Source: Beijerinckiaceae bacterium
GTDB lineage: Bacteria > Pseudomonadota > Alphaproteobacteria > Rhizobiales > Beijerinckiaceae
DNA: 64,000 nt
NCBI GenBank assembly: GCA_009773635.1
Contig: WSYC01000014.1
Location: 150,742 to 214,741 of the forward strand
Direction of reading: 5' to 3'
This document shows, one piece after another, positions 1 through 64,000 of this stretch. The translations under genes and the position numbers were made by a program. Under the pieces are notes generated by a model. The model worked only from the letters and a program-made list of their open reading frames with translations. It was not told the origin of the DNA and did no database searches. The stretch's first letter is position 1. Each line of letters begins with the position of its first letter.

Positions 1-548
1 GCCTGATGTTCGTTGAGAGCATCGGTGCACTGGTGCAGCGGCGGCGCGGCAAGCCGGCACTCCCCAGAAGCCCGGGCGAGCATCGCTGGTATGAGGGCCT
101 GCCGTTCCCGATGCGGTTTCACCGCTCGAAGATGTCGACCAGCGTCATTCCGCTGATCGCGCTCGGGGCGGTCATCGGTTTCATCGGCACCGTGCTCGGC
201 ATCGGCGGCGGGTTTCTGGTCGTGCCGGCGCTGATCTATATGTTCCGGGTTCCGACTTCGGTTGTCGTCGGCACCTCGCTGTTCCAGATCCTCGTGACGA
301 TGATTGTCGCTACCGTGCTGCATGCGACGATGTCGCAGGCGGTTGATGTCCTCCTCGCGCTGACGCTGGTGGTAGGCGGGGTCATCGGCGCGCAGTTCGG
401 CGCACGCGCCGGACAGGCGCTCAAGGGCGAGCAGTTCCGGCTGCTGCTGGCGTTGCTGATCCTTGTTGTGGGGGTCCGCTTCGCGTTCGATATTGTCGGC
501 GATCCCTCCGACCTCTTTTCGGTCAACACGACGGAACTCGAACGATGA
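1..548 (+). CDS. TauE/SafE family sulfite/anion permease (5' partial)
   Basis: The reading frame is open to the left edge, so only the C-terminal part of the protein is visible. It has three or four hydrophobic segments with the glycine-rich signature of the TauE/SafE family (LGIGGGFLVVPAL, then GTSLFQI). Members are inner-membrane proteins that export sulfite, sulfonates or other small organic anions; the substrate here cannot be told. The ATG at 6 is internal to the frame and need not be the start, because the family usually runs to 250-310 residues. The stop overlaps the start of the next gene by four bases (ATGA), so the two are co-translated. Family call good, substrate unknown. Confidence 0.85.
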   Translation, partial: LMFVESIGALVQRRRGKPALPRSPGEHRWYEGLPFPMRFHRSKMSTSVIPLIALGAVIGFIGTVLGIGGGFLVVPALIYMFRVPTSVVVGTSLFQILVTMIVATVLHATMSQAVDVLLALTLVVGGVIGAQFGARAGQALKGEQFRLLLALLILVVGVRFAFDIVGDPSDLFSVNTTELER

Positions 549-1333
549 GCGGGCGGTGGATTACGCCCGGTCTCGCAGGGCTCATCGCAGGATTGATGCT
601 TCTCGCGCCCGCCCCGGCACGGGCGGAAGAACTTGTTCTGGCGCTCTCGACGCGCGAGGTCGCGATTACCTCGACGTATACTGGCGCCGATATCACCGTC
701 TTCGGGCTCATCGAGCGCGATGCCAACACGCTGACGCGCACCGGCACCTACGATATCGTCGCCAATGTCCAGGGCCCTTCGGGCGATATCGTCATCCAGC
801 GCAAGGGAAAGTTCGGGCCGATCTGGCTGACCGACAACCGGCGGCGCTATGCGAAGGTGCCGCTCTATTTCTCGGTGCTCTCCTCGCGCCCGCTTGTCGA
901 TATCGTCGACGACACCATCCGCCAGCGGTTGAAGCTGGGTCTCGAATTTTTCCTGCCCGGCGCCAGCAGTCCGGAGACCGAGAAGGACGTCGATGACTTC
1001 GGCTTCCGCAACGCTCTCCTGCGGCTCAGGCGTGAGGAAGGCGGCCTCGCCCAGAACGAGAAGGCGATCATCATGATCCGCCCCAATCTCTTCACCGCCC
1101 GGATCAGCCTGCCGGCAAAAGCCCCGACCGGGCTTTATCTCGTCAATATCTCCGTGCTTTCGGATGGCGTGCCGTTGAAAACGGTTCAGGCCGGGTTCGT
1201 TGTCCGCAAGGTCGGTTTCGACGCCTTTGTTGCCAATGCCGCCCGCTTCAATGCCTGGGCCTATGCGCTTTTCACCGTTCTCATGGCGATCGCGCTCGGG
1301 TGGATCGCGAACGTCGTGTTCCGCAAGGATTGA
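545..1333 (+). CDS. TIGR02186-family membrane-anchored protein
   Basis: A 262-residue protein with a signal peptide (residues 1-27, ending in the APARAEE region), a long extracytoplasmic beta-rich domain and one C-terminal membrane helix near residues 237-258 followed by a short basic tail (VVFRKD). This layout and the opening ELVLALSTREVAITSTYTG match the TIGR02186 family, which is of unknown biochemical function and usually sits beside a TauE/SafE permease in alphaproteobacteria, as here (4-bp overlap). I infer that it is a periplasmic partner of the permease. No catalytic motif is visible. Confidence 0.8.
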   Translation: MSGRWITPGLAGLIAGLMLLAPAPARAEELVLALSTREVAITSTYTGADITVFGLIERDANTLTRTGTYDIVANVQGPSGDIVIQRKGKFGPIWLTDNRRRYAKVPLYFSVLSSRPLVDIVDDTIRQRLKLGLEFFLPGASSPETEKDVDDFGFRNALLRLRREEGGLAQNEKAIIMIRPNLFTARISLPAKAPTGLYLVNISVLSDGVPLKTVQAGFVVRKVGFDAFVANAARFNAWAYALFTVLMAIALGWIANVVFRKD

Positions 1334-1384
1334 GGTCGCCTCCGGGGGGAAGGTGAAAACCATCCCCCGCAAGGATGGCGCGCG

Positions 1385-2317
1385 TCAGGGTTTTAAAAGC
1401 TCGAACAGCGCACCCGGCACGGGAATGCCGCGGTCCCGGCGCGTCGAGGCGGGGATTTCCTGCCGGACATCGAGCTCCGCCGCTGCCGCCCAGTCGTGGA
1501 TCTGCCGGGGCGCGTGATGGACACGGCTATCCCCGCCGATGATCACCCCCGCGCCCGGATGCGTCTGGACCGAGAAGGCAAAGCGCCCGCCCGATCGCAG
1601 CACGCGGCGGGTTTCGACAAACACCGGTGCGAGATCGGGCACATAGCAGAACACATCGGCCGCGATCACGAGATCGTAGCGCGCATCGGGCTCGCGCATG
1701 AGAAAGGCAAGCAGTTCGGCGCAGGCGAGCCGCCGGTAGAGCCCCGTCGTTTGGGCAACCGCGAGCATGCCGGCGGAGAGATCCACCCCTGTAAAAGCCA
1801 TGCTGGTCCCGGCCAGCGCCCGCGCCATCAACCCGGTGCCGCAACCGAGATCGAGCACCTCCGACATCGTGCCCTTCAGCGGGTCACCGTGCTGCAGCAT
1901 CGCCTTCAGCATCTCTGGCGCACGGTAGTCGAGCGCCCCGACAAGATGACTGTCGAACCGCCCGGCATATTCATCGAAGAGGCCGGCAACATAGGCATCC
2001 GGCATCACGGGCTCGCCGCTGATCTGCGCCAGCAGGACGCCGGCTCCGAGCCGATCCTCCGGGTCGAGCGCGCATGCCTGGCGCAACGCTTCGGCAGCCG
2101 CCGCCTCGTCTCCAAGCGCGAGACAGGCCTTGGCAAGCGCCAGATGCGCCGGTGGCCAGCCCGGCGCCAGCTCCAGAGTCTGCGCGAAGAGATCACGCGC
2201 CGCGACGAAATCGCCATCCCCCAAGGCACCATCGCCATAGGCATAGCGCCGGTCCGCCGTGAGATCGCCGGACGTCTGGGTCGAAAACGGAGCAGGTCTG
2301 ACCATCTGGATGCTCAA
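1385..2317 (-). CDS. TPR-containing SAM-dependent methyltransferase
   Basis: A 310-residue protein. Residues about 25-95 form TPR-like helical pairs (ARDLFAQTLELAPGWPPAHL, then EAAAAEALRQACALDPEDR). From about residue 150 there is a class I methyltransferase fold with motif I VLDLGCGTGLMA (154-165) and an acidic residue after the next strand (TGVDLS). Such TPR-methyltransferase fusions are common in alphaproteobacteria and mostly uncharacterised; the TPR part probably holds a protein substrate. The start overlaps the end of the upstream membrane-protein gene by four bases, which suggests coupling. Confidence 0.8.
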   Translation of the reverse strand: MSIQMVRPAPFSTQTSGDLTADRRYAYGDGALGDGDFVAARDLFAQTLELAPGWPPAHLALAKACLALGDEAAAAEALRQACALDPEDRLGAGVLLAQISGEPVMPDAYVAGLFDEYAGRFDSHLVGALDYRAPEMLKAMLQHGDPLKGTMSEVLDLGCGTGLMARALAGTSMAFTGVDLSAGMLAVAQTTGLYRRLACAELLAFLMREPDARYDLVIAADVFCYVPDLAPVFVETRRVLRSGGRFAFSVQTHPGAGVIIGGDSRVHHAPRQIHDWAAAAELDVRQEIPASTRRDRGIPVPGALFELLKP

Positions 2318-3873
2318 GGTGCTTCCAGCGCGGACGCCGATGATATCGCGGCTGTCATCCGCCGCCTCCGTAAAAACCGGATGATCAGGATGAGACGGAA
2401 AGCCAGCATCGCCACCAGCGCGGTCATCACCGATCCCAGGATCGCCCAGCGCAACAGCAGTGGGTCAAGCCGGATACCCTGCCGATCCAGAAGATAGAGT
2501 CCGCCAAGCCCCGCCAGCAGCACAAGCCGCGTGATCGCCAGCCGCCAGGAACGCAGCGCTTTCGGATGGATGCTGCGGAACAAAATCCGCTCCGCGGCGC
2601 CCGAAGCCGCCGAAAACACCAGGAACCCGATGGCCAGCACGCCGAAAAGCGGGAACAAAATCCCCCAGATAAATCCGAGGATGATCGGCCAACCCTGCGA
2701 CGCTGCAAGTGCAGGTGCGGCGAGGCCGGGATCGAAGCGGAGCGATCCCGCCGCCAACACCGCGCGCGCCGAGCCGGTCGGCGTGCAGGCCCGTGCTGCT
2801 GCCTGCGCATCGGACGGCGTAATCCCGCACACACTGAGCCAGCCGCGCAGGGTCTCGTCGAAGGCAAAGATCGGCCATTGAGCGGGCGCCGTGGCGGCAA
2901 GACGGCTCGCAATCCCGTCATCGAACAGCGCCTGCCCCGTCTTCATCATCGTTCCCAGGAGAATGGCGAGGAGAATGCCAACCCCGATGGACAGCACCCT
3001 GCCTGCAGCAGAACGGACAGCGGTTGCAGGTTGTTTTGCGATGAGCCCAAGCGCGGCTCCGAGCACAAGAGCCGGCCATTCCACCGCCAGAGCCAGCCCT
3101 CCCAGTGTTTCGGTGGTCAGGTTGATCCCGCTCTGGCCGAGAATCCCGCTCTGGCCGAGAATCCCGCTCTGGCCAAGCCGACCGAGAAGGTCTGCACTCA
3201 TCTGATCAAATACATCTCCGGCCAGAAACGCAGCGAAAGGAACCACCGCCGTGATGATGACCAGAACCAGCATGACCTTGGCGCACCGTACCAGCCCATG
3301 GAGGCCGCCAAGAACAAGAACCAGCGCCAGCAGCGAGACGACGAGACCGGCCGAGCGGGATCGCGTCGTGCCCGTCACCTCGGCCAGCCGGTCAATGATC
3401 GGCGGAAAAGCGTGGAAGACGAGGAGCCCTGCGGCCAGCATGACCGCCAGCATCGTGATGCTAAGCGCGCCCCGGGTTTCCTCGCCGGGATCACGATCCT
3501 GCCCGCCGGAGACCATCGCCCCGGCGAAATTCCGCCAGGGGTTGAACGGCAGGAGCCCGTAAGCGACACAGAAACCGGCCCCCAGCGCGATCGCTCCGGC
3601 CGCTGTCCGGCCGGGCGTCAGGCCAATTCCTGCCGCCACCAGCAAGAGCACGGCAACAAAGGCAACAAACCCGAGCGTGGCGCCGCGTTCGCTACCCGCC
3701 ATGAAGCGGGTCAGCCGGCTGGTCGTGCTCGCCAACGCCAGCGAGAGCGTGATCGCCACAAAAACGCCGATCACCCCCGCCGCCGCGAGCTGCGGGCCGA
3801 GACCAATGCGCTCGCCGAAAACCAGCAGCGCGAACCCGGCGATGGCAAGCGCGGTGACAAGCGCGCTGGTCAT
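2314..3873 (-). CDS. Polytopic membrane protein, possibly solute-symporter-like
   Basis: About 519 residues from the chosen ATG (MTSALVTALAIAGF); an upstream ATG at 3900 would add nine residues that do not look like a membrane start. Roughly 11-13 hydrophobic helices span the whole length, and no soluble domain is evident. The overall pattern, including the TGTTRSRSAGLVVS loop, is faintly reminiscent of sodium:solute symporters, but I see no diagnostic motif and do not assign a substrate. The protein carries three tandem LGQSGI repeats near residues 233-250, encoded by exact 18-bp DNA repeats. It overlaps the downstream methyltransferase by four bases. Confidence 0.6.
   Translation of the reverse strand: MTSALVTALAIAGFALLVFGERIGLGPQLAAAGVIGVFVAITLSLALASTTSRLTRFMAGSERGATLGFVAFVAVLLLVAAGIGLTPGRTAAGAIALGAGFCVAYGLLPFNPWRNFAGAMVSGGQDRDPGEETRGALSITMLAVMLAAGLLVFHAFPPIIDRLAEVTGTTRSRSAGLVVSLLALVLVLGGLHGLVRCAKVMLVLVIITAVVPFAAFLAGDVFDQMSADLLGRLGQSGILGQSGILGQSGINLTTETLGGLALAVEWPALVLGAALGLIAKQPATAVRSAAGRVLSIGVGILLAILLGTMMKTGQALFDDGIASRLAATAPAQWPIFAFDETLRGWLSVCGITPSDAQAAARACTPTGSARAVLAAGSLRFDPGLAAPALAASQGWPIILGFIWGILFPLFGVLAIGFLVFSAASGAAERILFRSIHPKALRSWRLAITRLVLLAGLGGLYLLDRQGIRLDPLLLRWAILGSVMTALVAMLAFRLILIIRFLRRRRMTAAISSASALEAP
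3125..3176. repeat. 18-bp in-frame tandem repeat (nearly 3 copies)
   Basis: The unit atcccgctctggccgaga occurs at 3125-3142 and 3143-3160, followed by a 16-base third copy with one change at 3161-3176. It lies in the membrane-protein gene and is a multiple of three, so it adds LGQSGI blocks without breaking the frame. Confidence 0.95.
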
Positions 3874-4044
3874 GGGACCCCCAGAGTGAAAAAAACACAA
3901 AATTCGTCGGGAACAACGCCCAGATGTCTAATAGACGAGCAAGTGTTCTTGCCAATAGGCATCATTGGCGTTCATCATCATAGCAAGCGCAAAAAAAGAC
4001 GCTGCTGCGCGGCAGATGAGGCAGCGTGAAAGCGGGGCGGAAAC

Positions 4045-4710
4045 ATGACAGCAAGTATGTCGGGTGTGGCTGATCGGGGAACCATCATCATCGCGGATGA
4101 CCATCCGCTGTTCAGGGGCGCTCTCAAGCAGGCGGTCAATGGCGTTTTCGGCGAGCTTACGGTGATCGAAGCCGGAACACTCGAGGAAGCCACAGCGGCC
4201 CTTTCAGGTGACTCCGACGTCGATCTCGTCCTGCTGGACCTCAAGATGCCCGGCGTCAGCGGTTTCTCCGGCCTCACTTTCCTGCGTTCGCAGCATCCGT
4301 CGGTGCCGGTGATTGTTGTTTCCGGCGTCGATGATGCCGCAACCATTCGCACGTGCATGGAATTTGGTGCATCCGGCTATATCCCGAAGACGACGCCGAT
4401 CGAGCAGATGAACGAGGCGGTGCGTGCCGTTCTCGCCGGCGGCAGCTGGACCCCGCCGCACATCCCGCTTGGCGAGGGCGCGGACAAGGAAACCAGCGCG
4501 CTGGTGCGGCGCCTCGCAAGCCTGACCCCGCAGCAGATGCGCGTGCTGACCATGCTGTCGGAGGGACTGCTCAACAAGCAGATCGCTTATGAGCTTTCGG
4601 TGTCGGAAGCTACGGTGAAAGCCCATGTCTCCGCCATTCTCATGAAGCTTGGCGTCGAAAGCCGGACGCAGGCCGTGATTGCCGCCGCGAAACTCGAAGT
4701 GCCGGGCTAA
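4045..4710 (+). CDS. NarL/FixJ-type LuxR response regulator
   Basis: A 221-residue two-domain regulator. The N-terminal receiver has the acidic pair at D18-D19 (IIIADDHPL), the phosphoacceptor D65 in VLLDLKMPG, and a conserved lysine in YIPKTT. After a linker, residues about 155-215 form a LuxR-type helix-turn-helix (LTPQQMRVLTMLSEGLLNKQIAYELSVSEATVKAHVS). It should be a phosphorylation-dependent transcription factor. No cognate kinase is adjacent, so its stimulus is unknown. An alternative start at M5 would shorten it by four residues. Confidence 0.88.
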   Translation: MTASMSGVADRGTIIIADDHPLFRGALKQAVNGVFGELTVIEAGTLEEATAALSGDSDVDLVLLDLKMPGVSGFSGLTFLRSQHPSVPVIVVSGVDDAATIRTCMEFGASGYIPKTTPIEQMNEAVRAVLAGGSWTPPHIPLGEGADKETSALVRRLASLTPQQMRVLTMLSEGLLNKQIAYELSVSEATVKAHVSAILMKLGVESRTQAVIAAAKLEVPG

Positions 4711-4735
4711 CAAGAAGTGCCTGGCTGAGCCGGCA

Positions 4736-5848
4736 TTACGCGGAAGCCTTCGCCCAGACGTCTGCCCCGCGGCCGACGAGGCCCGCGACATCCGCAACGT
4801 TTTCCCGCGCCATTGCGCGCAGAATGGCGCTCTTGATCTCGCCGATCAGGGCCGGGCCCTGATAGATCAGCGCGGAATAGAGCTGCACCAGACTCGCGCC
4901 GGCCGCGATCTTGGCAACGGCATCCTCGCCGCTTGAAATGCCGCCAACGCCGATCAGTGGAAATGCTCCGTCAACGCGCTGGAACGTCTTTGCGAGCACA
5001 ATGGTGGACGCCCGGAACAGCGGCTTGCCGGACAGCCCGCCCGCTTCGCGCGCGGTCGCCTGATCCTTCAGCGATGCAGGACGCGCGATTGTCGTGTTCG
5101 AGACGATCATCCCGTCGATCCCGCGGCTCAGCGCAACCGCGACGATATCGTCGAGCTGGATATCGTCGAGATCCGGGGCGATCTTGAGGAGGATGCGTGT
5201 CGCAAGGCCTTCTGCCGCCCGCGCCTCGAGAACCCGGGCGATCAGTTCGTCAAGGAAGGCGCGCCCCTGCAGATCCCGCAGGCCGGGTGTGTTGGGTGAG
5301 GAGATGTTGAGGGTCAGGAAATCGGCCAGTGGCCCGAGGCGACGCGTGAGATCGACGTAATCGGCGATCCGGTCGGAGCTGTCCTTGTTCGCCCCGAGGT
5401 TGACGCCAAGAACTCCTCTGGAAGCAAGGACACCCTTGGAGCCCTTCCCCCGGCCATCCCGCTGCATCAGCCGCGCCGCAACCGCCTCCATACCGTCGCT
5501 GTTGAGGCCGTAGCGGTTGATGACCGCACGATCCTCGCCCAGTCGGAAGACGCGTGGTCGCGGGTTGCCGGGCTGCGGGTGCTTCGTGACGCCGCCAACC
5601 TCGACGAACCCGAAGCCGAGCCGCATGAGGGCATCCGGCACGCGGGCGTTCTTGTCGAACCCAGCCGCGATGCCGACCGGATTGGCAAATTCGAGCCCGA
5701 AGGCTGTCACCGCCAGCCGGGGATCATCCGGTCCGCAGGCCGGCAGCGGCAATTTTTCGAGCGCGGCCACTGAAAGGTCATGCGCCTTCTCCGGGTCAAC
5801 CCGATGCAGCAGGGGCTGGAGCAGGGGAAAGAGCGAGCCGAACATCAT
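4736..5848 (-). CDS. pyrD: Dihydroorotate dehydrogenase (quinone), class 2
   Basis: A 370-residue class 2 PyrD, the membrane-associated flavoenzyme that oxidises dihydroorotate to orotate with quinone in pyrimidine synthesis. The N-terminal segment ([25 protein letters not shown]) is the membrane-docking helix pair of class 2 enzymes. FMN-site motifs include [30 protein letters not shown] and GLNSDG. The active-site serine region [14 protein letters not shown] and the glycine loop [13 protein letters not shown] are intact. The start overlaps the stop of the upstream DUF952 gene (ATGA). Confidence 0.95.
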
Positions 5849-6210
5849 GGGGTCCCCTGAACCGGATGGGAATCGAGCGCGGGAAGAACCGGCATTCCGG
5901 CCTCATCGCAACCAATGGGCCTATCCCACACGACATCACGGATGAAAAGAGGTGCAAAGAGATGGGGAAAAAATGCCCCTCCGCGTGAGATTTCATCCCG
6001 CAAGCTGTCGCCGAGACCCGCAGGATCAACCGCAAGCAACACAAGATCGTCACGCCCTGAAAAATGGCGGCGTGCGGTCTCCTCAAGCTGATCAGCATAG
6101 GAAAAATGGATAAAACCGTCCCGAACATCGACAAACGATCCGAGAAAACGGCCTGTTTTCTTGAAATTCTGCCATTCCTCAACGCTCAGAATCTTGAATA
6201 TTTTTCGCAA
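5845..6210 (-). CDS. DUF952 family protein
   Basis: A 121-residue cytosolic protein with the DUF952 pattern: an N-terminal [20 protein letters not shown], then [20 protein letters not shown], and near the end [16 protein letters not shown]. The family resembles glutathione S-transferase-independent small stress proteins only by name; its biochemistry is not known. A DUF952 gene just upstream of pyrD is common in Hyphomicrobiales, and here the two overlap by four bases, so they are probably one operon. It is somewhat richer in A+T at its 5' end than its neighbours. Confidence 0.85.
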
Positions 6211-6344
6211 TTGCTCTTGTCCTTGTCAGCCTTGATCGCAAGCGTCAGCGCAATATCCGCATTTTTGTCAGTATTCTAATATAATTGCCGCCGGAAGACA
6301 AAATTGATAGTCGACATTCCCATACATCAGGACTTGGGCGGGAT

Positions 6345-6965
6345 ATGCTGACTCATTCTCAGATCTGGGCAGCAATTGATGCATTGGCTGCTCACGAAGG
6401 TCTTACACCCTCCAGCCTCGCGAAGCTGGGCGGGCTGGATCCGACGACCTTCAATCGCTCCAAGCGCCAGAACAGCGAAGGGCAGCTTCGCTGGCCCTCG
6501 ACCGAGTCCATCGCCAAGGTTCTGGCTGCGACCGGGGCGAGCGTGGATGAATTCCTGCAGCTGATCCCGCGCAATCCGACACCGGTTCGCCGTATTCCGT
6601 TTCGCCCGATGCGGAAAGCGGCGCACGACTGGTTCGATCAGAACGGCCAGATACGCGCCACCGGCTGGGACGAGATTGCCTTTCCCTCGGCCAGCGACAC
6701 CAATATTTTCGCGCTGGAAGTGCAGGGTGATCCGTTTGCCCCGGTCTATCGCGACGGCGACATCATTATCGCCTCGCTGGATTCCGAGAAGCGGCGCGGC
6801 GACCGCGTTTTCCTGCTGAATGACGCCGGAACCGCGCAGATCGCCGTTCTCGGGCGCCAGACAGCAACCCATCTGCACCTTTCGACCGTGCAAGGCAGCG
6901 AACTGCCACCATGCCCGCTGACGGATATCCGCCTGCTCGCCCGCATCATCTGGGCGAGCCAGTAA
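6345..6965 (+). CDS. XRE/S24-type transcriptional repressor with inactive peptidase domain
   Basis: From ATG 6345 (preceded by ggcgggat) the protein has 206 residues; the ATG at 6285 would add 20 residues unlike the family. Residues 5-75 form a helix-turn-helix (SSLAKLGGLDPTTFNRSKRQ). Residues 110-206 form a LexA/S24-like fold ending in the usual LLARIIWASQ. In active members the motif is GDSMEP; here it reads GDPFAP, so the nucleophilic serine is Pro130. The general-base lysine (AKVL in relatives) appears replaced by Ala167. The fold is kept but self-cleavage should be impossible. The target is unknown; adjacent genes give no clue. Confidence 0.85.
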   Translation: MLTHSQIWAAIDALAAHEGLTPSSLAKLGGLDPTTFNRSKRQNSEGQLRWPSTESIAKVLAATGASVDEFLQLIPRNPTPVRRIPFRPMRKAAHDWFDQNGQIRATGWDEIAFPSASDTNIFALEVQGDPFAPVYRDGDIIIASLDSEKRRGDRVFLLNDAGTAQIAVLGRQTATHLHLSTVQGSELPPCPLTDIRLLARIIWASQ

Positions 6966-6969
6966 CCCG

Positions 6970-8679
6970 TCAGCCGCCGGCCGGAGCCTTTGCCGCCAGA
7001 AAGGCCTCGTGATCGCGGATGAGCACGCCATCGAGCGCGTTCTGAAGCAGTTTTACGGTGTTCGCGATGCCGTAGATCGCCGCGAACGAGCCAAACCTTG
7101 GCCCGCGTTCCTCGCCGAGCAGCACCTGATAAAGCGCGTTGAACCAGGCGTTCGAGACGCCGGGACGCTCGGGCGTCGCGCCCTTGGCCTTGAAATCCTG
7201 ATAGCGCGGCACCGCGCGCGCGACGTCATAGACCGCCTCCTGAATGAGTTCGGCGCTGGCATCCGCCGGCATCGTGAGAAGCTTCGCCTTCAACGCCGCC
7301 AGCGCATCCCGCTCGACATCATCGGGGGCGCGATACACCTTCTTCGGCTTCACGAAATCCGCGAAATAACGGATCGCATAGCCGACCAGCCGGTCGAGCC
7401 GCGGGTGGGTTTGCGGCGAAGCGCCCGGCGCATAGCGCTGGAGGAAGCCCCAGAGCACACCCTTGTCCTCGACATTCGCGACCGCGACGAGGTTGAGCAG
7501 CAGGCCGAAGCTCACCGCCGTCGCCGCCTGATTGGAGCCCGCAGCCGCGATCTTTTCCGGCGCGGGCGGCATGCCGCCATGAATATGCCAGACCGGATTG
7601 CCGAGGCGGTTCTTCTCGTCCTGCCGCTCGAAGGCGTCGAGGAACGAGAGATATTCGTCCACCGCGCGCGGAATGACGTCGAAATAGAGCTTCTTGGCCT
7701 CGCGCGGACGCTGGAACATGTAGAGCGACAGGCTTTCGGGCGAGGCATAGGTCAGCCACTCGTCGATCGTGAGGCCATTGCCCTTGGACTTCGAGATTTT
7801 CTGGCCGTTCTCATCGAGGAAGAGCTCGTAGTTGAACCCCTCCGGCGGCTCGGCGTCGAGCGCCCGGACGATCTCGCCGGAGAGCTTCACGGAGTCGATG
7901 AGATCCTTGCCGGCCATTTCGTAATCGATGCCGAGCGCGACCCAGCGCATCGCCCAATCCGGCTTCCATTGCAGCTTGGCGTGTCCGCCGGTCACCGGCG
8001 TCTCGTAGGCCTTGCCGGTGTCAGGATCGCGCCAGACGATCGTGCCGGCATCGACCTTCACCTCGTCGACGGCGACCTGCATGACGTGTCCGGTTACCGG
8101 ATGGATGGGGAGGAAGGGCGAATAGGTCGACGCCCGCTCCTCGCGCAAGGAGGGCAGCATCACCGCCTGAATGGCCTCGTAGCGCTCGAGCATTTTCAGC
8201 AGCGTCGCATCGAACATGCCGGAACGGTAGCACTCGGTCGACGACATGAACTCATACCCGAAGCCGAACTGGTCGAGAAATGCCCTGAGGCGGGCGTTGT
8301 TATGCTCGCCGAAGCTCGGGTGTGTGCCGAACGGGTCCGGCACTTTCGTCAGCGGCATGCCGAGCGCGCCGGCCAGCAGCGCCTTGTTCGGCACGTTGTC
8401 CGGCACCTTCCTCAGCCCGTCCATATCGTCCGAAAAAGCGATGAGACGGGTGGGGATTTCGCCGGATGTCAGCGTCTCGAACGCGCGCCGGACCATCGTC
8501 GTCCGCGCGACCTCGCCGAAAGTGCCGATATGCGGCAAGCCCGAGGGGCCATAGCCGGTCTCGAACAGCACCTGCTTCTTCCCGGTCCGGGCGATCCGCG
8601 CGACGATCTTGCGGGCCTCCTCGAATGGCCAGGCGGCCGAGGTCTGTGCTGAATCGCGATAGGCTGAAAGGTCGGACAT
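6970..8679 (-). CDS. lysK: Lysyl-tRNA synthetase, class I
   Basis: A 569-residue class I LysRS, the form used by most alphaproteobacteria and archaea in place of the class II LysS enzyme. It charges tRNA-Lys. The Rossmann catalytic core has the HIGH-equivalent PHIG at residues 49-52 ([15 protein letters not shown]) and the KMSKS-equivalent KISKSKGN near residue 290. The C-terminal half is the expected alpha-helical anticodon-binding bundle. The length is slightly above archaeal enzymes and normal for this clade. It ends four bases from the convergent repressor gene. Confidence 0.96.
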
Positions 8680-8778
8680 GGGTTGAACCTGCTGAAAACG
8701 AAGGGCTCTGGTTACGGGCCAGCGCTCGGCGCGTCAATTCCCATGCGGCGATGCGGCTCAAATCCCGCGCTATGGCGC

Positions 8779-9690
8779 TCAATAGAACGGAATCGGGAAA
8801 TGCTTGAGGTAGAGCTTGGCGAAACGCCCGTCGCGGCTGATCCGCCAGAGCGCGTAATCGATGGCGCTCCTCAGGTCCGAATTCCCGCGCCGCATGACGA
8901 TGCCGGCACCCTCGCCGAAATAGCGCCCTTCCGTGAACGGACCGCCGACAAAGCCGCAGCAATCGAGCGACTCGGAGCCGTTCATCCAGAAGGCGATGGT
9001 GACGCCATCCCCGAACACTAGATCGGTTTCGCCGCTGCGCGTGGCCGCCAGCGCCTGGTCGAGCCGATCAAAGCGCGTCAGCCGGACCGACGGAAAGAAG
9101 GCGTTGAGAAACGCTTCGTGCGCTGAACCGCCGACCACGGCGACGGCTTTGTCCTGGAGATCCCGGACATCGGCCGAAGCAATCGCCTTGTCGCGCCGGG
9201 CTGCAAAGCGCGCGGGCGAACGATGCGTCGGCAGCGAGACCTCGTAGTGTCGCCGAAGGTCCGCCGTGATGCGATGCGCAGCGATCACGGCATCCGCCTC
9301 CCCGCGCTCGACAGCAGGCAGCAGCAGATCCCAGCGGCGCGGCTGGATCGTGCAATTGGCATTCAATTCGGCGCAGATCGCCCGTGCGAGGTCGATGTTG
9401 AACCCCGCCAGCACACCATCACGCCCGACATAGTTGAACGGCGGAAAATCCTCCTCGGTGACAAAGCGTAGGGTGGTATTGCGCGGTAAATCACGGCGCT
9501 CCAGCCGCCGTTCCGGGTCGATGAAGCCCGGAATCATGAAACTCCCCGGGCTTCGCGATGCCGGTTCGGCAGTTTGCGCATTGGCGGCATGCGCCGGCAA
9601 CAGCCAGAAGAGCCCGACGACGAGCGCGCCGCGCAAAAAGCCGTGCCGTGCCCGTTTCAACGCCGGAAACCCCGTCCCCGCCCATGCCAT
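8779..9690 (-). CDS. Periplasmic amino-acid-type solute-binding protein
   Basis: A 303-residue secreted protein. A signal peptide (FLRGALVVGLFWLLPAHAANAQ) is followed by a family 3 solute-binding fold: LRFVTEEDFPPFNYVGRDGVLAGFNIDLARAICAELN, then RWDLLLPAVERGEADAVIAAHRIT, with the bilobed pattern continuing to the C terminus. Such proteins deliver polar amino acids to ABC permeases, but no permease or ATPase gene is adjacent, so it is an orphan or serves a system elsewhere. The signal peptide may begin a few residues after the chosen ATG. Confidence 0.85.
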   Translation of the reverse strand: MAWAGTGFPALKRARHGFLRGALVVGLFWLLPAHAANAQTAEPASRSPGSFMIPGFIDPERRLERRDLPRNTTLRFVTEEDFPPFNYVGRDGVLAGFNIDLARAICAELNANCTIQPRRWDLLLPAVERGEADAVIAAHRITADLRRHYEVSLPTHRSPARFAARRDKAIASADVRDLQDKAVAVVGGSAHEAFLNAFFPSVRLTRFDRLDQALAATRSGETDLVFGDGVTIAFWMNGSESLDCCGFVGGPFTEGRYFGEGAGIVMRRGNSDLRSAIDYALWRISRDGRFAKLYLKHFPIPFY

Positions 9691-9866
9691 CGCCGGTGAT
9701 CGCTCTGCCCTTGTGACCAGGAATGAGATTTAACGCGGGATTTGAAGCATGCAATCCCCGATTTGCCTGATCGTAGAGGTTGCCTTCGCGACACTTTTGC
9801 GACAGGAGAAAGCATCCTTTTCGCAAGTGCGAAGAAGGCGCGACGATGACTGATCGGAGAAGTCTC

Positions 9867-12545
9867 ATGACGAAATGGGTCTATACGTTCGGGGATGGTA
9901 CGGCGGAAGGCAGTTCCGCTCTCAAGAACCTGCTTGGTGGCAAGGGCTCGAACCTCGCCGAGATGTGCAACCTTGGGCTCCCGGTTCCACCAGGCTTTAC
10001 CATTTCGACCGAGGTCTGCACCGCCTTCTACGCCAACGACCGGCGCTATCCGCTGGAGCTTGCGGGCGAGGTCGATGCCGCGCTCAAACACGTCGGCAAG
10101 CTGGCCGGCTGCGGTTTCGGCGATGCGAAGAACCCGTTGCTGGTCTCGGTCCGCTCCGGTGCCCGCGCCTCGATGCCGGGCATGATGGACACCGTGCTCA
10201 ACCTCGGCCTCAACGACGTGACCGTTGAAGCCATCGCCAGCCTCGCGAACAATCCGCGCTTTGCCTGGGACAGCTATCGCCGCTTCATCACGATGTATTC
10301 CAACGTCGTGCTCGACCTCGAACACCACAACTTCGAGGATATCCTTGAGGAGTTCAAGGATTCCAGGGGCTACAGCCTCGATACCGAACTTTCGGCCGAA
10401 GACTGGAAACACATCGTCGGTGCCTACAAGGAATGCGTTGCGCGCGAATTGGGCAAGCCCTTCCCACAGGACCCGCACGAGCAGCTCTGGGGTGCCATCG
10501 GCGCGGTGTTCGGTAGCTGGATGAATGCCCGCGCGATCAAGTATCGCGATCTCCACGCCATTCCCGAAAGCTGGGGCACCGCCGTCAACGTGCAGGCGAT
10601 GGTGTTCGGCAACATGGGCGAAACCTCCGCCACCGGCGTGGCCTTCACCCGCAACCCCTCGACCGGCACGAAGGAACTCTACGGCGAATTCCTGATCAAC
10701 GCGCAGGGCGAGGATGTCGTTGCCGGCATCCGCACGCCGCAGGATATTACGGAGGCCGCGCGCATCGCCGCCGGGTCGAACAAGCCCTCGCTCGAAGCCA
10801 CCCTGCCCGAGGCCTACAAGGAACTCGTCCGCATCTACGGCCTGCTCGAAAAGCACTACCGCGACATGCAGGATCTCGAGTTCACGGTCCAGCAGGGCAA
10901 ACTCTGGATGCTCCAGACCCGCAACGGCAAGCGCACGGCGAAGGCCGCGCTCCGTATCGCCGTTGATCTCGCCAACGAGGGATTGATCACGAAGGAAGAG
11001 GCAATCCAGCGCATCGACCCCGCCGCACTTGACCAGCTTCTGCACCCGACCATCGACCCCAAAGCGACGCGCGCTGTGCTCTCGACCGGGCTTCCGGCAT
11101 CCCCCGGTGCCGCGACCGGCGAGATCGTCTTCACCTCGGAAGAGGCCGAGCAGGCGGTGAAAGACAAGCGCAAGGTCATCCTCGTGCGCGTTGAAACCTC
11201 GCCGGAAGATATCCACGGCATGCACGCCGCCGAAGGCATTCTGACAACGCGCGGCGGCATGACCAGCCATGCGGCGGTGGTGGCGCGCGGCATGGGCAAA
11301 CCCTGCGTTTCCGGTGCGGGCGCGATCCGCATCGACATGGTTCAGGGCACGATGAGCGCCGGCGGCAAGGTTTTGAAGCGCGGTGATTTCATCACCATCG
11401 ACGGCTCGAACGGGCAGGTTCTTCTCGGCGAGATCGCGATGCTCCAGCCGGAACTCTCCGGCGAATTCGGCACGCTGATGGGCTGGGCCGACCAGTTCCG
11501 CCGCATGAAAATCCGCACCAATGCCGAGACCCCGCTCGACGCACGTACGGCGGTGAAATTCGGCGCCGAAGGCATCGGCCTGTGCCGCACCGAGCATATG
11601 TTCTTCGAAGGCGCGCGCATCATCGCCATGCGCGAGATGATCCTCGCCGACGACGAGAAGGGCCGCCGCGCCGCGCTCGACAAGCTGCTGCCGATGCAGC
11701 GTTCGGATTTCATCGAGCTCTTCGAGATCATGAAGGGCATGCCGGTGACGATCCGCCTGCTCGACCCGCCCTTGCATGAGTTCCTGCCGCACGAGCCGCG
11801 CGAGATTCAGGAAGTCGCTGAAGCGATGGGCGCGTCGCCCGAAAAGCTGCGGCTGCGCGCGCTGGAATTGAAGGAATCGAACCCGATGCTCGGTTTCCGC
11901 GGTTGCCGCCTCGCGGTCGCCTACCCGGAAATTGCGGAAATGCAGGCCCGCGCAGTATTCGAAGCCGCGATCGCTGCCGGCAAATCCACCGGCGCGATCG
12001 TGACGCCGGAGATCATGGTGCCGCTGGTGATGACCAAGGCCGAACTTGATCTCGTGAAAGCCCGCATCGACGCCATGGCGAAAAAGGTCGGCGACGAGCA
12101 CGGCATGAGCCTGCCCTATCAGGTCGGCACGATGATCGAGTTGCCGCGCGCGGCGCTGAAAGCCGGCGAGATCGCGCGTTCCGCCGAATTCTTCTCGTTC
12201 GGCACCAACGATCTCACGCAGACAACGCTCGGTATCTCCCGCGATGACGCCGGCTCGTTCCTCGGCTCCTACAAGGCGCGCGGCATCCTCGCCGAAGATC
12301 CGTTCGTGACACTGGATCAGGAAGGCGTCGGCGAACTCGTCCAGCTCGCGGCGGACCGTGGCCGGGCCACGCGCCCGGACATCAAGCTGGGGCTGTGCGG
12401 CGAGCACGGCGGTGACCCTGCCTCGATCGCCTTCTGCGAGAGCGTCGGGCTCGATTACGTGTCCTGCTCGCCGTTCCGCGTGCCGATCGCGCGGTTGGCG
12501 GCAGCACAGGCCGCGCTCGGCAAGGTGACGAAGGCCGAAGGTTGA
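9867..12545 (+). CDS. ppdK: Pyruvate, phosphate dikinase
   Basis: An enzyme of about 892 residues that interconverts pyruvate, ATP and phosphate with phosphoenolpyruvate, AMP and pyrophosphate. I chose ATG 9867 (MTKWVYTFGDG), with ggagaa eight bases upstream; ATG 9846 would add seven residues. The N-terminal ATP-grasp domain starts LLGGKGSNLAEM and has SVRSGARASMPGMMDT. The swivelling phosphohistidine is H468 in GGMTSHAAVVARGMGK. The PEP-binding barrel ends with the catalytic cysteine C844 in GLCGEHGGDP. It should support gluconeogenesis or pyrophosphate-linked carbon flow. It stands alone on the plus strand. Confidence 0.96.
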   Translation: MTKWVYTFGDGTAEGSSALKNLLGGKGSNLAEMCNLGLPVPPGFTISTEVCTAFYANDRRYPLELAGEVDAALKHVGKLAGCGFGDAKNPLLVSVRSGARASMPGMMDTVLNLGLNDVTVEAIASLANNPRFAWDSYRRFITMYSNVVLDLEHHNFEDILEEFKDSRGYSLDTELSAEDWKHIVGAYKECVARELGKPFPQDPHEQLWGAIGAVFGSWMNARAIKYRDLHAIPESWGTAVNVQAMVFGNMGETSATGVAFTRNPSTGTKELYGEFLINAQGEDVVAGIRTPQDITEAARIAAGSNKPSLEATLPEAYKELVRIYGLLEKHYRDMQDLEFTVQQGKLWMLQTRNGKRTAKAALRIAVDLANEGLITKEEAIQRIDPAALDQLLHPTIDPKATRAVLSTGLPASPGAATGEIVFTSEEAEQAVKDKRKVILVRVETSPEDIHGMHAAEGILTTRGGMTSHAAVVARGMGKPCVSGAGAIRIDMVQGTMSAGGKVLKRGDFITIDGSNGQVLLGEIAMLQPELSGEFGTLMGWADQFRRMKIRTNAETPLDARTAVKFGAEGIGLCRTEHMFFEGARIIAMREMILADDEKGRRAALDKLLPMQRSDFIELFEIMKGMPVTIRLLDPPLHEFLPHEPREIQEVAEAMGASPEKLRLRALELKESNPMLGFRGCRLAVAYPEIAEMQARAVFEAAIAAGKSTGAIVTPEIMVPLVMTKAELDLVKARIDAMAKKVGDEHGMSLPYQVGTMIELPRAALKAGEIARSAEFFSFGTNDLTQTTLGISRDDAGSFLGSYKARGILAEDPFVTLDQEGVGELVQLAADRGRATRPDIKLGLCGEHGGDPASIAFCESVGLDYVSCSPFRVPIARLAAAQAALGKVTKAEG

Positions 12546-12573
12546 GTATAGAGCGGCCCTGTTAAAAAACGTG

Positions 12574-12605
12574 AAGCGGAAAGATTTTCATTAACCTTTC
12601 CGCTT
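12574..12605. repeat. 10-bp inverted repeat downstream of ppdK
   Basis: Arms aagcggaaag (12574-12583) and ctttccgctt (12596-12605) pair perfectly around a 12-base AT-rich loop. It lies 28 bases after the ppdK stop. It lacks a T-run on the plus strand, so a factor-independent terminator is not certain; it may protect the mRNA end or bind a regulator of the downstream hydrolase gene. Confidence 0.6.
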
Positions 12606-12695
12606 AAGACCCCCTGAACCTCAAACAGCGATCATCTTCGCCGGAATGAGGAATTGTGTTGCGCGTTACCACGCGGACACGAAGGGGATCTTCTG

Positions 12696-13883
12696 TTGCG
12701 TCAGTATTCGGATCTTTCCGGGATCGGCAAACCCATCGGGCGACGCAAAGTGCTGCGGATGCGCCGTGCTGCCCGCGTGCTGATCGAAGCCGCCGCACCG
12801 TGGAGCATCGCCTGCGCGCTGGTGGTCTCGTTCACCGCCGCTGCCGGCGAGAATACCCGCGTGCTCGACCGTGAATTCCGCCGCTCGACGATGATCGAGC
12901 CGCATCGCCTGACCCTGACCCCGCCCCGCCTGTCGACCCTGAGCATCCAGCCCACGGTATCGACTCCTGCGCCAGCTGATGCGACCAGCGCCGAATGGAC
13001 CAAGCTCATCCCGCATATCCGCAAGGTTGATCTCGGTCGTGAGCTCGCACGCCCGCAGCAGATCGGCGCACCTCTGTTCTTCGTGCTCGATCGAACCGTG
13101 CTGCCCGAGCGCAAGCTCGATCCTGCCGTCACGATCGCGCGGGCAAGCCAGGCATTGCTCGCACGCCTCAGTCGTTTCGAGGGTCGGACCCTCGCGCCCG
13201 GCATGCACGGCGGTACCTCCGGTGACGTCGCCGCACAGGGCACCTCGCCGCAACGGCTTGCGCTGTCGCGCCCGGATGGCGCGACGCCCGCCGTCAGTCG
13301 CGCGGTGATCCTCGCATCCGTGACGCCGGCGCCGGTCGAGCCGGAAATCATCGCCGCTGCCGCGATGCGGATTCCCGCGTTCGCGCATGTGCATGCCAGC
13401 CCGCGCGGCGGGGCCGTTGAGACCGCAAAACTCAAGCTTGGCGCAGGCTATCTCGATCTCATCGACCCCGAAAGCCTGAAGCGCGAACAGAAGTGCCTCG
13501 CCGAAGCCATCTATTTCGAAAGCCGCTCCGAGCCGGAGGATGGACAGGCTGCGGTGGCGCAGGTGGTGCTGAACCGGGTGAAAAGCGGGCTCTACCCCAC
13601 GAATGTCTGCGGCGTCGTCTATCAGAACCGCCACAAATACAAGGCGTGCCAGTTCACCTTCGCCTGCGAAGGGAAAAGCCTCGCGATCAATGATGCGGCT
13701 TCCTGGAGCACTGCCCAACGCATCGCCAGGGATGTGATGGAGGGCGAGAGCTACAACAGCGCGGTCGGCGCTTCCACGCATTATCACGCGACCTACGTTG
13801 CGCCGTACTGGTCGCGCAAGCTCAAGCGCACGGATCGTATCGGCCGGCATATTTTCTACAGGCTTCGGCCGGGGCAGACCTGA
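12696..13883 (+). CDS. SleB-type cell wall hydrolase
   Basis: About 395 residues from a TTG at 12696 that has an aagggga element just upstream; TTG 12654 and the ATG at 12759 are other options, so the start is unsure. A hydrophobic stretch (APWSIACALVVSFTAAAG) near the N terminus looks like a signal or anchor. A long proline/alanine-rich linker leads to a C-terminal Hydrolase_2 domain: CLAEAIYFESRSEPEDGQAAVAQVVLNRV, VCGVVYQN and GASTHYHATYVAPYW. The glutamate in AIYFESR is the presumed catalytic acid. The family cleaves glycosidic bonds of peptidoglycan (spore cortex-lytic SleB in Bacillus); in alphaproteobacteria it acts in wall turnover. Confidence 0.82.
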   Translation: MRQYSDLSGIGKPIGRRKVLRMRRAARVLIEAAAPWSIACALVVSFTAAAGENTRVLDREFRRSTMIEPHRLTLTPPRLSTLSIQPTVSTPAPADATSAEWTKLIPHIRKVDLGRELARPQQIGAPLFFVLDRTVLPERKLDPAVTIARASQALLARLSRFEGRTLAPGMHGGTSGDVAAQGTSPQRLALSRPDGATPAVSRAVILASVTPAPVEPEIIAAAAMRIPAFAHVHASPRGGAVETAKLKLGAGYLDLIDPESLKREQKCLAEAIYFESRSEPEDGQAAVAQVVLNRVKSGLYPTNVCGVVYQNRHKYKACQFTFACEGKSLAINDAASWSTAQRIARDVMEGESYNSAVGASTHYHATYVAPYWSRKLKRTDRIGRHIFYRLRPGQT

Positions 13884-14084
13884 GACCTCAGGATTTCAGG
13901 CAGATTTTCTGGCCGCATTCCCGCCTCTTTTCTTAACTCATCTTAACCGGCTTGGTAAATTTCAGACCAAAAAGCCCGTTAATTTACCTTCCCATTTGAA
14001 ATCATGACACTTTTATCGTGTTTTTCTTGCATCTGACCCCTGTTGAATCAAAGCTCATCTCAGAGATTTCAATGAGGTGCCCCT

Positions 14085-14651
14085 ATGCGTAAACTGGCTG
14101 CTGCATCCCTTCTTGCAATTCTGGCGAGCGGCTCGACCGCAACGGCAGGCGGCAACTGCGTCGGCAATTGCTACGAGCGCGTCAACCACCCGCCGGTTTA
14201 CGGCACGGTCGCCGAAACCGTCGAGGTCCGCCCGGCCCGCACCTATGCCCGCCATGTCCCCGCGCAATACGGTGCCGTGCAGGAAACGGTGGTGGTGCGT
14301 CCCGAACATCGCGTTGCCCGCGTCATTCCCGCGCAGTATTCGACAGTTGCGGAAACCGTAATGGTTTCACCCGCGAGCAAGGTCTGGCAGGTGACGCGGG
14401 ATGGCTGGGGCCGCGAGATCGGCTGCTGGGTCACGGTTCCCGCGCAATATGCCACCCGCCACCGGCATGTTCAGGTGAGCGAGGAGCGCGTCGTCTATGA
14501 TACGGTTCCCGCCATCCATGGCACGCGCCAGCGCACGGTTCTCGTCAATCCCGGCTATGTCACGCATGAGACGGTGCCGGCGGAATACGCCACACGCCAC
14601 CGGCATGTGCAGATTTCACCCGGCCATTCCGGATGGCAGCGCCTGCGCTGA
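14085..14651 (+). CDS. Secreted repeat protein, six VPAxY...ETVxVxP units
   Basis: A 188-residue protein with a clear signal peptide (MRKLAAASLLAILASGSTATAG). The rest is built from six imperfect repeats of about 23 residues, each opening with a P(A/P)xYxT core: PPVYGTV, VPAQYGAV, IPAQYSTV, VPAQYATR, VPAIHGTR and VPAEYATR, alternating with ETVxVxP or RHRHVQ strands. The early mature region has a Cys pair (NCVGNC) and a third Cys in the middle (IGCWV). Repeats of this type suggest an extended beta structure. I know no function. Its ATG follows tgaggtgccccta, and the gene stands alone. Confidence 0.8.
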   Translation: MRKLAAASLLAILASGSTATAGGNCVGNCYERVNHPPVYGTVAETVEVRPARTYARHVPAQYGAVQETVVVRPEHRVARVIPAQYSTVAETVMVSPASKVWQVTRDGWGREIGCWVTVPAQYATRHRHVQVSEERVVYDTVPAIHGTRQRTVLVNPGYVTHETVPAEYATRHRHVQISPGHSGWQRLR

Positions 14652-14783
14652 GCCCTATTGTACCACCGGCCGCCGGTCTTGACCGATGGCCGGCGCAGGA
14701 GCGAATGCGACGCCGGGCTTATGCTAGGGAATGCCCGAAGAAGACCTTTCTTCAGGAAAGGTCATTTCTGAGGACCTTTGGTG

Positions 14784-15656
14784 TCAGTCCTGCATCACGA
14801 TATCGAGCCCGAGGTCGAGCACCGGGGCTGAATGCGTGAGCGCGCCGACCGAGATCAGATCGACGCCCGACTTCGCGATCCCTGCGACCGTTTCAAGGTT
14901 CACGCCGCCAGAGGCTTCCGTGAGAAGCGTCGGGCGTTTTGCTTTCACCCGGCCCACGGCTTCGGCGAGCGTCGCGGCACTCATGTTGTCGAGCAGGACG
15001 ACATCCGCGCCCTCAGCGATGACCTCATCGAGCTGATCGAGGCTGTCGACCTCGATTTCGATCTTGACGAGGTGGCCGCAGGCAGCCTTTGCGGCATGCA
15101 GAGCCGGCACGATGCCGCCCGCCACCGCAACGTGATTGTCCTTGATCAGAACCGCATCGAACAGCCCGAAACGATGATTCCGGCCGCCGCCGCACAAAAC
15201 GGCGTGTTTCTCGAAGGCGCGCAGGCCGGGGGTGGTCTTGCGGGTGCAGACGATGCTCGCCTTTGTGCCCGCGACGCGGCGGACGTATTCCGCCGTCAGT
15301 GTTGCGATGCCGCTCATCCGGCCGACGAAGTTCAGCGCCGTGCGTTCCCCGGCGAGGATCGCGCGGGCATTGCCGGTGGCAGTGAGCACGGTTTCACCGG
15401 GCTCAAGCGCATCACCATCCGCCTTGTGCAGCGTCACGACGAGCGCGGGGTCAACCTGCCGGAAGGCTTCCACCGCGAGCGCGAGGCCGGCGATCACGCC
15501 CGGCTTGCGGCTGACCATCGCGAGGTTCGCCTGCATCGCGGCGGGAATGCAGGCCTGGCTGGTGATATCACCGGCAAGGCCAAGATCTTCAGCGAGCGCA
15601 CGGGCAACGGCCTCGGTGACGAGGTTCTGGGGAAGCGGGGAGATCATGGTTGTCAT
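14784..15656 (-). CDS. nadC: Nicotinate-nucleotide pyrophosphorylase (carboxylating)
   Basis: A 290-residue quinolinate phosphoribosyltransferase, which makes nicotinate mononucleotide from quinolinate and PRPP, the third step of de novo NAD synthesis. Typical motifs are [16 protein letters not shown] at the N terminus, [18 protein letters not shown], the [17 protein letters not shown] loop that binds phosphate, and [11 protein letters not shown] with VVLLDNM. The start overlaps the nadB stop by four bases. It is the last gene of the nad operon. Confidence 0.96.
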
Positions 15657-17215
15657 GTTGACATGCTCTGATGCGTTGCGACGAGAACGCTTTTCTCAAT
15701 AGAGCCGTCACCCCACAATTCGGCAAGGCTCCACTTGCGGTCATGCCAAGCCTCCGGTGCGTCAGAGCGAAAATGGCCGCCACGACTTTCCTGTCTGAGT
15801 GAAGCACACTCACCAATTATGTAGGCAATTCCCGCCATATTTCGCAATGCGCGGGAACCGCCTTCATTGCGCAATTCCATAAAGACACCAAAAGCAGCGT
15901 CGGCAAGGTCATCGCCATTGCGAACAACGCCAACATTCTCCTGCATCGCCTTGCGCAAACGAGTGATCTCGTGACGACAATCAGGCTCAAAAAGGGCATT
16001 GCCATCCTCGACGGCGGTCACAGGAACAAACCTCTCACCCTGCCCGATCTTCGCCGCCACTCTTGCCCCGAACACCACCGCTTCGAGCAGCGAGTTCGAC
16101 GCCAGCCGGTTCGCACCGTGAACGCCGGTGCAGGCGACTTCGCCGACCGCGAAAAGCCCCTCCGGCGCGGAAACGCCGAGCGCGCGGCCATTCTCGTCGG
16201 TCCAGATGCCGCCCATGTGGTAGTGCGCCGCCGGCGCGATCGGGATGAGATCCGTCACGGGATCGATGCCCGCCGACTTGCAGGTGGCGTAAACCGTCGG
16301 GAACAGCTCCGAAAAATGCTTGCCGATACTCGCGCGCGTATCGAGAAACGCGCCGCGCCCGGCCTTGATGGCCTGAAAAACCCCACGCGCAACGATGTCA
16401 CGCGGCGCAAGTTCGGCATCGGCATGCAGATCGAGCATGAAGCGGCGGCCATCGCGATCGACCAGTGTTGCGCCCTCGCCGCGCAGCGCCTCGGTGGCGA
16501 GCGGGGCCGGGTCACGCCCGATATCGATCGCGGTCGGGTGGAACTGCACGAATTCCATGTTTGCGAGCGTCGCGCCGACCTTCGAGGCCATCGCGAGGCC
16601 CGAGCCCCAGGCCTCCTTCGGGTTGGTTGTCACCGCGTAAAGCTGTCCCGCGCCGCCGGTGGCGAGCACGACATGATCCGCGATAAAGCGCACGACGCGA
16701 CCCTTCACGTCGGCGCGCGCACCAGCGATCCGGCTGTTGCCGTCCTTGAGGAGTTCGGTCGCCTCCGCCCCCTCGATCACGCGGATCGACGGCGTGTTGC
16801 GCACCGCCGCAACCAGCGCTTCCATGATCGCTTTGCCGGCCATATCGCCCTTGACGCGCACAATGCGGTGGGCCGAATGCGCGGCCTCGCGCGACTGGAT
16901 CAGCTTGCCCTGCAAATCGCGGTCAAAGGGCACGCCATATTCGAGGAGATCGAGGATCCGGTCCGAGGCTTCGGACGCCATGAGCCGCACCATCGCGGCG
17001 TCGCAAAGCCCCGCGCCGGCAGCGAGCGTATCCGCGACGTGGCTCTCGATGCTGTCGCCCTCGCCGATCGCGGCGGCGATACCGCCCTGCGCCCAGGCCG
17101 AGGAGGCGCCCTGCCCCAGCGGCACCGGCGTCAGCACGGTGCAGGGGATGGGCGCGAGCTTGAGCGCCGTAAAAAGCCCCGCGAGGCCGCCGCCGATGAT
17201 GAGAATGGAGGGCAT
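15653..17215 (-). CDS. nadB: L-aspartate oxidase
   Basis: A 520-residue FAD enzyme that oxidises aspartate to iminoaspartate for quinolinate synthesis. The N-terminal dinucleotide-binding motif is [17 protein letters not shown], and the succinate dehydrogenase/fumarate reductase-like fold continues with [63 protein letters not shown] and [47 protein letters not shown]. It starts two bases after the stop of the AT-rich gene that separates it from nadA. Confidence 0.96.
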
Positions 17216-17217
17216 GG

Positions 17218-17886
17218 CTAGCTCTTGCTGATGTTCTGAGCTGCCAAGATAACCTCTTCGAAATATGGGGTTTTATAATACCCATTTCCACCAAAGGTGT
17301 TCGGCTGCAAATCTACAGATAAAAATCCCCTAACAAGGAATTCAGAAAGTGCGTTGCGAACAGTAGACTCGCTTCCGTTTCCCAACTCATCTCTAAAATA
17401 ATCGACACAAGTCCAATCTGGCCAATCGCTCCGCAATTTTTCTCTTATAGGATCATTTTTGGATCGCAAAAATGACCGATGGCAAATCGTCAATAATTCC
17501 AAGTCCCTCACTGACATGCCGCTAAGGCGTTTTGCTGCATTTCTAACAGCAAATGGCGCTTGCTCAATCTTACTATATCCAGACACAAGAATTTCAGCCA
17601 AAATTCTAAGATTGTGAATATGCTCTCCACTCCTAGCGGCTTCCATATATGAATAAACATTTGGAACAAGATAATCAAAATTTGTATTATCTATTTGATC
17701 TATATCTCCATCCTCAATTGCTTTTACTAAATTTGCTTCAGCAGACTCCAGCTGTTTTTCAAGCCATGTTTGTATCAATGGCCCTACTCTAGGAGCATAC
17801 GCCCCAAAGAGCTTGAGCAAATGTCTTACATTTTGACCGAGCTTAGCGCCTAGCTCAGTCGGCTGAGGAAGTTGATGCCCTGCCAT
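17218..17886 (-). CDS. Unknown AT-rich gene inserted between nadA and nadB
   Basis: A 222-residue protein that I do not recognise. It has no signal peptide or membrane helix. The N-terminal two thirds look helical and charged ([25 protein letters not shown]), followed by [23 protein letters not shown] and a C-terminal region like a winged helix ([20 protein letters not shown]). The layout loosely recalls small Abi- or phage-defence-type proteins with a C-terminal DNA-binding fold, but that is only a guess. Its DNA is strikingly richer in A+T than both flanking genes, with A/T-ending codons, which implies recent acquisition. It starts one base after the nadA stop and ends two bases before nadB, so it is cotranscribed. 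Confidence 0.75.
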
Positions 17887-17887
17887 T

Positions 17888-18970
17888 TTACTGCGTCAGG
17901 TTCACCATCCGCTCCACCGAGCGGCGGGCGCGAACAGCGAGTTCCTCGGGGATTTCGATCCTGTGCGTGAGCGTGAGCAGGCTGTCGAGGATTTTCGGCA
18001 GCGTGATGCGCTTCATGTGCGGGCAGAGGTTGCAGGGACGCAGGAATTCGACATCCTTAGCGGAAGCCGCGACATTGTCCGCCATCGAGCACTCGGTGAC
18101 GAGCAACACCTTGCCGCCGTGCTGGGCCTTTGCGTAATCGATCATGCCGGCAGTCGAGCCGGTGAAATCGGCTTCCGCGATCACATCCGGCGGGCATTCC
18201 GGGTGCGCGATGATCTTGATCGAGGGGTCCGCCTCGCGATAGCGGCGCAGTTCCTCGCCGGTGAAGCGCTCATGCACCTCGCAGGCGCCGTGCCAGGCGA
18301 TGATCTTCACTTTGGTCTGGCTCGCGACATATTTTGCAAGATACTGATCGGGGACGAAGATCACCCGGTCAACGCCAAGGCTCTCGACCACCTGCACCGC
18401 GTTCGCGGAGGTGCAGCAGATATCGACTTCGGCCTTTACATCAGCGGAGGTGTTGACATAGGCCACCACCGGCACGCCGGGGTAGGCTTCGCGCAGCCGG
18501 CGGACATCCGCCCCGGTAATCGAGGAGGCGAGCGAGCAGCCGGCCTTCAGGTCCGGGATCAGCACCATCTTCTCCGGGCTGAGCAGCTTCGAGGTTTCCG
18601 CCATGAAATGCACGCCGCCCTGCACGATGATGCGAGCGTCGAGCTTGGCTGCCATCTTCGCAAGCTGAAGGCTGTCGCCCACGACATCGGCAACGCAGTT
18701 GTAGATTTCCGGCGTCTGGTAATTATGCGCGAGAATGACAGCGTTGCGCTGCTTCTTGAGGCGGTTGATCGCCGCGACATACGGCGCATGGAACGGCCAT
18801 TCGACCGAGGGCACGATGTGCTTCACGCGCTCGTAAAGATGCGCGGTCTCGGCCGCGACCTCCGGCGTGTAACTCAGATCGGGGCGCGGCAGGATGTCAT
18901 CCTTCGCAGCCGAAACGCTCGAAAGCTTCGCCGGAGCGAGGCTGGCATTGCCGGATTGCACGCTGTCCAT
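17888..18970 (-). CDS. nadA: Quinolinate synthase
   Basis: About 360 residues from ATG 18970 ([11 protein letters not shown]), which has ggagtt ten bases upstream; a longer frame to 19018 is unlikely. The enzyme is a [4Fe-4S] protein that condenses iminoaspartate with dihydroxyacetone phosphate into quinolinate. Visible motifs are [64 protein letters not shown] and [12 protein letters not shown]; the cysteines in KAGCSLA, HPECPP and the CNLCP segment are the cluster ligands expected for the family. It is the first gene of the nad operon. Confidence 0.96.
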
Positions 18971-19164
18971 CGTGAACTCCAAACGACCCGGGAGAGCAAG
19001 CCCGTCACATATGCTCATTTCGAGTATTTCTATTACACGCTTTTAGCCGGAAAAGCTAGTGCAATTCTGAGCTGCGTCCTGATGTCGATCCCTGTCAGGC
19101 CAAAGGACAACTATCCTTTGCGCAAAAGTCCGATAGTGTTCCCCGGTTGCATTTCGGTACTTCC

Positions 19165-21108
19165 ATGAACGACCATCAGATTGCCTCTTCCGCGCGTCGC
19201 CCGCCGGCCGAACCAGCAGGGCATGATGCGCGCGTCGCCCAGGAGCTTGCTGCCCGCTGCGGCTTCTCGCTCGCGCGCTGGCGACAGATCGAAGCCCGGG
19301 CACACCTCTTGGCCACGGACCCCTTCGATCTCGCCATTGCCGACGGCGTGATTCGCGAGCGCGATTTCGTCGCAGCCCTGGCGACCATGCTGGAGGTGCC
19401 GTTTTCTGCGCTGCCGCCGCCTCCCGTTCAGGGAACCCCGGCCGATGAGGCCTTCGCCTTCCGCTCCTACAGCGGCATGACCGAGGCGGGGCAAAGGCTC
19501 CGCGTCATCGCGCCGAACGGGCTGCTGGCAGGAATTCTCCTGCGCCGGCATCAGGACGGCAAGCGACCGATGATCATCCTGACGACGCGTCAGGCGCTCC
19601 TTGATCAACTGGTCCTGGCGGAAAGCGACGAGATCGCCCATCGCGCCGCCCATGCCCTGCCGGAGCCGTTTTCGGCACGCATCCCACCCGGTGTTCCCGG
19701 CGCGGATGCCGCGCCATCCAGCGCACGATCAAAGGCCCTTTCCGGCTTCGCCGGACTGGCAACCCTTACGATGCTCATTGTGATCGCCTGGGTTTTTCCG
19801 ATGCAGGCTCTGGTCCTGCCGCCGCTCGTGCTGGCCCCGGTTTTCATCATTGCCGGGCTTGCCGTGCTGACGGCGACGTTCGAAAGCGGCACGCCGAGCC
19901 CGGCAACGCCGCCGGTGGAAACCGCGCATCTGCCGCATTATTCAATTCTCGTGCCGCTTTATCGCGAGGCCAATATCGCCAGCCAGCTGGTGCGAAATCT
20001 CTCTGCGCTGATCTACCCGCGTGACCGGCTCGAAGCCTTCCTGCTCGTCGAGGCCGATGACGCGGAGACGCGCGCCGCGCTCGACGCCACCGAGCTGGAA
20101 CCCTGGATGCTGGTCATGACTGTGCCGCCGGGCCAGCCACGCACGAAACCGCGTGCGCTCAACGCTGCCTTGCCGTTATGCCACGGTGGGCTGGTGGTTG
20201 TGTATGACGCCGAGGACGCCCCGGAGCCGGACCAGCTCTTACGCGCCGCAGCGCTGTTCAGGGCTTCCGCGCCGGAGGTTGCCTGCGTGCAGGCGCGGCT
20301 TGCCATCTCCAATGTGCATGACGGCTTTCTGACCCGGCGTTTCGCCATTGATTATGCGGCGCTGTTCGACTGCGTGAAGGCCGGCATGGGGCGCGCCCAA
20401 TGGCCGATGCCGCTTGGCGGCTCCTCGAACCACTTCCGCACGGAGGTCCTCAGGCAGGTGGGCGGCTGGGACGCCTGGAATGTCACCGAGGATGCGGATC
20501 TCGGCCTCCGGCTCGCGCGATTCGGCTGGCTGGTCGCGGATTTGCGCTCGACCACCTGGGAGGAAGCGCCCAACACGCTTCGGCCGTGGATGAACCAGCG
20601 CACGCGCTGGCTCAAGGGCTGGATGCAGACGCTGGCCGTCCATGCGCGCCGGCCGCAGCAATTGGCCCGGGAATTCGGCACATTCCGGATGATGATCACG
20701 GGGTCGATGGGGATCGCGGTGCTGCTTGGCGCCCTGCTCTATCCGGTTTTTGCCGTGGCGGTGCTGTTCCGCCTGTTTAGCCCGACCCCGCTCGGCAGCG
20801 GCTCGGCTCTGCTGACAATCGGTGATTCCATGCTGGTGCTGGCACTGGTCGTGGCGGTGCTCGCCGAAGGCATTCCGGCCATCGCCGCGCTCAGGCGACG
20901 CAAGGCGCTCGCGCTCCTGCCCTATGTCGTGCTGGCCCCCGTAACCCACCTTCTCATCTCATTGGCGGCGTGGCGCGCGCTTTACGAACTGCACCACCGA
21001 CCGTTCCACTGGCACAAGACGGATCATGGCCTGGCAAAGACGCCGGATCGGTTCGCCCCGATCGACGAGGCGCACGTCAGAAGCACAGGACCCAGGCCGC
21101 CGAAATAG
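19165..21108 (+). CDS. Membrane glycosyltransferase family 2 with GspE-N-like domain
   Basis: About 647 residues from ATG 19165. Residues about 15-180 resemble the N-terminal domain of type II secretion ATPases (LARWRQIEARAHLLATDPFDLAIADGVIRERDFVAALATMLEVPF). Two membrane helices follow near residues 195-240. The GT2 catalytic domain has the processive-type set: LVEADDAET, VVYDAEDAPEPDQL, TEDADLGLRLARFGW and QRTRWLKGW. About four C-terminal helices complete it. It likely extends a cell-surface polysaccharide. GspE-N/MshEN domains can bind cyclic di-GMP in other proteins, so control by that signal is possible but not shown. The product is unknown. Confidence 0.85.
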   Translation: MNDHQIASSARRPPAEPAGHDARVAQELAARCGFSLARWRQIEARAHLLATDPFDLAIADGVIRERDFVAALATMLEVPFSALPPPPVQGTPADEAFAFRSYSGMTEAGQRLRVIAPNGLLAGILLRRHQDGKRPMIILTTRQALLDQLVLAESDEIAHRAAHALPEPFSARIPPGVPGADAAPSSARSKALSGFAGLATLTMLIVIAWVFPMQALVLPPLVLAPVFIIAGLAVLTATFESGTPSPATPPVETAHLPHYSILVPLYREANIASQLVRNLSALIYPRDRLEAFLLVEADDAETRAALDATELEPWMLVMTVPPGQPRTKPRALNAALPLCHGGLVVVYDAEDAPEPDQLLRAAALFRASAPEVACVQARLAISNVHDGFLTRRFAIDYAALFDCVKAGMGRAQWPMPLGGSSNHFRTEVLRQVGGWDAWNVTEDADLGLRLARFGWLVADLRSTTWEEAPNTLRPWMNQRTRWLKGWMQTLAVHARRPQQLAREFGTFRMMITGSMGIAVLLGALLYPVFAVAVLFRLFSPTPLGSGSALLTIGDSMLVLALVVAVLAEGIPAIAALRRRKALALLPYVVLAPVTHLLISLAAWRALYELHHRPFHWHKTDHGLAKTPDRFAPIDEAHVRSTGPRPPK

Positions 21109-21286
21109 CCTCGGCGAAAACACGCGGTCCGTTGAACGCCCAGAAGGCGCTGGCAAGGCCGGCAAATCCCAGCACAACGCCGGCAACCGCGAGCCGGCTC
21201 ATCCCGGCAGAGGAACCATCGGGTTGAGCACCTGAACTGCCGTTTTCGATCCTGTGCATGCCGTTCTCCATCCGCGACGCGGGCAT
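21077..21286 (-). CDS. Small single-span membrane protein
   Basis: A possible 69-residue protein with a hydrophilic N-terminal half and one good membrane helix (MSRLAVAGVVLGFAGLASAFWAF) followed by NGPRVFAEAISAAWVLCF. Its ATG shares bases with the stop of the upstream dihydrodipicolinate synthase-like gene (TAATG), a usual sign of translational coupling. Its 3' end overlaps the convergent glycosyltransferase gene by 32 bases. Shorter starts at M10 or M29 are possible. Function unknown; it may not be a real gene. Confidence 0.5.
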   Translation of the reverse strand: MPASRMENGMHRIENGSSGAQPDGSSAGMSRLAVAGVVLGFAGLASAFWAFNGPRVFAEAISAAWVLCF

Positions 21287-22221
21287 TATAGCGCCTTGAT
21301 TACGGCATGTCCCGTGTTGACGAGGCGCGCCAGCAGGTAATCAACCTCGGCGCGGGCAACGGCGGAAATGGCGCTGGCGGGTTTGCGCTGGGCATCGGAG
21401 GCGATCATCCCGCGCTTCATCATCACGTATTTGCGCACCGCGAGGCCCACGCCCTGCTGCTGCTCGTAGCGCAGGAGCGGCAGATGCGCGTCGAAGAGGT
21501 CGTGCGCTGCATCGCGCTGGCCGGCGTTCATCAGTTTCACAAGGCCTCTGAGCATTTCCGGGAAGGCATAGCCGGTCATCGCGCCATCGGCGCCGCGCTC
21601 CATTTCGAAATCGAGAAACAGCCCACCATTGCCGGTGAGGATGGAAATCTCACGCATCGAGCCATCCTTCTGAAACCCCCGCAAGGCGGAGATCTTCTCG
21701 AGACCCGGCCAATCCTCATGCTTGAGCATGACGCAGGATGGGTTGTCCTGAACGATCTGGCGGATGACCTTCGGCGTCATCACCACGCTCAGCGTGAGCG
21801 GATAATCCTGGATCACGAAGGGGATATCCGGCCCAATCGCCTCGATCGCCTGCCGGTAGTAGCCGGTGATCTGGTCATCGGTGCGCAAGGCAGGTGGGGG
21901 CGCGATCATCACGCCGGCTGCGCCCATCTCCATCGACGCCCGCGCAAGAGAGCGCATCGCGGCAAAACCGGGCGAGGACACGCCGACGATCACCGGCAAT
22001 TTGCCCATGCCCTTGATGAACTGCTTGACGATGGCCAGCGATTCCTCGGCCTCCATCTTCGGCGCCTCGCCCATGATGCCGAGCACGGTGATGCCGGTCG
22101 CGCCCGCCTTGAGGTAGGCCGCGATCAGGGTGTCGATGGATGCGGTATCGAGCCGCCCATCGGGGTGAAACGGGGTTGGCGCGATCGGGAACAGTCCCGA
22201 GGCTTTATTGTCGAGCAGCAT
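21286..22221 (-). CDS. Dihydrodipicolinate synthase family protein
   Basis: A 311-residue class I aldolase-type barrel from ATG 22221, preceded by caggaagcaacc; the longer frame to 22311 reads into the divergent dehydratase gene's leader. The Schiff-base lysine is K167 (CVMLKHED) and the catalytic tyrosine Y140 (VIQDYPLT). The usual GTTGE motif reads GIMGEAPKM, so the enzyme is not a classical DapA. Members of this branch act on 2-keto-3-deoxy sugar acids or other keto acids. Its divergent neighbour, an IlvD/Edd-type dehydratase, makes a sugar-acid pathway likely. Confidence 0.85.
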   Translation of the reverse strand: MLLDNKASGLFPIAPTPFHPDGRLDTASIDTLIAAYLKAGATGITVLGIMGEAPKMEAEESLAIVKQFIKGMGKLPVIVGVSSPGFAAMRSLARASMEMGAAGVMIAPPPALRTDDQITGYYRQAIEAIGPDIPFVIQDYPLTLSVVMTPKVIRQIVQDNPSCVMLKHEDWPGLEKISALRGFQKDGSMREISILTGNGGLFLDFEMERGADGAMTGYAFPEMLRGLVKLMNAGQRDAAHDLFDAHLPLLRYEQQQGVGLAVRKYVMMKRGMIASDAQRKPASAISAVARAEVDYLLARLVNTGHAVIKAL

Positions 22222-22370
22222 GGTTGCTTCCTGCAGGATCATCGATTTGTTGCCGCAAGATGCGCGCGGTTGGGCCGGAAAAGCAACACCATCCTTCGAT
22301 GGCATTTCCACCCTCGCCTTCGCCGAAGCGCTCGCCTAGTGTCGAAACCGGCGCGAAAACGGGGGATGCC

Positions 22371-24059
22371 ATGACCAAGGGCGTAAAGAAGGGCCTGACG
22401 GCTTACGGCGATGCGGGGTTTTCGCTGTTTCTGCGCAAGGCCTTCATCAAGGCGATGGGCTATTCGGACGATGCACTGAACCGCCCGTTTGTGGGGATCA
22501 CCGACACCTACTCCGATTACAACCCCTGCCACGGCAACGTGCCGGATCTGATCGAAGCCGTGAAACGCGGCGTGATGCTCGCCGGCGCGATGCCAATGGT
22601 GTTCCCGACGATCTCGATCCACGAGAGTTTCGCGCATCCGACCTCGATGTTCCTGCGCAATCTGATGGCCATGGATACCGAGGAGATGGCCCGCGCCCAG
22701 CCGATGGATGCGCTCGTCATCATCGGCGGCTGCGACAAGACGCTTCCCGCGCAAGTGATGGGCGCGCTCAGCGTCGATCTGCCGACCATCGTCATTCCGG
22801 TCGGGCCAATGGTCGTCGGGCATCACAAGGGCGAGGTGCTCGGTGCCTGCACCGATTGCCGCCGCCTCTGGGGCCAACACCGCGCCGGTGAGATGGATGA
22901 GGCCGAGATCGAGGTGGTCAACGAGCGCCTTGCGCCTTCCGTCGGCACCTGCATGGTGATGGGCACCGCGAGCACCATGGCCTGCATGATCGAAGCGATG
23001 GGCCTCGCGTTGCCGATGAGTGCGACGATCCCCGCGCCACACGCCGAACGCATCCGCCTCGCGGAGATGAGTGGCAGCGTGGCCGCGCGCATGGCTCAGG
23101 CCGGCGGGCCACGCCCGAGCGAGATCGTGACGCCGGCCGCAATCCGCAACGCTGCCGTGGTGATGCAGGCGATCGGCGGCTCGACCAACGGCATCATCCA
23201 TCTCGCGGCGATGGCAAACCGCACACCGCACGGCTTCGATCTCGCCATGGTCGATGCAATCGGTCGTGATGTGCCAGTGCTCGTGGATCTGAAGCCTTCC
23301 GGCGATCATTACATGGAGCATTTCCACCACGCGGGCGGCGTGCCGAAACTGATGCAGAACCTTGGGTCGGCGCTTGATCTTTCGGCGATGAATGTCAACG
23401 GCCAGACCCTGGGCGAGATCGCGGCTGGTGCCGAGGATGTGCCGGGTCAGGATGTCATCCGCACCCGCGCAAACCCGATCCGCACGGAGGGCGCGATGGC
23501 GGTTCTCCACGGCAATCTTGCGCCCGGAGGTGCGGTCATCAAACATTCGGCGGCAACGCCTGCGCTGCTCAGCCACACGGGCCGCGCCGTGGTGTTCGAA
23601 AGCGTCGAGGACATGACAACCCGCGTCGATGATCCCGATCTCGATGTGAAACCCGACGATATTCTCGTGCTCCGCAATGCCGGCCCCAAGGGCGCGCCGG
23701 GCATGCCGGAAGCGGGCTATCTCCCCATTCCGAAAAAGCTCGCGCGCGCCGGGGTAAAGGATATGGTCCGCATCTCCGATGCGCGGATGAGCGGCACGGC
23801 GTTTGGCACCATTGTGTTGCATATCACCCCGGAATCCGCCGTCGGCGGGCCGCTCGGTCTCGTGCGCAACGGCGATATGATCACGCTCGATGTTGCGGCG
23901 CGGTCGATCCACCTGCACGTGGAAACCGCCGAGCTTGAGCGCCGCAGGGCTGAATGGGTGCCGCCCACGCATCTCACCGAACCTTCGCGCGGCTATCTCG
24001 CGCTCTATCTCAGAAGCGTGATGCAGGCCGACAAGGGCTGTGATTTCGATTTCTGTTAA
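22371..24059 (+). CDS. IlvD/Edd family dehydratase
   Basis: About 562 residues from ATG 22371, which has a ggggga element just upstream. The three cluster cysteines are in place: DTYSDYNPCHGN, IIGGCDKTLPAQVMGA and GTCMVMGTASTMACMIEAMG. Substrate-binding motifs near the end include SDARMSGTAFGTIVLHITPES. The family covers dihydroxy-acid dehydratase of branched-chain amino acid synthesis and several sugar-acid dehydratases. The divergent DHDPS-like gene and the changed motifs (GGCDK, HGN) favour a sugar-acid enzyme over IlvD, but this is inference and I give no symbol. Confidence 0.88.
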   Translation: MTKGVKKGLTAYGDAGFSLFLRKAFIKAMGYSDDALNRPFVGITDTYSDYNPCHGNVPDLIEAVKRGVMLAGAMPMVFPTISIHESFAHPTSMFLRNLMAMDTEEMARAQPMDALVIIGGCDKTLPAQVMGALSVDLPTIVIPVGPMVVGHHKGEVLGACTDCRRLWGQHRAGEMDEAEIEVVNERLAPSVGTCMVMGTASTMACMIEAMGLALPMSATIPAPHAERIRLAEMSGSVAARMAQAGGPRPSEIVTPAAIRNAAVVMQAIGGSTNGIIHLAAMANRTPHGFDLAMVDAIGRDVPVLVDLKPSGDHYMEHFHHAGGVPKLMQNLGSALDLSAMNVNGQTLGEIAAGAEDVPGQDVIRTRANPIRTEGAMAVLHGNLAPGGAVIKHSAATPALLSHTGRAVVFESVEDMTTRVDDPDLDVKPDDILVLRNAGPKGAPGMPEAGYLPIPKKLARAGVKDMVRISDARMSGTAFGTIVLHITPESAVGGPLGLVRNGDMITLDVAARSIHLHVETAELERRRAEWVPPTHLTEPSRGYLALYLRSVMQADKGCDFDFC

Positions 24060-24157
24060 AGAGGTATTCGGAAAACTTGCGGTGTGCGTCCGGCCAAGAA
24101 GCTGCTAAACGCCACCCTCGACGCGCCTGTCAGGCAGGCTGCAAATGAGCCCGAATA

Positions 24158-24217
24158 CACCGACGACCAAGACACCGACGACCAAGACACCGACGACCAA
24201 GACAACGACGACCAAGT
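24158..24217. repeat. 15-bp tandem repeat, four copies, before prfC
   Basis: The unit caccgacgaccaaga occurs three times exactly (24158-24172, 24173-24187, 24188-24202) and once with two changes (24203-24217). In the prfC frame it reads TDDQD repeats. It lies ten bases before the ATG used here. Confidence 0.95.
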
Positions 24218-24227
24218 GGAAATCCCG

Positions 24228-25859
<1,632 letters not shown>

Positions 25860-25944
25860 TCCCCTCCGGACGATCCTGCAAGGATTGCGCGAAGCGTGCG
25901 TCCGGGGATCGGTCTCAAACGAGGGTTCGAAGTGGGGGGAATTC

Positions 25945-26018
25945 TGGAGCGGGTGAAGGGAATCGAACCCTCGTATGCAGCTTGGGAAGCTGCCGTTCTA
26001 CCATTGAACTACACCCGC
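25945..26018 (-). tRNA. tRNA-Gly (anticodon CCC)
   Basis: On the minus strand the cloverleaf is complete: acceptor GCGGGTG/CACCCGC, D-arm GTTC-AATGGT-AGAAC, anticodon stem GCAGC/GCTGC with loop TTCCCAA, T-arm with TTCGATT, discriminator T, and an encoded CCA at 25945-25947. The anticodon CCC reads GGG glycine codons. It lies between prfC and the ion channel gene and points back at prfC. Confidence 0.96.
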
Positions 26019-26241
26019 ACGATGAGGCTCAATAGCCAATTTCTGTGCCCCGATGCAAGCCTTTCCGCACCACCCGGGCACGGAGGCGGGAGAGGCATGG
26101 GAGCGCCATGGGCTGATCCGCCGGCCATTTTCGCTGGCTTTCGCGCATAAGGCTTTGGAAAAGCGCCGGGATTCGCGCGAACCCCCTCAACGGCGTCACA
26201 TATCTGCACTAGGTTCTGCGTCTTCACGGGGGAAAACCATC

Positions 26242-27030
26242 ATGAACTGGCTGCGCCGAATTGTCGAAAATGAAAAAATCGAACGGTTTATCCTCGGCCT
26301 CATCATTCTCAATGCCATCACGCTGGGGCTCGAAACCAGCAAGGAGATCATGGCGACGCACGGTGCCCTGCTGCACCTCATTGATCAGATCCTGCTGGGC
26401 ATTTTCACCGCTGAGCTGCTTGCCCGGATTGTCGTGAAGCGCGGAGCCTTCTTCAAGGACCCCTGGAATGTCTTCGATGCCTTCGTGGTCGGGATCGCGC
26501 TGCTGCCGGATACGGGCTCGCTCTCGGTGCTCCGTGCCTTGCGCGTGCTGCGCGTGCTGCGCCTCATCACCGCCCTGCCCTCGCTCAAACGGGTCGTTTC
26601 CGGGCTGATCGGGGCCGTCCCCGGCATGGGCTCGATCATGCTGCTGATGGCGCTGATCTATTACGTCTTCGCGGTCATGGGCGCGAAGCTCTTCGGCGCG
26701 GATGCGCCCGAACAGTTCGGCACGCTTGGCATGAGCGCCTACACGCTGTTCCAGGTCATGACCTTCGATGACTGGTCCAACGGCGTCGTCAAGCCGCTGA
26801 TGGAAAAACACCCCTACGCCATCGCGTATTTCGTGATCTTCATCCTGCTCTCGGCGTTCATGATGCTGAACCTCTTCATCGGCGTCGTCGTTACCGCGCT
26901 CGATGACGAGAGGGCCGAAAGTTCGAAGCATCTGTTGCATGACAGCTCGGAAACCGCACAGATCCTCGCCGAGCTGCGCGAAATCCGCACCCGGCTCGAT
27001 GCTGCGGAAAAGACCGGACCTAGTCGATGA
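26242..27030 (+). CDS. One-domain voltage-gated cation channel (NaChBac/BacNav family)
   Basis: A 262-residue six-helix channel subunit from ATG 26242 (gggggaaaa upstream) that should assemble as a tetramer. S1-S3 are IERFILGLIILNAITLGLE, HLIDQILLGIFTAELLARI and WNVFDAFVVGIALL. The S4 sensor has four arginines at every third position (RALRVLRVLR). The pore loop reads VMTFDDWSNG, where sodium channels of the family have TLESWSM-like filters; S6 is AYFVIFILLSAFMMLNLFIGVVV. A charged C-terminal heptad helix (AQILAELREIRTRLDAAEK) matches the family's bundle. The DDWSN filter suggests calcium rather than sodium preference. Confidence 0.9.
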   Translation: MNWLRRIVENEKIERFILGLIILNAITLGLETSKEIMATHGALLHLIDQILLGIFTAELLARIVVKRGAFFKDPWNVFDAFVVGIALLPDTGSLSVLRALRVLRVLRLITALPSLKRVVSGLIGAVPGMGSIMLLMALIYYVFAVMGAKLFGADAPEQFGTLGMSAYTLFQVMTFDDWSNGVVKPLMEKHPYAIAYFVIFILLSAFMMLNLFIGVVVTALDDERAESSKHLLHDSSETAQILAELREIRTRLDAAEKTGPSR

Positions 27031-28135
27031 AGTGCTTGGACAGCTTCAGGCCCTGCGCCTGATAGTTGGACGAGAGGCCCGCGCCGTAGAGCTTCTCGGG
27101 CAGCATCGCCATGCGTTCGTAGATCAGCCGGCCGACGACCTGCCCGTCCTCGACGATGAAGGGCACATCGCGCGAGCGCACCTCCAGCACGGCGCGGGCT
27201 CCGGCGCCGCCGGCGGAAGCATTGCCGAAGCCGGGATCGAAGAAGCCGGCGTAATGCACGCGGAATTCGCCCATCATCGGGTCAAACGGCACCATCTCGG
27301 CCGCATGGTCCGGCGGCACATGCACGGCTTCCTTGGAGGCGAGGATGTAGAATTCGTTGGGGTCGAGCACCAGCTCGCGGCGGCCGGACAGATGGATCGG
27401 CTCCCAGTATTCCGCCGTGCGATACGCCCCGACGCGGTCGACATCGACGAGCCCGGTGTGTCGCTTGCCGCGATAGCCGACGAGCCCCTGCCCGTCGAAA
27501 CCGGCGAGATCCACCGAGAGCACGATACCATCCTGAATGAGCGCGGCATCGCGATCCACCAGTCCCGCGCGCGCGTGCAGTGCCTCCAGCGCCGCGTCCG
27601 AAATCCGGGCATGGCCACGCCGGAAGCGGATCTGCGACAGCCGGCTTCCCGTCCGGACCAACACCGGGAAGGTGCGCGGCGAGATTTCCGCGAAGATCGG
27701 CCCGGTATAGCCGGCTGAAATCGTATCGAAGGCCGAAGCGCCGTTTGTGATCACACGGGTGAAGACATCAAGCCGCCCGGTGGAACTCTTGGGGTTTGCG
27801 GTCGCCGAGACGTCCGCCGGCAGTGCAAGGCCTTCGAGAATTTCCGCGACATAGACGCAGCCGGTTTCCAGCACCGCGCCGTGGCTGAGGTCGATTTCGT
27901 GCAGGGAATAGGCGGCGATCCGCTCGGCGACGCTGCCGCCCTGCCCCGGCAGGAAGCTTGCGCGCATGCGCCAGCAGCGCTTTCCGAGGCGGAGATCGAG
28001 GCTCGCCGGCTGCACCTGCCCGATGGCAAGCGGCATCGGCAGCGCGATCGCCCGCTCGGACACGAGGGCCTCGATCATCGCATCGGAGAAAATTCCGGCT
28101 TCGGCTGCCTGCGCGCTCACATCGGTTACTTTCAC
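27020..28135 (-). CDS. dcd: 2'-Deoxycytidine 5'-triphosphate deaminase (long form)
   Basis: About 371 residues from GTG 28135 (VKVTDVSAQA); the frame runs further to 28462 but that part reads across the divergent apaG gene. This is the long alphaproteobacterial dCTP deaminase in which the dUTPase-like fold is duplicated. Motifs are GQVQPASLDLRLG, ATANPKSSTGRLDVFTRVI and SAGYTGPIFAEISPRTFPVLVRTG in the first half, and GFFDPGFGNASAGGAGARAVLEVRSRDVPFIVEDGQVVGRL in the second. It supplies dUTP for thymidylate synthesis. The start is moderately sure; ATG 28303 is an alternative. Confidence 0.88.
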   Translation of the reverse strand: MKVTDVSAQAAEAGIFSDAMIEALVSERAIALPMPLAIGQVQPASLDLRLGKRCWRMRASFLPGQGGSVAERIAAYSLHEIDLSHGAVLETGCVYVAEILEGLALPADVSATANPKSSTGRLDVFTRVITNGASAFDTISAGYTGPIFAEISPRTFPVLVRTGSRLSQIRFRRGHARISDAALEALHARAGLVDRDAALIQDGIVLSVDLAGFDGQGLVGYRGKRHTGLVDVDRVGAYRTAEYWEPIHLSGRRELVLDPNEFYILASKEAVHVPPDHAAEMVPFDPMMGEFRVHYAGFFDPGFGNASAGGAGARAVLEVRSRDVPFIVEDGQVVGRLIYERMAMLPEKLYGAGLSSNYQAQGLKLSKHFID

Positions 28136-28338
28136 ATCCGGCTTGGGCCGTCTTTCCGGCCTCTCGATCGCTACAGGAGGCTCCCGATCGAGGCAACCGG
28201 CGAGACCGCGCCGGCGCTTGTTCCCCACATTTTCTTGATTTTCGGGTTGCGCGAAGGCCTGCCACAACCGGCAATTGACGCCTTCGCGCCGCGAAGGCAT
28301 GCTCCCGTCCGCAACCACAACAAGAAACGGGTTCTGGC

Positions 28339-28731
28339 ATGTACCGCGCGGTGACGGAGGGCATTGAGGTGACCGTCGAGCCCGAGTATGCGCCCGAGCG
28401 CTCGCGCCCGGAAATCGGCGAGTTCTTCTGGGTCTATGCTGTCGAAATCCGCAATCTTTCAACCGAAACGGTGCAGTTGCGCGCCCGCCACTGGGAAATC
28501 ACCGACGGCGGCGGCAAGACGCAGCATGTGCGCGGCCTCGGGGTCATCGGCGAACAGCCGATCATCAGGCCGGGCGAAATGTTCCGCTATTCCTCCGGCT
28601 GCCCGCTGACCTCGGGTCACGGGATCATGGTCGGCAGCTACGAGATGGTTGCGGCGGATGGCAAGCGCTTCGAGGTGGCCATTCCCGCCTTCTCGCTCGA
28701 CGCGCCGTTCGAGCCGCGCACCGTCAACTGA
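28339..28731 (+). CDS. apaG: ApaG (Co2+/Mg2+ efflux-associated) protein
   Basis: A 130-residue beta-sandwich protein with the usual ApaG pattern: VTVEPEYAPERSRP, FFWVYAVEIRNLSTETVQLRARHWEITDGGGKTQHVRGLGVIGEQPIIRPGEMFRYSSGCPL and GSYEMVAADGKRFEVAIPAFSLD. The family resembles fibronectin type III folds and has been linked to cobalt/magnesium tolerance; its exact role is unsettled. It converges on hslO with only three bases between the stops. Confidence 0.94.
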   Translation: MYRAVTEGIEVTVEPEYAPERSRPEIGEFFWVYAVEIRNLSTETVQLRARHWEITDGGGKTQHVRGLGVIGEQPIIRPGEMFRYSSGCPLTSGHGIMVGSYEMVAADGKRFEVAIPAFSLDAPFEPRTVN

Positions 28732-28734
28732 TCG

Positions 28735-29697
28735 CTACAGCGACAGGCGATACTTCCGGCTGCAGAACTCACAGGTGACCGCGATCAGGCCATCGGCCTC
28801 GCGCATCTCCTCGAGATCCTGCGCTTCGAATTGCTGCAGGGTTTCCCGGATGCGATCCTCGGAGCAGCGGCACTGATCCAGCATCGTCACGGGATCGGAC
28901 ACCGTGACGCCGCGCTCGTTGAACAGGCGGTAGAGAAGCTGGTCGAGCCCCAGTTCGGGATCGACCAATTCGATCGCTTCCGTGGTTTCCACCAGCGCCC
29001 GCGCCTCGACCCAGGCGTCATCTTCCTCGACGATATGGCGGATCGCCCCTTCCGGCGCGTCGCCGGGGTGGAGATCAGCCTGCCGCATCCGCTCCGGCGA
29101 GGTCGGCAGGAACTGCGCGAGAATACCGCCGACGCGCCAGTGCCGCGCGCCGCCGGCAACCCGATGTTCGGCCACAGCGATGCGCAAGGTGGAGGGAATC
29201 TGCTCCGATTGCCTGAAATATTGCAGCGCCGCTGCCTCAAGCCCCTGCCCTTCGAGCGCGACAATGCCCTGATAACGGGATTGAAGCGCGGTCTGCTCGA
29301 CCGTGAAGCCGAGATGGCCGTTGCCGATGAGGCTTCCGGCCAGGGCATCGTCTCCGAGCGCGGCAACCGCCGCCGCATCGAAGCGGGCATAGGCCCGGAT
29401 CGCCGCCGGCATGGCGAGATCGACCACCAGCATGCTGACCGGGCCATCTGTGCGGGTCTGGAGCTGGAAGCGCCCGTCGAATTTCAGCGATGTGCCCATC
29501 AGCGCCGTCAACGCGATGGCTTCGGCCAGAAGCCGCTCCACTGCAACGGGATAGGCGTGGCGCGCAAGGATTTCGTCGAGCATCCGGCCGAGGCGGATCG
29601 TCCGCCCGCGCGTATCAAGCGCGGTGACGTGGAACGGCAGCACGATATTGTCCGCGCCGAGCGCCGGAATTGCCCCCGGCAACACCGCCGCCGCCAT
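28735..29697 (-). CDS. hslO: Hsp33 redox-regulated molecular chaperone
   Basis: A 320-residue Hsp33. The core carries FDGRFQLQTRTDGPVSMLVVDL, and the C-terminal zinc/redox switch has the CxC (MLDQCRCSEDRI) and CxxC (VTCEFCSRKY) pairs spaced as in the family. On oxidation of these cysteines the protein becomes an ATP-independent holdase. The ATG coincides with the last base of the argF stop on the same strand, so hslO is cotranscribed with argD and argF. Confidence 0.93.
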   Translation of the reverse strand: MAAAVLPGAIPALGADNIVLPFHVTALDTRGRTIRLGRMLDEILARHAYPVAVERLLAEAIALTALMGTSLKFDGRFQLQTRTDGPVSMLVVDLAMPAAIRAYARFDAAAVAALGDDALAGSLIGNGHLGFTVEQTALQSRYQGIVALEGQGLEAAALQYFRQSEQIPSTLRIAVAEHRVAGGARHWRVGGILAQFLPTSPERMRQADLHPGDAPEGAIRHIVEEDDAWVEARALVETTEAIELVDPELGLDQLLYRLFNERGVTVSDPVTMLDQCRCSEDRIRETLQQFEAQDLEEMREADGLIAVTCEFCSRKYRLSL

Positions 29698-30656
29698 CAG
29701 GCGAAGCTCTCGCCATACGCCCAGGCGAGAATGCTCTTCTGCGCGTGCAAGCGGTTTTCGGCCTCGTCGAACACGACCGATTGCGGCCCGTCCATCACGG
29801 CATCCGTCACTTCCTCGCCGCGCTTGGCCGGCAGGCAGTGCATGAAGATCGCCTGGCTGCCGGCATCGCGCATCAGCGCGGCGTTGACCTGATAGGGCTT
29901 GAGAAGGTTGTGGCGGCGCGTGCCATCCTTATCGCCCATCGAGACCCAGGCATCGGCGACGACGCAATCCGCGCCCTCGACGCAGGCGTGCGGATCGCGC
30001 ATCAGCCGGAGGTCGGCCTTGTTGGCGCGTGCCCATTCCACCATCTTCGGATCGGGCTGGAGCTCCTCGGGGGTTGCGACCTTGATCGTGAACTCGAGCC
30101 TTGCCGCCGCCTCGACCCAGGAGCGCAGCACGTTGTTGCTGTCCCCCACCCAGGCGATCGAGCGTCCGGCGATCGAGCCCTTGTGCTCCTCGAATGTCAG
30201 CACATCCGCCATGACCTGGCAGGGGTGTGACGTTTTCGTGAGGCCGTTGAGCACGGGAACGGTAGCATGCTCGGCAAGCTCGAGAAGCTGGCGGTGATCG
30301 AGCATGCGGATCATGATGCCATCGACATAGCGCGAAAGCACGCGTGCGGTATCGGCGATGCTTTCGCGCTCGCCAAGCTCGATCTCCTTGCCGGTGACCA
30401 TGATGCTCTCGCCGCCAAGTTCGCGGATGCCCATGTCGAACGACATGCGCGTGCGCATCGAGGGCTGCTCGAAAATCATCGCAATCGATTTGCCGGCCAG
30501 CACCTTGTCGGAGGCGAGCGGGGCACGCCGCCGCGCCTTGATGCGCCTGGCACCGTCGAGAATGCTGCGGATTTCATCGGCCCCGAGGTCCGAGAGATCG
30601 AGAAAATGACGCTGGTTCCGGGAGAGATTCCGGGAAACTGTAGTTGTCTTCGCCAT
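29697..30656 (-). CDS. argF: Ornithine carbamoyltransferase
   Basis: A 319-residue enzyme that forms citrulline from ornithine and carbamoyl phosphate. Carbamoyl phosphate-binding motifs are [14 protein letters not shown] (usually STRTR; the threonine is Met here), [16 protein letters not shown], and the catalytic loop [13 protein letters not shown]. The ornithine-side motif is [12 protein letters not shown]. It follows argD by about 80 bases, which contain a GC-rich hairpin at 30691-30707, and is coupled to hslO downstream. Confidence 0.95.
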
Positions 30657-30735
30657 GGGGTTGGCCAGTCATTCCAATGGGGTCACAGGAGGCCGGGGTG
30701 CCCGGCCGGATGATGCATGTCAGGCCGCGCCGGCC

Positions 30736-31977
30736 TCACGCCTTGGCTTTTCGCTCCAGCGCCACGCAGGCCCGTTCGAGCCGGTCATAGGCTTCGCGGA
30801 TCTCGTTCTCGCCGATGTTGAGCGGCGGCAGCAGGCGCACGACGTTATCACCCGCACCAACCGTGAGGATGCCGGCCTCGCGGCCCGCCGCGACAAACTC
30901 GGTGTTAGGCACCTTGCACTTGATCCCGAGCAGCAGGCCCGACCCGCGGATTTCCTCGATGATATCCGGGTGCTGATCCATGAGCTGCGCGAGGCGCTGG
31001 TTGAGATCGCGCGCCGTGCGGCGCACCTGCTCAAGAAATTCCGGCTGGGCCACGACATCCAGCACGGCATTGCCGACCGCCATCGCCAGCGGATTGCCGC
31101 CATAGGTCGAACCATGTGTGCCTGCGGTCATGCCCTTGGCGGCATTCTCCGTGCCAAGGCACGCGCCCATCGGAAAGCCGCCGCCGATGCCCTTGGCGAT
31201 CGCCATGATGTCCGGGGTGACCCCGGCCCACTCATGCGCGAAGAGTTTGCCGGAGCGCCCGACGCCGGTCTGGACCTCATCAAGGAGCAGCAGCAGCCCA
31301 TGCTTGTCACAGAGTTCGCGCAACCCGCGCAGGCACTGCGCCGGCAGCGAGCGCACGCCGCCCTCACCTTGCACCGGCTCGATGAGGATACCGGCCGTAT
31401 CCGGCCCGATCGCGGCCTCTAACGCCGCGTGATCGCCGAATGGCACCTGATCGAATCCGTCGACCTTCGGCCCGAAACCTTCGAGATATTTCGCCTGCCC
31501 ACCGGCGGCAATCGTCGCCAGCGTGCGGCCGTGGAAGGCGCCCTCGAAGGTGATGATGCGATAGCGGTTCGGCTGGCTATTCACGGCGTGATACTTGCGC
31601 GCCATCTTGATCGCGCATTCGAGCGCTTCCGCGCCGGAATTGGTGAAAAACACGCGATCCGCGAAGGTGAGTTCGCACAGGCGATCCGCCAGCCGTTCGC
31701 CGCCCGAAATCCGGTAGAGGTTCGAGGTGTGCCAGAGCTTCTGCGCCTGATTGACCAGCGCTTCCACGAGATGCGGATGCGAATGGCCAAGCACGTTGAC
31801 CGCGACGCCGCCGCCGAAATCGAGGAATTTGCGGCCGTCCTCCGCAAAGAGCCACGCGCCTTCGCCGCGCTCGAACGCAAATTCGGCGCGCGCGTAGGTC
31901 GGCAGCAGATGCGCACCGGTCGATCGGACGGCGAGCGCGGCGGGAGAAGCGGTTTCGCTCTTCGTCATCGTGCTCAT
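30736..31977 (-). CDS. argD: Acetylornithine/succinyldiaminopimelate aminotransferase
   Basis: A 413-residue class III aminotransferase from ATG 31977, preceded by a strong ggagga; the frame extends to 32139 but that part holds a terminator-like hairpin. It makes N-acetylornithine for arginine synthesis. Motifs are [24 protein letters not shown], the PLP aspartate and lysine segments [21 protein letters not shown] and [16 protein letters not shown], and [17 protein letters not shown]. It heads an argD-argF-hslO operon. Confidence 0.94.
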
Positions 31978-32070
31978 GGCATCCTCCAACGGCCGCACCG
32001 CGCGGCTCCAACGGGGCACTGGCCTGCCGGACGACGCGGAAAGCCTTCCCCGCGCACCCCGTCTGACCAG

Positions 32071-32103
32071 CAAAAAAGAAGGCCGCCCTGAGGGGCGGCT
32101 TTG
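32071..32103 (-). terminator. Terminator-like hairpin in the argD 5' region
   Basis: Arms gccgccc (32082-32088) and gggcggc (32093-32099), extended by flanking A-T and G-T pairs, enclose a 4-base loop. On the minus strand the stem is followed by CTTCTTTTTT. It lies about 100 bases upstream of the argD start and reads in the direction of argD, so it could end a short upstream RNA or act as an attenuator. Confidence 0.6.
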
Positions 32104-32424
32104 CGCATTTTTCTTCAACCAATTCGAGAAAAAAGTCAACGTTCCATGCCATTGCCACAGTTGGGCGTCATGGGAGCAGCAATCGAATTCATCTGATTAT
32201 CGCTGTTGAAAACAGCCGATGTGGCGTTTCGGACTCTCAACCTGAGCGCTCCGATCAGATAGGGTTCTTTTCAGGCAGTGCGCTGTTGCCAAGGCGGCGG
32301 GCAGCGCAAACGGGCTGGTTCCGGTTCAGTTTTCACCACCCCGGCTTTCGGGGACAATCTGCGGTCTTGTCGCGGATGAAGTGGTGGATTCCGGGCTTTC
32401 CGGCAGGCAGGGAGCAAAGGTCTC
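32104..32424. other. Intergenic region between argD and gcrA
   Basis: A stretch without a convincing protein gene. On the minus strand at 32139-32134 there is a TTGACT that could be a -35 box, but the -10 region after it is poor. The promoters of divergent argD and gcrA must lie here. I see no strong operator palindrome. Confidence 0.5.
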
Positions 32425-32436
32425 ATGGAAGTCGCA

Positions 32437-32916
32437 ATGTCTTGGGATGAAAATCGCATCGAGCAGCTGAAGAAGCTCTGGAGCGAGGGTCTCAGCGCGA
32501 GCCAGATCGCGACCGAGCTCGGCGGCGTAACCCGCAATGCCGTGATCGGGAAGGTGCATCGGCTCGGCCTTTCCGGCCGCGCGAAGGCCAAGCCCGTCTC
32601 GGCCGCACGTCCGCGCAAGGTGGTCAAGACCACCGCACGCACGAGCTCGGTTTCGGTGCGGGGTAATCTCGCCGTGATCGAAATGGTCGATGCGGAGCCG
32701 GAAGTGATGCCGGTGCGGGAAAATGTCGTGATCCCGATGTCGCGCCGGATTTCCATCATGGAGTTGCGCGAAGGCGTCTGCCGCTGGCCACTCGGTGACC
32801 CGATGCACGCCGATTTCGCCTATTGCGGCGCGGATTGCAGCGGCGGCAAGACCTATTGCGAAGCCCATGCCCGCATCGCGTTCCAGCCGCACGGGGATCG
32901 TCGCCGGGCTGGCTGA
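32437..32916 (+). CDS. gcrA: GcrA cell cycle regulator
   Basis: A 159-residue protein from ATG 32437; ATG 32425 would add four residues and has an aaagg element, so either may be used. The N terminus SWDENRIEQLKKLWSEGLSASQIATELGGVTRNAVIGKVHRLGLSGR is the conserved GcrA helix-turn-helix, which binds GANTC-methylated promoters and sigma-70. The C terminus has CRWPLGDPMHADFAYCGADCSGGKTYCEAHA, the cysteine-rich RNA polymerase-binding part. GcrA controls cell-cycle genes in alphaproteobacteria. A bidirectional terminator follows. Confidence 0.96.
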   Translation: MSWDENRIEQLKKLWSEGLSASQIATELGGVTRNAVIGKVHRLGLSGRAKAKPVSAARPRKVVKTTARTSSVSVRGNLAVIEMVDAEPEVMPVRENVVIPMSRRISIMELREGVCRWPLGDPMHADFAYCGADCSGGKTYCEAHARIAFQPHGDRRRAG

Positions 32917-32945
32917 ACGAATAGCTCTTGCATCAATTCTGACAA

Positions 32946-32970
32946 AACCCGCCAGTCGGCGGGTTTTTTT
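32946..32970. terminator. Bidirectional intrinsic terminator between gcrA and phoB
   Basis: Stem aacccgcc/ggcgggtt with a 4-base loop, followed by a run of T on the plus strand (after gcrA) and by TTTTG on the minus strand (after phoB). It fits both convergent genes. Confidence 0.88.
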
Positions 32971-33010
32971 AGTCTCTGATGGCTCATGCTGCGGCAGGTG
33001 CCAGCGCTGA

Positions 33011-33712
33011 TCAGGCCGTTTTGCCGAAATTCTCGTCGAAGGAATAGCCCGCGCCGCGCACGGTGCGGATCGGATCCGTCTGGCCGCGCCGGTTGAGAAC
33101 CTTGCGCAGCCGCCCGACGTGCACGTCAACGGTGCGTTCGTCGACATAGACATCCTGCCCCCAGACCTGATCGAGCAAGTGTTCGCGCGCGAAAACGCGG
33201 CCAGGGCTCTTCATCAGGAATTCCAGAAGGCGAAACTCGGTCGGCCCGAGATGCAGCTCGCGCTCGCCGCGCCGGACGCGCTTGGTCATGCGGTCAAGCT
33301 CGACATCGCCGAGCGCAAGGCGATGCGCAACGTGGTCGGGCTTCACCCGGCGCAGCAGGGCGTGCACGCGAGCCACCAGCTCCGGCACCGAGAAAGGCTT
33401 GACGATGTAATCGTCGGCGCCGGTCGTCAGCCCGCGGATGCGTTCGCTTTCCTCGCCGCGCGCCGTGAGCATGATCACCGGCAGGCGCGCCGTCTCGGGT
33501 CGCCCGCGCAACCGCCGGCAGATTTCAATGCCGGAGAGCGCCGGCAGCATCCAGTCGAGGATCAGGAGGTCCGGCACGCTTTCGCGCAGGCGCAGATCGG
33601 CCTCGTCGCCACGGGCGACGTGATCGACCTCGTAGCCTTCGGCCGTCAGGTTATACCGGAGGAGGATCGCAAGTGCTTCCTCGTCCTCGACCACCAGAAT
33701 ACGCGGTGCCAC
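33011..33712 (-). CDS. phoB: Phosphate regulon response regulator PhoB
   Basis: A 233-residue OmpR-type regulator. The receiver has ILVVEDEEALAILL, the phosphoacceptor in LLILDWMLPALSG, and VKPFSVPEL. The C-terminal winged helix reads LTHRLA-type LGDVELDRMTKRVRRGERELHLGPTEFRLLEFLM through VDVHVGRLRKVLNR and RTVRGAGYSFDE. Phosphorylated by PhoR under phosphate starvation, it binds PHO boxes, one of which lies upstream of pstS in this window. It is the last gene of the phosphate cluster. Confidence 0.95.
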   Translation of the reverse strand: MAPRILVVEDEEALAILLRYNLTAEGYEVDHVARGDEADLRLRESVPDLLILDWMLPALSGIEICRRLRGRPETARLPVIMLTARGEESERIRGLTTGADDYIVKPFSVPELVARVHALLRRVKPDHVAHRLALGDVELDRMTKRVRRGERELHLGPTEFRLLEFLMKSPGRVFAREHLLDQVWGQDVYVDERTVDVHVGRLRKVLNRRGQTDPIRTVRGAGYSFDENFGKTA

Positions 33713-33721
33713 GGCGGGACC

Positions 33722-34435
33722 TCACGCGTCCTTGCCGCTGACGGCAAATACCGAGGAATCGCCTTTCGGGCGCGGGCCGGAGAGCTGCTCCCCGGTTTCG
33801 ATGAAGAACACGGTTTCCGCGATGTTGGTGGCGTGATCGCCGGCGCGTTCGATGTTCTTGGCAATGAACAGCAGATGCGTCGAGAAGGTGATCGCGCGCG
33901 GGTCTTCCATCATGTAGGTCAGAAGCTCGCGGAACAGCGAATTGTTGAGCGTATCGACCTCGCCATCGTGCAGCCAGACATGGCGCGCGAGGTCCGGGTT
34001 GTTCTGGGCAAAGCTGTCAAGCACGGCCTTGACCTGCCCGAGCACCAGATGCGTCATGTGCTGGATGCCGGTAACCGAGCGAACACCGAGAAAGCGTTCC
34101 TCGATCACGGTGACCCGCTTGGCGATATTCTTGACGAGATCCCCGATGCGCTCAATGTCCGAGGCGATGCGGATGGTGCCCATGATATGGCGCAGGTCAT
34201 TCGCCATCGGCTGGCGGCGCGCGATGATCAGAACCGCCAGCTCCTCGATATCGTGCTGGATCGAGTCGAGCTGCGCATCGCGTTCGATGACACTGCGCGC
34301 TTTCGTGACGTCATGCTTGGCCAGCGCATCGACCGCATCGACCAGCATCGCTTCCGCGATACCGCCCATCTGGTTGATCTTGGAGGAGAGCGTGCCAAGC
34401 TCCTCGTCATAAGCTCGAACGGTATGTTGCGTCAT
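33722..34435 (-). CDS. phoU: Phosphate signalling protein PhoU
   Basis: A 237-residue all-helical protein with two PhoU repeats, each with the acidic metal-binding pattern (MRIASDIERIGDLVKNIAKRV in the first, LFIAKNIERAGDHATNIAETVFFIETGE in the second). PhoU links the PstSCAB transporter to PhoR and keeps the regulon off when phosphate is plentiful. It lies between pstB and phoB on the same strand, with short gaps of about 40 and 9 bases. Confidence 0.95.
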   Translation of the reverse strand: MTQHTVRAYDEELGTLSSKINQMGGIAEAMLVDAVDALAKHDVTKARSVIERDAQLDSIQHDIEELAVLIIARRQPMANDLRHIMGTIRIASDIERIGDLVKNIAKRVTVIEERFLGVRSVTGIQHMTHLVLGQVKAVLDSFAQNNPDLARHVWLHDGEVDTLNNSLFRELLTYMMEDPRAITFSTHLLFIAKNIERAGDHATNIAETVFFIETGEQLSGPRPKGDSSVFAVSGKDA

Positions 34436-34475
34436 GTAGGAGGTCTCCTGCGCCGGTGCGGCACATCAACATGTG

Positions 34476-35297
34476 TTAGCCGAAGCGGCCGGTGATGTAA
34501 TCCTGCGTCCGGCGATCCCGGGGATTGGTGAAAATCTGATCGGTTGCGCCTTCCTCGACAAGGGTGCCGAGGTGAAAAAACGCCGTCCGCTGCGAAACGC
34601 GCGCCGCCTGCTGCATCGAATGCGTCACGATCACGATCGTGAAATTCGTCCGCAGCTCGTCGATCAGCTCCTCGATCTTGGCGGTCGCGATCGGGTCGAG
34701 CGCCGAACAAGGCTCGTCCATCAGGATGACTTCCGGGCTGACCGCGATGGCGCGGGCGATGCACAGACGCTGCTGCTGGCCGCCGGAAAGCCCGGTGCCG
34801 GATTCCCCGAGCCGGTCCTTCGCTTCTTCCCAGAGGCTTGCGCGGCGAAGACTGCGTTCGACGATCTCGTCGAGTTCCGCCTTGCCGCTGGCGAGGCCGT
34901 GCAGGCGCGGGCCATAGGCCACGTTCTCGTAGATGGTCTTCGGAAAGGGGTTCGGCTTCTGGAACACCATGCCGACCCGCGCACGCAACAGCACGACATC
35001 GAGGCGGGGATCGTAGATATCCTGCCCGTCGATGGTGATTTCACCAGTGACACGACAGGTTGAAATCGTGTCGTTCATGCGGTTGATGCAGCGCAGGAAG
35101 GTCGATTTCCCGCAGCCGGACGGCCCGATGAACGCCGTCACCGCCCGCGCGGGGATATCGACCGAAACAGCCTTGAGCGCGTGCTTTTCGCCATAATGGA
35201 CATCGACATTCCGTGCGACGACCTTGGGCTCGGGCGCAAGACCCGCACTGGCAGCGGCATTCGGTGCCTCGGCCGTCAGTATGGAAGCGGAATTCAT
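34476..35297 (-). CDS. pstB: Phosphate ABC transporter ATPase PstB
   Basis: About 273 residues from ATG 35297, which has gagga upstream; ATG 35315 is also possible. The ABC ATPase has Walker [11 protein letters not shown]-loop [13 protein letters not shown], signature LSGGQQQR, Walker [13 protein letters not shown] and switch histidine IVTHSMQQ. It energises high-affinity phosphate import through PstC and PstA. The gene starts about 25 bases after pstA ends. Confidence 0.95.
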
Positions 35298-35322
35298 AGC
35301 GGTATCCTCGGACATCAGCCAG

Positions 35323-37068
35323 CTACCAGCGCTGTTCGAACCGGCGACGCAGCAGGATGGCGGCACCGTTCATGACAAAGAGAAAGGCGAGCAGAACCAT
35401 GATGGCGGCAGCCGTCTTGGCCTGAAAGGCAACTTCGGGCAGATCCGACCAGAGGTAGATCTGCACCGGCAACACGGTCGCAGGATCACTGATCGCCTGC
35501 GGAATATCGACGATGAAGGCAACCATCCCGATCATCAGCAGCGGCGCGGTCTCGCCCAGCGCGTGCGCCATGCCGATGATCGTGCCGGTCATGATACCCG
35601 GCATCGCCAGCGGCAGCACGTGGTGGAAGATCGCCTGCTGGTGCGAGGCGCCGACACCCAGCGCGGCCTCCTTGATCGACGGCGGCACCGCTTTCAACGC
35701 CGCGCGCGAGGCAATGATGATTGTCGGCAGCACGAGGAGCGCGAGGACAAGGCCGCCGACAAGCGGTGCCGAACGCGGCAGCCCGAAGAAATTCAGGAAC
35801 ATCGCCAGCCCGAGCAGGCCGAAGACGATGGAGGGCACCGCCGCGAGATTGTTGATGTTGACCTCGAGAATATCCGTCAGCCGGTTTTTCGGCGCGAATT
35901 CCTCGAGATAAACCGCCGCGCCAACGCCGATCGGAAGGCAGAACAGCAAGGTCACCGCCAGCGTCAGCGCCGAACCGATAAGCGCACCGCGAATGCCCGC
36001 CAGTTCCGGCTCCCGGCTGTCGCCATTGGTGAAGAAGCGCCAGGCAAAGCCCTTCTCGGTCAGCTTGCGGCCGCGCAGGGATTCCAGCCAGGCGATTTCG
36101 ATATCGGTGATCCGGCGGTTGCTCTCGGGCGTCGTGTAGGTCGTGCGGTGCCAGCTGTCGCTGCGCGTTGCATCAGCGGCGAGCGGCAGAAGCACAACGC
36201 CCGCCGCGCGGCCCGGTGCGATCTCGGTCAGGCGGACGAGCCCGCCGGCAATCTCGACCAGCTCGCTCGGCATCGTCGCGGGGTCGAGCGTTTCAGCCGA
36301 AGCCGGATCGCCGGAGCGCTGGCGGAAATCCTTGACCCGTGCCGTCAGGTCCTCGCGGCGGGCCTCGAGTGCGGCATTCGCGGTGGCCTGAGCCGCCGAG
36401 AGCCCCTGAAGTTCGAATTCCGTCGCGCTCGCCAGACGCTTCAGCCGGGCCTTGACGTCGGCCAGCGGCGCGGCAAATGCCCCCGCAGAACCAACAAGCT
36501 CGACCGTCTTGCCCTGCTGTTTGATGTCGAGCGTCCCTTTGCCCACCGCGCGCTCGACCCGGGTGCCAATGCCCTTGAGATAGAGATCGGCATCATCGGA
36601 GAGCAGCACCGGCAGGGTGGTCTTCTGGCCGATGATCGAGGGATTGCGCAACACGAGGGTGCGCAGGTCGTTGCCCGAGCCGGTCGACACCAGACCCTCG
36701 AGCTTCCGGCGGTCGCGCCGATCGCTCACGCCCGGAAACTCTTCCCGCAGCCCATCGTAGATCAGGCGCTGATAGTCCGCAGCACGGAGCACCTCGATAT
36801 CGCGCTTGCCTTCGGGATCGATCTTGGCCGCATCAAGCGTCACCGTGAGCGCAATGCGGTGCTCGAAGAAGGCCGGCAGCCCCTTGCTGACGATATCGGC
36901 CAGCAGGATGACCACGAAAATTCCGGCAAGGACCACCGCACCGAGACCATAGGCCTTGAAGCGCGCCTCGGCGCGATAGCGCTTCTGGACGCGGGCCATC
37001 GCTTCTTCCGAAAAGAAATCGACCTTGCGCGGCCCGGTTTGCGCGAACGTGAGAACGGCATCAGTCAT
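35323..37068 (-). CDS. pstA: Phosphate ABC transporter permease PstA (long, with DUF3333 region)
   Basis: About 581 residues from ATG 37068, which overlaps the pstC stop by eight bases. It is roughly twice the size of Escherichia coli PstA: after the first membrane helix ([22 protein letters not shown]) there is a periplasmic insert of about 330 residues, the DUF3333 type found in many alphaproteobacteria. The transport core follows, with [36 protein letters not shown] and the EAA-type loop [26 protein letters not shown]. It forms the channel with PstC. Confidence 0.94.
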
Positions 37069-38449
37069 ATTGTTCCCGATACTTCCGGACGATCGCGAGC
37101 GCGATGACATTGAGCGTGAGGGTGAAGAAGAACAGCACGAAGCCGAGGGCGAAGGCCGCCAGCGTTTTTGCGCTGTCAAACTCCTGATCGCCGACCAGGA
37201 TCGTCTTGATCTGGACCGTGAAGGTCGTCACCGCATCGAGCGGGTTGAAGGAAAGGTTCGCCGCAAGCCCGGCCGCCATCACGACGATCATCGTCTCGCC
37301 GACCGCGCGGGAAATCGCCAGCATGAACGCTGACACGATGCCCGGCAACGCCGCCGGCAGCACCACACGCCGGATCGTTTCCGAATGGGTGGCGCCCATG
37401 CCGAGCGAGCCGTCGCGCAGCGATTGCGGCACCGCCGTGATCACGTCATCCGACAGCGAGGAGACGAAAGGCACGATCATGATGCCCATCACCAGCCCCG
37501 CCGCCAGCGCACTTTCGGAGGCCACATTGAGCCCGAGCGCGGTTCCGACCTCGCGGATCACCGGTGCAACCGTCAACGCGGCGAAGAAGCCCAGCACGAC
37601 GGTCGGGATGCCCGCGAGAATTTCAAGGATCGGCTTCGCCCAGGCCCGGAATTTCGGCGAGGCGTATTCCGCCATATAGATCGCGGCGAAGAGGCCGATG
37701 GGGCCGGCAACAAGGATGGCGATGGTCGAGATCAGCAGCGTGCCGACCACCAGCGGCGCGATGCCGAACGACCCGGACGCGCCACCCTGATCGGCACGGA
37801 TCGCCTGCTGCGGCGACCAGTGCGTGCCGAAGAGGAAATCAACCGGCGAAACCTTCTGGAAGAAATGGACCGTCTCGAACAGCACCGAGAACACGATGCC
37901 GACGGTGGTGAGCACCGCAAGTCCGGCACAGGCCAGCAGCAGGGCCGCGACGATGCGCTCGAAGCGGTTGCGCGCCCGGAACTCGGCCGTGACCGTGCGC
38001 AGCCCGAAGAGAAGCCCCGCAAGGCCGGCGCTGAGCCCGATGCCCGCGATCGCCCATTGCGTGAGGGTGTTGAGATAGGCGAAGGTTGCCGCCCCTGCCT
38101 TGAGCCCATCCGTTGCGTTCGCAACCGCACCACCGGCAGCAAACCGGCGGATATCGCGATACGCCGCACCACGGTGGAGTTCATCAGCCAGCAACGCAGG
38201 GTCCATCGCGGCCAGCGATTGCTGCTCGACGAAGCGCGTGGCCAGCAGGGAACCGAAGAACAGGATGGCGAGCATCGGCAGGAAGACCTGCATCGCCGCC
38301 AGCAGACCGTGATAGGTCGGGCGCGAATGAATCGTCGCCGTTCCGGCGAGCCGCGCCGCACTCGAGCGGGTGATGATGAAGGCGCCGAGCGCCAGCACGA
38401 TCATCAGGATGAAATAGAGGCCAGCCACGAACGCTTCCCTGTGCACCAT
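37061..38449 (-). CDS. pstC: Phosphate ABC transporter permease PstC
   Basis: Up to 462 residues. The N-terminal part carries three additional hydrophobic segments before the transport core (FGIAPLVVGTLLISTIAILVAGPIGLFAAIYMAEYASP), and the EAA-type loop VPQSLRDGSLGMGATHSETIRRVVLPAALPGIV is intact. The ATG at 38449 has no good ribosome-binding site and sits nine bases after a strong hairpin. GTG 38428, preceded by agggaag, is an equally good or better start (455 residues). Confidence 0.92.
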   Translation of the reverse strand: MVHREAFVAGLYFILMIVLALGAFIITRSSAARLAGTATIHSRPTYHGLLAAMQVFLPMLAILFFGSLLATRFVEQQSLAAMDPALLADELHRGAAYRDIRRFAAGGAVANATDGLKAGAATFAYLNTLTQWAIAGIGLSAGLAGLLFGLRTVTAEFRARNRFERIVAALLLACAGLAVLTTVGIVFSVLFETVHFFQKVSPVDFLFGTHWSPQQAIRADQGGASGSFGIAPLVVGTLLISTIAILVAGPIGLFAAIYMAEYASPKFRAWAKPILEILAGIPTVVLGFFAALTVAPVIREVGTALGLNVASESALAAGLVMGIMIVPFVSSLSDDVITAVPQSLRDGSLGMGATHSETIRRVVLPAALPGIVSAFMLAISRAVGETMIVVMAAGLAANLSFNPLDAVTTFTVQIKTILVGDQEFDSAKTLAAFALGFVLFFFTLTLNVIALAIVRKYREQYD

Positions 38450-38457
38450 TCTGGAAG

Positions 38458-38480
38458 GCGGACGCCACTCCGGCGTCCGC
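38458..38480. repeat. 9-bp perfect hairpin between pstS and pstC
   Basis: Arms gcggacgcc (38458-38466) and ggcgtccgc (38472-38480) with a 5-base loop. No T-run follows on the minus strand. It sits after pstS and just before pstC and is likely an mRNA-stabilising or attenuating element that keeps pstS expression above pstC. Confidence 0.8.
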
Positions 38481-38569
38481 GTATTGTCTCAGGTCTTTTC
38501 TTGTGACCGGGACTTCTGCTTGCAGAAATCCGCCGCTTCCGCCGAAGCAGGAAGCCGCGCAATCCGTGA

Positions 38570-39622
38570 TTACTTCGACAGACCTTCGCCGGTCATGACC
38601 TTCTGGGCAGCGATGTTGGCCTTGGAGGTCGCAAGTTTGGCCTTGGGAACAGGGACGAGCCCCTTCTTCTCGAGGTAACCACCTTCTGCCGCCGCCTTGT
38701 CCGAAACATATTCCGCCGCGAACTTGTCGAGACCGGGAACGACGCTGATGTGCGCCTTCTTGATGTAGATGAAAAGCTCGCGCGACGGCGAATACTTCAG
38801 GCTGGCGATCGTATCCATATCCGGCATGACGCCATCGATCGAAGCGCCCTGGATCTTGGCGACATTCTCTTCAAGGAAGGAATAACCGAAAACGCCGATG
38901 GCATTCTGGTTGGTCTCGAGCTTCTGCACGATCACGTTGTCGTTTTCGCCAGCCTCGACATAGGGGCCATCTTCACGGATGGATTTCCAGGCAGCATCGA
39001 ACGCCTTGCGATCGGCCGCCTTGAGGGCCTTCATCGCCGGGATCTGCTCGGCGCCCGGCTCCATGATCAGCTCATGCAGCGAGTCACGCGTGCCGGAGGT
39101 CGGCGGCGGGCCGAGAACCTCGATCGGGCGGTTCGGCAGGGCGGCGTCGACCTGGTTCCAGGTCTTGTAGGGATTGGCGATCAGCTTTCCATCCGGGCCC
39201 GGCACCTGCTTCGCCAGCGCCAGAAACACCTGGGCGCGCGTCAGCTTCAGCGGCTGCGCCTTTTTCGAGAGTGCCAGCGTCAGCCCGTCATAACCGACCA
39301 TCAACTCGATGATGTCCTTGACGCCGTTCTTCTGGCAGCCCTCGAACTCGCCGATCTTCATCCGGCGCGAGGCATTGGTCGCATCCGGGAAATTCTCGCC
39401 AACGCCTTCGCAGAACATCTTCATGCCGCCGCCGGTGCCGGTCGATTCAACCACCGGGGTCTTGATCCCGCCGGCTTTGCCGAGCTGCTCGGCGACCGCC
39501 GTCGTGAAAGGATAAACCGTCGACGAACCGACGATGCGGATCTGATCGCGCGCAACAGCCGAACCGACCGAAACGGCCATGGCGAGGGCGGCGACGGAAA
39601 TGCCGAGAAATTTTTTATTCAT
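38570..39622 (-). CDS. pstS: Phosphate-binding protein PstS
   Basis: A 350-residue periplasmic protein from ATG 39622, preceded by aaggagg. The signal peptide is MNKKFLGISVAALAMAVSVGSAVA. The mature protein starts RDQIRIVGSSTVYPFTTAVAEQLGK and has the phosphate-site motifs ESTGTGGGMKMFCEGVGE, DATNASRRMK and PPTSGTRDS. This is the SphX/PstS variety common in alphaproteobacteria. It captures phosphate for PstCAB. A PHO box lies about 95 bases upstream. Confidence 0.94.
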   Translation of the reverse strand: MNKKFLGISVAALAMAVSVGSAVARDQIRIVGSSTVYPFTTAVAEQLGKAGGIKTPVVESTGTGGGMKMFCEGVGENFPDATNASRRMKIGEFEGCQKNGVKDIIELMVGYDGLTLALSKKAQPLKLTRAQVFLALAKQVPGPDGKLIANPYKTWNQVDAALPNRPIEVLGPPPTSGTRDSLHELIMEPGAEQIPAMKALKAADRKAFDAAWKSIREDGPYVEAGENDNVIVQKLETNQNAIGVFGYSFLEENVAKIQGASIDGVMPDMDTIASLKYSPSRELFIYIKKAHISVVPGLDKFAAEYVSDKAAAEGGYLEKKGLVPVPKAKLATSKANIAAQKVMTGEGLSK

Positions 39623-39713
39623 GACGGGACGCCTCCTTGAAGGACCAGAGCGCCGTGCCCGGCATATTCCAGGCACTCGATTTCGCTCGATTAGCTGTTC
39701 CTATAGTGTCGTG

Positions 39714-39731
39714 ACGACAGAAAAATGACAG
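39714..39731 (-). promoter_or_regulatory. PHO box upstream of pstS
   Basis: Read on the minus strand the site is CTGTCATTTTTCTGTCGT: two CTGTCRT repeats separated by four bases, matching the PhoB consensus except for one base in the second repeat. A TATAGG at 39705-39700, eight bases further on, fits a -10 element. The spacing to the pstS start is about 95 bases. Confidence 0.85.
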
Positions 39732-39743
39732 TTTATCATTCTG

Positions 39744-41060
39744 TTATTGATGATCTTTTTGCAATCTACCAGCAGGGACCGTCACAGAGAAGGCCGCCCC
39801 GTCGCCGAGCTGGCTGATGATCGTCAGGCGGCCGCGATGCCGGGTCACGATATGCTTGACGATCGCAAGTCCCAGCCCCGTGCCGCCGAGAACACGACTC
39901 TCGCTGACATCCGCCCGGTAGAACCGCTCCGTCAGGCGCGGGAGGTGTTCCGCGGCAATGCCGGGCCCGTAGTCGCGCACCGTGACCGCCACCATGCGGC
40001 CGTGCACGGCATCTTCGACGCTCTCGAAGCCGATATCGACCACCTTGCCGCTCTGGCCGTATTTGATCGCATTCTCGATCAGGTTTTCAAAAACGCGCAG
40101 CAGTTCATCCCGATCACCGATGACCGTCTGCAGCGCATCATCCGCGTTGACCTTGAGCGCCACGCCGCGATCCCGCGCCAGCCCGCCCAGCGCATCGCAG
40201 ACCGAGCGCACCAGCGGCAGGAGATCGACCTCGCCCGCAGGGGGAATATGCGCGCTCATCTCGATCTTCGAGAGCGAGAGGAGATCATCGATCAGGCGTG
40301 CCATGCGGCGGGCCTGTGTCTCCATGATGGCGAGGAAGTTCCTGCGCGCCGGGCCATCATCGCGTGCCGGGCCCTGCAGGGTTTCGATAAACCCGAGGAT
40401 GGAGGCCAGCGGTGTCCTGAGTTCATGGCTGGCATTGGCGACAAAATCGACGCGCATCGCCTCGATGCGCCGCGCCGCGCTGGTCTCCGTCATGAAAATC
40501 ACGGCGAACGCCGTGCCGTTGAGAGCTGGCGCATCCTCGGACGCCTGCGCCAGGCGCCGGATGATGACATCGAAGCTGCGCTCGAGCGGGACGCGCTCGA
40601 AAATCTCGATCTGGACCTGCGTTTCGCGGGTAATCACCGCCTCCAGCGCGTCCAGCATCGCCGGCGTCCGCAATGTAAAGGACACCGGATGCCCGTGCCG
40701 AAGACCCGGGAAGGCCTTGAGCGCCGCTGCATTGGCATGCACGACATTGGCGCGATGATCGATCAGGATCGTCGGCGAGGATATCGCATCGAGAACGGCA
40801 TTGAGGCGCAGTTCCGGCCCCAGACGACGTGCCCGGCCCGCATCCGATACCCGCAACTGCCGGCGGTCCGCCGATTTCCACCCCGCATAGATCAACCAGA
40901 TCAGGAGCAGGGCCAGCGTATGCGCCAGCCAGGGCAGGCTGGAGAGATGCGCGATGACGAGCAGGCTGATCGCAGCCGCCAGCGCCAACAGCCGCAGAAC
41001 CCGCGACTGCAGGACCCGATCCCGGACCGATGCGGTGGCTGGCTGGAGTTCATCATCCAT
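39744..41060 (-). CDS. phoR: Phosphate regulon sensor kinase PhoR
   Basis: About 438 residues from ATG 41060, which overlaps the upstream gene's stop. Two membrane helices lie near residues 20-60 (LLALAAAISLLVIAHL and LAHTLALLLIWLIYAGW) with almost no periplasmic loop, as in PhoR. A PAS-like domain (AVLDAISSPTILIDHRANVVHANAAALKAF) precedes the HisKA domain with the phosphoacceptor in VANASHELRTPLASILGF, and the ATPase domain has FENLIENAIKYGQSG, DYGPGIAAEHLPRLTERFYRAD and GGTGLGLAIVKHI. It phosphorylates PhoB. Confidence 0.94.
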   Translation of the reverse strand: MDDELQPATASVRDRVLQSRVLRLLALAAAISLLVIAHLSSLPWLAHTLALLLIWLIYAGWKSADRRQLRVSDAGRARRLGPELRLNAVLDAISSPTILIDHRANVVHANAAALKAFPGLRHGHPVSFTLRTPAMLDALEAVITRETQVQIEIFERVPLERSFDVIIRRLAQASEDAPALNGTAFAVIFMTETSAARRIEAMRVDFVANASHELRTPLASILGFIETLQGPARDDGPARRNFLAIMETQARRMARLIDDLLSLSKIEMSAHIPPAGEVDLLPLVRSVCDALGGLARDRGVALKVNADDALQTVIGDRDELLRVFENLIENAIKYGQSGKVVDIGFESVEDAVHGRMVAVTVRDYGPGIAAEHLPRLTERFYRADVSESRVLGGTGLGLAIVKHIVTRHRGRLTIISQLGDGAAFSVTVPAGRLQKDHQ

Positions 41061-42084
41061 TCGGCGGCTCCGGCGGAAGAGCAAGCTGCCGTCTCAGGAT
41101 GCCGGCACGGATCATGATTTCGCGGGTGCCGAGCAGGATCAGGGCAACAACGAACGGCACGAGGTAATAGCACAGCCGGTAGACCAGCAGCGCGCCGAGC
41201 AGCGCCTCTTTCGGCACGCCCGGCAAAGCCAGCAGCATGGTCGCCTCGAAGACACCGATCCCGCCCGGTGCATGGCTGGCAATGCCGAGCAGGCACGCGA
41301 AAACATAGGCCGCCAGCATGGTCGCAAACGGCACATTGGCGTCGGGCGGCAGCAGCACGAACAGCACGGCGGCGCCCGCGCAGACATCCGCCGCCCCAAG
41401 CCCCATCTGCTTGAGCGTGACATCGACGCCCGGCAACCGGAGCTGCCAGCCCTGCACCGCCACGCGCCGGTTGCCGCGCTTGACCAGCAGCAGATAGAAG
41501 CCCACCGCCGCGCAGACCCCGAAACCGATCAGCATGTTCAGGGATGCCGGCAGCCGCGTGAAGGTCGCGGTCGCTCCCGGTGCCGCGATCATGACGCTGC
41601 CGAGCACGACGCCCATACCGAGCCAGAAGGTAACGCCGGCAATCAGCGTCAGGCTGGCAATGGCACTCGCCCCGAGCCCGACCGAGGAATAGATCCAATA
41701 GCGCACGGTCGCGGCCGTCAGCAGCGGAAAGCCAAGCGTGAAGCTCACGGCATAACTCGTGAACGAGGCCAGCGCCGCGATCCGGTACCGGATCCTGAGC
41801 ACGGTCACCTCTTTGAGCGCGATCCAGTCATAGCCGGTCAGCATGAGGTAGGAGATGGTCGTGAAGATCAGCGCGAGCCCGATCTGCCGGGCGGTTGCCC
41901 GCGCAAAAGCCGCCTTGACCTCGGCGGCATCGAGTTCCTGGATCACCAGATAGAGAACACCAACGGCTATCGCGAACAGCGCCGCACTGGCGATCGTTCC
42001 ACCGATTTTCAGCATCCGGTTGCGGCGCGCCAGCCTTTCGACCTCGGCGTCACCGGCAGGATGCATGCCATCGCTTTCGTTCAT
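41053..42084 (-). CDS. YbhN/UPF0104-type membrane protein (MprF flippase-domain-like)
   Basis: A 343-residue protein with about eight membrane helices, resembling the integral-membrane half of lysylphosphatidylglycerol synthase (MprF) without the synthase part. The marker segment is FACLLGIASHAPGGIGVFEATML, and YRLCYYLVPFVVALI follows. Stand-alone forms are thought to move lipids or other substrates, but their role is not established. It overlaps phoR by eight bases and so is probably part of the phosphate operon. An envelope role during phosphate starvation is a reasonable guess. Confidence 0.82.
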   Translation of the reverse strand: MNESDGMHPAGDAEVERLARRNRMLKIGGTIASAALFAIAVGVLYLVIQELDAAEVKAAFARATARQIGLALIFTTISYLMLTGYDWIALKEVTVLRIRYRIAALASFTSYAVSFTLGFPLLTAATVRYWIYSSVGLGASAIASLTLIAGVTFWLGMGVVLGSVMIAAPGATATFTRLPASLNMLIGFGVCAAVGFYLLLVKRGNRRVAVQGWQLRLPGVDVTLKQMGLGAADVCAGAAVLFVLLPPDANVPFATMLAAYVFACLLGIASHAPGGIGVFEATMLLALPGVPKEALLGALLVYRLCYYLVPFVVALILLGTREIMIRAGILRRQLALPPEPPNG

Positions 42085-42409
42085 ACGCCCTCCGGACCCG
42101 ATCCGGGGAACCCGGAAGACGACAACCGTTCCCCGATATCGGGCAAGGCGGAAGCGAGGTCAACTCCCTGCTCCATCGCCCGGCAACACGACCAAAACGT
42201 GACAGCCTTGCTGATTTTCAGGGATGTCACGGCTGCCTTCGACCGACGCACCGGCCTCGCGTGGCAGCGGCGCACCTGACCGGCTTCCCGACTTTCCTGA
42301 CCGGCGATCCCGGATTTCGCCGGCTTCAGTAAGATAAATACAACTTATGCGTGCAATACTTGCTCCATGGCATCTTGCCGCTCACCTGATCCGCACCGGA
42401 GATCGATTG
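42085..42409. other. Intergenic region before the FIST gene
   Basis: A divergent promoter region between the YbhN-like gene and the FIST gene. A 64-codon minus-strand frame (42081-42275) touches the YbhN start by ATGA but has no ribosome-binding site or family likeness and is not called. The last part (42325-42350) is AT-rich and may hold the promoter of the FIST gene. Confidence 0.5.
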
Positions 42410-43552
42410 ATGAAGTCCGAAACCCTCGCATGGACCCAGACCCGCGGCTGGACAGTGCCCGCCAATCGGTTGCAGGCAGCCCAGCTCGTGCTCGCCTTCG
42501 GCAACCGGGACTGGATCGCCGCCACCCCTGCGCTGGATCAGCTCCGGCAGACCTATCCCGGCGCGCATATCGTCGCGTGCTCGACCGGCGGGCAGATTGT
42601 CGATGATGACGTCAGTGACGAGATCGGCTCGGCCATGGCCATGCAGTTCGATCACACCGCGCTCACCGTCGCCCGGGTCGCCGTCGCGGGGGCGGAAGGT
42701 TCCTTTCACGCCGGACAACGCCTGGCCGAGGCATTGGCCCGACCGGATCTCAAAGGCATTTTCATTCTGTCTGACGGCCTGAACGTCAACGGCAGCCAGC
42801 TGGTTGCGGGTTTGCGATCGATTGCGGACGATCAGGTCGTCATCACCGGTGGCCTTGCCGGCGATGGCGCCAGCTTCGAGCGCACGCTTGTGCATCTCGA
42901 CGGAGAAAGCCTTGAAGGCGAGGTTGTCGCGGTCGGCTTTGCCGGGGCGGCGATGCGCATCGGCCACGGCAGCGCCGGCGGCTGGAGCGAATTCGGCCCC
43001 CGGCGCTCCATCACGCGCTCCACCGGCAACCAGCTCTTCGAAATCGACGGCTGCTCGGCGCTGGAACTCTACAAGGCCTATCTTGGCGAGGAGGCCGAAG
43101 GCTTGCCGGGAACCGGACTCCTTTATCCCCTGCTGATCTCGGACCCCCATCGCCCGGGCCGGTCGCTCGTGCGGACGATTCTGGCCATCGACAAAGCCAC
43201 CGGCAGCATGACCTTCGCCGGCGACATGCCCGAAGGCTGGACAGCCCAATTGATGCGCGGCCATTTCGACCGGCTTGCGAAAGCCTCGGCCGAAGCGGCA
43301 ACCGCAGCCATGACGGGGCTCGATTGCGGTCATTCGGATGCGGCAGCGATCCTGATCAGCTGCATCGGACGTCGCATCCTGATGGGCGAGAGCATCATCA
43401 GCGAGGTCGCGGCGGCCCGCCGTTCCCTTGGCGAGAAGACTGCGATGGCAGGCTTCTACTCCTATGGCGAGATCTCGCCCCATGCCGTGTCGGGATGCAG
43501 CGAGTTCCACAACCAGACGATGACCATCACCACCTTCTCCGAAGCAGCCTGA
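42410..43552 (+). CDS. FIST domain sensory protein
   Basis: A 380-residue cytosolic protein from ATG 42410 (ggag ten bases upstream). It has the FIST_N half (ANRLQAAQLVLAFGNRDW, AHIVACSTGGQIVDDDV, IFILSDGLNVNGSQLVAGL, VVITGGLAGDGASFERT) and the FIST_C half (LYKAYLGEEAE, GMLLYPL-type LLYPLLISDPHRPGRSLVRTI, FAGDMPEGWTAQLM, GFYSYGEISPHAVSGCSEFHNQTMTITTF). FIST domains are predicted small-ligand sensors usually tied to signalling proteins. The GGDEF-EAL gene begins eight bases after its stop, so the two are probably cotranscribed and act together. Confidence 0.9.
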   Translation: MKSETLAWTQTRGWTVPANRLQAAQLVLAFGNRDWIAATPALDQLRQTYPGAHIVACSTGGQIVDDDVSDEIGSAMAMQFDHTALTVARVAVAGAEGSFHAGQRLAEALARPDLKGIFILSDGLNVNGSQLVAGLRSIADDQVVITGGLAGDGASFERTLVHLDGESLEGEVVAVGFAGAAMRIGHGSAGGWSEFGPRRSITRSTGNQLFEIDGCSALELYKAYLGEEAEGLPGTGLLYPLLISDPHRPGRSLVRTILAIDKATGSMTFAGDMPEGWTAQLMRGHFDRLAKASAEAATAAMTGLDCGHSDAAAILISCIGRRILMGESIISEVAAARRSLGEKTAMAGFYSYGEISPHAVSGCSEFHNQTMTITTFSEAA

Positions 43553-43560
43553 TCACAGCC

Positions 43561-45420
43561 ATGCACACTGTTCTCAAAAGCCAGCTTGCCCGATGCACCG
43601 TCGACGACGGCGGCATCGATATCCCGAAATTGTGCGAACTGATCGACAAGGCCTATTCGCAGTTCGACATCGAGCGCGCCCGGTCCGAACGGGCAACCCG
43701 GTTGATGATCGCCGAGATCGAGGCTGCGGATGCTCAGCGCGAGGCCATTCTCGAACGCTGGAAGCAGGAGCACCTGAAGCTCGACATCGCCCTCGAGCAT
43801 ATGGCGCACGGGCTGGCCATGTTCGACGGGCGCGGCAGGCTGGTCATCGCCAACATGACCTACCACCGGTGCGTCGATCGCCCGGCCGGCACCGATGAAA
43901 GAACATTTGCCGGTGACCTCAACCAGTTCAAGGCGAAACTGATCCAGTCCGATCTTCCGCTCGACGACATCCCGGAGATGATGGCGGCCGGCATCGCCAC
44001 AGAGCGCACCGCGGAGCTGGAGGATGGTCACATCATCCTGATCAATTTCCAGCCGCTCGAACAGGGCGGCTGGGTGCAGGTGCTGCGGGATGTCACGCGC
44101 CAGCAGCGCTCGGACGAGCAGATCCGCTATCTCGCCGAGCACGATTCCCTCACCGGGCTCGCCAATCGTGTCATCTTCAACAAGGTGATCGAGCAGCAAT
44201 TGGCGAAAATCCCGGACGGACTGTCGCCGGCGGTGCTCTGCATCGATCTTGATCACTTCAAGAGCGTCAACGATACGCTGGGGCACCCCGTGGGCGACAG
44301 CCTGCTGCGCGAAGTCGCGGACCGCCTGCGGATGATCGTGCAGGAACACGGCACCATCGCCCGGCTCGGCGGCGATGAATTCGCGGTTCTGATCGTGCCA
44401 GGTGTGGACGCCGCATCGGCGGAGGCTCTCGCACTCGACATTATCGGCGCAATCGAACGCCCCTATCTGATCGATGACCACCATATCGTCATCGGCGCCA
44501 GCATCGGCATCGCGATCGCGCCGGATGACGGGGAGAACACGGAAACGCTGATGCGCAACGCGGATATCGCCCTCTACCGCGCGAAATCGGACGGGCGGGG
44601 CCTCGCCCAGCGCTTCCAGCCGGGCATGGACGAGGCCGTGCTTGCCCGCCGGCTTCTGGAGCTCGATCTCCGGCGCGCGATCGCCGTCGGCGAGTTCGAA
44701 CTGTTCTATCAGCCGCTGATGAACTTGAGGTCGCAGACGATCGAGAGCTGCGAGGCGCTCATTCGCTGGAACCATCCGACGCGTGGCCTCGTCTCGCCCG
44801 ATGACTTCATTCCGCTTGCTGAAGAGGTTGGTCTCATCGTCGAGATCGGCGAGTGGACCATGCTGGAAGCCTGCAGGGAAGCGATGAGCTGGCCGCCCCA
44901 TATCGGTGTTGCGATCAACGTCTCGCCCAGCCAGTTCATGGCGAAAAGCCTGGTCGCGACGGTCAAGCACGCGTTGCGCAAATCGGGCCTCGATGCCAAG
45001 CGGCTTGAACTGGAAATTACCGAATCCGTTCTCATCAGCGATACGGATCGTGCGCTGGCCGTGCTGCACGAACTGCGTGATCTCGGTGTCCGCATTGCCA
45101 TGGACGACTTCGGCACCGGTTACTCCTCATTGAGCTATCTGCGCCGTTTCCCGTTCGACAAGCTCAAGATCGACCGCAGCTTCATCAACGACATCGCACA
45201 TGACGCCGAGGCGGGTGCGATCGTGCGGGCCATCATCCAGCTCGCGAATTCGCTGGGCATGGCGACCACCGCCGAGGGGGTCGAGGATCGTGATCAGAAG
45301 GATATGCTGAGCGCGCTCAACTGCCGGGAGGTGCAGGGTTTCCTGATCGGCCGCCCGGCACCGCGGGAGCGGCTGAAAGCCCTTCTGGCAGCTCCGGTCA
45401 GGAAAATCGCAGCGGCTTGA
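43561..45420 (+). CDS. PAS-GGDEF-EAL cyclic di-GMP enzyme
   Basis: A 619-residue protein from ATG 43561. A helical N terminus and a PAS-like domain (ALEHMAHGLAMFDGRGRLVIANMTY) come first. The GGDEF domain keeps the active motif RLGGDEFAVL, but the inhibitory RxxD site just before it reads QEHG. The EAL domain has CEALIRW, NVSPSQF, ELEITESVL, DDFGTGYSSLSYL and QGFLIGRP, so phosphodiesterase activity is likely retained. It can in principle make and break cyclic di-GMP. The FIST gene immediately upstream may give it its input. Confidence 0.93.
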   Translation: MHTVLKSQLARCTVDDGGIDIPKLCELIDKAYSQFDIERARSERATRLMIAEIEAADAQREAILERWKQEHLKLDIALEHMAHGLAMFDGRGRLVIANMTYHRCVDRPAGTDERTFAGDLNQFKAKLIQSDLPLDDIPEMMAAGIATERTAELEDGHIILINFQPLEQGGWVQVLRDVTRQQRSDEQIRYLAEHDSLTGLANRVIFNKVIEQQLAKIPDGLSPAVLCIDLDHFKSVNDTLGHPVGDSLLREVADRLRMIVQEHGTIARLGGDEFAVLIVPGVDAASAEALALDIIGAIERPYLIDDHHIVIGASIGIAIAPDDGENTETLMRNADIALYRAKSDGRGLAQRFQPGMDEAVLARRLLELDLRRAIAVGEFELFYQPLMNLRSQTIESCEALIRWNHPTRGLVSPDDFIPLAEEVGLIVEIGEWTMLEACREAMSWPPHIGVAINVSPSQFMAKSLVATVKHALRKSGLDAKRLELEITESVLISDTDRALAVLHELRDLGVRIAMDDFGTGYSSLSYLRRFPFDKLKIDRSFINDIAHDAEAGAIVRAIIQLANSLGMATTAEGVEDRDQKDMLSALNCREVQGFLIGRPAPRERLKALLAAPVRKIAAA

Positions 45421-46231
45421 GGCCAGGGCGCGCACCGGTTTGCGGCGAGGCCTCGCCCGGATCAAGGCATACCAACCGCCCGGCGGCGATTTCCGGCGTC
45501 ACGATCGCCGCAGGGATAACCGCCACGCCGATCCCATCCAGCGTCATCCGCACGATGGTCGCGAGCGAGGACGAGGCGCGTATCCGCGATCTCGGCAATT
45601 CCGGGCGCGAGAAAACCTCGCGGATCGCGCGATGCGGTAGTGTATTCCGGGCAAAGGTCAGGATCGGGTACTGGGTGATTGCAGCAAGATCCGGCGGCGC
45701 TTCGCCAAAATCCAGCTCGGTCGAGGCGATGAATGCCAGCGGATAGCGGCAGAGATCGCAGGTCAGCAGTTCCGGCGCGACCACCGGCCCAAGCATCAGC
45801 GCGAGATCGATCTCCTGCGCGATGACCCGATTGCGCAGATTGTCGGAAATATCGACATCGATATCGAGATCGATCCCCGGAAATCGCCGCGAGAGCTGCT
45901 CCATCAGCGCCGGGAGCCAGGTGTGGACAATGGTTTCATTGACCCCCAGCGAGAGGTTTCCGCGCAGGCTGGAAGGATCGGCCAGTTCCGCCAGCATCTC
46001 CGCCCGCGCGCTGATCAACCGCTCGGCATGGTCGAGCACCCGCCGCCCCATCGCGGTCGGCGTCACATTCCGGCTGGCCCGGTTCAGGAGCGGATGCCCG
46101 ATCTCGCGCTCCAGCGCCGCGATCCGCTGCGAGATCGCGGGCTGCGTGGTGTTCAGCTTCTCCGCCGCCGCTCGGAAGCTTCTGAGCGTGACGACCCAGA
46201 CCAGGGTTTCCAGCGCGCGAAAGTCGATCAT
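45398..46231 (-). CDS. LysR-type regulator of the hydantoinase operon
   Basis: A 277-residue LysR protein with an N-terminal winged helix (FRAAAEKLNTTQPAISQRIAALEREIG) and a periplasmic-binding-like effector domain. It is some 20 residues shorter than most LysR proteins and ends in an unusual GARPGLKPLRFS. Its 3' end overlaps the convergent GGDEF-EAL gene by 23 bases. It is divergent from the hydantoinase operon, and the AT-rich palindrome between them suits an operator, so it most likely controls that operon in response to the substrate. Confidence 0.88.
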   Translation of the reverse strand: MIDFRALETLVWVVTLRSFRAAAEKLNTTQPAISQRIAALEREIGHPLLNRASRNVTPTAMGRRVLDHAERLISARAEMLAELADPSSLRGNLSLGVNETIVHTWLPALMEQLSRRFPGIDLDIDVDISDNLRNRVIAQEIDLALMLGPVVAPELLTCDLCRYPLAFIASTELDFGEAPPDLAAITQYPILTFARNTLPHRAIREVFSRPELPRSRIRASSSLATIVRMTLDGIGVAVIPAAIVTPEIAAGRLVCLDPGEASPQTGARPGLKPLRFS

Positions 46232-46246
46232 GGGCTCATTTCGATA

Positions 46247-46259
46247 AATAAAATTTATT
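46247..46259. promoter_or_regulatory. AT-rich palindrome upstream of the LysR gene, likely operator
   Basis: AATAAA-A-TTTATT, a 6-bp inverted repeat with a one-base centre, starting 16 bases upstream of the LysR ATG. It contains a T-N11-A-like pattern typical of LysR sites and stands out in a GC-rich region. It may serve the divergent hydantoinase promoter as well. Confidence 0.6.
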
Positions 46260-46430
46260 GATAACTACACAAACTTATAATTGGACGGAAATCAAGACCC
46301 GTGGCTAGCTTGGCATGGTCGGGGGAACAGATGCCAGGGTGTGGCAAACCGCCGCCGCAGATGACGGGGGTCGCGATGCCGTTCAACAGTCCGTTTTTGT
46401 GCGAACATTTAGCCGCGGAGCGCGGCTGAG

Positions 46431-48527
46431 ATGGCGCATTCCGCATCGCTCGCCCCAGCATCGCCTGCGGCCGGATCCGGCTTTCGCCTCGCGATCGATA
46501 TCGGCGGCACCTTCACCGATCTCGAATGCGTCAACCTTGCGACCGGCGAGAGCGTGAGCTTCAAGACTGCCACGACACCTGACGACTTCTCGATCGGCTT
46601 CATGAACGCTGTCACCGGTGCCGCTGAACGCTTCGGCTTCGCGCTTGGTGATATCCGCCTCCTGATGCACGGCACGACGATCGCCACCAATGCGGTGCTG
46701 ACGCGTAACCTGCCGGAAGGCGCGCTGATCACGACCGCCGGCTTCGAGGATGTGCTGGAAATCGGCCGCCACGCCCGCAAGGATGTCTACAGCCTCAAAC
46801 CGGAAAGCCGGAGCGTGCTGGTGCCGCGCCGCCGCCGGTTTGGCGTGGTCGAGCGGATGGGCGCGAAAGGCGAGGTTGTCCGGCAGCTTGATCCGGCAAG
46901 TCTTGATGCCATCACGCGCGCCGTGGCAACGAGCGGTGTCGGCGTCGTCGCGATCGCGCTTCTCAATGCCTATCTCAACCCGGCGCATGAAATCGCGATC
47001 CGCGACCATCTCCGGGCGAAGCTGCCCACCCTGCGCATTTCCTGCTCGCACGAGGTTTCCCCGGAAATCCGTGAATTCGAGCGGACCTCGACCACCGTTC
47101 TGAACGCGATGCTGATGCCGGTGGTGCAGACCTATATCATGAAGCTGAAGGCCCGCATGGCGAGTGCCGGCCTCGAAGCCCCGCTCTATCTCGTGCAGTC
47201 AAACGGCGGCGCGACAACGCCCGAAGCGGCGGCAATTGCGCCCGTCAAGCTGCTGCTCTCGGGACCCTCGGGCGGTGTGCTCGCAGCGGAACGGCTGGCT
47301 CACGCGCTCGGGCTCGACAGGATCGTCGGCGTCGACATGGGCGGCACCAGCTATGATGTCGCGCTGATCCAGAACGGTCGCCGCGCGGTCATCGCACAGG
47401 GCGAAGTCGACGGTCTGCCGTTGCGGGTTCCCATGGTTGAGATGCGCACCATCGGCGCCGGCGGCGGCTCGATCGCCTCGGTCGATGCCACCGGGCGATT
47501 GAAGGTCGGCCCGGAGAGCGCGGGCGCGAAGCCCGGCCCGGTCTGCTACCGGCGTGGCGGCACCGCGCCGACCACCACCGATGCCAATGTCATTCTCGGG
47601 CGGCTCGGCGCTGAGGGCTTCATGCGCGGCGCGTTTCCGCTCGATGCGGAGGCCGCGCGCACAGCCCTCGACGAAAAGGTCGCGACCCCGCTCGGGCTGA
47701 CGGTCGAGGCCGCGGCGGAAGGCATTCTCGGCGTCGTCACCGCCAAGCTCGCGGGGGCGATCAAGCTGTCGCTGTTCGAGCGCGGGCTTGATCCGCGCGA
47801 TTTCGCGCTGATGTCCTTCGGCGGGGCTGGCGGGCTGCACGCTGTGGAAGTCGCGGATGAACTCGGGATGCTGACGGTGATTTTCCCGCGCAATCCCTCG
47901 ACCTTCTCCGCGCATGGCATCCTGCAATCGGATATCGCGCATGACCTCGCGCGGACGCGCATCACCCCGCTGAATGCGGATGCCGCCGGGACCATCAACA
48001 CCTTGCGGGCCGACATGGCCGCGACCGGTCGCGCCCTCCTCGCGGCGGACAAGCTGCCGCCCGAGGCGGTCAGCCTGCATTTTTCCGCCGATCTCAGATA
48101 CCGCGGGCAGGCGTTCGAGCTGATGATGCCGCTGGATGATGGCCCGCTCGATGCTGCCGGCATCGCGACGCTCATCGAAGCATTTCACCGCCAGCATTTC
48201 GAGCGTTTCTCGTTCGACGACCGGCGCGAGAGCGTCGAAATGGTCACGCTGCGGCTCATGGGGATCGGCGCGCTCGGTGGCATCGGCAGTCACGCGATGG
48301 CGGCCGCGCCCGGCGCTCCCACCCCGGATTTCCGGCAGGTTTACCTCGGCGGTCGCTGGCGCGATGTGCCGGTCTTCCAGCAGGACACCCTGACGGTAGC
48401 CAGCCCCGTGATCGGCCCGGCGATCATCGAGCAAGACTACACGACCCTGCTCCTGACCGAGGGCTGGACCCTCACCCTTGCCGCCAGTGGCGACATGATG
48501 GCCCGGAAAATCGGAGATGCAGCATGA
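46431..48527 (+). CDS. Hydantoinase/oxoprolinase family protein, A subunit
   Basis: A 698-residue protein with the HyuA pattern: an actin-like ATPase fold starting FRLAIDIGGTFTDLECVN, then LLMHGTTIATNAVLTRN, ISCSHEVSPEIREFERTSTTVLNAMLMP, YLVQSNGGATTPE, LLLSGPSGGVLAA, RIVGVDMGGTSYDVALI and GAGGGSIASVD. Known relatives use ATP to open hydantoin, 5-oxoproline or caprolactam rings together with a B subunit. The next gene, overlapping by four bases, encodes the B subunit. The exact substrate is unknown. Confidence 0.92.
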   Translation: MAHSASLAPASPAAGSGFRLAIDIGGTFTDLECVNLATGESVSFKTATTPDDFSIGFMNAVTGAAERFGFALGDIRLLMHGTTIATNAVLTRNLPEGALITTAGFEDVLEIGRHARKDVYSLKPESRSVLVPRRRRFGVVERMGAKGEVVRQLDPASLDAITRAVATSGVGVVAIALLNAYLNPAHEIAIRDHLRAKLPTLRISCSHEVSPEIREFERTSTTVLNAMLMPVVQTYIMKLKARMASAGLEAPLYLVQSNGGATTPEAAAIAPVKLLLSGPSGGVLAAERLAHALGLDRIVGVDMGGTSYDVALIQNGRRAVIAQGEVDGLPLRVPMVEMRTIGAGGGSIASVDATGRLKVGPESAGAKPGPVCYRRGGTAPTTTDANVILGRLGAEGFMRGAFPLDAEAARTALDEKVATPLGLTVEAAAEGILGVVTAKLAGAIKLSLFERGLDPRDFALMSFGGAGGLHAVEVADELGMLTVIFPRNPSTFSAHGILQSDIAHDLARTRITPLNADAAGTINTLRADMAATGRALLAADKLPPEAVSLHFSADLRYRGQAFELMMPLDDGPLDAAGIATLIEAFHRQHFERFSFDDRRESVEMVTLRLMGIGALGGIGSHAMAAAPGAPTPDFRQVYLGGRWRDVPVFQQDTLTVASPVIGPAIIEQDYTTLLLTEGWTLTLAASGDMMARKIGDAA

Positions 48528-50224
48528 GCACCTCGGCAACACCCGGCAGGGTCGATCCGATCCTGATGGAAATCATCGCCCATGCCTTTGTGGCCGTGGC
48601 CGAGGAAATGTCGATCACGGTCTGGCGCACCAGCCGCTCGACCACCGTGCGCGAATTGCTCGATTATTCGACCGCCGTCTTCGACGGCGAGGGTCGCAAC
48701 GTCGCGCAGGCCGCGCGCATGCCGGTGCACCTCAATTCCATGGAACTGTGCCTGCAGGAGATCATCGCGCATCACCTGCCGCTGGAGGCGTGGCAGGACG
48801 GCGATGTCATCGTCACCAATGATCCCTATTGCGGCGGCCAGCACCTGCCGGATTTCATCGCCTTCAAGCCGGTTTATGTTGAAGGGCGGCGCATTGCCAT
48901 CACCTGCACGCTGATCCACCACGTCGATGTCGGCGGCGGCGCGGCGGGTGGCTACAACGCGCATGCGGTCGAGATTTTCCAGGAAGGCTTCCGTTTGCCA
49001 CCGGTAAAAATCGTGCGGGCCGGCGCGATGCAGGATGATCTTCTCGCAACCATCCTCCAGAATGTCCGCGACCCCGAAACCTTCAGAGGCGATTTCCTCA
49101 GCCAGATCGCGGCGCTGGAAATGGGCGCACGCGGGTTGCGCGGCCTCGCGGCACGCTATGGTATCGACCAGCTGATCGCGGTTGGGGCGGCGCTGCTCGA
49201 TCATTCCGAGCGTGCGATGCGCGCTGCGATCCGCGCGTTGCCCGATGGCGTCTACCACGCCGAGGATTTCGTTGATGGCGACGGGCTCGACCCCGGTCAG
49301 AAGCGCATCGCGGTGACGCTGACCATCAAGGGCGACGAGATTGCCGTCGATCTCGCAGGGACTGCCGATCAGGCGCGCGGACCGATCAATGCGACGATGG
49401 CAACGACGAAATCCGCCGTCTACTACGCCACCATCGCGGCGGCAGGCGTCGCAGCGCTCGCCAATTCCGGCTGTTACCGACCCATCACCGTCGCAGCGCC
49501 GGAGGGCTCGCTCGTCAACGCGCGTTTTCCCGCGCCCGTTTCGATGCGGATGCTGACTGGACACCGGATCGCGACCGCCGTGCTCAAGGCCTTCGCGGCC
49601 GCCGTGCCGGAGCGCATCCCGGCCTCCTATTACGGTGTCACCTTCAACCACGCGATCAACATCCTGCACGAGGATGGTCGGCGGCAGGTCTATTTCGACT
49701 ATTCCATCGGCGGCTGGGGCGCGCACCCGGAGGTCGACGGCCCTTCCGGTTTTGCGGCCGGCTTCCACAACGGCCAGAACACCCCGATCGAAATGGTCGA
49801 AGCGATTTTCCCGCTGCGCTTCACGCGCTATGGCTTCGTGCCGGATTCGGGGGGGGCGGGCAGAACGCGCGGCGGGCTCGGGCTGGAGCGATCCTTCGAG
49901 TTTCTGGCGGAACGCGGGCTCTTCAACGGCTCCTTCGACGCCTTCGTCTCGCGCCCCTACGGGCTTGCGGGCGGGTCGCCGGGCAAGGGCGGGCGCCTTT
50001 CCGTGACACGCGGTGCGACAACGACAGAATTGCCTGCCAAAACGATCGGGCATGAACTTCGCATGGGCGATATCGTCAGCATGATCACGCCGGGCGGCGG
50101 CGGCTTCGGCCCGCCAGCGGAACGCCCGGCCGACCGACTGGCAGCGGACAAAATCGACGGGCTGGTCACGGCGACCGGTTTGGCGGAGTATTCAGGCGCC
50201 GGGGTAAACGGGGGCGAGCCATGA
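48524..50224 (+). CDS. Hydantoinase/oxoprolinase family protein, B subunit
   Basis: A 566-residue HyuB protein. Typical segments are DPILMEIIAHAFVAVAEEMSITVWRTSRSTTVREL, DFSTAVFD-type LLDYSTAVFDGEG, DVIVTNDPYCGGQHLPDF, CTLIHHVDVGG and the C-terminal FPLRFTRYGFVPDSGGAGRTRGGLGLERSFEFL. It overlaps hyuA-like by four bases at the start and the TRAP small-permease gene by four bases at the end, so the genes are co-translated. The A and B proteins form one ATP-dependent amidohydrolase. Confidence 0.92.
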   Translation: MSTSATPGRVDPILMEIIAHAFVAVAEEMSITVWRTSRSTTVRELLDYSTAVFDGEGRNVAQAARMPVHLNSMELCLQEIIAHHLPLEAWQDGDVIVTNDPYCGGQHLPDFIAFKPVYVEGRRIAITCTLIHHVDVGGGAAGGYNAHAVEIFQEGFRLPPVKIVRAGAMQDDLLATILQNVRDPETFRGDFLSQIAALEMGARGLRGLAARYGIDQLIAVGAALLDHSERAMRAAIRALPDGVYHAEDFVDGDGLDPGQKRIAVTLTIKGDEIAVDLAGTADQARGPINATMATTKSAVYYATIAAAGVAALANSGCYRPITVAAPEGSLVNARFPAPVSMRMLTGHRIATAVLKAFAAAVPERIPASYYGVTFNHAINILHEDGRRQVYFDYSIGGWGAHPEVDGPSGFAAGFHNGQNTPIEMVEAIFPLRFTRYGFVPDSGGAGRTRGGLGLERSFEFLAERGLFNGSFDAFVSRPYGLAGGSPGKGGRLSVTRGATTTELPAKTIGHELRMGDIVSMITPGGGGFGPPAERPADRLAADKIDGLVTATGLAEYSGAGVNGGEP

Positions 50225-50847
50225 CGGAGACGACGCGGGAAGGCCTGCCAGAACACTTGTTGCCGGATGAACCCCTGCCCCAGCGCATCTCGCGCGTTCT
50301 GGCCTGGGCCGCGGGCGCGATCATCCTCTTCGGCTGCGCCGGGCTGATCACCATCGATGTCGTCACCCGCTATTTCTTCAAGCGCGGCATGGTCGAGAGC
50401 TTTGAGATCTCGGGCTATGCCCTCGCCGCCTGCATCGGGCTCGGCATGGCGTTCACGGTCACGTCGAAATCCAACATCCGGGTCGATATCCTGCTCGATT
50501 CCCTGCCCGATCCGATACGGATTGCCTGCGATATCCTCGCTTCGCTGGCGCTGGCGCTGATCGCGGTGGCGCTTGCGTGGCATTCCTTCGGCACCTTGCA
50601 ACAATCCTGGGCGATGGGCGCGAAATCCGTCTCGACCCTGCAGACGCCGATGATCCTGCCGCAGGGCATCTGGTGGGTCGGGCTGTTCTGGTTCGCTGCG
50701 ATGGCGGTGCTGATCCCGTTTCAGGCGCTCGCGCGGCTGATGAGGCGCGAGCGGGGCGGGTTCAACCATCTCATCGGCAGCCTGCGCGTTGTCGAGGAAA
50801 TCGAGCAGGCGGGCGTTCCGGCTTCTGGCGAAAAGGTACAGCCATGA
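50221..50847 (+). CDS. TRAP transporter small permease (DctQ type)
   Basis: A 208-residue protein with four membrane helices in the DctQ layout: RVLAWAAGAIILFGCAGLITIDVVTRYFF, FEISGYALAACIGLGMAFTVT, IRIACDILASLALALIAVALAWHSF and LPQGIWWVGLFWFAAMAVLIPFQ. It pairs with the large permease that follows, with which it overlaps by four bases. It should import the substrate of the hydantoinase enzymes as a solute-binding-protein-dependent Na+ symporter. Confidence 0.9.
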   Translation: MTETTREGLPEHLLPDEPLPQRISRVLAWAAGAIILFGCAGLITIDVVTRYFFKRGMVESFEISGYALAACIGLGMAFTVTSKSNIRVDILLDSLPDPIRIACDILASLALALIAVALAWHSFGTLQQSWAMGAKSVSTLQTPMILPQGIWWVGLFWFAAMAVLIPFQALARLMRRERGGFNHLIGSLRVVEEIEQAGVPASGEKVQP

Positions 50848-52145
50848 TTGCCTGGGCACTCGGCCTTCTCACCGTCCTCGTTGCACTGAGCCTGCCGGTC
50901 GCGGCAGCCCTCGGCCTGATGGGCTATGTCCTCTCGGAGAAATTTGCCTTCTTCCCGATGATCGGCGCGCTCGGCGAACTCGCGTGGAATTCATCCAACG
51001 ATTTCATCCTGATCGCCGCCCCGATGTTCATCATGATGGGCGAGCTGATGCACCGCTCCGGCATGAGCGAGCGGCTGTTCACCGCGTTGACGCCCTGGTT
51101 CGCGCGCATTCCCGGCGGGTTGATCCACACCAACATCGCGGCGAGCGCGATCTTCGCGGCCACCTCCGGCTCCTCGGTCGCGACGGCTGCGACCATCGGC
51201 ACGGTCGCGATCCCGAATATGGACAAGGGCGGCTACAACCGCCCGCTGTTCCTCGGCTCGATCGCGGCAGGCGGCACGCTCGGCATCCTCATTCCGCCCT
51301 CGATCAACATGATCATTTACGCGGTGCTCACGGATACTTCCGTGGCTGATCTCTATGCCGCCGGGTTCATTCCGGGGTTCATGCTGGCGGGGCTGTTCTC
51401 GCTGATGGTGCTCGGCGCGGTGCTGTGGCGCCCGCACTGGGGCGGGCCAAAACAGGACAGATCCAACCTCTGGGCGCTGCGTCGGGCGGGGCTCAAGCAC
51501 CTCATCCCGCCGCTCGGACTGTTCATGGTCGTTGTCGGCTCGATCTATGCCGGCATCGCGACTCCAACCGAAGCGGCGGCTCTCGGGTTGATCGCCACGC
51601 TTGGGTTGGTTATCGCCAACGGCCAGTTTACGCTGCCGGTGATGCTGCGGGCTTTCGAAGGCACGGTGCGGACGACCTGCATGGTGATGCTGATCGTGAT
51701 CGCGGCGTTCTTCCTCAACTTCGTGATGGTGTCGATCGGGCTTGTGCAGGCGATCACCGATCTCGTGCTCAAGCTCGGCTGGCCTCCGCTCGGCATGCTG
51801 GCGGCGATCATCGTGTTCTATCTCATCCTCGGCTGTTTCATGGAAACGCTGTCGATGATGATAGCGACAACGCCGGTGGTGGTGCCGGTCATCAAGGCGC
51901 TGGGCTACTCGCCGGTTTGGTGGGGCATCATCTTCGTCATCCTGATGGAGGCGGCGCTCATCACCCCGCCCGTCGGGCTCAACCTCTACGTCGTGCAGAC
52001 TGTCCGCGGCAGGGGGCAGTTTTCCGATATCTGTCTGGGGTCCTTGCCGTTTGTGCTGATGATGCTCATCATGATCGTCATTCTTATCGCCTTCCCGCAG
52101 CTCGCGCTGTGGCTTCCGACCATCCTCAACCCGAAAGCGGGCTGA
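50844..52145 (+). CDS. TRAP transporter large permease (DctM type)
   Basis: A 433-residue, roughly 12-helix transporter from ATG 50844, overlapping the small-permease stop. The DctM family pattern is clear: PMFIMMGELMHRSG, ASAIFAATSGSSVATAATIGTVAIPNM, GSIAAGGTLGILIPPSINMIIYAVLTD, SIYAGIATPTEAAALGLIATLGL and EAALITPPVGLNLYVVQTVRGRG. It is the transport channel of the TRAP system. Confidence 0.93.
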   Translation: MIAWALGLLTVLVALSLPVAAALGLMGYVLSEKFAFFPMIGALGELAWNSSNDFILIAAPMFIMMGELMHRSGMSERLFTALTPWFARIPGGLIHTNIAASAIFAATSGSSVATAATIGTVAIPNMDKGGYNRPLFLGSIAAGGTLGILIPPSINMIIYAVLTDTSVADLYAAGFIPGFMLAGLFSLMVLGAVLWRPHWGGPKQDRSNLWALRRAGLKHLIPPLGLFMVVVGSIYAGIATPTEAAALGLIATLGLVIANGQFTLPVMLRAFEGTVRTTCMVMLIVIAAFFLNFVMVSIGLVQAITDLVLKLGWPPLGMLAAIIVFYLILGCFMETLSMMIATTPVVVPVIKALGYSPVWWGIIFVILMEAALITPPVGLNLYVVQTVRGRGQFSDICLGSLPFVLMMLIMIVILIAFPQLALWLPTILNPKAG

Positions 52146-52170
52146 GCCCGATCAATTCAGATTTGCCGGA

Positions 52171-52210
52171 AGGCAATCACCATGAAGAAGAGGCAATCAC
52201 CATGAAGAAA
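52171..52210. repeat. 20-bp direct tandem duplication over the dctP start
   Basis: Copies aggcaatcaccatgaagaag (52171-52190) and aggcaatcaccatgaagaaa (52191-52210) differ at one base. Each contains an ATG. Because 20 is not a multiple of three, the first ATG (52182) opens a seven-codon frame, MKKRQSP, whose TGA overlaps the second ATG (52202). Confidence 0.95.
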
Positions 52211-53258
52211 CTCGTTCTGGCCGGTTTTGCAGCGTTGGGGATGACCGGAGGCGCTGTCGAGGCGCAGACGACCGGTCTGCCGAACACAACCTTCAATGTC
52301 GTGGGCTCGATCGGCAACCTCTCGATGTACACGAGCCGCGAGGTGCCGTTCTGGAACGAGATCGTGCCGAAGGAATCCGCCGGCGCGATCAAGGTCCAGC
52401 TCAAGCCGTTCACCGAGCTGGGACTGAAGGGGCCGGAAATCTTCCGGCTCGTCTCGCAAGGCACGATGCAGATGGCAATGACCGTGCTCAATTACAATTC
52501 CGGCGAAGTGCCGATGAACGAAGCTGCCGATCTCGTCGGGCTCGTGGGCTCAGTGGAAGAACTGCACGGTGTTCTCAAGGGCTTCCGGCCAACCTATGCG
52601 AAGTTCCTCGATGAGAAGCACGGGCTGAAGCTGCTCGGTTTTGGCACCTATCAGGCGCAGGTCGTCTATTGCCGCGATGCCTTTGCCTCGCTCGCGGATC
52701 TCAAGGGCCGCAAGGTTCGTGCCTCCGGCGCCTCGCAACAGGCCTTCGTCAATCATCTCGGCGGTTCGCCGATCAACCTCGCCTTCGCGGAAGTCCAGCC
52801 AGCGCTCGGCTCGGGTGTGATTGATTGCGCGATCACCGGCGCGCTCTCCGGCTATCGCTCGAAGTGGCATGAATCCGCAAAATTCATCTCGCCGATGCCA
52901 GTGAACTTCGGCGTTGCGGCCTTCCTTGCCAACAAGAAGTGGTGGGCGACGCTCGATCCGAAGGTGCAGGCCTTCCTCGAGGCGCAGATGCTCAAGCTGG
53001 AAGACTCGATCTTCGATCAGGCCAAGACCGAAACCCAGACCGGCATCAACTGCAACACCGGCACCGGGACCTGCGGCGAGGGTGCCCCGGCGGCGATGAA
53101 GCTGGTGCCGGTGACGGCGGCGGACGAAACCCTGCGCAAGGACGCGCGCGCTGGTAAAAGCCATCCTGCCCTCGTTCGCCCAGCGTTGCGGCGCGGAATG
53201 CGTGCAGACCTGGAACACCGTGATCGGTGCGCCCTTGAAGATCAAGATCGCCCAGTAA
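52202..53258 (+). pseudogene. TRAP transporter solute-binding protein (DctP type), apparently frameshifted
   Basis: From ATG 52202 the protein has a signal peptide (KKLVLAGFAALGMTGGAVEAQ) and a DctP fold (FWNEIVPKESAGAIKVQLKPF, GFGTYQAQVVYCRDAFASLADLKGRKVRASG, FAEVQPALGSGVIDCAITGALSGY). After residue 317 or so the native ending is in the +1 frame (VKAILPSFAQRCGAECVQTWNTVIGAPLKIKIAQ, stop at 53256-53258). As written, the frame instead runs without a stop into the next gene and would give a 553-residue fusion. Loss of one CG pair from the CG tract at 53143-53151 explains it; restoring it reads KDARALVKAIL. It may be a real mutation or a sequencing error. Confidence 0.8.
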
Positions 53259-53275
53259 CGCCGGGGCAGCCCTCG

Positions 53276-53863
53276 ATGACGCAGGACACGCGATACCAGC
53301 CGCTCTCCCCGGCTGACTATCTCAATATTCCCTGGAAAAACGGTGGCGGCGTCTCGACGACGATCGCCGGCGAGCGCCTTCCCGGCGCTCCACCCGGGGA
53401 TTGGTCCGGCGTCATCTGGCAGCTGGGGCGGACGCGGATTGTTGCGCCCGCCCCGTTTTCGGATCTCACCGGCTTCGAACGTCTGCAAATCGTCATCGGC
53501 GGCAGCGGGCTGGTGCTGGAGACGCCGACGGGCGAGATCGATCTCCGCCAGCCCTTCGTGCCCTCCCGCTACGATGGCGGCACACCGATCGTCAGCCGGC
53601 TGGAGAATGGCCCGGTCGAAGTCATCAACCTGATCGCCCGACGCGACAGCGTGACGATCGACCTCGTCGTTCTGACCGGGAGCGGCGAGCTCTCGCTGCC
53701 GCTTGCCCGCCACATCATCCATGCGCCGAGTATTGAAACGCGCGTCGAGATCGATGGCCGCGAGCATGCCCTGCCCGTCAACCATGCCGTGAGCCTTGAC
53801 GGCGCGGCGAATATCCGGTGGATCGAAGGCATCGCGGTGATCGCGACCATCGCGCGGCGGTGA
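53276..53863 (+). CDS. HutD/Ves family protein
   Basis: A 195-residue cupin-type protein from ATG 53276 (MTQDTRYQPLSP). The family signature is PWKNGGGVSTTIAGE near residue 20, then WQLGRTRIVAPAPFSDLTGFERLQIVIGGSGLVLETPTG. HutD/Ves proteins are small beta-barrels found with histidine catabolism genes or as stress proteins; they may bind and sense an amino-acid-derived ligand such as formiminoglutamate. In this operon it could monitor a ring-opened product. It is in frame with the damaged dctP gene upstream, so some product may be made as a fusion. Confidence 0.82.
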   Translation: MTQDTRYQPLSPADYLNIPWKNGGGVSTTIAGERLPGAPPGDWSGVIWQLGRTRIVAPAPFSDLTGFERLQIVIGGSGLVLETPTGEIDLRQPFVPSRYDGGTPIVSRLENGPVEVINLIARRDSVTIDLVVLTGSGELSLPLARHIIHAPSIETRVEIDGREHALPVNHAVSLDGAANIRWIEGIAVIATIARR

Positions 53864-53908
53864 TCTCCCGACGATCCCCTCCCTCTCCGACAGGACCTAT
53901 CCGCCATC

Positions 53909-55483
53909 ATGAGCGAACGACCGGAAACGAATGGTGCCGAAAGCCTCGTGCGCACGCTGGTTGCCGGTGGGGCCGATGTCTGCTTTTCCAATCCCGGGAC
54001 ATCCGAGATGCATTTTGTCGCCGCGCTCGATCGGGTCGAGGGCATGGCGTGCGTGCTCTGCCTGTTCGAAGGCGTTGCGACCGGTGCCGCCGATGGCTGG
54101 GCGCGGATGACCGGGCGTCCCGGCTTGACGCTGTTGCATCTTGGCCCCGGCCTCGCGAACGGGCTCGCCAATCTTCACAACGCGAAGAAGGCCGGAACGC
54201 CGCTCGTCAACATCGTCGGCGAACACACCACGCAGCACCTTGGCTACGATGCACCGCTGACCTCGGACACCGAAGGCGTCGCGCGGCCGATGTCGCATTG
54301 GCTCCGCACCGGACGTGACAGCCGGGGGATCGCGCAGGATGGTGCCGATGCGATCACCGCCGCACGAACCGCCTGCGCCGCAGGACCGGGGCAGGTCGCG
54401 ACGTTGATCCTGCCGGCGGACACGGCATGGGGACCGGGAGCGACGCCCGTCATGCCCGCTGCGCCACCCGCCAGACCCGCCGTTTCAGATGAGGCGATTG
54501 CAGCCGCTGTCGCCGCCATCAGGCGCGGCTCGGAAACCCTGCTCTTTCTCGGCGCGGATGCTGTGCGAGCCCCCGCGCTGGCGCTCGCCGGTGCCATTGC
54601 CGCCAAGACCGGCGCAAAAATCATGGGACGCACGTCGCTTGCGCGGATCGAACGCGGGGCGGGGCATGTGGTTCTGCCGCGCCTGCCCTACCCCATCGAT
54701 CTTTCGCTGGAGACACTTCGCCCCTTTTCCACTCTCGTCCTTCTCGGCGCGCCCGATCCCGTCGCCTTCTTCGGCTACCCCGGCAAGCCGAGCCGTCTTG
54801 CACCGGAAGGCGCCGAAATCCTGCCGGTTGCCGACGGCACGTACGATCTCATGGATGCGCTCGAGCGGATCGCGGAGGCTGTCGGCGCGCGCGTTGCGGA
54901 TGCACCGCGTGCAGCTCTGGCAAGACCGCCGCTGCCGAACGGGACACTCACCGCCGAAACCGCGATGACCGCGATCGCCGCGCTGATGCCGGAAGGCGCT
55001 GTTATCGTCGATGAATCCATCACCAGCGGTCGACATACTGCCCCCATCACGGCGAATGCGCCGCCACACGACTGGCTCCAGATTACCGGCGGCGCGATCG
55101 GCATCGGCCCGCCACTGGCGCTCGGCGCCGCCGTCGCGGTGCCGGAACGGCAGGTGATCAACCTCCAGGCCGATGGCAGCGCGATGTATACGCTGCAGGC
55201 GCTCTGGAGCCAGGCGCGGGTGCGGGCGAAGGTGCTCACCGTGATCTGGTCGAACCGTTCCTACGCGATCCTGACCGGCGAGTTGATGGCTGTGGGCGCC
55301 ACGAACCCCGGCCGCAAGGCGCTCGACATGCTCTCGCTCGATGATCCCGCGCTGGATTGGGTTTCGCTCGCCCGCGGCATGGGCGTTCCGGCGCTGCGGG
55401 CAGATACCGCGGAGGCTTTCGTCGCCGCCGTGCGCGCGGGGCTTCAGGAAAACGGGCCGTTCCTGATCGAGGCCGTGATCTGA
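53909..55483 (+). CDS. TPP-dependent enzyme, acetolactate synthase-like family
   Basis: A 524-residue thiamine diphosphate enzyme. The N-terminal domain has FSNPGTSEMHFVAALDR and the catalytic glutamate in LFEGVATGAADGWARM; the central domain is reduced; the C-terminal domain has the cofactor motif NLQADGSAMYTLQALW followed by IWSNRSYAIL, where most relatives have GDGS. Its length matches benzoylformate decarboxylase more than acetolactate synthase. The best guess is decarboxylation of a 2-oxo acid formed in the hydantoinase pathway. It is the last gene of the operon. Confidence 0.85.
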   Translation: MSERPETNGAESLVRTLVAGGADVCFSNPGTSEMHFVAALDRVEGMACVLCLFEGVATGAADGWARMTGRPGLTLLHLGPGLANGLANLHNAKKAGTPLVNIVGEHTTQHLGYDAPLTSDTEGVARPMSHWLRTGRDSRGIAQDGADAITAARTACAAGPGQVATLILPADTAWGPGATPVMPAAPPARPAVSDEAIAAAVAAIRRGSETLLFLGADAVRAPALALAGAIAAKTGAKIMGRTSLARIERGAGHVVLPRLPYPIDLSLETLRPFSTLVLLGAPDPVAFFGYPGKPSRLAPEGAEILPVADGTYDLMDALERIAEAVGARVADAPRAALARPPLPNGTLTAETAMTAIAALMPEGAVIVDESITSGRHTAPITANAPPHDWLQITGGAIGIGPPLALGAAVAVPERQVINLQADGSAMYTLQALWSQARVRAKVLTVIWSNRSYAILTGELMAVGATNPGRKALDMLSLDDPALDWVSLARGMGVPALRADTAEAFVAAVRAGLQENGPFLIEAVI

Positions 55484-55490
55484 ATCAGTG

Positions 55491-55865
55491 TCAGGGCGCT
55501 GGCGGAAGCTTGCCGATCATCATCGTCAGCAGCCCCCAGAAAGCATCTTCCCCGATATAGCCGGTGATCCGGCCGATCTCGCGGCCCTCTTCCATCAGCA
55601 CGAAGGTCGGGGTGTAGAACACAGCTTCCTTCAGCCCCTTGATCGCGGGCGGGCCGGCATCGAGGCTGATCCGGCGGAGCGGCGCGCGTTGCCCCTCGTC
55701 GGTCCGGGGGTAGATCGGACCGATGTCCTGCCGCCACCGCAGACACCAGGCGCAGCCGGCGCGCTCGAACATCAGAAGCTCTGCCGCAGAGGCCGGCACG
55801 CTCGCCAGCACTGCCGCCGCGACGACCCAGCCGAACAGACGTGAGCGGGAGGTCGCGGCCATCAT
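55491..55865 (-). CDS. Secreted thioredoxin-like protein
   Basis: A 124-residue protein with a signal peptide (LFGWVVAAAVLASVPASAAE) and a thioredoxin-like start LLMFERAGCAWCLRWRQDIGPIYP containing a CAWC redox motif. The cis-proline is in YTPTFVLMEEG. It is probably a periplasmic disulfide reductase or a relative of SoxW. Its ATG overlaps the end of the DUF3422 gene by four bases, so the two are cotranscribed; what links them is unknown. Confidence 0.82.
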   Translation of the reverse strand: MMAATSRSRLFGWVVAAAVLASVPASAAELLMFERAGCAWCLRWRQDIGPIYPRTDEGQRAPLRRISLDAGPPAIKGLKEAVFYTPTFVLMEEGREIGRITGYIGEDAFWGLLTMMIGKLPPAP

Positions 55866-57154
55866 GACCCTTCCCTCGTATGCGTGTGGCGGATACGCCG
55901 CACCACCAGTGCCATCGCCAGCACGACGAGCGGCACGGAAATCCCGATCGCGAGATCAAGCGGCAGCGGCAAGAGATGCGCTTCCTTGCCAGCCTTCAGG
56001 AGGTAGCCGACGAGACCGACGACATAGTAGCTGATCGCCGCAACCGAAAGCCCTTCCACCGTCTGCTGGAGCCGCAGCTGCAACCGCGTGCGCTCGCTCA
56101 TGCCGCCCAGCAGCGCGTTGTTCTGCTTGGCGAGCTCGACGTCGATGCGCGTGCGCAGCAGGCCGGAGGCGCGCGTCAGGCGCGCCGCGAGATCGACGAG
56201 GTTGGCCTCCATCGTCTCGCAGGTGCGCAAGGCCGGCGCGTTCCGCCGTGTGAGGAACGCGGCAATCGTCGGAGCATCCGGCGTCGCGGAGACGCCAAAG
56301 GCGCTCAGCCGGTCGCTGAGGATCGCGCCATAGGCACGCGTCGCCCCGAAGCGGAATTTCGTGCGGGCGATTTCGGCCTCGGCGCGCGCGGTCATGTCCG
56401 TGAGGCGCGAGAGCAGCGCATCGCCTTCCTCAAGACTCTGCTGGTGCACGAGATCCCCCATGAGATCGGCAAGGCCACGCTCGATCTCCCGGACGATGGG
56501 GCCGATGCGCTGCGCCTCCGGCAACCCCAGCAGTGCCAGCGAGCGGTAAACTTCGATTTCCATGATGTCGCGCGCGAGCGATCCCAGCCGTCGGTCCGGC
56601 AGATCGCGATTGACGACCACGAAGCGGACAAAACCGGATTCATCGGGGATGAAATCGGAGGCAACCCGCGCCCGCCCGTCCTCGAGTGCACTGACCGAGA
56701 TCACCCCGGATTGCACGTGGCTCATCGCCATCTCGGCCTGCGTCTCCGGGATGAACGACATATCCACCGAAACAAGATGCGGGCCGGGCTGCTCGGGCAA
56801 GGCGAGCGCGCGCAGGAGCTCACCGCCGGTGAGGTCGAACCGGGCGGCGTCCCCACTGAGCATGAAGACGAAGGTGGTGAATTCGGTGTGTTCCTCCCAG
56901 CGGAACAGGCCTTGCGGCAGCAGCATCCGGTGGTGCTTCGCATCCGATGGCGCGGGTGCCGCGCCATGGGCGCGGGCGAAGGCATCGAGCCGCTCCCGCA
57001 CGGTTGCCGCCGGCACATCGCCGCGCAGAAAAGCGAGCGCGAGAATACGCGCGGGCACTTCGAGCCGGAAAAACGGGCGCGCATGCGCCTCCGCCAGAAT
57101 AGCATGCCGCGACGGATGAGGCTCGAACGGCGGCGTTGAGGCGATCGTCACCAC
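55862..57154 (-). CDS. DUF3422 family membrane protein
   Basis: A 430-residue protein. The N terminus has HPSRHAILAEAHARPFFRLEVPARILALAF, followed by HHRMLLPQGLFRWEEHTEFTTFVF, both diagnostic of DUF3422. A coiled-coil-rich middle leads to two C-terminal membrane helices (LSVAAISYYVVGLVGYLLKAG and LDLAIGISVPLVVLAMALVVRRI). The family is widespread in alphaproteobacteria and of unknown function; the arrangement of a cytosolic domain and a membrane hairpin recalls CorA-like proteins only loosely. Confidence 0.88.
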   Translation of the reverse strand: MVTIASTPPFEPHPSRHAILAEAHARPFFRLEVPARILALAFLRGDVPAATVRERLDAFARAHGAAPAPSDAKHHRMLLPQGLFRWEEHTEFTTFVFMLSGDAARFDLTGGELLRALALPEQPGPHLVSVDMSFIPETQAEMAMSHVQSGVISVSALEDGRARVASDFIPDESGFVRFVVVNRDLPDRRLGSLARDIMEIEVYRSLALLGLPEAQRIGPIVREIERGLADLMGDLVHQQSLEEGDALLSRLTDMTARAEAEIARTKFRFGATRAYGAILSDRLSAFGVSATPDAPTIAAFLTRRNAPALRTCETMEANLVDLAARLTRASGLLRTRIDVELAKQNNALLGGMSERTRLQLRLQQTVEGLSVAAISYYVVGLVGYLLKAGKEAHLLPLPLDLAIGISVPLVVLAMALVVRRIRHTHTREGS

Positions 57155-57251
57155 GATGAAATTCCCGAAAACAGAGGCATCTGAGGCACCAGATATCCCG
57201 TTTCATGCCACGTTTCGGGGCGCGAAGGCTATAGGCTTGCCGCCGATCCCA

Positions 57252-58406
57252 TCACGCTTTCGGCAGCGTGATCGCAACGCAGGTTCCCTTGCCGATCTCG
57301 GACGTCATCGCCAGGGTTCCGCCGTGCAGGCGGGCAATCTCGATGGCGATCGGCAAGCCGAGGCCAAGCCCCTCGCTCGACCGGGACAGCGACATGTTGT
57401 CCTGCGCAAACGGCGCGAGGCAGCTCGCCACGCGATCACCGGGCATGCCTGCGCCGTCATCCGCAACCGAAAAGCGGATCATCCCGCCCTCGGCTTCCTC
57501 GACAGCAACCTCGATGCGGGTCGCGTCGACCGCGTGGATCAGCGCATTGTCCACGAGCCTGACGATCGCGGAGGTCAGCAGCGTCTGGTCGGCGTTGATG
57601 AAGCAGGCCTGGCAGGCTTCGCGGCTGACGAGGCCGACACCCCGGCTGACGACTTTGTGCGAGCGATGATCCAGCACTTCCCCGATGATCCAGGATGTGG
57701 CGATGCGCTCGGGCTGGAACTCGAATTTATGCGAAATCAGATCGGAATAGGCCGCCATATCTGTGAAACTGGCGAGAAGCCGCTCGCCGGATTGCCGGAC
57801 AAAATCAAGCTGCTCGCGCAGCGCGCTGACATCGCCGGAGGCCTGCGCCTCGACGGCAAGTTTCGTGAAGCCGACGATGGCGCTGAGCGGGGTCTTCATC
57901 TCGTGGCGAAGAACCGCCAGCAGATTGTCCTTCGAGCGCGAGAGCATCTCGGCATTCGCATGCGCCTGCCGGGCGGTGATCTCGTTCTCGGCGGCGCGCC
58001 GCACGAAGCGCACGTAGTGATCAAGCAGCGTCCAGTTCACCGGCTTGACGACAAAGGACGAGGCGCCAAGCTCGAAAGCGCGGTCGATCGCCATCGCGTC
58101 GTCGCGGCTCGTCACCATGATGATCGGCAGATCGCGGTGGCGCGGCATCTGCTTGACGGCAGCGATGACCTCGAGGCCGGTCATATCCGGCATTTCAAGG
58201 TCGCAGATCATGACGTCGAAATCAGTTTCGGCCGCGTGCGCGATACCCTCGTTTCCGTTTTGTGCCAGCGTGACGGCGCGACCATACATCGACAGGAACA
58301 TGCGCGAGGTCTCGCGGTAGATCGGATCGTCATCGATGACGAGCACACGCATTGGAGCGGCCTTGCTCGCATGGGGCGGAACTACTTTCCGGGCAGCGAT
58401 ATTCAT
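57252..58406 (-). CDS. Receiver-histidine kinase fusion (REC-HisKA-HATPase)
   Basis: A 384-residue soluble protein. The N-terminal receiver has VLVIDDDPIYRE, phosphoacceptor aspartate in MICDLEMPDMTG, and VVKPVNWTLL. A short helix leads to the HisKA domain with phosphoacceptor histidine in LLAVLRHEMKTPLSAIVGF and an ATPase domain with IVRLVDNALIHAV, DDGAGMPGD and GLGLGLPIAIEIA. With no membrane part it is probably a cytosolic relay kinase whose receiver modulates its own kinase. It is divergent from the hybrid kinase, sharing a 121-bp promoter region. Confidence 0.9.
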   Translation of the reverse strand: MNIAARKVVPPHASKAAPMRVLVIDDDPIYRETSRMFLSMYGRAVTLAQNGNEGIAHAAETDFDVMICDLEMPDMTGLEVIAAVKQMPRHRDLPIIMVTSRDDAMAIDRAFELGASSFVVKPVNWTLLDHYVRFVRRAAENEITARQAHANAEMLSRSKDNLLAVLRHEMKTPLSAIVGFTKLAVEAQASGDVSALREQLDFVRQSGERLLASFTDMAAYSDLISHKFEFQPERIATSWIIGEVLDHRSHKVVSRGVGLVSREACQACFINADQTLLTSAIVRLVDNALIHAVDATRIEVAVEEAEGGMIRFSVADDGAGMPGDRVASCLAPFAQDNMSLSRSSEGLGLGLPIAIEIARLHGGTLAMTSEIGKGTCVAITLPKA

Positions 58407-58527
58407 GTCTGGGGCCTTTCGAGGCCATTTAACCCAGCGAGACTTAAGCCCTCGTTACAACGTTAACGGGAAGATCAGTGTTTTCGGCGATATTTTCGCA
58501 AATTCACCACAAACTTTCGGAGTTCCC

Positions 58528-61314
58528 TTGTCCATCCGGACCAAGCTCCTCACCCTGATCATCGTTTCGACCCTGGCTGCGACCACGATCGCCACCGGGG
58601 TTTCGGTCTATCGCGATGCCCTGCGCTTCACGGAAGGAAAACGCGCCGAGATCGAGGCCACCGCGCAGATCTTCGCCTCGGCGGCGGCGGAGGCGGTTCA
58701 GGCGAATTCGCAGGGCGAGGCCATGCGCGTGCTGCGCGCGGTGGCGCGGCTGCCGGGCCTGCTCAACGCCAGCCTGTCGCTCCCCGACGGGCGCGTCCTC
58801 GCGATGATGGGCGAGGGCGTGCTGCTCGTGCATGAGCCGCCGGCGCTCTCCGGCCCCTTCGCCATTGTGGCGCTGCTGATGCAGGAGAGCATCACGGTGA
58901 CGGTGCCTGTCATTTCGGGCGGCGAGACCATCGGCACGATGACGCTGATCGCCGATACGACGCAGGTCGCGAAGAATGCCCTCGACAGCCTGCAAAGCGC
59001 AGCGCTTGCCGGGCTGGTGGCGATGCTTGTCGGCTTCCTGCTCGCCTTCCGCATCCAGCGGAGCATCGTGACCCGCATCGCCGGCATCACCGGCACCATG
59101 GATCACGTGCGGCTGCGTCATGATTTCGGCCGGCGGATCGAGGGTCAGGTGGAAGACGAACTCGGCGCCATCGCCAATGGCTTCAATGCCATGCTGGACG
59201 AGGTGCAATTCCGCGACGACAAGCTGGCGCAGCACCGTCAGAACCTCGAACGCGAGGTCGCCGACCGCACACAGGACTATCGCATCGCCAAGGAAAACGC
59301 CGATGCGGCCAATGCCGCGAAATCGGATTTTCTCGCCACCATGAGCCACGAGGTCCGCACGCCGATGAACGGCATTCTCGTGATGGCGGAACTGCTTGCC
59401 GCCTCCGATCTCCAGCCCAAGCAAAAACGCTTTGCGGATGTCATCGCGCGTTCGGGTTCCAGCCTGCTCGCGATCATCAACGATATCCTCGATTTCTCGA
59501 AGATCGAGGCCGGCAAGATCGAGCTCGAAACCATCCCCGTGATCGTCGATGATGTCATCGAGACGGTAGCGCAGCTCTTCGAGGAGAAGGCACGCTCGAA
59601 GGGGCTCGATCTCTCCACGCACATCGCCGCCAACATCCCGGCGCGTATCGGGGCAGATCCGGTGCGCCTCAACCAGGTGCTCTCCAACCTCATCAACAAC
59701 GCCCTGAAATTCACCGAATCCGGCAGCGTCAACCTCACCGCCGCGCGTGACCCGGAGCGGCCGGCGAACATCCTGTTCGCGGTGGCGGATACCGGCATCG
59801 GCATCCCCGCTGACAAGCTCGACACGGTGTTCGAAGCCTTCAGCCAGGCCGACCAGACCACCACGCGCAAATTCGGCGGCACGGGGCTTGGTCTTGCGAT
59901 CTGCAAACGCCTTGTCGATTCCATGGAGGGAGAACTGTTCGTGCGCTCCACCTTCGGCGCGGGCACGACCTTCTACGTCTCGGTGCCGATCATCCACGTC
60001 GACCGGCTCGACTCGGCCAAACCCCCGGCACGCCATGGACCGGGCCGGGTTCTGCTTGCGGTTTCCGGTGCTGCTACCACCGAGAACCTCACAAAATACC
60101 TCTCCGATCAGGGCTTCGAGGTCGGTGATCCCGTTTCCGATGCGCTGGTGCCGGGCCAGAATGATGTGAAGCTGATCATCGCCGAAGCCGCGCTGCTCGC
60201 CGATCCCGCGATCCGCCCGCTGCTCCGGCGCGCACCCACCATCGCCGTCGGCACCTTCGGTGATGCGGAGATTGACCGTGTCATCGATCAGGGGCTGGCG
60301 CAGGGCCAGCTCATCAAGCCGATCTCACGCCGCGACCTTGCCCAGACCATCGCCGATGTTCTTGCCGGCAATACCGTCAAGCGCACCGGCACACAGGTTG
60401 CGGCGGCGGAGATCGCGCAATACTCCGACCGTCTCGTGCTGGTGGCCGACGACAACGCGGTCAACCGCGAAGTGATCATCGAGACGCTCCGTCGCTTCGA
60501 CCTGCCGTGCGATACCGTGGTTGACGGCCGCGCCGCCATCGAGGCCGTGCGTGCCAAGCGCTACGATCTTGTGTTCATGGACGGCTCGATGCCGGATATC
60601 GACGGCTTCGAAGCCACGATCAAGATCCGCGAATGGGAACGCGAAACCGGCCGCACCGAGCTGCCGATCGTCGCGCTCACCGCCCATGTCGTCGGCGCGC
60701 ACGCCGACGCCTGGAAGAGCGCGGGCATGAACGGCGTGCTCCACAAGCCCTTCACGATGCAGGCGATGGCGGATACGCTCAAGACCTGGCTCGTCGAGAG
60801 CGCGAAACCGGCTGCCGGGGCAGCGCCGGCCGCAGTTGCCATCCCGATCATCCCCGATATTCCCGCCCTCGCGCCGCGCTCGCCTGTGCCCGAAGCGTTC
60901 GCGGAACCGGATGCCGAGCAGCCGGTGCTTGAACCCGCCGTCACCCGCCAGCTTCTCGATATGATCGCGATGGGCGGAAAGGCGGCCGTTTCCCGCATCT
61001 ACCGGCTCTATCTCGAGAATGGCCCGCCGGCGCTCGCGGAAATCGACGCCGCGATCAAAGCTGACGATTCCGCCCGTCTCGGCAAGGCTGCGCATGCCCT
61101 CAAATCCATGAGCCTGTCGCTCGGCGCCCAGCGCGTCGCGGCTGGCGCCAGCGATCTCGAAAAGGCCGCACGCGGCGAGGCGCAGAAGCTCTATGCCCCG
61201 CTCCGGGAGACGATCTCCAGTGAACTCGGCTATGCCTATGCCCGGATTTCTGCCCTGATGGCTTCCGAAAGCCTTGCCGAGGCGGAGGACTCGCCCGGGC
61301 GGGCGGTCGCCTGA
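58528..61314 (+). CDS. Hybrid sensor histidine kinase with REC and Hpt domains
   Basis: About 928 residues from TTG 58528 (ggag five bases upstream; a longer frame to 58336 overlaps the divergent gene). It has a membrane helix (LLTLIIVSTLAATTIATGVSVY), a periplasmic sensor of about 130 residues, a second helix and a HAMP domain, then HisKA (FLATMSHEVRTPMNGILVM) and HATPase (NALKFTESG, DTGIGIPADKL, GGTGLGLAICKRL). A degenerate receiver-like domain lacking the usual aspartates follows, then a full receiver (LVLVADDNAVNRE, LVFMDGSMPDIDG) and a C-terminal Hpt domain (LGKAAHALKSMSLSLGA). It is a complete phosphorelay in one chain with no output regulator nearby. Confidence 0.92.
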   Translation: MSIRTKLLTLIIVSTLAATTIATGVSVYRDALRFTEGKRAEIEATAQIFASAAAEAVQANSQGEAMRVLRAVARLPGLLNASLSLPDGRVLAMMGEGVLLVHEPPALSGPFAIVALLMQESITVTVPVISGGETIGTMTLIADTTQVAKNALDSLQSAALAGLVAMLVGFLLAFRIQRSIVTRIAGITGTMDHVRLRHDFGRRIEGQVEDELGAIANGFNAMLDEVQFRDDKLAQHRQNLEREVADRTQDYRIAKENADAANAAKSDFLATMSHEVRTPMNGILVMAELLAASDLQPKQKRFADVIARSGSSLLAIINDILDFSKIEAGKIELETIPVIVDDVIETVAQLFEEKARSKGLDLSTHIAANIPARIGADPVRLNQVLSNLINNALKFTESGSVNLTAARDPERPANILFAVADTGIGIPADKLDTVFEAFSQADQTTTRKFGGTGLGLAICKRLVDSMEGELFVRSTFGAGTTFYVSVPIIHVDRLDSAKPPARHGPGRVLLAVSGAATTENLTKYLSDQGFEVGDPVSDALVPGQNDVKLIIAEAALLADPAIRPLLRRAPTIAVGTFGDAEIDRVIDQGLAQGQLIKPISRRDLAQTIADVLAGNTVKRTGTQVAAAEIAQYSDRLVLVADDNAVNREVIIETLRRFDLPCDTVVDGRAAIEAVRAKRYDLVFMDGSMPDIDGFEATIKIREWERETGRTELPIVALTAHVVGAHADAWKSAGMNGVLHKPFTMQAMADTLKTWLVESAKPAAGAAPAAVAIPIIPDIPALAPRSPVPEAFAEPDAEQPVLEPAVTRQLLDMIAMGGKAAVSRIYRLYLENGPPALAEIDAAIKADDSARLGKAAHALKSMSLSLGAQRVAAGASDLEKAARGEAQKLYAPLRETISSELGYAYARISALMASESLAEAEDSPGRAVA

Positions 61315-61330
61315 CGCTCGCCGCCTCGCT

Positions 61331-62272
61331 CTACCGCGGGAACCGATCCTTGAGCCAGAACACCTCGGCCTCGCTCGCTTCGGTATCGAGCCAGAAGAAC
61401 GGCGTCGTCGGGTAGGCGGCTTCCAGCGCTTCCCGACCGAGGCCGATCTCGCACAGCAGCCCCGCCCCGCGATTGAGGTGGGCGGGTGCCTCCTTCAGGA
61501 TGCGGCGGACAAGATCGAGCCCATCCTCGCCACTCCCGAGCGCCATTTCCGGCTCATGCCGGAATTCCTCGGGCAGCATTGCCATCGTCTGGGCATCGAC
61601 ATAGGGCGGATTGGTGATGATGAGATCGTACTTCGCTGTGCCGACCGGCGCGAAGAGATCCCCGCGATAGAGGTTAACCCGGTCCTCAAGGCCATAATCC
61701 GCGATGTTTTCCGCCGCGAGTGATGCCGCCGCCTCCGACAGTTCCACCGCATCGACAATCGCGTTCGGGAACACATGCGCGGCGATGATCGCGAGGCTGC
61801 CGCCCCCCGTGCAGAGGTCGAGCACCCGCGTCACCGCCTCCGGCTCGGCGATCAACGCGGCGGGGCCACCGCTGCCGTCGAACAGCGGCGAGAACAGCAA
61901 ATCCGCGATGAAGGAGCGCGGCACCAGCGCGCGCGCATCCGAGCGAAACGAAAGCCCGTGCAGGTAGGTTCTGCCGGTCAGATACGCTGCCGGAATGCGC
62001 TTCTCGATGCGCAGGGCGAGCCGCTCGCCGAGCATTGCCTTCTCGCGGGCCGTCAGCCGCGCATCGGCAAAGGCGTTGAAATCATCGATGGGCAGATGGA
62101 GGCTTTCGAGGATGAGGAACGCGGCCTCATCCAGCGCCGTGGTCGCGCCATGGCCATGGTGCAGCCCGGCCGCACTGAACGCACTGACGGCATAGCGCAG
62201 CACGTCGCGGAGCGTCGATAGCTCCGCGATCTCGGCGCGGGGATCTGCCGCCGGCAGGGACGAGTTTGGCAT
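61331..62272 (-). CDS. prmB: Ribosomal protein L3 N(5)-glutamine methyltransferase
   Basis: A 313-residue PrmB, which methylates the glutamine side chain of ribosomal protein L3. Motif I is VLDLCTGGGSLAIIAA, the catalytic motif is IITNPPYVDAQTMAMLPEEF, and EPEMALGSGEDGLDLVRRIL follows. The N-terminal helical domain has RIPAAYLTGRTYLHGLSF. PrmC, the release-factor enzyme, is similar, but the VDAQTMAMLPEEFRHEPE segment is that of PrmB. It overlaps the acyl-CoA dehydrogenase gene by one base. Confidence 0.9.
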   Translation of the reverse strand: MPNSSLPAADPRAEIAELSTLRDVLRYAVSAFSAAGLHHGHGATTALDEAAFLILESLHLPIDDFNAFADARLTAREKAMLGERLALRIEKRIPAAYLTGRTYLHGLSFRSDARALVPRSFIADLLFSPLFDGSGGPAALIAEPEAVTRVLDLCTGGGSLAIIAAHVFPNAIVDAVELSEAAASLAAENIADYGLEDRVNLYRGDLFAPVGTAKYDLIITNPPYVDAQTMAMLPEEFRHEPEMALGSGEDGLDLVRRILKEAPAHLNRGAGLLCEIGLGREALEAAYPTTPFFWLDTEASEAEVFWLKDRFPR

Positions 62273-63456
62273 CAGAAGAACGCCTGAAGCCCGGTGATCG
62301 CCCGCCCGAGGATCAGCGCATGCACATCGTGCGTGCCCTCGTAGGTATTGACGGTCTCGAGGTTCTGCGCATGGCGCATGACGTGGTATTCGATCTGGAT
62401 GCCGTTGCCGCCATGCATATCGCGGGCGGCCCGCGCGATATCGAGCGCCTTGCCGCAGTTGTTGCGCTTCATGAGCGAGATCATCTCGGGGGCTTCGCGA
62501 TGCTCGTCCATCAGCCGGCCGACGCGGAGTGAACCCTGAAGGCCGAGGGTGATCTCGGTCTGCATATCCGCGAGCTTCTTCTGGAAGAGCTGCGTCTGCG
62601 CCAAAGGCCGGTTGAACTGGTGGCGGTCAAGGCCATATTGCCGCGCGCGGTGCCAGCAATCCTCGGCCGCGCCGAGCACGCCCCAGGAAATGCCGTAGCG
62701 CGCCCGATTGAGGCAGCCGAACGGACCCTTGAGGCCGGAAACATTCGGCAGCAGCGCGTCCTCTGAAACCTCGACGCCCTCCATCACGATCTCGCCGGTG
62801 ATCGACGCCCGCAGGGAGAGCTTGCCACCTATCTTCGGTGCAGAGAGGCCCTTCATGCCCTTTTCCAGCACGAAGCCGCGGATTTCATTGTTGTGCGCGG
62901 CGCTCTTCGCCCAGACGACGAAAACATCGGCGATCGGCGCGTTGGAAATCCACATCTTCGTGCCGGTAAGCACGTAGCCGCCCTGCACCTTTTCGGCGCG
63001 GGTTTTCATGCCGGCAGGGTCGGAGCCCGCATCCGGCTCGGTGAGGCCGAAGCAGCCGATCCACTCGCCCGAAGCAAGTTTCGGCAGATATTTCTTCCGC
63101 TGTGCTTCCGAGCCGTAGGTATAGATCGGATACATCACGAGGCTCGATTGCACGGACATCATCGAGCGATAGCCCGAATCGACCCGCTCGACCTCGCGCG
63201 CGACCAGCCCGTAGGCGACATAGCTCGCCGCCGCGCAGCCATAGTCCTCCGGCAGCGTCACGCCCAGGAGGCCCTGCGCGCCCATCTTGGCGAAGAGATC
63301 GGGGTCCGTGGTTTCGTTGAGGTAGGCGTCCGCGACCAGCGGCGCGAGTTCGCCTTGCGCAAAGTCCCGCGCGGCGTCGCGGATCGCGCGCTCGTCCTCC
63401 GAGAGTTGATCGTCAAGAAGGAAAGGATCGGACCAGTTGAACGCTGCTTTCGCCAT
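62272..63456 (-). CDS. Glutaryl-CoA-type acyl-CoA dehydrogenase
   Basis: A 394-residue FAD enzyme with the features of glutaryl-CoA dehydrogenase: [47 protein letters not shown], the FAD site [22 protein letters not shown], and the catalytic glutamate in [21 protein letters not shown]. The enzyme oxidises and decarboxylates glutaryl-CoA to crotonyl-CoA in lysine and aromatic degradation. No other gene of that route is in the window, so I leave the symbol blank. The start at 63456 is supported by the conserved N terminus [17 protein letters not shown]. Confidence 0.9.
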
Positions 63457-63741
63457 TCGAGTGTCGCCTATTATTTTAAGCTTGAAGGATTTTCTACCCT
63501 TAGCGAAATCGTCCCAGCGAGGAAAGGCCTACCGATGTCGAACAATCGCCCGCTCATCCCGACCGCAATTGATAAGGGAGATTGAATTCACGCCAAGAAC
63601 AGCCAAGATGCAAGCAGGGAACAGGAACAAACTGCTTTTGGCCCGGTGCTTGCTGCGGGAAACCGCGTGACGACGGACGATGGCAGAGCAGCCAATGTGG
63701 GAAAACCCATCTGCCGGGCCTTGTTCCTTGGGGGAGGCGTT
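63457..63741. other. Intergenic region with no gene
   Basis: A divergent promoter region between the acyl-CoA dehydrogenase and the ATP-grasp gene. It contains only short overlapping frames with no ribosome-binding sites, and I see no repeat or hairpin worth naming. Confidence 0.5.
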
Positions 63742-64000
63742 ATGAGTGAGCGGACTGTCTTCGATGAGATGGGCGGCATGGAGGGCGATCCCCGCGCGAT
63801 TTATCGCGAAGTCGCGGCCTGGTTCAAGCAGGCGAGCCCGGAGCTGATCGGCAACCGCAAGGCGGAAGCAGAGGCCTTCTTCCGGCGCATCGGCATCACC
63901 TTCGCCGTCTATGGTGACGAACAGGGCGCGGAACGCATCATCCCGTTCGATATTCTCCCGCGCATCCTGTCGAATGCCGAGTGGAACCGGCTTGCGGAGG
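63742..64000 (+). CDS. Circularly permuted ATP-grasp family protein (3' partial)
   Basis: The gene starts at ATG 63742 with a strong ggggagg upstream and runs off the right edge after 86 codons. The visible N terminus has the pattern of circularly permuted type 2 ATP-grasp proteins: AIYREVAAWFKQ, RKAEAEAFFRRIGITFAVYGDEQGAERIIPFDILPRILSNAEWNRLAE. Such genes are usually followed by an alpha-E domain gene and a transglutaminase in a conserved cluster thought to make or modify a peptide; that would lie outside the window. Confidence 0.85.
   Translation, partial: MSERTVFDEMGGMEGDPRAIYREVAAWFKQASPELIGNRKAEAEAFFRRIGITFAVYGDEQGAERIIPFDILPRILSNAEWNRLAE

Follow-up and report, generated by a model that had tools for sequence, protein, structure and literature searches.

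The window, a 64,000-nucleotide stretch of a Beijerinckiaceae contig (WSYC01000014.1), holds a voltage-gated cation channel gene flanked upstream by a tRNA-Gly gene and at its 3' end by a convergent open reading frame for dCTP deaminase (dcd), the true start of which probably lies inside that frame (Table 1). The start codon of the channel gene fits, with a GGGGGA placed suitably ahead of it and the nearest homologues aligning from residue 1. A Pfam profile search matched PF00520 (Ion_trans) to channel residues 14-226 (E 1.1e-47), and the genome to which the window belongs has one match to the channel at E 0.001 or better. Comparison with five relatives over 226 codons gave dN/dS values of ~0.16-0.26 (dS 0.69-1.08, dN 0.12-0.21); the gene is under purifying selection and its protein is maintained. 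The antisense strand of the gene (26242-27030, minus) is open across all 263 codons, and antisense open frames lie opposite the channel gene in relatives too, probably as a codon-bias effect of high G+C.

Table 1. Features in the window; coordinates are window positions and residues are those of the channel protein.
Feature	Position	Strand	Description and basis
tRNA-Gly (ccc)	25945..26018	-	Upstream neighbour of the channel gene
GGGGGA, ribosome-binding-site-like	26228..26233	+	8 bases 5' of the channel ATG; by eye
Voltage-gated cation channel gene	26242..27030	+	262 aa (P0001), NavAb-like, 6 transmembrane segments; ORF translation, Pfam, alignment, model, Foldseek
S1-S3 of voltage sensor	26272..26499	+	Model helices 11-31, 34-72, 74-86
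S4, gating arginines R98, R101, R104, R107	26515..26574	+	Model helix 92-111
Pore helix P1	26725..26760	+	Residues 162-173; model
Selectivity filter TFDDWSN	26761..26781	+	Residues 174-180; alignment and clade conservation
Pore helix P2	26773..26808	+	Residues 178-189; model
S6 and cytoplasmic extension	26818..26934	+	Residues 193-231; model
C-terminal helix	26944..27015	+	Residues 235-258; model
dCTP deaminase (dcd) ORF	27020..28462	-	DCD domains from residue 122; convergent, overlaps the channel end by 11 bases
ORF, 528 aa	2314-3900	-	Picked by composition; no Pfam match at 1e-5; may not be a gene
ORF, 458 aa	33119-34495	+	Picked by composition; no Pfam match at 1e-5; may not be a gene

An AlphaFold2 model built from 22 window and locus sequences (mean pLDDT 82.9, pTM 0.57) shows the helices in the expected order, namely voltage sensor, P1, filter loop, P2, S6 and C-terminal helix. 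The top Foldseek match to this model is 5klb (title CavAb), followed by NavAb structures. Among single-domain solved chains the NavAb/CavAb type leads at ~1e-73 (6ke5, 5klg, 6juh), and long eukaryotic T-type chains outscore these only as a sum over several matched stretches. The protein is a member of the NavAb-like BacNav fold family: it has a single six-segment Ion_trans domain with S1-S6 and the P1/P2 pore helices, four S4 arginines and acidic partners for them in the voltage sensor. The BacNav layout and four arginines proposed in the initial annotation are therefore borne out by the PF00520 match and by R98, R101, R104 and R107, which are invariant both in our 22-row alignment and in all 33 rows of a larger alignment that carry a T-F-D-D-W filter (TFDDW rows). 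Equally invariant in those 33 rows are N24, E31, D48, E58, R62 and D79 of S1-S3. The C-terminal helix was modelled with mean confidence of 59, 84 and 71 across ten-residue blocks, and is presumably the coiled coil usual in the NavAb-like family.

The filter sets this channel apart from sodium-selective relatives. The alignment of the window channel with PDB chain 6ke5, which we take to be of the CavAb type, has no gap; identity is 114 of 231 residues (49%) overall and 28 of 38 in the P1-filter-P2 region, and TFDDWSN is paired with TLDDWSN. Three residues (D, D and N) separate TLDDWSN from TLESWSM, and the window channel has all three, at 177, 178 and 181 in NavAb numbering (offset +1). Asp thus stands at the high-field and +1 positions, a filter chemistry reported as Ca2+-preferring; the TLESW-type Na+ filter of NavAb-like BacNavs is absent, as is the Gly at filter position 4 that is a trait of CavMr, the window channel having Asp there. 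The reading of the filter as TFDDWSN in the initial annotation proved correct, as did its TLDDWSN for CavAb, which is what 6ke5 and 6juh (the latter titled CavAb) show, while some papers give TLDDWSD (PMC10120453, PMC4972137, PMC7764494). The pore alignment with a CavAb-type chain that it had proposed as a check puts both aspartates in the filter. Its likeness to CavAb holds in part: the two aspartates and the N are present, but position 2 is F, not L, and the N is not conserved in the clade described below. A chance motif or a sequencing slip was considered and ruled out, because the motif occupies the filter position in a gapless alignment, because none of the 33 non-identical clade rows departs from T-F-D-D-W, and because between the window and five relatives the aspartate codons show synonymous differences only.

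We placed the channel in a tree of 111 non-identical sequences (132 before removal of identical copies) with seven filter columns masked. MAFFT had misaligned the filter in 18 of the 111 rows (nine TG.., eight TFEDWTD and one TLEGWPD; none in the TFDDW clade), so that their own filter was not exactly masked, and 80 rows lacking a filter, at least in part antisense-translation matches, were left out before counts were made. All 33 TFDDW rows form one clade (100/99) and have their filter by common descent; the grouping is not a product of the filter itself, since the clade stands with the filter columns masked. Position 7 is N in 19 of these rows and G in 14, with several N/G changes inside the clade, so the N matters least of the three residues matching CavAb. 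TLESWSM is the commonest filter outside the clade (45 of the 111 rows), and the window channel groups with TLESWSM channels, not with the acidic-filter Marinomonas group, which as the outgroup we had set split off at 100/100. The nearest group comprises six TLEGWVD rows (99/94), the probable sister of the TFDDW clade by sequence, although the join is uncertain at 88/67. Deep branches of this tree, which has no NaChBac, NavPp or CavMr among its rows, are poorly supported. The filter-masked topology and the prevalence of TLESWSM elsewhere favour a Na+-type ancestor, with the TFDDW clade acquiring its aspartate pair once, a direction of change that we infer. Outside the filter, K184, L186, K189, L220 and D221 are common to 33 of 33 TFDDW rows; TLESWSM rows at these places mostly have R, V, other residues, M and Q, respectively.

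Other unusual filters were met along the way. Two Hyphomicrobiales loci each hold two tandem channel genes, all with TLEGWVD (L013, ~3100-4777; L023, ~3050-4801), and have dcd 0.2-1.3 kb further on; two more (L027, L029) have one TLEGWVD channel each, and dcd no more than 0.8 kb away. The TLEGWVD channels of these four loci are candidate native Ca2+ channels. TLDGWSS channels of one family (L100-L102, f28) group together at 100/100, close to the TFDDW and TLEGWVD rows in the tree, and at another locus (L124, genome G357) neighbouring channel genes on the same strand carry TLESWSM and TLEGWSD, their filters ~1.4 kb apart. Another Asp-Asp filter, separate from the first and reading TGDDWGN or TGDDWGT, occurs outside the phylum in Streptosporangiaceae (L030, L031, L032, L055 and L037, from Nonomuraea, [Actinomadura] parvosata and Thermoactinospora, found in the species-wide scan below), where it forms one clade (100/100).

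When six short window-protein stretches, one with the filter, were used as patterns against a collection of 84,980 species, each represented by one genome, 54 loci were returned. Exactly TFDDWSN is present in 16 of the 54, whose titles name Hyphomicrobiales or its families or genera, one reading only 'proteobacterium'. The R. calidifontis homologue is 80% identical to the window channel. Among near genomes, 36 of 61 (own included) match the channel at E 0.001 or better; G058, G032, G056 and G020 are weak matches among them (E 5.9e-7 to 7.6e-4) and may be other channels. The channel occurs in 14 of 17 genomes of the window's genus, seven with TFDDWSN and seven with TFDDWSG, and the other three of the 17 gave no channel match. 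The channel of genome G100 has TFDDWAG. In an order sample the loop pattern was found in 132 of 397 genomes; by eye, 14 of these 132 have TFDDW, from two families, and TLESW is the commonest filter. The class sample gave the own genome as the only filter match (1 of 385), and the phylum sample two of 398, both from the own genus. A wide spread of the TFDDW filter was thus not seen in these three sets, which are samples searched with patterns requiring Met-Thr before the filter and, for order and class, also Phe-Gln further up; TLEGWVD rows with LFT were missed on account of the Met-Thr.

One alternative is that the channel is an ordinary BacNav, selective for Na+, and that its filter changed by neutral drift. 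The remainder of the protein is typical of a BacNav and TLESW prevails among the order members that match the loop pattern, as this reading would have it. However, positions 2, 3 and 4 all differ from TLESWSM and were then fixed through 33 divergent rows, and changes at positions 3 and 4 are reported to have altered selectivity in the channels tested (PMC10120453, PMC7764494, PMC4225499). We regard drift as very improbable.

The gene neighbourhood was considered as a guide to role, but prfC, tRNA-Gly, dcd, apaG, hslO, argF and an aminotransferase gene (argD-like) say nothing about Ca2+. A convergent dcd lies beside the channel in 13 of the 14 channel-bearing genomes of the window's genus. Such a dcd adjoins 6 of 6 TLEGWVD rows and 4 of the 44 TLESWSM rows that have flanks of at least 600 bases, and it was found beside 0 of 19 TFDDW rows outside the genus; these counts are lower bounds, since many flanks are only ~1.2-1.5 kb long. 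The adjacency may reflect a single old locus in part of the family; for function it offers no clue. Elsewhere in the genome to which the window belongs we found 13 chemoreceptor domains over the cut-off, three flagellin matches and one EF-hand protein, and a link of the channel to swimming or chemotaxis is possible. Record titles of some channel bearers name ponds and Lac Pavin, presumably a lake. Some bearers come from fresh water, and it is a guess that low Na+ favours the filter switch.

The residues and their setting point to a native NavAb-like channel with a CavAb-type filter that would assemble as a homotetramer, open on depolarisation and preferentially let Ca2+ in. By analogy with characterised relatives we consider this reading likely as a whole, and judge the Ca2+ preference itself probable to much the same degree. 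Four subunits would set D176 (E177 in NavAb) around the pore as the high-field-strength ring; D177 (S178 in NavAb) would form another ring, bringing the two to about -8 charges. As in CavAb, hydrated Ca2+ ions would then bind one after another, each knocking on the one ahead, with Na+ excluded. A plausible role would be the conversion of voltage into a Ca2+ signal in a cell that has flagellin and chemoreceptor genes.

Several points support the natural Ca2+-preferring channel suggested in the initial annotation. First, aspartates at these filter places are described as shifting NavAb and NaChBac towards Ca2+ (PMC10120453, PMC4972137, PMC7764494, PMC4225499, PMC10761118); CavAb is reported to reach a PCa/PNa of ~400 after three substitutions (PMC10761118), and the S-to-D change at the beacon (+1) position is said to be enough for a ~100-fold gain in Ca2+ relative to Na+ permeability in bacterial Nav channels (PMC10120453). 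Second, a filter charge of -8 to -12 is reported to accompany Ca2+ selectivity (PMC7764494). Third, Phe at filter position 2 is noted in some natural channels, and the account of NavAb L176F describes no current reduction by Ca2+ (PMC10349818), so that F at this position appears tolerated. Lastly, genome G135 encodes two channels on separate contigs, one with TLESWSM (L116) and one with TFDDWSG (L117), as expected if the two do different jobs. Of the outcomes on record that of CavAb is the best guide, because NavAb is the solved structure nearest in backbone to the window channel.

The main doubt is that Ca2+ preference came out weaker where filters of this kind sat in other backbones. NsvBa with LDDWADG is reported to have a PCa/PNa of only ~30 with measurable monovalent permeability (PMC4225499), and a native TLDSWGS filter is described as non-selective (PMC7041947, PMC4225499). 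Position 7 also counts against the Ca2+ reading, being a neutral N or G that drifts within the clade where several papers' CavAb filter has a third aspartate. A search of the own genome, moreover, found no protein of the Na+/Ca2+ exchanger family (PF01699) as an exit route for Ca2+, which we likewise count against it. The NsvBa and TLDSWGS cases and the uncharged, drifting position 7 would suit a weakly selective channel passing both divalent and monovalent cations with a mild lean to Ca2+. We think this unlikely: all 33 rows keep D at position 4, and it was in NavAb, the nearest backbone among solved structures, that this filter type gave the ~400, the highest PCa/PNa among the bacterial-channel values compared (PMC10761118).

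The same doubt takes a sharper form in NavPp, the acidic filter of which has one aspartate more than that of CavMr and which is reported to pass more Na+ than Ca2+ and to be blocked by Ca2+ (PMC7041947; commentary in PMC7041941). Similarly, NavSp with LDDWSD is described as having gained Ca2+ affinity while still preferring Na+ over K+ (PMC4972137). By such precedents the window channel would conduct Na+ but be blocked by Ca2+ bound at its aspartates, and so work only where Ca2+ is scarce. NavPp, however, falls in the AnclNav branch of its authors' tree (PMC7041947), whereas NavAb-like channels are the nearest to the window channel; CavAb does conduct Ca2+ (PMC10761118) and the L176F result shows no block. 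A channel of this kind is, in our judgement, quite improbable, and preferential entry of Ca2+ is the interpretation we carry forward.

CatSper1, the sperm Ca2+ channel protein, is a eukaryotic subunit of a mixed assembly. By description it resembles the window channel in being one-domain with Asp at the high-field and +1 positions (PMC10120453). Closer at hand is CavAb, engineered from NavAb of Arcobacter butzleri (6juh, 5klb), which has in common with the window channel the fold, the two filter aspartates and the N at position 7; CavAb is man-made and has L at position 2, whereas the window channel is natural, has F there and belongs to a clade alternating N and G at position 7. NavAb-like BacNav sodium channels (TLESWSM) are of the same family, with the same S4 and most voltage-sensor residues, but differ at filter positions 2, 3, 4 and 7. 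CavMr of Meiothermus ruber, reported in 2020 as a native prokaryotic Ca2+ channel, is likewise native, bacterial and single-domain and departs from TLESW in its filter, and its Ca2+ selectivity was measured; its filter is TLEGWVD and its mechanism is described as acting via Gly4 (PMC7041947), in contrast to the Asp pair of the window channel. That same filter is carried by the probable sister rows of the TFDDW clade, with CavMr itself outside our tree. Shimomura et al. also found candidates of a more acidic filter type, which belong to a separate AnclNav branch (PMC7041947), whereas the Asp-Asp filter of the window sits in a protein nearest NavAb. As CavMr is already known, what is new is that a native channel of the NavAb-like kind has this type of filter, not the idea of a bacterial Ca2+ channel. 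In the text of open-licence papers we found none naming a native bacterial TFDDWS filter, though a sequence table may mention one.

For the family as a whole we postulate, tentatively and a little short of an even call, that in Hyphomicrobiales an ancestral voltage-gated Na+ channel gave rise to Ca2+ channels by two natural filter solutions in sister lineages: the CavAb-type TFDDW in Rhabdaerophilum/Phreatobacter and the TLEGWVD of CavMr in Xanthobacteraceae and relatives. Part of these lineages would share dcd as a neighbour, at least one genome would hold both Na+- and Ca2+-type channels, and TGDDWGN would have arisen separately in Streptosporangiaceae. If true, motile bacteria would have Ca2+ entry triggered by voltage, and the lineages would form a natural series showing how selectivity switches. 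The aspartate-rich filter of CavAb has been described as quite different from those of mammalian Cavs (PMC7041947). CavAb is an artificial laboratory model of Ca2+ choice, and a natural clade with a near-identical filter would show the solution to be used in nature. The TFDDW clade would supply homotetrameric Ca2+ channels for structural work, and close relatives with a Na+-type and two Ca2+-type filters would allow selectivity switching to be tested directly. For bacterial physiology, TFDDW channels would add a case of voltage-driven Ca2+ entry.
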